20,581 nucleotides of DNA, taken from IMG/VR virus record IMGVR_UViG_3300010885_032992, positions 1 through 20,581 of that record; one strand, given 5' to 3'. Made by a program: the position numbers and the translations under genes. The stretch comes from a virus. Below, piece after piece: positions 1-20,581 of this stretch; the first letter of the stretch is position 1; each line of letters begins with the position of its first letter. Under the pieces are notes generated by a model. That model had not been told where the DNA came from. It made no database searches and saw only the letters and a list, made by a program, of their open reading frames with translations.

Positions 1-2636
1 CCTTTAGGTCCTTCAGTTTTATCATCTGTTAGATAAACTTTATCCGGAGCATTATTAACATATTCAACAACTTGTCTTCCTCCATTACCATCAGTTCCAA
101 CATACGAATCATACCAAAACTGAAAATCATTTGTTGCGGTTTTTCCATAGGTGCTGGCTCCTGTTGTTGAGTTAGGTGCGTTATTATCAAAATACCAACC
201 ATAGCCAATAAATTTATTTAACTCCGGAGCATCAACAAGTTGTGTGGATGTCTCATTTTTAGTCTTTGATTCACTACCGGTCGCAACAGTTGCGTTATCC
301 GCATTATTTCCACCTCCAGTATTTTGGCTCATACTTTCCGGTGTTTGAGGAATTTCAAATGCCACTTTACCCAATTCTTCGGAAGTTAATCTTGGGTTAT
401 TTAAAACTTGTTGGTATGTAAACAAGTCTCTTGTTGGTATTGTATTAAATTTAATACCTAATTCATATAAATCATATTTTAAACACCCAGCGAAAAATGA
501 ATTTAACATAGAATCAACTTGTTCTTTTGGAATTTTTTTAAGTTGTTTTTGTACTATTGTGTTCATTACTGAAGGGTGGTCTACTACCATTTTGAACCCT
601 ATGCTACCACTTCTTGTTGTGTTTTTATATGTATAGACTGGTTCTGGTCTACCTAAAAAAGTTGTTGAGTTAAAGCTTGGTTTTGAATCATCATTAAATG
701 TTAATCCATATGGCGGAAACCACATTATTCTACCCCCATTCGGTCCTCTTTCACAAACAGGAAGATCATCATAAGTGTATCCTGGTCTATCTGACGTTCT
801 CCAAGCAAGATTCTCAATTGAGAACATATACTTTTTAACTTTATTATCAATAATATTTGTTGATCCTGGATTTTTAAGTGGAGCAATATTCAAATTGTAA
901 GTGTTGTCAATAACTGAATAACTGAATTTTCTTCCAGAATTTGTTATCCCATCTGATTTTTGTAAATCTCCATATGTGTAATATGGGGTATCTTTAGTAA
1001 AAATTCTACAATACTCAATACCGGCTTCACTACCATCGGAATTATCTTTATATGATAATACTTGTGAACCTTTTGTTATTTCTTTATATCCATCATTAAA
1101 GACCTTTGAGACTTGATTAATCGCATTACCTACGTGTTTTAATCTTGTTCCTCCTTGAACGTTGTCCGCAGAGTTTATTAATCTTTGTGTATCGTCTAAT
1201 ATTGAACCTTCCTTGAATTTTGTATCCGTTGATTGATACTTTTCATAGTCGGTTTTTATTGTGTTATATTCTTTATCTACTGAAGTTACCTTACCCCCAA
1301 CACCAACTTTAAATCCAGCATTTGGTTTATATTTTGGAGATGTCCAAACAAATTGTCCGGCAATACCACCACCATCGGTTAAAGCCTTTCCTGCTAAACC
1401 GTTTTGTATTTTATTTTGATTTCCTTCATATAAAATACCTAACTCCTGTGGCCCATAAACAATTGTACTAATTTGTCTTCCTCCGGGTCCTACCGGCATT
1501 TGATTCGCTGGTGAATCAATTTTTGATGGTTCTGCTTCTGGGCTTCCAACATAATAACCACCAGTATTTGGTTTGTTAGGATCTAAAATCCTATCAAGTC
1601 CGGTAGTTATACTTTGTAATGGTCCTCTTGTATATTTTGGTCTATATTTATTATAATCCAAAGATGAGAATAAAATAGATCTTTGTCCGTTTCCGGTATT
1701 TGCAACAAACGTTTCTGATGGGTTTCTAAAATTATCTAAAATCGGACCTAATAATCCACCAGTTAATGGGTTTATAACATTAAGAGCGCTTTCTAATTTT
1801 GGTGCTTGTATATTAACATCATTAAAATAATCTCCCGGTATTAAAGATGCGGGAAAGTAGGTTCCAGTTAATCTATTAGCAAATGAAACCGCAGCCCCTA
1901 ATGGATTTTCAGGTTCACTAATTGTCCAATTTTTTTCAATAAATGGTTCTTTACCTGAAGCAACCAAAGCGGCTGTTGCAGGATCAGTTAAAGAATCTAA
2001 ATTTATTCTACCTATTGTATTTTTTGTTATTTGTGCCGCAATTCTTTCCTCAAATAAACCTTTAAGAGTACTTGCCCCAATTCTTGCAAGATATGTGTCT
2101 TGAGATAAAGGACCGTTAGATCCTGTCGGGTTTTCGTTAAATACCAGATCATAGGTTGAGTATGATGATGAAACGAATGATGATGGATCCCAATAAGGTT
2201 GATATAGTTTTGGGTTACCCACAACATCTGTTATAATAACTAAATCATTATAACCACCTTCCGGACCATAAACATTTTGAATATATGCGGCGTCTATAAA
2301 AAATTCATTAATTAAATCCATTTGAGTATCATTAGGACCGTATGGGCCTTTATTTGATTCAACTGGATATGGTGCTCCGGGTAAACTATATTTCCCTTGA
2401 AATCCTCCGTCCGGACCATATTCGTTTAATGAATATAATGAATTTGCTAAATTATTTGTTGAAATTAAAGTGTCTGGGGAGTCAACAACGCTAGTAACCG
2501 TTAGGTTTGTTTCGTAATTAACGGCTCCACCTCCAGGTGAAAAAACACCAGGTACCTTATATGGTTGCAAATTTCGTGCAATTAATTGATTTCTAAAGGT
2601 AGATGAGGATGAAAACGATAAACTACTTTCTGACAT
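1..2636 (-). CDS. Large baseplate/tail structural protein, partial (C-terminus beyond the left edge)
   Basis: One frame is open without a stop from the ATG at 2636-2634 to the edge, giving at least 878 residues; the C-terminus is missing. The N-terminus (MSESSLSFSSSSTF) is serine-rich. Residues about 73-128 hold three short YGP-type repeats: YGPDGG at 73, YGPND at 99 and YGPEGG at 123. Near residues 637-680 there is a block WFPPYGL followed by FLGRPEPVYTYKNTTRSGS, which resembles tube-like baseplate or tube-initiator proteins. It lies directly downstream of the tape measure, where T4 has gp48 and gp54, so a baseplate-tube role is likely, although the protein is much larger than either. A stretch rich in N, T, S and G near residues 775-805 looks like a linker. 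The GTATTTATA motif sits 9 bases before the ATG. The structural role is fairly safe; the exact identity is not. Confidence 0.7.
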   Translation of the reverse strand, partial: MSESSLSFSSSSTFRNQLIARNLQPYKVPGVFSPGGGAVNYETNLTVTSVVDSPDTLISTNNLANSLYSLNEYGPDGGFQGKYSLPGAPYPVESNKGPYGPNDTQMDLINEFFIDAAYIQNVYGPEGGYNDLVIITDVVGNPKLYQPYWDPSSFVSSSYSTYDLVFNENPTGSNGPLSQDTYLARIGASTLKGLFEERIAAQITKNTIGRINLDSLTDPATAALVASGKEPFIEKNWTISEPENPLGAAVSFANRLTGTYFPASLIPGDYFNDVNIQAPKLESALNVINPLTGGLLGPILDNFRNPSETFVANTGNGQRSILFSSLDYNKYRPKYTRGPLQSITTGLDRILDPNKPNTGGYYVGSPEAEPSKIDSPANQMPVGPGGRQISTIVYGPQELGILYEGNQNKIQNGLAGKALTDGGGIAGQFVWTSPKYKPNAGFKVGVGGKVTSVDKEYNTIKTDYEKYQSTDTKFKEGSILDDTQRLINSADNVQGGTRLKHVGNAINQVSKVFNDGYKEITKGSQVLSYKDNSDGSEAGIEYCRIFTKDTPYYTYGDLQKSDGITNSGRKFSYSVIDNTYNLNIAPLKNPGSTNIIDNKVKKYMFSIENLAWRTSDRPGYTYDDLPVCERGPNGGRIMWFPPYGLTFNDDSKPSFNSTTFLGRPEPVYTYKNTTRSGSIGFKMVVDHPSVMNTIVQKQLKKIPKEQVDSMLNSFFAGCLKYDLYELGIKFNTIPTRDLFTYQQVLNNPRLTSEELGKVAFEIPQTPESMSQNTGGGNNADNATVATGSESKTKNETSTQLVDAPELNKFIGYGWYFDNNAPNSTTGASTYGKTATNDFQFWYDSYVGTDGNGGRQVVEYVNNAPDKVYLTDDKTEGPK

Positions 2637-2645
2637 TTTTTATTT

Positions 2646-2654
2646 TATAAATAC
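2646..2654 (-). promoter_or_regulatory. Candidate promoter motif GTATTTATA for the large baseplate gene
   Basis: On the minus strand this reads GTATTTATA, 9 bases before the ATG of the large baseplate gene and inside the 31-base gap after the tape measure stop. It belongs to a set of nine [A/G]TATTTAT sites in front of genes in this window. The motif is visible; the promoter role is inferred. Confidence 0.45.
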
Positions 2655-2667
2655 TTTTTTTATGGTT

Positions 2668-4617
2668 TTATTCGTTCATACCACTACTAGTTTTGTAAGT
2701 TTGGAGAGCATTTGACAGAGTACTTAGATATAATTCGTCAGTCTTTTTTGAATTAAAGACATCCTCAACAATAGTTTTAACCTCACTATTAGATACCCCA
2801 GTTGTATTTCCTTTTATTTCAACTTCGTGTGTTATACCTAAAGCAACTTCCAGTTTGGAGACATATTCAGACGCTTTTGATTGTATAGCGTTTAACGTAT
2901 TTAAAACTCCTCCCGGTTCAGATTCAGTTTCTCTAACCGCAGGTTTACCCGTTACTGATTCGTACTCTTGACCGGCAGCATATTTGGCTCCGGTTAAACC
3001 AGTTTTTAATCCTTCAACACCAAATTTACCTAATAATGCAATGTTTGTTGCAATCGCTCCAGGTAATTCATTTTTTAAACTAGTTAATGCTTCACTAATT
3101 TTATCAATACTGAAACCTCCGGTTGCTAAATTAACGGCTTCTTTTTCTATTGGACCTAAAATGTCTGTTACTCCACCCCTTACTCCTTGTGTTGATATTT
3201 GATCGGTAAAACCTTTAGTAATTTCATTTACCGACTTCATTGCTGCGTTTGTCGCTCGTTGTAGTGGAGCGGCACTCGCGGCTCCCATTCTAATCGCGCC
3301 TTTACCAGCCGCGGTATTTGCCGCAATTTGTTTTTGTACGGTTAACTGTTCAATTGCAAGTTCTTCTGCGGTTTTATTTTGATCTGCCTGTTGTTCTTTT
3401 AATTTATCTATTTGACCTGCGGTTAGATTTTCAACATCAACATCTTTTCTTTCTCCAGTTTTTTCATCTGTTATTGAAACGACCGCTCTTCCATCTTTCA
3501 TTTGAGACATATTTGCAAGTAACATCCTGTCTTCCTCAGATGCCGCAAGACTAGGGAATCTTATCTTACTCATTTTCATATCCAAATCAGCACTTTTCAA
3601 TGCCATACTAGAAAATTCCGATGCCGTCATTCCTAAACCTTCAGCAACCTCTTTCATCTGAAGTTTTGCTCCTGGTAAAATTTCAAAACCAGACCCATCG
3701 GCTTTTAATCTTGTAAATTGTTGGGAAACTTTAACCATTTCATTTTGTAAGGCGGCAGGATCATTAAGTGCCATATCCATAGCAGATAATGGATCAAGTA
3801 ACGCACTTGACTGAACACCTAATCTTTGTAATGCGGATGAAAACTCAATGGCGGCCTCCGGATTCATTAATTTATCTGCCTTATCTAAAACGGTAGACAT
3901 ATTAATCCCAAGCATTTCAGACTGACTAACCATTTTAGTAAGTCCTTTAATACCTCCCTCAAAATTCATAGTATTTAATCTTGAGATATTACTAAGTACC
4001 CCATCAGTAACCGCCTTAACATTAACTCCAACACCTCTAGCGTAGTTTGCAACATCCGCCATACTTTCTCCTACCTTATCTAAATTAACACCAACAGACT
4101 TAAAACTACTAACCATAGTTTCCATTCCCTTTGTTGTTAGTGTTGACGCAGCTCCAAGTTCAGACATTGTGTCTGTTGATAATGTTGTATTAACTTTTAA
4201 CGCTTTTGAGACATCCTCAAATGCTTGTAACGCTTGTTGTTCTGAAAACCCTAACTTTACCATTTCAGGTACGGTATCGGCAATAAAAGTTCTTAAATCT
4301 TGAGATCTAGCACTTCCAATTCCCATACTATTAGCTAATGCTTGAGATTGATCAGTTAAAGAAGTTATATCACCTAAAAGATTCTTTCCTGAAAATGTGC
4401 TTTGGATTTCCCCCCATATGTCCCCAGCTGCACTAACAGGATCCATTAATGATTCAGCAGAAATGTCCAGTCCCGAATATGCTTGCGAAGTTGTTTGGCT
4501 TTCAGTATTCTTTGTCTTAGTTAAAGAATCGTTTTGTGATTGAAGGGATTGTTTCTCCTTTTCAAGATTATCTATAATTTTTTGTGCTGCATCTAAATCT
4601 TTAGGTTTTGGTCCCAT
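2668..4617 (-). CDS. Tail tape measure protein
   Basis: The 649-residue protein is predicted to set tail length inside the tube during assembly. Most of its length is predicted helix, rich in A, S, L, K and M with few aromatics. It begins with a charged coiled-coil-like segment (about residues 8-35, DLDAAQKIIDNLEKEKQSLQ). Next comes a long alanine/serine/methionine-rich region with several amphipathic helices, then another charged helix (about 405-445). Glycine/alanine-rich and possibly membrane-active stretches occur near 520-560 (for example GAIATNIALLGKFGVEGL). T4 gp29 is 590 residues, so a T4-scale tail of roughly 100 nm is expected. It lies just after the tube and the gp26/gp51-like overlapping pair, the canonical tape-measure position. 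The ATG at 4617 is preceded by AAGG directly abutting it, too close for a normal ribosome site. Confidence 0.85.
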   Translation of the reverse strand: MGPKPKDLDAAQKIIDNLEKEKQSLQSQNDSLTKTKNTESQTTSQAYSGLDISAESLMDPVSAAGDIWGEIQSTFSGKNLLGDITSLTDQSQALANSMGIGSARSQDLRTFIADTVPEMVKLGFSEQQALQAFEDVSKALKVNTTLSTDTMSELGAASTLTTKGMETMVSSFKSVGVNLDKVGESMADVANYARGVGVNVKAVTDGVLSNISRLNTMNFEGGIKGLTKMVSQSEMLGINMSTVLDKADKLMNPEAAIEFSSALQRLGVQSSALLDPLSAMDMALNDPAALQNEMVKVSQQFTRLKADGSGFEILPGAKLQMKEVAEGLGMTASEFSSMALKSADLDMKMSKIRFPSLAASEEDRMLLANMSQMKDGRAVVSITDEKTGERKDVDVENLTAGQIDKLKEQQADQNKTAEELAIEQLTVQKQIAANTAAGKGAIRMGAASAAPLQRATNAAMKSVNEITKGFTDQISTQGVRGGVTDILGPIEKEAVNLATGGFSIDKISEALTSLKNELPGAIATNIALLGKFGVEGLKTGLTGAKYAAGQEYESVTGKPAVRETESEPGGVLNTLNAIQSKASEYVSKLEVALGITHEVEIKGNTTGVSNSEVKTIVEDVFNSKKTDELYLSTLSNALQTYKTSSGMNE

Positions 4618-4634
4618 CCTTAATGTTTTTTAAA

Positions 4635-4642
4635 ATAAATAT
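4635..4642 (-). promoter_or_regulatory. Candidate promoter motif ATATTTAT for the tape measure gene
   Basis: Minus-strand ATATTTAT, extended as GCAAATATTTATT, 17 bases before the tape measure ATG. It lies in the 31-base gap between the small chaperone-like gene and the tape measure. The ATTGCAAATAT context recurs upstream of the tail tube near 6221-6231. Function is inferred. Confidence 0.4.
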
Positions 4643-4648
4643 TTGCAA

Positions 4649-4840
4649 TTAAGTTTTACTTGGATTTATATCTTCCAATAATTTTTGTAGTAAGAATTTT
4701 CTAACGTAAGTTGGTATTGACATAAACTCACTATACTGCATACGTAGATATTTCGCCAAATAAAAGAATTCCTCATTAAGAAATTTAATGTAATTAGAAG
4801 AAAGGCCGAAAAAATTCCACCCCAAAGGCGATTGTGACAT
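4649..4840 (-). CDS. Small gp51-like tail/baseplate assembly protein, overlapping the gp26-like gene
   Basis: A 63-residue ORF whose first 47 bases overlap the end of the gp26-like gene in another frame (+1 relative to it). It has an aromatic N-terminal half (GWNFFGLSSNYIKFLNEEFFYLAKYLRM) and a segment SIPTYVRKFLLQKLLEDI. That short pattern, helical with a proline followed by Y-x-R-x-(W/F)-L, is typical of gp51 and other small tail-assembly chaperone C-terminal parts. Its position between the gp26-like gene and the tape measure supports an assembly-chaperone role rather than a virion component. It has its own ATG and one of the few good Shine-Dalgarno sequences in the window. It could therefore be made independently, or also as a frameshift extension of the upstream protein. 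Confidence 0.65.
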   Translation of the reverse strand: MSQSPLGWNFFGLSSNYIKFLNEEFFYLAKYLRMQYSEFMSIPTYVRKFLLQKLLEDINPSKT

Positions 4841-5558
4841 CTACCTTTTCTCCTGACGGGGCTATAATTGTTCTGTTTAGGTCAAGTTTCGGCTCATTTT
4901 CTTTCATAAAAGTTCTTATAAACTTAGAATCTCCAATTGGCATATTTTGACAAAAAACACTTATATCTCCTTGATCTTTACTCCCATCAATTTCAACAAT
5001 CATTTTACTTAATCTTGTTGTTACCGTTGGAGGAGTGTATCCTTTAGGGTACATATCTACAATGTTATCCACTGACATTGTATCCATTAAACTTAATAGT
5101 TTTAATTTAACAACCGCCCCTGATCTGGGTAATTTAACGGTAAAATGTCCGTTTTCATCCGGATCCACATTTGATTTAACAATATTTAATTCATCCAATA
5201 ATATTGTTGATTCAAATTGTTTGTTTGTTTTTGGATCAGTACTTACTATTCTATATTCAGACCCAAAAGACGTATTTCTTAAAAACAATAAAATTGCTTC
5301 AACGTCTCCTTCTAACAATTCTTCAGGTCTGATATCTGGTTCGTAAATTTTACTTCTTAATAAAGGAATTACAACCGCCTCATTTATTGATTTTTTTCCA
5401 TCAATGTTTGCAAGAATATTCTCATCACTCGCAGTTAAATAACCAACTTTAATTGATTTCTTTTTTGATTTATAAAATGTTCCACCTGAAGGTAAACTCA
5501 CAATGTCGTGTGGCAATGTAAAGTTTTGTTGTCCATAGTTTGCTAAATCTTGATCCAT
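4794..5558 (-). CDS. gp26-like baseplate / tail assembly protein
   Basis: The 254-residue protein has the N-terminal signature of the T4 gp26-like baseplate family: IVSLPSGGTFY at about residues 19-29, then a basic stretch, a TASDE motif near 43-47, and the segment LLEGDVEAILLFLRNTSFG around 81-99. T4 gp26 is 208 residues. Located between the tail tube and the tape measure, and overlapping a tiny gp51-like ORF, it occupies the position of the tail-assembly chaperones (lambda G/GT type). It could be a hub component, a chaperone, or both. The leader is purely A/T with no Shine-Dalgarno and no clear TATTTAT motif. A terminator precedes it, so expression may rely on read-through from the tube gene. 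Its last codons contain the TTTTTTCGG sequence discussed as a possible recoding site. Confidence 0.7.
   Translation of the reverse strand: MDQDLANYGQQNFTLPHDIVSLPSGGTFYKSKKKSIKVGYLTASDENILANIDGKKSINEAVVIPLLRSKIYEPDIRPEELLEGDVEAILLFLRNTSFGSEYRIVSTDPKTNKQFESTILLDELNIVKSNVDPDENGHFTVKLPRSGAVVKLKLLSLMDTMSVDNIVDMYPKGYTPPTVTTRLSKMIVEIDGSKDQGDISVFCQNMPIGDSKFIRTFMKENEPKLDLNRTIIAPSGEKVDVTIAFGVEFFRPFF
4806..4814 (-). other. Possible programmed frameshift site TTTTTTCGG in the gp26/gp51-like overlap
   Basis: In the gp26-like frame the codons are GAA TTT TTT CGG. The downstream small ORF is in the +1 (equivalently -2) frame. A peptidyl-tRNA-Phe on the second TTT could slip one base onto TTC, a better match for its usual GAA anticodon, while the CGG arginine codon, uncommon in this AT-rich window, waits in the A site. 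The rest of the overlap before the zero-frame stop is short. The sequence is seen; the recoding is a hypothesis based on the conserved frameshift in tail-assembly chaperone genes. Confidence 0.3.
4850..4854 (-). promoter_or_regulatory. Shine-Dalgarno AGGAG for the gp51-like gene
   Basis: The minus strand reads AGGAG, then nine bases, then the ATG at 4840. Almost all other genes here lack such a sequence. It lies inside the gp26-like coding region and would allow independent initiation of the small overlapping gene. Confidence 0.5.
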
Positions 5559-5590
5559 ATTTTTATTTTTATTATTATTTTATGTTGCAT

Positions 5591-5623
5591 AAAAAACCGC
5601 ACTCTTATTAAAGATATGCGGTT
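5591..5623 (-). terminator. Intrinsic terminator after the tail tube gene
   Basis: Minus-strand AACCGCA (5623-5617) pairs with TGCGGTT (5601-5595), a perfect 7-bp stem with a 15-base loop that can form a small inner CTT/AAG pairing. The stem runs directly into a T-tract (5596-5591). It sits 22 bases after the tube stop codon. The likely role is to cap or attenuate transcription so the tube is made in excess over the downstream assembly genes. Confidence 0.75.
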
Positions 5624-5644
5624 AATATTAAAAGTAAATTTATT

Positions 5645-6133
5645 TTAATACACTAATATACAACGATCCATAACAATTGTTGAAGTAATTGTCGCAATCT
5701 CATCTCCACCGTATTTTAATGATCCACCATCATATCCTTTTAACCAAGCTCCTTCTAAAATCCATTTTTCAACAACGACTCCAGTTGGATCTAACATCTC
5801 AAGATCAACGTTTTTCTTATATCCGGCAGCATAACCCATACGACCAGTTACAGATTCAGCGCAAGTTCTAATCCATTCCATAACCGCTTGTGTTGCAGAT
5901 GGACCGATTGGATCTCTAAACGTTACCGCTAATTCACCCCATGTAAAATTACCGGCAACATAAGTTTCAGTATTTAAGAAAGGAATTTTAACCGAGTTAA
6001 TTGATAATTTAGGTCTTGACGTACTTTCAACGTACCACTCATTGATCCCCAATGATGAAGGAAATCTTAAAATCCATCTATTGTTACGTTTTGGTTCGTA
6101 AGGAATAGGCATTTTCATTAACAAATCAGCCAT
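5645..6133 (-). CDS. Tail tube protein (gp19-like)
   Basis: The 162-residue protein matches T4 gp19 in length (163) and character: a compact, beta-rich sequence with a basic N-terminus (IPYEPKRNNRWILRFPSSLG). It is followed by SKLS-type strands, FTWGELAVTFRDPIGPSATQAVMEWI at about 63-88, and a C-terminal GDEIATITSTIVMDRC. The F-R-D-P-x-x-(P/S) with an amphipathic helix after it is typical of T4-type tubes. It forms the inner hollow tube around the tape measure and within the sheath. It is flanked upstream by the HAD gene and downstream by a terminator. The 114-base leader carries the TATTTAT motif 36 bases before the ATG and no Shine-Dalgarno sequence. Confidence 0.85.
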   Translation of the reverse strand: MADLLMKMPIPYEPKRNNRWILRFPSSLGINEWYVESTSRPKLSINSVKIPFLNTETYVAGNFTWGELAVTFRDPIGPSATQAVMEWIRTCAESVTGRMGYAAGYKKNVDLEMLDPTGVVVEKWILEGAWLKGYDGGSLKYGGDEIATITSTIVMDRCILVY

Positions 6134-6169
6134 AATTTCTATTTTTTAATTTTATTTTATTATTTTATT

Positions 6170-6177
6170 ATAAATAT
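6170..6177 (-). promoter_or_regulatory. Candidate promoter motif ATATTTAT for the tail tube gene
   Basis: Minus-strand AATATTTATAATA lies 36 bases before the tube ATG, in a 114-base gap with no other gene. The leader between motif and start is almost pure A/T. The function is inferred from recurrence upstream of other genes. Confidence 0.45.
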
Positions 6178-6247
6178 TAGTATTGTAAAAATATTTCTAT
6201 TTACTTCAATTTTTTTAACGAATATATTTGCAATAGGCAATTAATAT

Positions 6248-7081
6248 TTAATATAATCTTTTTTTGCCTCCTGCAGTTAAATAAGTTTTTAATATATTAT
6301 CATCTTTTTTATCAAAATGCTTTTTCATACTTTCTATATTTCTTACATCATCATCTGAAAAACCAATAAATGGAGTAAAATAATTTCCTATTTTGTTTTT
6401 CATAAATGCCTTTTTCTGTAATTTGTGTGACATTCTTTTAACGTATCTAATAAATTCTTCCATTGCATCTATCTTACCTTGTTCTGGGTTAGTTGCAGAC
6501 CCCTCTCCGAAGGAAACAGGATGGAAACGACACATATCTAAATAAGATCTAATAAGTTCGTCGTTGGACATATCATCTTCATCAGCAAGTTCTCTATATT
6601 TTTTTAAGTTTTTAACTAACTCCGTTGAATTTAATCCGTGTTTATTATTTTTAATTAACCTATAAACAGCTTCTTTTAATATTGATGGGGTGTGACCTCT
6701 TGCAGTTACAATAGCAAAAATAGAACCTTTATTAACCGCTTCCACAAAATCAGACCAAGCAGGACCAATTGGAGCTATCATTGAATCTTTTAAAAAGTTT
6801 TTATCTCCCGTTACTCGGAAATCTCTAAAAGGTTCTTCATCAAAAGATATTATAGTGTGTCCCTCATATTCAAAAGGTTCTTTACCAATATCGGTTCTGT
6901 ATTCCGCAAAATCTTCGGTTGACATCCCAACACTATTACCTTCATCGTCTTTAAGATAAATTTTTGTTGGCATAAACATAAGATTATCGTCCCAGTCAAA
7001 TGCATAATACTTCATTACCGGAGAATTACTATCATCCATCATCTCATTAAGGACTCTTCTAACAATTTTTCTATAATTCAT
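6248..7081 (-). CDS. HAD-family phosphatase with a capsid-targeting-like leader
   Basis: The start is placed at the ATG at 7081-7079 (277 residues). A longer reading from 7129 would translate the sheath terminator into a hydrophobic, implausible N-terminus. The HAD motifs are clear: nucleophile and acid in FDWDDNL (D29, D31), IVTARGH with T126, K203 as the candidate motif III lysine, and FSDDD with D243/D244. A cap region lies between motifs I and II. The substrate is unknown; nucleotide or polynucleotide 3'-phosphate are possibilities. The first 13 residues, MNYRKIVRRVLNE, form a short basic amphipathic leader ending in L-x-E, the T4 prohead-protease consensus. This suggests capsid packaging, which is inference. 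An enzyme gene between sheath and tube genes is unusual; its own motif and the preceding terminator suggest a separate transcript. Confidence 0.8.
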   Translation of the reverse strand: MNYRKIVRRVLNEMMDDSNSPVMKYYAFDWDDNLMFMPTKIYLKDDEGNSVGMSTEDFAEYRTDIGKEPFEYEGHTIISFDEEPFRDFRVTGDKNFLKDSMIAPIGPAWSDFVEAVNKGSIFAIVTARGHTPSILKEAVYRLIKNNKHGLNSTELVKNLKKYRELADEDDMSNDELIRSYLDMCRFHPVSFGEGSATNPEQGKIDAMEEFIRYVKRMSHKLQKKAFMKNKIGNYFTPFIGFSDDDVRNIESMKKHFDKKDDNILKTYLTAGGKKRLY

Positions 7082-7085
7082 ATAA

Positions 7086-7093
7086 ATAAATAT
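7086..7093 (-). promoter_or_regulatory. Candidate promoter motif ATATTTAT for the HAD gene
   Basis: Minus-strand GGAATATTTATTTATATG places the motif 4 bases before the chosen ATG. If it acts as a -10 element, the transcript would start at or after this ATG, so it may be leaderless, or the motif may act differently. It follows the sheath terminator. Confidence 0.4.
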
Positions 7094-7099
7094 TCCGTA

Positions 7100-7133
7100 A
7101 AATAAAAAAGGTGGGAATCTATGTCCCACCTTT
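7100..7133 (-). terminator. Intrinsic terminator after the tail sheath gene
   Basis: A perfect 10-bp stem (7133-7124 with 7116-7107, minus-strand AAAGGTGGGA/TCCCACCTTT) encloses a 7-base loop. On the minus strand it is followed by TTTTTTATTTT. It begins 17 bases after the sheath stop codon. This is the strongest terminator in the window and insulates the highly expressed sheath gene from the HAD gene. Confidence 0.85.
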
Positions 7134-7150
7134 CCATTATTTAGTTTTTA

Positions 7151-10100
7151 TCACACGTCTTCAAAAGAAGCTCCAGTTGGAGTAATGAAGAAAGTAATGT
7201 CAATAAACTCAAGTGATCTAGTAGGTTTAATATAAATTTTACCAACTAATTGATTTCTATCTAAATCTTCGGTGTCACTTGAGACAGTTACTCTAAAGTC
7301 ATAAAGACCTCTGTCTCTTCTAATTGCATCCAAGATAGGATTAACCGCATTTAAGAAGTCTTGTCTTACTTGTTCGTCGTTTTGATCAAACAATAATCTT
7401 ACGGATACCGCTGAAATCAATTTACGAGCTTGTAATAATAATCTTCTTACGTTGATTCTATCAAGAGCCGATTCTCTTACTTGTAGAGTTTTGTTACCCC
7501 AGATTACCGTACCTACATCTGCGAAAGTTGCGATTGGGTTAATTCTACCAACATAAAGAACATCTCTATCTTCTTGTGTTAATTTCTTACGAGCTTTAAT
7601 TGAATTAACTAAACCTCTTGTGTAACCTGCCGACGCAAACCAAGGGAATGCAATGTTATCAGTTAACGCCAAGTTTCTTGTTACTTCAGATGTTGCCGGA
7701 AGATAAATTTGAGTGTTATTAACACTATCTCTTGTTAATACCCAAGGGTAATAAGTGGCAGTGTAATTGGAATCAATTCCCGTTGTTTCCAAATTATCAA
7801 CAGCTTCTTGAGGGTAAATTAAGTTATCACCTTCAGTTGTTGATGCAACAAACATATTGTAGTCAGGAGTTGTTGTAATATACAATGAATCCGCTCTTTC
7901 GTTTTCAATCATATCAATTGTTGCCTCAACTAAATCTGAGTTATTAACATAATCAATTCCTGGAGAAACAAATACATTTATATTAACCGCTTCAGGATTT
8001 GCAAATGTTCTAACTCCTAGCAAATAAGCGTAGTAATCGGTATTTGCATAATCAATAGTTCCATCACCAATACTAATTTGTTTGAAAGCTCCCCATCCTT
8101 TAGCATCCGGGTATCTATCTGAAACACATGCTCCGTTAAGGAATCCTTGACGACCTAATACAAATCTATCACCGTTAGTTCTATATTCTCTATAGATATC
8201 CCACCCGTCAAATCCTCCATTAACAAGTAATGAGAATTTTCTTGAGAATAATCTATAGTATGGACTAGTAGTATTTGTTGGTTCAGAAGAGAAAGACGCG
8301 TCTCCCACATAATATTTAGGAGTTCCACTTGTTGCAAAACCACTAGAGATTGTAATACCACTAGCAAATTGATCCATATGGAAACCTCTTGTTCTGTAAT
8401 TAAACTCACTACTTTCTAAATCACAAGTAGTTATTGGGTTTCTTTTTCCTTTGTACTCAAAGAAACTTGTATCAAATCCAACACTGTTTGAAATACCAAG
8501 ATATGTTCTTCTTACGTTGTCACCAGAACTTCTAACCGAATCATCCGCTCCTGATGATAATCCAAATGGTGGGTTATAAACTACCTCACCTGGAAAGTCA
8601 TATTTAGTTTTATAAATAGGGAACGGTGGTTTTGCTCCAGCATATTCTCTAAAAGTATATCCCTCAAATCCACAAGGTATTGAGTCAACCGGAGCATCCT
8701 CATTAATTTCAACCATTATGTATTTTGAGTTCAATTCGTATTCACCATCTAACGTTCCGATTTTTTTCGCCACAAAGTTATTTTGTGATGGATCCATAGA
8801 ACAGTTAGTGTATTTCTCAAGAACAACTGGGTTTGAATCTACATCAAAATAATCTCTTACTAAAATATCAAATGTTCTATTTGCAAATGACATATTAATA
8901 AACGATATTTTAACTTCAGAGTTTGCTGAATTACCATCAGATATTGTGTAGAATTTGAAAAGGTTAAATGTTTTAGTACCTCTTAATTCTGAAACAATCC
9001 AAGGAGAACTTGGTGATTGATATTTTTCTAAATACCACCCAATTGAAGACGTATCAGAACTTTGTGCGGAATCTAAAGCGATTAGTTCAGAACTTAATCC
9101 TCTAATAAATCCTTTTCTCCACCCATAATTTAAAAGTGATTGGAATCTTTCTTCTAAGAATAATGGTGTTGATTGTCTTGGTTTACCAAAGTTAGTACCA
9201 CCAAAAACTTTTGCAATATATTGTGAGTCAGATTGTGAGAAAGAACTTTCAAAGATAAAGTTAGTACCTGAATCATTCGTTACATTAATTGCAAATGGTA
9301 AATATGGGTTTTTAAGTGCTCCCACATATTGTCCCGTCATATTCAAAGAAACATTAGAAGTATTTGAAACTTCATATACTGGATTGTTTCCATCAGAATA
9401 TGTTGCAATACCTCTTGATCTTAAAGTACCAACAACTAAATCATCAAAATCTGAATATGAATTACCTGTATAGTAATATAATTTAACAGTCAATGAACCC
9501 GAAAAACAATCTACATTTACTGGAGTTGGGGTTGGGGTTGGTGATGCAAAAGGAGTTGGTGTAATACAAGGATTAACCGATGATGGTGATGGAGTTGGGG
9601 TTGGGGTCAACGTAGTTGACGTTGTTGTAACCGGTATAATTTGAGTTAATTCGTCAACAAATGTGAAGAATGAAAACCCAGAATATAAACCTCCACCAGT
9701 ATTATCAAATAAAGAGTAGTACCAAGGATCATTAAATGGTGATGTATAATCAGTTAATGTACTAGAAACTGAAGGAACATCATATACATTTGTTGATGCG
9801 GTAAAAATAGGAGATAGAATATCATAATCATCTCCGTCTATAGTACCAAAATAACTAATTGTATTTAGTTTAGTAGTGTCAGGATCAACACTTGAAATTA
9901 CACTATTAATTAAATCTTTAATGTTTGTTTCTATCGTTGAGACGGACCCATCAAAACTTTCGTATTGTTCCGTTAAGATAGATTCAATCTCATTAGAAAA
10001 TGAAGTTTCAAATGCAATTGTATCTAAACCACTTGTACAACCGGTAAATGTAACCGAATAAGTAATTGCACTTGGGATAACACAAATTGTATCACAAACA

Positions 10101-10501
10101 TTACTTGGATCAGTTACAGAACTAAAACAAAGGAAATCAACCGTTGTTGGGTCAACATTCGCTTTTGTTGTAATAGACCAAGACGGTCCAGCGTCATAAC
10201 CAGATAATCCAAGTATTCTTGTAATGAATAATTGATTTGATTGTTGTAAATAAGCTTTTGCTATATATGAAGCCTCATATTTAGGAATTTGTGTGTTAAC
10301 AAATTTTTCAGGAGTTGTTCCACCGAAATATACTTGATACTCGTCAAAGTTTCTTACGAAGATAGGTTCAAATGCGGGACCTTTTAAAGTCTCCCCCGCA
10401 ATACCAAGAGTTGTAACACCAACACTTTGGGCTACAAAACTTAAATCTACTTCAGAAGTATATACACCAGGTGATACAAATACTTTACTGTTAGTTGCCA
10501 T
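7151..10501 (-). CDS. Tail sheath protein (gp18-like), with a Pro/Thr-rich insert
   Basis: The 1116-residue protein opens with the hallmark sheath N-terminus, VFVSPGVYTSEVDLSFVAQ, followed by GIAGETLKGPAFEP and NFDEYQVYFGG. The C-terminal third has the conserved contractile-sheath region: YYPWVLTRDSVNN, PWFASAGYTRGLV, a DRINVRRLLLQARKLIS helix near 1010-1025, and FEDV-type end strands. It forms the contractile outer tube that drives the inner tube through the envelope. It is much longer than T4 gp18 (659 residues). The extra length is in the middle, including a Pro/Thr-repeat linker at 299-327 and flanking cysteines. These extra domains probably decorate the outer surface. The leader has the TATTTAT motif 39 bases upstream and no Shine-Dalgarno. 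A strong terminator follows. Confidence 0.95.
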   Translation of the reverse strand: MATNSKVFVSPGVYTSEVDLSFVAQSVGVTTLGIAGETLKGPAFEPIFVRNFDEYQVYFGGTTPEKFVNTQIPKYEASYIAKAYLQQSNQLFITRILGLSGYDAGPSWSITTKANVDPTTVDFLCFSSVTDPSNVCDTICVIPSAITYSVTFTGCTSGLDTIAFETSFSNEIESILTEQYESFDGSVSTIETNIKDLINSVISSVDPDTTKLNTISYFGTIDGDDYDILSPIFTASTNVYDVPSVSSTLTDYTSPFNDPWYYSLFDNTGGGLYSGFSFFTFVDELTQIIPVTTTSTTLTPTPTPSPSSVNPCITPTPFASPTPTPTPVNVDCFSGSLTVKLYYYTGNSYSDFDDLVVGTLRSRGIATYSDGNNPVYEVSNTSNVSLNMTGQYVGALKNPYLPFAINVTNDSGTNFIFESSFSQSDSQYIAKVFGGTNFGKPRQSTPLFLEERFQSLLNYGWRKGFIRGLSSELIALDSAQSSDTSSIGWYLEKYQSPSSPWIVSELRGTKTFNLFKFYTISDGNSANSEVKISFINMSFANRTFDILVRDYFDVDSNPVVLEKYTNCSMDPSQNNFVAKKIGTLDGEYELNSKYIMVEINEDAPVDSIPCGFEGYTFREYAGAKPPFPIYKTKYDFPGEVVYNPPFGLSSGADDSVRSSGDNVRRTYLGISNSVGFDTSFFEYKGKRNPITTCDLESSEFNYRTRGFHMDQFASGITISSGFATSGTPKYYVGDASFSSEPTNTTSPYYRLFSRKFSLLVNGGFDGWDIYREYRTNGDRFVLGRQGFLNGACVSDRYPDAKGWGAFKQISIGDGTIDYANTDYYAYLLGVRTFANPEAVNINVFVSPGIDYVNNSDLVEATIDMIENERADSLYITTTPDYNMFVASTTEGDNLIYPQEAVDNLETTGIDSNYTATYYPWVLTRDSVNNTQIYLPATSEVTRNLALTDNIAFPWFASAGYTRGLVNSIKARKKLTQEDRDVLYVGRINPIATFADVGTVIWGNKTLQVRESALDRINVRRLLLQARKLISAVSVRLLFDQNDEQVRQDFLNAVNPILDAIRRDRGLYDFRVTVSSDTEDLDRNQLVGKIYIKPTRSLEFIDITFFITPTGASFEDV
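9521..9607 (-). repeat. Low-complexity Pro/Thr repeat inside the sheath gene
   Basis: The minus strand encodes sheath residues 299-327, TPTPTPSPSS then PCITPTP and PTPTPTP. On the plus strand this appears as repeated GTTGGGG units (two clusters at 9522-9541 and 9591-9607). The repeated ACCCCA-type codons make this a candidate for replication slippage and length variation. The protein product would be an extended, exposed linker. Confidence 0.8.
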
Positions 10502-10540
10502 AGGTTTTAATTTTTAAGTTTAAATTTTATTTTATATATT

Positions 10541-10548
10541 ATAAATAT
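10541..10548 (-). promoter_or_regulatory. Candidate promoter motif ATATTTAT for the sheath gene
   Basis: Minus-strand AATATTTATAATA lies 39 bases before the sheath ATG. It is divergent from the matching plus-strand motif at 10583, so the 125-base gap 10502-10626 is a two-way regulatory region. Confidence 0.45.
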
Positions 10549-10582
10549 TGTTATTTTAACCAAAAACTTTACTTAATTAAAA

Positions 10583-10590
10583 GTATTTAT
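10583..10590 (+). promoter_or_regulatory. Candidate promoter motif GTATTTAT for the small RHH gene
   Basis: Plus-strand AAGTATTTATATC lies 36 bases before the ATG of the 54-residue gene. It faces away from the sheath-gene motif 35 bases to its left. The leader between contains a duplicated TTTCTACCT. Function is inferred. Confidence 0.4.
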
Positions 10591-10626
10591 ATCTTGGTAT
10601 GATTTTTTTCTACCTTTTTTCTACCT

Positions 10627-10791
10627 ATGGATAAAGAACCTAAAAAGATTAAAAATTTAAAGATATCAGTGGAATCTCACGAGATACTAAAAAAGTATTG
10701 CGATAAGAGAGGAATTAAAATGTATAGATTTTTAGAAAACTTGATCATTGAGAGGTGTAAGGAAAAAAAAGATATCTACGGTGAGAATTAA
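10627..10791 (+). CDS. Small ribbon-helix-helix-type DNA-binding protein
   Basis: A 54-residue basic protein. Residues about 7-17 (KIKNLKISVES) would form the beta strand. Residues 18-29 (HEILKKYCDKRG) and 32-46 (MYRFLENLIIERCKE) would form two helices, the layout of CopG/Arc-type ribbon-helix-helix repressors. No database match can be claimed. It lies alone on the plus strand inside a minus-strand tail module, divergent from the sheath gene across a shared 125-base regulatory gap. It is therefore well placed to bind the sheath promoter region or its own. Its stop overlaps the stop end of the tail terminator gene by 4 bases. There is no Shine-Dalgarno sequence. An acidic/aromatic tail (KKDIYGEN) follows helix 2. 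Confidence 0.7.
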   Translation: MDKEPKKIKNLKISVESHEILKKYCDKRGIKMYRFLENLIIERCKEKKDIYGEN

Positions 10792-11828
10792 ATTAACTCT
10801 TGAATAAAGATAATATCGGACTCTTTTGTATTATCATCCTTTGTAATAACCAACCTTAATTCATCTCCGTTATTAATTTGTATTTCCGTTACGCTAGTCC
10901 CATAAAAATCATTATTAATGAAAACTTGGAATGAATCTACATTTTTATTATCAGATAATCTCAAATTTACGGTGTAATCAAATTTTTGAACACTAACTAA
11001 ATTACCAATAGGAAACATTGGGAAGTATGTTGTTGGGATTTGTGGTTCAGGTTTTTTTGGTTTTCTTTTTTTAATTTGAGTTTCGGTTTCATACATTTGA
11101 AATGTCCTGGTAATTGCAGGTTTTATTTCAAACTCATCCTCATCAATTAAAAACCCTTGTAAAATCATCTCATATTTTTGAATATAAACTTTTCTTTTCT
11201 CAAGATCCAAAACAGATTCATCGCTAATACTTCCTCTAATAATTGGAATATAATGTCCTTTAATAACTTGATATGCTTGTTTTGATGAAAACTTCGTAAT
11301 GACATTTTGATTAAACTTATTTAATTCTCTCATTCTATTACAAACGATAACTACCGTATATTTTATATCAACTGGGACTGGTTGTGGTATTTTATATATG
11401 TCCATACCGTGTCTTTGTCCATCCCAAGTCGGTACTTTCGCATAAAAATATTGTCTTCTATTTGGAATTGTGTATGTGGTTATTGATGGATTATTACCAT
11501 ACTCAACTTCCGGAGTTCGTACAACGGCAATAAACGGAGGTTCAACATTCTTATCTATATTTTGAAAATCCCAAGTTTCTGTAAATTGAGCCCAGTTTTG
11601 AGTGGTCACCAAAATATCAACCATAGGTACAGTTTTACCCTCAACAACACATTTTAATTCGTCACGGACAAAATCTAAAAAACCCCTATCTAAATCCGGG
11701 TGTAATAATGATTTTGGGAGATATGTCCCGTCTTGAGAAATCATATCCGCAATTTCATGCCTTCTTGGAAGAAGTGTTTTCTTCTCAATTAAACTAATAT
11801 CTTTTTTTATTTTCTTTGGTAATGGCAT
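10788..11828 (-). CDS. Tail terminator / sheath stabiliser (gp15-like)
   Basis: A 346-residue protein. Residues about 35-250 resemble the T4 gp15 tail-completion family: an N-terminal HPDLDRGFLDFVRDEL helix, a DILVTTQNWAQFTETW segment, then VPVDIKYTVVIVCNRMRELNKFNQNVITKF near 151-180. It would cap the sheath and tube and form the head-docking surface. T4 gp15 is 272 residues. Here a basic, proline-rich linker (KKRKPKKPEPQIP, 253-265) leads to about 75 extra C-terminal residues of beta character, possibly a small Ig-like domain. It starts 2 bases after the upstream gene's stop, with an AAAGGA Shine-Dalgarno, so the pair is probably translationally coupled. The family call rests on recognised sequence pattern and position before the sheath. 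Confidence 0.6.
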   Translation of the reverse strand: MPLPKKIKKDISLIEKKTLLPRRHEIADMISQDGTYLPKSLLHPDLDRGFLDFVRDELKCVVEGKTVPMVDILVTTQNWAQFTETWDFQNIDKNVEPPFIAVVRTPEVEYGNNPSITTYTIPNRRQYFYAKVPTWDGQRHGMDIYKIPQPVPVDIKYTVVIVCNRMRELNKFNQNVITKFSSKQAYQVIKGHYIPIIRGSISDESVLDLEKRKVYIQKYEMILQGFLIDEDEFEIKPAITRTFQMYETETQIKKRKPKKPEPQIPTTYFPMFPIGNLVSVQKFDYTVNLRLSDNKNVDSFQVFINNDFYGTSVTEIQINNGDELRLVITKDDNTKESDIIFIQELI

Positions 11829-11830
11829 TT

Positions 11831-12343
11831 TTATAATCCTTTAAATTCGTTAGGTCCAACTGGTGCTGCTATAATACTACGATAAAAAGGTTTGAAACCT
11901 TTATATGTGTGTTTAATATCGGAAGTTACACGACCATCATTAACAACTGTATAATATCTAACAAAATTTTCCGTATCATAATATCCAATATAGTCCCCAA
12001 ATTGAATATCAATTTCAAGGTCTTCCAATGTTTTTAAATAAACTGACATAGTAATGTTTCCAGGTTCCAATTGATCCATTTTAGTAGTTCCAAGAAATTT
12101 GTTTTCTGGGGTGGCGATTGCAACATAAGCATTAAACTCAACTGGAGGTAAAAATTTGATGCCATCTGAAACAGTTTCACCATAGACATCGTCTGTCTTT
12201 GTTTTCATTTTATCTACCCTGTATAAAACACAAGTATAGTTCATATCACCAATTAACCACTCTTGACCCATTTCAATCTCTAGTTTGAAGTCACTGTCTC
12301 CAAAAAATTTGCCTAACCTTGTAATTGGAACTTTACTATTCAT
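11831..12343 (-). CDS. Neck/connector-like protein (possibly gp14-like)
   Basis: A 170-residue, beta-rich protein. Recognisable stretches are EMGQEWLIGDMNYTCVLYRVDKMKT (about 24-48), DGIKFLPPVEFNAYV (61-75), LEPGNITMSVYLKTLEDL, and DIQFGDYIGYYDTENFVRYYTVVNDGR near 111-137. The pattern resembles neck proteins of T4-like phages, and the gene heads the tail operon just before the terminator protein, where T4 has gp14. T4 gp14 is larger (256). I rate the structural role as likely and the exact equivalence as uncertain. The ATG is preceded by the TATTTAT motif 14 bases upstream and has no Shine-Dalgarno. Confidence 0.55.
   Translation of the reverse strand: MNSKVPITRLGKFFGDSDFKLEIEMGQEWLIGDMNYTCVLYRVDKMKTKTDDVYGETVSDGIKFLPPVEFNAYVAIATPENKFLGTTKMDQLEPGNITMSVYLKTLEDLEIDIQFGDYIGYYDTENFVRYYTVVNDGRVTSDIKHTYKGFKPFYRSIIAAPVGPNEFKGL
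11837..11842 (-). promoter_or_regulatory. Shine-Dalgarno AAAGGA for the tail terminator gene
   Basis: Minus-strand AAAGGA lies 8 bases before the ATG at 11828, inside the last codons of the upstream gene. This start lacks the TATTTAT motif, consistent with an internal operon gene. Confidence 0.5.
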
Positions 12344-12357
12344 TACGTTTTTTATTG

Positions 12358-12365
12358 ATAAATAT
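12358..12365 (-). promoter_or_regulatory. Candidate promoter motif ATATTTAT at the head of the tail operon
   Basis: Minus-strand GATATTTATCAATAAA lies 14 bases before the connector-like gene's ATG. The short divergent gap 12344-12401 also serves the helicase on the other strand, which shows only a degenerate TATTTTTATATATAA sequence. Confidence 0.45.
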
Positions 12366-12401
12366 CTTTTTTATTGTTATTTTTATATATAAGTAATAAT
12401 T

Positions 12402-14162
12402 TTGGAAGTTACAAAACAGATATTAGAGTTAAAGGCTCTGGATGTATTGGAATCATATAGTGGTTCCAATAACTATATCCTTTATATGCAAACTAAAAAA
12501 GAAACTAACAAAAAGTTTTATCCCACAAGATCTCAAGCGGATTATATAATAAACTACCAAGACGTAAAACCAAAAGTTGCTCGTAAGTGGGTTGATCTTG
12601 ATAGTTATTTTGCAAAGAAATTTGCGGAAGAAAGGTATTTACTTGAAACACCAGAAAAAATTTACATTGAAAAATTACTTGTTGAAAAAGATAAGTCTTA
12701 TCATATTTGGGGTAAATTTTTTGAGAGAGATAATTTGTCCGAATTTTGGGTTCCTAAATCATCTTTAATAAAATCACACATTATTGAAACGGTTAACATA
12801 GATTATTCTAAATACGATCATAGACCCCCATTGGCTCACCAAAAAGAAGCAATAGAAAAACTTGTGGGATCAAGAAGATTTATTTTAGCGGATGATATGG
12901 GTCTTGGAAAAACAACCGCAACGATAATTGCCGCTCTTGAAACCGGATCAAAAAAGATTTTAATAATTTGTCCGGCGTCTCTTAAAATAAACTGGGAACG
13001 GGAAATTGCAAACTACACAGATAGATCTTGTTACATTGCGGAAGGAAAAAAATTCTCAACCGAAGCCGATTTTGTTATTGTGAATTACGATATTTTAAAA
13101 AACTTTCACGACCCAAAGGAAAAGGAAGATTCGTTACTACTCCAATCCGATTTTGAATTAGTTGTTTTGGATGAAGCTCATATGGTTTCTAATGCTCAAG
13201 CTCAAAGAACAAAAATTATAAATAATTTTGCTAAACAAATAAAAAGAGTTTGGTTATTAACCGGAACTCCAATGACTTCCAGACCAATTAATTATTATAA
13301 CTTACTTAATTTAATTGATAGTCCTGTAGCACAAAACTGGATGGCATATGCTATTCGTTATTGTCAAGGATATCAGTTTACTGCGGGAAAAAGAAAAGTA
13401 TGGAACGTGACAGGAGCATCAAATCTTGAGGAATTAAGAGATCGTACATCAAAACAAATTCTTCGTAGACTAAAGGAAGATGTTTTAGATTTACCAGATA
13501 AAATCATTACCCCTGTTTATTTAAGAACAACCTCAAAAGAATATAAAGATTTAATGGGTGAGTACTATGATTGGTTGGATAAAAAATCGGATGAATCGTC
13601 TTCCCTTACAATCCAATTTTCAAAAATAATGAAAGTTAGAAAGGTAATTGCAAATGAAAAAGTAAAACAAACAATAGAGTTTGTTGAGAATATTTTAGAA
13701 CAAGGAAAAAAAGTTATCATTTTTACAAATTTTACGGACACGTTACAGTTAATACATACCCACTTTAAAAAGGAATCTGTTTATCTTGACGGAAGTTGTA
13801 GCAAAGTCCAAAGACAATATGCTGTGGATCAGTTTCAAGACAATGAAAAAATTAAAGTATTCGTTGGGAACTTGAAGGCTGCTGGTGTTGGTCTTACGTT
13901 AACATCTGCGGAAGTTGTAATAATGAATGACTTATCTTTTGTTCCGGCAGAACATGCTCAAGCGGAAGATAGGGCTTACCGATACGGTCAAAAAAACAAT
14001 GTTCTTGTTTATTACCCAATATTTGAAAACACTATAGAAGGTGCAATTTACGATATTCTAAATAAGAAGAAAAAAATAATTGGTACTGTAATGGGGGATC
14101 AAATTCAAGAATCCGGAGATGTTGCTGAAGAAATCCTAAACTTAATCAACAAAAGACCATAA
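12402..14162 (+). CDS. SNF2-family helicase / DNA translocase
   Basis: A 586-residue superfamily 2 ATPase with all SNF2 motifs. These are LADDMGLGKTT (motif I, 162-172), ICPASLKINWERE (Ia, 189-201), LDEAH (II, 256-260), LLTGTP (III, 285-290), LRRLKEDVLDLPDK (354-367), KVFVGNLKAAGVGLTLTSA (V, 485-503) and QAEDRAYRYGQ (VI, 520-530). The compact form with a short N-terminal region resembles SMARCAL1-like annealing helicases. A role in branch migration, fork remodelling or recombination-dependent replication, parallel to T4 UvsW, is inferred. The only standard in-frame start before the conserved region is TTG at 12402; an in-frame TAA is four codons upstream, and the next ATG is residue 29. No Shine-Dalgarno is present. 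It leads a plus-strand operon with the multidomain protein 31 bases downstream. Confidence 0.9.
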   Translation: MEVTKQILELKALDVLESYSGSNNYILYMQTKKETNKKFYPTRSQADYIINYQDVKPKVARKWVDLDSYFAKKFAEERYLLETPEKIYIEKLLVEKDKSYHIWGKFFERDNLSEFWVPKSSLIKSHIIETVNIDYSKYDHRPPLAHQKEAIEKLVGSRRFILADDMGLGKTTATIIAALETGSKKILIICPASLKINWEREIANYTDRSCYIAEGKKFSTEADFVIVNYDILKNFHDPKEKEDSLLLQSDFELVVLDEAHMVSNAQAQRTKIINNFAKQIKRVWLLTGTPMTSRPINYYNLLNLIDSPVAQNWMAYAIRYCQGYQFTAGKRKVWNVTGASNLEELRDRTSKQILRRLKEDVLDLPDKIITPVYLRTTSKEYKDLMGEYYDWLDKKSDESSSLTIQFSKIMKVRKVIANEKVKQTIEFVENILEQGKKVIIFTNFTDTLQLIHTHFKKESVYLDGSCSKVQRQYAVDQFQDNEKIKVFVGNLKAAGVGLTLTSAEVVIMNDLSFVPAEHAQAEDRAYRYGQKNNVLVYYPIFENTIEGAIYDILNKKKKIIGTVMGDQIQESGDVAEEILNLINKRP

Positions 14163-14180
14163 TTTCTTTTATAGTTTATA

Positions 14181-14188
14181 GTATTTAT
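14181..14188 (+). promoter_or_regulatory. Candidate promoter motif GTATTTAT for the multidomain gene
   Basis: Plus-strand TAGTATTTATCTATAATG puts the motif 5 bases before the ATG, in the 31-base gap after the helicase. As with the HAD gene, the spacing would give a leaderless message if it is a -10 element. Confidence 0.4.
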
Positions 14189-14193
14189 CTATA

Positions 14194-16323
14194 ATGAAAG
14201 TTACTGTTAAACATAATAATTCTGGTCTCACATCAGAAGATAAGAAAATGTATAATGATTTTATTAAGTTTCTTAATAAGAATTACCCAGTTGATAAGGA
14301 ATTAACAATTTTATTTCTTGGAAAAAAATCTGGTCATATGTCAACCGGTAGTCAGAATATTAATGGAACTATAAAAGTTTTATCAAAAAACAGACTTAAC
14401 CGTGATATTATGAGAACTTTAGCTCACGAATGGGTTCATGCTCACCAAAGATTAGTTTTAGGGAGAGAAAGAGGTCCGGACATTGGGGGTCAAAATGAAG
14501 ATGAAGCAAACGCATTTGCAGGACGACTTATAAAAATGTTTGAGGAGTCTTATCCACAGTATAATTCGTTAGTTTTTGAATCAACAAGTAAATTACTTAA
14601 TAATATTAGTTTACTTACTGAACAAATTTTATTGACGGAAAAAGAAGAAATGAGAAATGATTTTTTATTGGAGATGAAAAAGATTGGTATTGAAAAATTA
14701 CCATATTCTTATTCCGCAATGAAACAGTTTGTAGATCCAGAGACTATGAACATTCATTACAACAAACATTATAAAGGATACGTTAAAAAATTAAACGACG
14801 CTCTTTCTAAAAAAAATTATAGAGATCTTAGTTTAGAAGATATTATAAAGTCAATAAATAAATTTGACGAAAAAGTTAGAAATAATGCTGGTGGGGCTTT
14901 TAATCATGCATTATTTTGGAAAATGCTTTCACCAAAAAAACAAAGACCTTCAGGTGAGGTTTTTGAGTTAATAAGAAAACAATATGGTAATATAAAAAAA
15001 TTAAAGGATGAATTTAATCAAACTGCGATTGATAGATTTGGGTCCGGATGGGCGTGGTTAGTTTTAACGAAGACTAATAAGTTAAAAATAATGTCAACCC
15101 CAAACCAAGATAATCCATTAATGAATATTATTAAAGATGGTGGATATCCTCTATTGGGTCTTGATGTTTGGGAACACGCATATTATTTAAAATATAGAAA
15201 CAAAAGAGACGAATATATTAAAAATTTCTGGAATCACGTAAACTGGGAGTTTGTTAATGACTTATATTTGAAAAAGATTGGAAAGAAAAATTTAAACGAG
15301 TCGTTTATAAAAAAACAACTTAATGAAGCTGTGACATCATTTCCTTTACACCCAAAAACATTTAGAAAACTCATTAATGATTTTTATCCTAAATGTGATG
15401 GTCAAGTTTATAGTGATGGTTGTTTGGGAAGTATAAATACGGAAGATTGTACAACCGAAGATGGAATTATTGGGGGTAAATTTACCGAACAAAATTATGG
15501 AGGTAATGGAAATTGGTCTATAATAAATAGGTTTGATACTAACAGTAAAGTTCAAAAAGAAATAGGGGTAATTTGGAAGGAAGAAACAAATGGAAGTGTA
15601 GATTTTAAAACTTGGATAAAAGATAATTTAAAAAATTTAATAGGGAATGATGGTATCTACACGGAAAGATTGTCTTTATTAAATAAAGAAACAATTATAT
15701 CCGGTAAAAAAAATGAAAGTTACGCAAGAAATATTTTAATACGTACATTCAAATTAAACCCAGAAGAGGAGGGAATGTCTTGGAAAATAATTGAGCGTTG
15801 TGCGGGAGATATTAGAGATAGAAAATTAGGGCAGGATTTTGATGTGACAATTGATGGAGTTTCATATTTTATTCAAGTAAAACCAACAGATTATACAATG
15901 ATTACAAAAGTTGGTTCCGAAAGAGGTTACTATTATAAACTTCCTTCTTGGCACGAACATACAAAATATCAAGAACAAAATGTTGACTTAATTGTTTATG
16001 TTGATAGACCAAACGATAAGTACATTATCTTTAAGAACGATTTCTCAAGGATACAAACTGTATCAAACCCAAAAAAATTCCCGAAATTTTACGTAATTTA
16101 TTACGAAAATCCGATTGATACGAATATGAATCTGGAAACAGAATTAGAACCAGATAAAATAGAATCAAAACCAAAACTGGTTAAAGATAAAGAAAAGGAA
16201 GCCGAATATTTTAGAGAAAGATTAAAATATTACCAAGATAAATTAAGAGAACTTGGGGCAACAAACGAAATTAGTGAGGGTATAATATATTACAAAACAA
16301 AATTAAAACAACTTATTAATTAG
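14194..16323 (+). CDS. Tripartite fusion: zinc peptidase-like, Mn superoxide dismutase, PD-(D/E)XK-like nuclease
   Basis: Domain 1 (1-130) has HEWVH (H78, E79, H82) and EDEANAFA with E104 as likely third ligand, as in HExxH zinc peptidases. Domain 2 (about 164-360) is a full Fe/Mn superoxide dismutase with metal ligands H188, H238, D324 and H328, gateway Y196, and GSGWAWLV and DVWEHAYY signatures. G234 and Q305 are the Mn-type choices. Domain 3 (about 380-645) ends in a nuclease-like core: E508, D550 and Q561-V-K563, the QxK form seen in Mrr-like enzymes. A charged coiled-coil tail follows (665-709). Linkers at 131-153 (LLTE, LLTE) and 369-380 (QLNE) match the L-x-E prohead-protease consensus, so the chain may be cut into three packaged enzymes; that is inferred. 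The SOD is certain by pattern, the peptidase likely, the nuclease tentative. Confidence 0.85.
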   Translation: MKVTVKHNNSGLTSEDKKMYNDFIKFLNKNYPVDKELTILFLGKKSGHMSTGSQNINGTIKVLSKNRLNRDIMRTLAHEWVHAHQRLVLGRERGPDIGGQNEDEANAFAGRLIKMFEESYPQYNSLVFESTSKLLNNISLLTEQILLTEKEEMRNDFLLEMKKIGIEKLPYSYSAMKQFVDPETMNIHYNKHYKGYVKKLNDALSKKNYRDLSLEDIIKSINKFDEKVRNNAGGAFNHALFWKMLSPKKQRPSGEVFELIRKQYGNIKKLKDEFNQTAIDRFGSGWAWLVLTKTNKLKIMSTPNQDNPLMNIIKDGGYPLLGLDVWEHAYYLKYRNKRDEYIKNFWNHVNWEFVNDLYLKKIGKKNLNESFIKKQLNEAVTSFPLHPKTFRKLINDFYPKCDGQVYSDGCLGSINTEDCTTEDGIIGGKFTEQNYGGNGNWSIINRFDTNSKVQKEIGVIWKEETNGSVDFKTWIKDNLKNLIGNDGIYTERLSLLNKETIISGKKNESYARNILIRTFKLNPEEEGMSWKIIERCAGDIRDRKLGQDFDVTIDGVSYFIQVKPTDYTMITKVGSERGYYYKLPSWHEHTKYQEQNVDLIVYVDRPNDKYIIFKNDFSRIQTVSNPKKFPKFYVIYYENPIDTNMNLETELEPDKIESKPKLVKDKEKEAEYFRERLKYYQDKLRELGATNEISEGIIYYKTKLKQLIN

Positions 16324-16330
16324 TATTAAG

Positions 16331-16338
16331 ATATTTAT
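16331..16338 (+). promoter_or_regulatory. Candidate promoter motif ATATTTAT for the neck gene
   Basis: Plus-strand AAGATATTTATATAG lies 14 bases before the ATG at 16353, in the 29-base gap after the multidomain gene. Same motif family as the other eight sites. Confidence 0.45.
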
Positions 16339-16352
16339 ATAGAAAAATCTAT

Positions 16353-17477
16353 ATGTCAATAATAAACGAACCGGAAAGAGGTCAACTTTATAAAAAAGTT
16401 AGACATTTATTAGGAGCCCCATTAAGAAGTGTAGAATTAGAAGATGAACAAATGGACACTCTTCTTGAATTTTCCATTGATGAATATTCACAATATGTTC
16501 AAGATTGGTTAATTGAAACTCAATGGACGGGACTACAAAACTTAAACCTTGATACACAGTCATTATCCAAAGCTTTCACAACAAGAAGTTTGGATTATGA
16601 AACAAGATACACATACGCATATTCTAAAATTGTTGGTCTACAGGCTGGAGGTGATTATGTATTAAAGAAAGATTATATACAATTAGTAAAAAATCAACAA
16701 ATTTATGAAATTCCTGCAAATAGGGAATTGAATGAATTATTATGGTTTACTCCACCAACATTAAACAATCTTTTATTTGATCCCTGGTCGTTTGGTGGTA
16801 TTGCCGGAGGAGGACTTGGAGGAGGTGGGGGATTTGCTCAAATGGGTAATATGGCTGGTAGTTATTTTTTAACTCCGGCTTTTGATACTCTATTAAGAAT
16901 GCAAGAAATGAACATACAAAAAAGAATTATTGCTGGAGAATTAACATATAGAGTTACCGCATTACCCGATGGAAAGAAAGCAGTTCACCTTATGAATACT
17001 CCTGGAGGTAAGTTTGACTTTGGAAATTCTTCTTTAATGAGAGGAAAAGTTTGGTATTGGTATTATGATGTAGGACCGGACGATAGAGATAAATGTTTAA
17101 AAAATAATCCAGAAATTATAAAGTTACCATCTGATGTTCCTTTTGATAAGATTAGTTGGCAGGAGTTAAATAATCCAGCTCAGGTTTGGATAAGGAGATG
17201 GTTTATTGCTTACTGTAAAGAAGTTCTATCCAAAGTAAGAGGTAAATTTAGTGGTAATTTAAAAACACCAGATGGTGATCTTACTATGGAATGGCAAACA
17301 TTAGGAACCGAAGCGAAAGATGAAAAAACAAAATTAATTGAGGAATTAATTGGTGCCGAAGGTAGACTTACAAGATTAAAACCAGAGAAGGTTATGGAAA
17401 GAGAAGCATTAATTGCTGAGAATTTAAACAAAACTTTAAAATTCAGAGCAATGCCAAGACAAATATATATTATATGA
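16353..17477 (+). CDS. Neck protein (gp13-like)
   Basis: A 374-residue protein. It has an N-terminal helical region (KKVRHLLGAPLRSVELEDEQMDTLLEFSIDEY, about 14-45), a central glycine-rich loop (GGIAGGGLGGGGGFAQMG, 148-165), and a conserved-looking C-terminal half. That half contains WIRRWFIAYCKEVLSKVRGKFSG (281-303), then a helix of charged residues and a final FRAMPRQIYII. Adaptor or neck proteins such as T4 gp13 share this layout: helix-rich, with an arm ending in a beta strand that joins the connector ring. T4 gp13 is 309 residues. It would link the portal vertex to the tail terminator. It is encoded on the plus strand, away from the other tail genes. The family call is from pattern and context; the structural role is more certain than the name. 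Confidence 0.55.
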   Translation: MSIINEPERGQLYKKVRHLLGAPLRSVELEDEQMDTLLEFSIDEYSQYVQDWLIETQWTGLQNLNLDTQSLSKAFTTRSLDYETRYTYAYSKIVGLQAGGDYVLKKDYIQLVKNQQIYEIPANRELNELLWFTPPTLNNLLFDPWSFGGIAGGGLGGGGGFAQMGNMAGSYFLTPAFDTLLRMQEMNIQKRIIAGELTYRVTALPDGKKAVHLMNTPGGKFDFGNSSLMRGKVWYWYYDVGPDDRDKCLKNNPEIIKLPSDVPFDKISWQELNNPAQVWIRRWFIAYCKEVLSKVRGKFSGNLKTPDGDLTMEWQTLGTEAKDEKTKLIEELIGAEGRLTRLKPEKVMEREALIAENLNKTLKFRAMPRQIYII

Positions 17478-17845
17478 TTAATAGAATTAATAGTACCGAA
17501 AGAAAAAATGTGGTTAGATATCAGACTCAAACTGTTATTGAACCAAAGGTTATTGTTGAGACCGTTAAAGAAATTTCAAAGGTAATTACAACCTCAAACT
17601 ACATAACAGACGAAGAAACAATCTTAATTGTTAAAAATGTTGAGGAATGTGAACTTACGCTTAATTCTAAAAAAAATAATAAAATCATTATTAAATCATT
17701 AACTACCGTTCTTGTTAAGTCGGACGTTGGTCAAATTGATGAAGATTGGGATGAGCTCCTTTTAGAAAAAGGAGCTTGTGTTCAGTTTCAATTTGTTGAT
17801 GGTAATTGGTACATTACCTCATCTGACGGATTAAAAATGAGTTAA
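17474..17845 (+). CDS. Small beta-rich protein of unknown function
   Basis: A 123-residue protein whose ATG overlaps the TGA of the neck gene (ATGA), so translation is probably coupled. There is a basic N-terminus, then alternating hydrophobic segments (ITDEETILIVKNVEECELTL, KIIIKSLTTVLVKS, CVQFQFVDGNWYITSSDGL) that predict a beta structure. The WYI-SSDG ending resembles short structural or fibre-tip proteins of phages, but I do not recognise a family. Its coupling to a neck gene suggests a virion protein such as a whisker or decoration. It ends convergently with the polymerase gene, overlapping it by 4 bases. Confidence 0.7.
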   Translation: MINRINSTERKNVVRYQTQTVIEPKVIVETVKEISKVITTSNYITDEETILIVKNVEECELTLNSKKNNKIIIKSLTTVLVKSDVGQIDEDWDELLLEKGACVQFQFVDGNWYITSSDGLKMS

Positions 17846-20581
17846 ACTAATTCTTCCCATCCTGGCTCTGCCAAATCATACATATAGTTAGGATCAATAC
17901 CAACCTTTTCCCAAAATTCAACTTCACCAACTTCCATTTTGATTAAATGATCTTCAACATCATCTTGATCTTTTTCTTCAAAAGGAACTCCATTAATAAG
18001 TTCACACTGATCTTTTGTGAAGAAAGCTCTATCCTCTGGATTTTTCACAAGTAACTCATTTCTTACTTCTTCTTTGAAAACAATAAGTAATGGTTCTACT
18101 CGTTTGTTAAATGTTACAATAGCTCTTTGGATGTTGTATTCCCCTAACATATCCGGATTATTCTCAATGTCGGACGGGTTCAACATATAGGAATTTAATT
18201 GGATAACAGATTCTGTACTAGCAAGTTTATATGCCATATCTGTTGGTATACCGGTATTTGCCTCTTTGTATTTAGAATCACTACGTACCCAGTTATCATC
18301 CGACCAAGATTTTTCCCACCCATTATTAAGTAGGTATTGTTCTTTATTTTTATAATCAGATTTTTCATTGTTTGAAAAGAATAAACTTATCTGTTCTTCT
18401 GACCACCCTTTCTTTGGTTTGTTAACTTTCTGAACATCTCCGTGTGACGCTTTTGATCCGTTATTAACATAATAAATAACATCCCCTAAATTAACATTAA
18501 GATTATCTTTTATTGCAAGTTCCATATGTGCCTGTCTTGACATAAATGCTCCAGCCTTTGTTTTGGTTTTACTTCGTGCAATATAATCATCAATAGATAA
18601 TTTAACTCTTGATTTGGATGCTATCTGCATTAATGGAATCTTTTGATCAAAAATGACTTGTAAATATTCGTAATAATACTCAATAAAATTCTGACCTTTA
18701 CCCTCTAATAGAAACCTTATTCCCTTATCTAAAAACACCTCAATATACTTCGGCATTTTTTTAGATTTGATTGAGTTTCCGGTTAATTTAATTTTACCAT
18801 TATGTTCCATAGTTGCGTAGTTCTTACGAGCCAAGTTAATACAAGAATCCCAAGTACCGTCACAATCAAGACCCATCTCACCTTTCATAAAGGTATCGTT
18901 AAATTCTGCTACGTCGGCGTCGTAACCTTTATACTCTTTACCTTCTTTAACCAACCAGTTTAATCCTTTACCAATATAAACTTTATGGTCAACACCACCT
19001 TCAGGTAATGAGAAGTTCATACCATCTGTATCACATACAAGCGGAGTATAACCTCTTTTAACAAAGAATTTTAACATTTGACGAAGGTATTGTCTTCCGG
19101 TACAAGTAATCTGTTCTCCCATATTTATATCACCCCACGGAAATACTTGTGGTGCCGATAATGAACCAAAGAACGCATTAATGAATATTTTAATTGGTAA
19201 TTGTTTTCTATCAAAGGATAACGATTTCTTCTTGTCAACACCTTTAAATTCAGATGCCAAATTCTTATACATAATACGAGTACTACGGAAATACGTAAGT
19301 AATCCCTTCATCGCTCCTGTAATATCACACTCTGGAAATACATCGTGAACCAACTGAATAGACGGATAAAGTGATGAGTAGTCAAGTTTAAGAACGTCTT
19401 TTGAATACCCCACTTTTAATAATCTTGATAGACCACCAACAAAGTTTCTTTGTGGTTCTTTCTTTGGAATTGCAAGACCAAACTTATAAGACCATGCCAA
19501 CATTATCATTTTCCATAAAGTTGCGGTACCCATTGTTGAAACTCTTTCATAAGTTGTTGGTACAAGTGATGCAAGTAGGAAAGTTCCCTGATTAAACTCA
19601 TCATCCACAATTAGGGTTTCCTCAAGGTCATCGTCAAGATAACGCTCAACTATGTCGTCCCCAGTGGTTTTAATATAAATGTCCGATCTTCTTTCACATA
19701 CCTCATCAATTTTTTCACTATCGCCAACTTTTTTATAATTACCATTTTCTATATTTAACCAATACTCATTTTTTTCAGCATACATCGGACCGATTTTTGT
19801 GTGGTCAATATAAATACGATCTTTAGCTTCAGCATCAATAAACTTTGTTATGTATTTCAAACCAGCCTCTTTGATATTTGAATTAATTGCTTGTGCTCTA
19901 CGAACAGAATGGATAATATCAATTACGTTATAACCCCATAATTGTACTTGATTAAATTTCTCAACCTCATTTGCCAATTTTAACATTGAGTCTTTTTGTG
20001 AGATTGTTCTTTTTGGGTTTAAAGATTTAGCAATCTTTTTAATATCAAGATTTAATGCTTTACACCTCTCAAAAATCCAAAACCAGTCAAAGTTTGCTGA
20101 ATTGTATCCTGAAATAATTGATGGTTTAAGTTCGTCTATCGTGTTGAAAAACTCCACAAGTCCTCTTCTTTCTTCATCCTCATCCTTACACTCAATAACT
20201 TTAAGGAATCCTTTATTTGTTTTCATTCCAATCATAAAGATACGACCGTCTTTTGGTTCTAACGCGGTCGTCTCAAGGTCAAATCCGAATCTGGTAATAT
20301 CGTTGTATTCCTCAAACCCTTTGAATAGTCTTTTCTCTTTTGAGATGAGGTACTGCTCAACTGGGGTTAACATTAAGAATTTATCCCTTACATTTTCACC
20401 CCACGGATCAATTCCTCCATCCCTAAAAAACTGATTTAAAGCTCGGTATCCTTTAATGGATTTAACCATAAATGTTAATCCATTTTCTAATCTTTCATTG
20501 TTGTCTGTTCTGAGTTTTTCTATAACAATTCCGTACTTGGACATTGCTTCTTTTTGTAGTCCTTTGGAACCTTGATAAAAA
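17842..20581 (-). CDS. DNA polymerase, family B (gp43-like), 5' end beyond the right edge
   Basis: At least 912 residues; numbering below is from the internal ATG at 20544. The proofreading domain has DLETT (D89, E91), NFDWFW (D153) and YLDDD (Y302, D306). The polymerase domain has KLDYSSLYPSIQ (D388), the K-x6-N-x3-G motif in LPIKIFINAFFGS (N456, G460) and CDTDGMNF (D505, D507), with the KKMPKY motif after it. The size matches T4 gp43 (898). It replicates the phage genome with proofreading. The frame remains open upstream of that ATG to the edge, encoding FYQGSKGLQKEA. There is no Shine-Dalgarno sequence and no TATTTAT motif there, so the true start is probably outside the window. The C-terminus could bear a clamp-binding peptide (MYDLAEPGWEELV). 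Confidence 0.95.
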   Translation of the reverse strand, partial: FYQGSKGLQKEAMSKYGIVIEKLRTDNNERLENGLTFMVKSIKGYRALNQFFRDGGIDPWGENVRDKFLMLTPVEQYLISKEKRLFKGFEEYNDITRFGFDLETTALEPKDGRIFMIGMKTNKGFLKVIECKDEDEERRGLVEFFNTIDELKPSIISGYNSANFDWFWIFERCKALNLDIKKIAKSLNPKRTISQKDSMLKLANEVEKFNQVQLWGYNVIDIIHSVRRAQAINSNIKEAGLKYITKFIDAEAKDRIYIDHTKIGPMYAEKNEYWLNIENGNYKKVGDSEKIDEVCERRSDIYIKTTGDDIVERYLDDDLEETLIVDDEFNQGTFLLASLVPTTYERVSTMGTATLWKMIMLAWSYKFGLAIPKKEPQRNFVGGLSRLLKVGYSKDVLKLDYSSLYPSIQLVHDVFPECDITGAMKGLLTYFRSTRIMYKNLASEFKGVDKKKSLSFDRKQLPIKIFINAFFGSLSAPQVFPWGDINMGEQITCTGRQYLRQMLKFFVKRGYTPLVCDTDGMNFSLPEGGVDHKVYIGKGLNWLVKEGKEYKGYDADVAEFNDTFMKGEMGLDCDGTWDSCINLARKNYATMEHNGKIKLTGNSIKSKKMPKYIEVFLDKGIRFLLEGKGQNFIEYYYEYLQVIFDQKIPLMQIASKSRVKLSIDDYIARSKTKTKAGAFMSRQAHMELAIKDNLNVNLGDVIYYVNNGSKASHGDVQKVNKPKKGWSEEQISLFFSNNEKSDYKNKEQYLLNNGWEKSWSDDNWVRSDSKYKEANTGIPTDMAYKLASTESVIQLNSYMLNPSDIENNPDMLGEYNIQRAIVTFNKRVEPLLIVFKEEVRNELLVKNPEDRAFFTKDQCELINGVPFEEKDQDDVEDHLIKMEVGEVEFWEKVGIDPNYMYDLAEPGWEELV

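Follow-up and report, generated by a model that had tools for sequence, protein, structure and literature searches.

In phage T4, the internal proteins IPI-IPIII and Alt are cargo of the prohead core that is cut by the protease gp21 after L/I-x-E (PMC9026906), as in Alt at ITE-6 and LTE-619 (PMC5694885), retained in the head and ejected. Staphylococcal nuclease packaged in the T4 head digests the phage DNA only upon addition of calcium (PMC9026906); the T4 head thus tolerates a foreign nuclease. The superoxide dismutase (SOD) of PBCV-1 is a late gene product that is packaged in the virion and thought to lower early superoxide, and cells infected with this virus contain less superoxide than those infected with a virus lacking the SOD gene (PMC7019647); SOD is also among the virion proteins listed for giant viruses (PMC9405923). 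Phage polyvalent proteins are multidomain proteins with a zincin metallopeptidase (MPTase) as hub domain, which are believed to enter the host together with the DNA and to undergo processing (Iyer et al. 2017, PMC5512222). Bacterial polymorphic toxins combine a constant N-terminal part with an exchangeable C-terminal nuclease at one locus. To our knowledge, no enzyme polyprotein that is processed by a prohead protease and has exchangeable modules has been described in the phages known so far.

The window analyzed here, a 20.6-kb fragment (20,581 nucleotides) of a viral record, contains a single 709-aa open reading frame (ORF) that starts with ATG, has no internal stops and is ordered as peptidase, linker, MnSOD, linker and nuclease (Table 1). 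The carriers of this gene are large freshwater T4-like (jumbo) phages. We propose, with a probability of roughly 0.6, that it encodes a late cargo polyprotein of these phages, which would be packaged in the capsid and cut by the prohead protease, and whose enzymes would be ejected with the DNA. A preliminary description of the window had read the frame as uninterrupted over 709 residues and as comprising a zinc peptidase-like domain with HEWVH, a Mn SOD with four metal ligands and a PD-(D/E)XK-like nuclease; the frame and all three assignments held, whereas the third part turned out not to be fixed, unrelated modules being swapped in among relatives. The same architecture, which that description proposed to look for in metagenomic phage genomes, was present in at least 34 distinct sequences from independent assemblies, and some contigs with the same three-part frame were 290 kb long. 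With this many distinct sequences carrying the window's type of nuclease (class A), constant flanks and no stop, an assembly error or a frameshift fusion was ruled out.

Table 1. Positions of the fusion gene, its parts and other features (window coordinates, except where a contig is named)
Feature	Position	Strand	Basis
Whole ORF, 709 aa	14194..16323	+	ORF list, translation
TATTTAT element, 12 nt before ATG, candidate late promoter	14182..14188	+	common to sheath, tube and neck genes
Zincin-like metallopeptidase domain, residues 1-120	14194..14553	+	AF2 topology, Foldseek, sub-threshold Pfam
HEWVH, residues 78-82	14425..14439	+	H78, E79, H82 invariant in 51/51 rows
E102/E104, candidate third ligand	14497-14505	+	invariant in 51/51 rows
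Linker 1, residues 122-160	14557..14673	+	conserved [hydrophobic]-x-Glu; low pLDDT
Mn-type superoxide dismutase, residues 161-358	14674..15267	+	Pfam, fold Z, invariant ligands
Junction 2, residues 359-382, module-exchange breakpoint	15268..15339	+	two LNE motifs: E369 (15298-15300), E378 (15325-15327)
Class-A PD-(D/E)XK-like nuclease module, residues 383-709	15340..16320	+	E508, D548, Q561-V-K563; AF2
SNF2-type DNA helicase, constant upstream neighbour	12402..14162	+	locus comparison
Head-tail adaptor (neck) protein, constant downstream neighbour	16353..17477	+	PHROG 211, locus comparison
HAD-like protein, leader MNYRKIVRRVLNE, second candidate packaged enzyme	6248..7081	-	sequence
Small leader-like genes	L047 4981-5912, L056 5554-5928, L073 5627-5929

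Pfam search of the 709-aa protein gave SOD as the sole match above threshold, and an AlphaFold2 (AF2) model based on a 51-row alignment consisted of three folded parts and two disordered linkers, with pLDDT below 50 at residues 130-147, 149-171 and 364-381. The first part had the topology b-a-b-b-a(HEXXH)-a of a minimal zincin (E3-8, H14-30, E37-42, E52-54, E59-63, H69-87 and H100-119), with HEXXH on one helix, a Glu on the next and a small beta sheet before them; the catalytic residues of HEWVH, as well as E102 and E104, were invariant in the alignment. Its nearest viral models in Foldseek included IrrE-like phage proteins. No curated Pfam peptidase family matched residues 1-120 above the cut-off, the sub-threshold matches, several of which were zinc-peptidase families, including SprT-like, M91, M78 and DUF5700, and a PDB sequence search with this domain gave no significant match. 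Residues 1-120 are, as judged from these residues and the predicted topology, a zincin-type HEXXH domain that would be expected to act as a peptidase.

The second part matched Pfam Sod_Fe_N and Sod_Fe_C at residues 167-356 (E 1e-21 and 3e-39, respectively), and comparison of its fold with Mn/Fe SODs gave Z of about 22 and an rmsd of 2.5-3.0 over about 193 residues. The four metal ligands (H188, H238, D324 and H328), the gateway Tyr (Y196) and Q305 of the MnSOD type were invariant in all 51 rows, and so were the Gly residues G234 and G322; we take Q305, G234 and G322 as the Mn-type signature, by which manganese is the predicted metal. By domains, fold and ligands, residues 161-358 are a complete MnSOD, for which dismutase activity is predicted.

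In the third part, no class-A nuclease deviated at E508, Q561 or K563, not even standalone relatives of 24-30% identity. Position 550, proposed in the preliminary description as the catalytic Asp beside these three residues, varies (V/I/D/E), and the invariant Asp is D548. The resulting E-D-QxK signature resembles that of Mrr-type PD-(D/E)XK nucleases. Foldseek found one viral model annotated as PD(D/E)XK that matched the module weakly (prob 0.97, E 0.05), while the lists of PDB fold matches for the full-length model were filled by SODs; a PDB sequence search with the class-A nuclease gave nothing significant, and PADLOC had no match for the window protein. Invariant residues, AF2 topology and the viral match suggest that the module is a PD-(D/E)XK-like nuclease. 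Among 84,980 cellular species, no genome contained the class-A nuclease, and the peptidase domain was found only in one Prochlorococcus single-cell contig.

In IMG/VR, scans detected 145 relatives of the protein as a whole; for single parts the numbers were 48 (class-A nuclease), 49 (another C-terminal module, class B) and 432 (peptidase domain). Sorting of ORFs by domain distinguished 1) peptidase-SOD-A in at least 34 distinct sequences, 2) peptidase-SOD-B in at least 36, 3) peptidase-SOD-D in at least 8, and 4) peptidase-SOD with none of the three in at least 50, a few of them with smaller modules. The peptidase-SOD core is constant (65-86% identical) and located at a fixed locus between the helicase and the neck gene, and the C-terminal slot is either empty or filled by A, B or D (about 340 aa each), by small modules or by module strings with up to five members. 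For instance, L110 encodes peptidase, SOD, a small module and A, and L111 (2108-4981) encodes a 958-aa string of five modules, namely peptidase and SOD, then a small unknown module in duplicate and the class-A nuclease. Class A is nuclease-like, and class B has a restriction-endonuclease fold: its predicted structure (pLDDT 89) had restriction endonucleases as top PDB fold matches (Z up to 8.5, rmsd 4.1, 164 residues aligned), the best being HinP1I, NhoI, Eco15I and PvuII. A class-D module with no known fold (L065, 7090-8193) contains an FFEVKK motif, and a weak Cas6 match (E 5e-4) was returned for this class by PADLOC. BLAST detected no kinship among A, B and D, and profile comparison with hhalign gave no relation of A to B or of A to D. 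Among known phage records, matches were to SOD only, plus one cyanophage peptidase fragment; UniProt A0A6J5L953, named 'superoxide dismutase', seems to be a peptidase-SOD fusion that apparently passed unremarked.

A tree built from 69 peptidase-SOD cores requires at least 18 switches of C-terminal type and places the window, itself of class A, among class-B members. Alignment of the window with the DNA of a class-B relative (L008) revealed an 84% match from 8193 to 15267 and a 79% match from 16331 on, with no match between 15267 and 16331: the third module alone has been replaced, exactly from the end of SOD to just past the stop. Recombination at the linker is our proposed mechanism for replacing the nuclease, and such turnover would fit an effector engaged in an arms race against hosts or competing elements. 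No separate downstream nuclease gene was found in the SOD-terminal class, the neck gene being directly next. An apparent match past the stop in L056 and L061 proved to consist of untranslated sequence and the first part of the neck gene, the two genes sharing a reading frame there. In every locus examined the helicase lay upstream and the neck gene adjoined the fusion gene downstream, as it might if the product were a structural head or neck protein with moonlighting enzymatic domains; this is highly improbable, since the catalytic residues are all strictly kept and the C-terminal third is dispensable and replaceable, unlike a structural part.

Examination of the two linkers revealed motifs of the kind cut by gp21. 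The density of [LI]xE per 100 residues was 8.0 in junction 2, where composition predicts 1.8, and no more than 0.5-0.6 within the folded cores of peptidase and SOD. L/I-x-E was present in 64 of 64 distinct junctions from four C-terminal groups, mostly 8-10 residues past SOD, and in none of 7 distinct tails of SOD-terminal relatives; in L111 it was found at every joint, preceding each of the three extra modules. Such sites between functional parts are what characterizes a T4 gp21 substrate. Linker 1 has conserved [hydrophobic]-x-Glu at E129, E143, E149 and E160, the last immediately before Met161 of SOD. The Glu never varied at 129, 160, 369 and 378, and its conservation at 143 was 98%; at the conserved sites P3 was hydrophobic and P2 mostly variable. 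Linker 1 is also rich in Leu and Glu (LxE 9.4 versus 4.7 expected, ExL 6.8, LxxE 7.8), and as its signal is just twofold over composition, an amphipathic Leu/Glu-rich helix could explain part of it. This helix would suit an uncleaved, cytoplasmic multifunctional enzyme, in other words an auxiliary metabolic gene (AMG) product made during infection, in which SOD would protect host metabolism, the nuclease would degrade host DNA and the linkers would be flexible or coiled-coil tethers. Phage SOD genes have indeed been read as oxidative-stress AMGs (e.g. PMC12542629). We consider this improbable, in that the motif accompanies all junctions regardless of which module comes next and is missing from proteins with no further module.

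The 290-kb relative G001 encodes a gp21-type S77 prohead protease (E 1e-23) and gp23, neither protease nor capsid gene being found within the 20-kb fragment of the window itself. The N-terminus of G001 gp23, FLINE/ATSE, aligns with the T4 cut FLTE/AEIGG and with GLNE/AVVNG, the annotated KVP40 cut; the sequence at the window junction is QLNE/AVTSF. Cleavage of the linkers by the N-terminal zinc peptidase, either after delivery or in the producing cell, would make the product a self-processing effector of the polyvalent type, in which zincin MPTases are proposed to be the processing domain (PMC5512222), and none of the fused genes lacks the peptidase. We regard such self-processing as unlikely: the motif in the linkers agrees with what T4-type prohead proteases are known to cut and with the cleavage site of the major capsid protein (MCP), and the 7 distinct tails free of a third module lack the second motif yet keep the peptidase. 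No N-terminal targeting peptide of the T4 type (CTS) was found on the polyprotein; its N-terminus is the peptidase fold itself in the AF2 model, and residue 129 is the first conserved site.

The sequence TATTTAT lies within 80 nt upstream of 81 of the 285 G001 genes, compared with 10 of 458 background coding windows, mostly at a distance of 11-14 or 19-23 nt. It precedes the genes for MCP, protease and scaffold in G001, as well as the genes for sheath, tube, neck and the fusion protein, and structural genes often have it 11-13 nt ahead of the start codon; in the window it was found upstream of 4617(-), 6133(-), 7081(-), 10501(-), 12343(-), 14194(+) and 16353(+), and was absent before the helicase and polymerase genes. 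This shared upstream position makes TATTTAT a candidate late promoter element, which possibly gives near-leaderless mRNAs, and no paper on TATTTAT late promoters was found in the literature. An element common to structural genes would be late for an enzyme of host metabolism, and a free active nuclease expressed late would be expected to endanger progeny DNA, which argue further against an AMG. It was also noticed that the sheath protein encoded in the window at 7151-10501 (-), with its 1116 aa, far exceeds T4 gp18 in length and contains a low-complexity insert rich in Thr and Pro.

Several G001 proteins start with leaders such as MKRIVRLTESDLTRIVRRVISE. A strict leader pattern was found in 14 of 285 N-terminal windows of G001 versus 4 of 1671 others, a 22-fold enrichment (odds ratio, p 3e-9), whereas leader-bearing genes were only mildly enriched for TATTTAT (p 0.016 for the broad pattern, 0.07 for the strict one). 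Standalone proteins related to the class-A or class-B modules also bear short N-terminal leaders. In the Prochlorococcus contig (L272, 4449-5345), the peptidase domain is C-terminal in a 299-aa frame with MKSLIKKILKEE near its start, the same type of leader with other content. The HAD-like protein of the window, which contains YAFDWDDNLM and is conserved in G001 at 34847-35746, is likely another packaged enzyme. Between helicase and fusion gene, some relatives have small genes with leader-like N-termini, MKKTIRLTESDLARIVRRVIREE and NNSRSQTKIRKTQQVNLLAEERYLK, which form a possible cargo island.

By our proposal, the polyprotein would be made late alongside the virion proteins and enter the prohead core, where the gp21-type protease would cut after [L/I]-x-E in both linkers and so set free three enzymes: the small zinc metallopeptidase, the MnSOD in active form and the nuclease. 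The freed enzymes would remain in the head and pass into the host with the genome; SOD would then clear superoxide early in infection, the peptidase would cleave some host protein and the nuclease would attack DNA other than the phage's own. We infer this packaging, cleavage and ejection, as well as the activities and targets, from sequence and predicted structure. The preliminary description had suggested the virion as carrier of the enzymes, and this idea, while still an interpretation, gains independent support from the linker motifs, the upstream element, gp21 and gp23 in a relative and the leaders. Its further reading, in which the peptidase would modify the host, SOD would defend against oxidative stress and the package would disable the host, is likewise an interpretation. 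The accompanying picture of one protein with three functions is probably wrong, as the gene looks like a polyprotein meant for cleavage. We lean towards the broader view that phages encode head cargo as a polyprotein with one slot serving as a cassette for interchangeable nucleases or other effectors. If this is true, T4-like jumbo phages could deliver several enzymes together in fixed proportion, the SOD would be a candidate for one carried inside a phage particle, the exchanged slot would serve as a natural inventory of nucleases tolerated by a phage in the vicinity of its own DNA, and [L/I]xE joints, leaders and the shared upstream element would provide a rule for finding packaged effectors in uncultured phages.

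The route proposed here is that of the T4 internal proteins and Alt, and the C-terminal modules vary as T4 internal proteins do between related phages. T4 cargo, however, consists of single products with N-terminal targeting peptides, whereas here the enzymes are in tandem with internal sites and no leader, and SOD is included. PBCV-1 A245R is a Cu/Zn SOD, and like the Megavirus SOD it is a standalone protein of a eukaryotic virus, with a Cu/Zn fold unrelated to the SOD described here. Like polyvalent proteins, the fusion protein combines a zincin MPTase with further effector or enzyme domains; it differs in its constant MPTase-SOD core, its one exchangeable slot and the prohead-protease motifs at its joints, and the word 'superoxide' is absent from the polyvalent-protein paper (PMC5512222). 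In the loci examined, no immunity gene was found beside the fusion gene, the neck gene being directly next. The constant N-terminal part and the exchangeable C-terminus, evident from the 18 type changes on the core tree and the DNA breakpoints, are shared with polymorphic toxins, for which the vehicle is a secretion system, whereas here it would be the virion.
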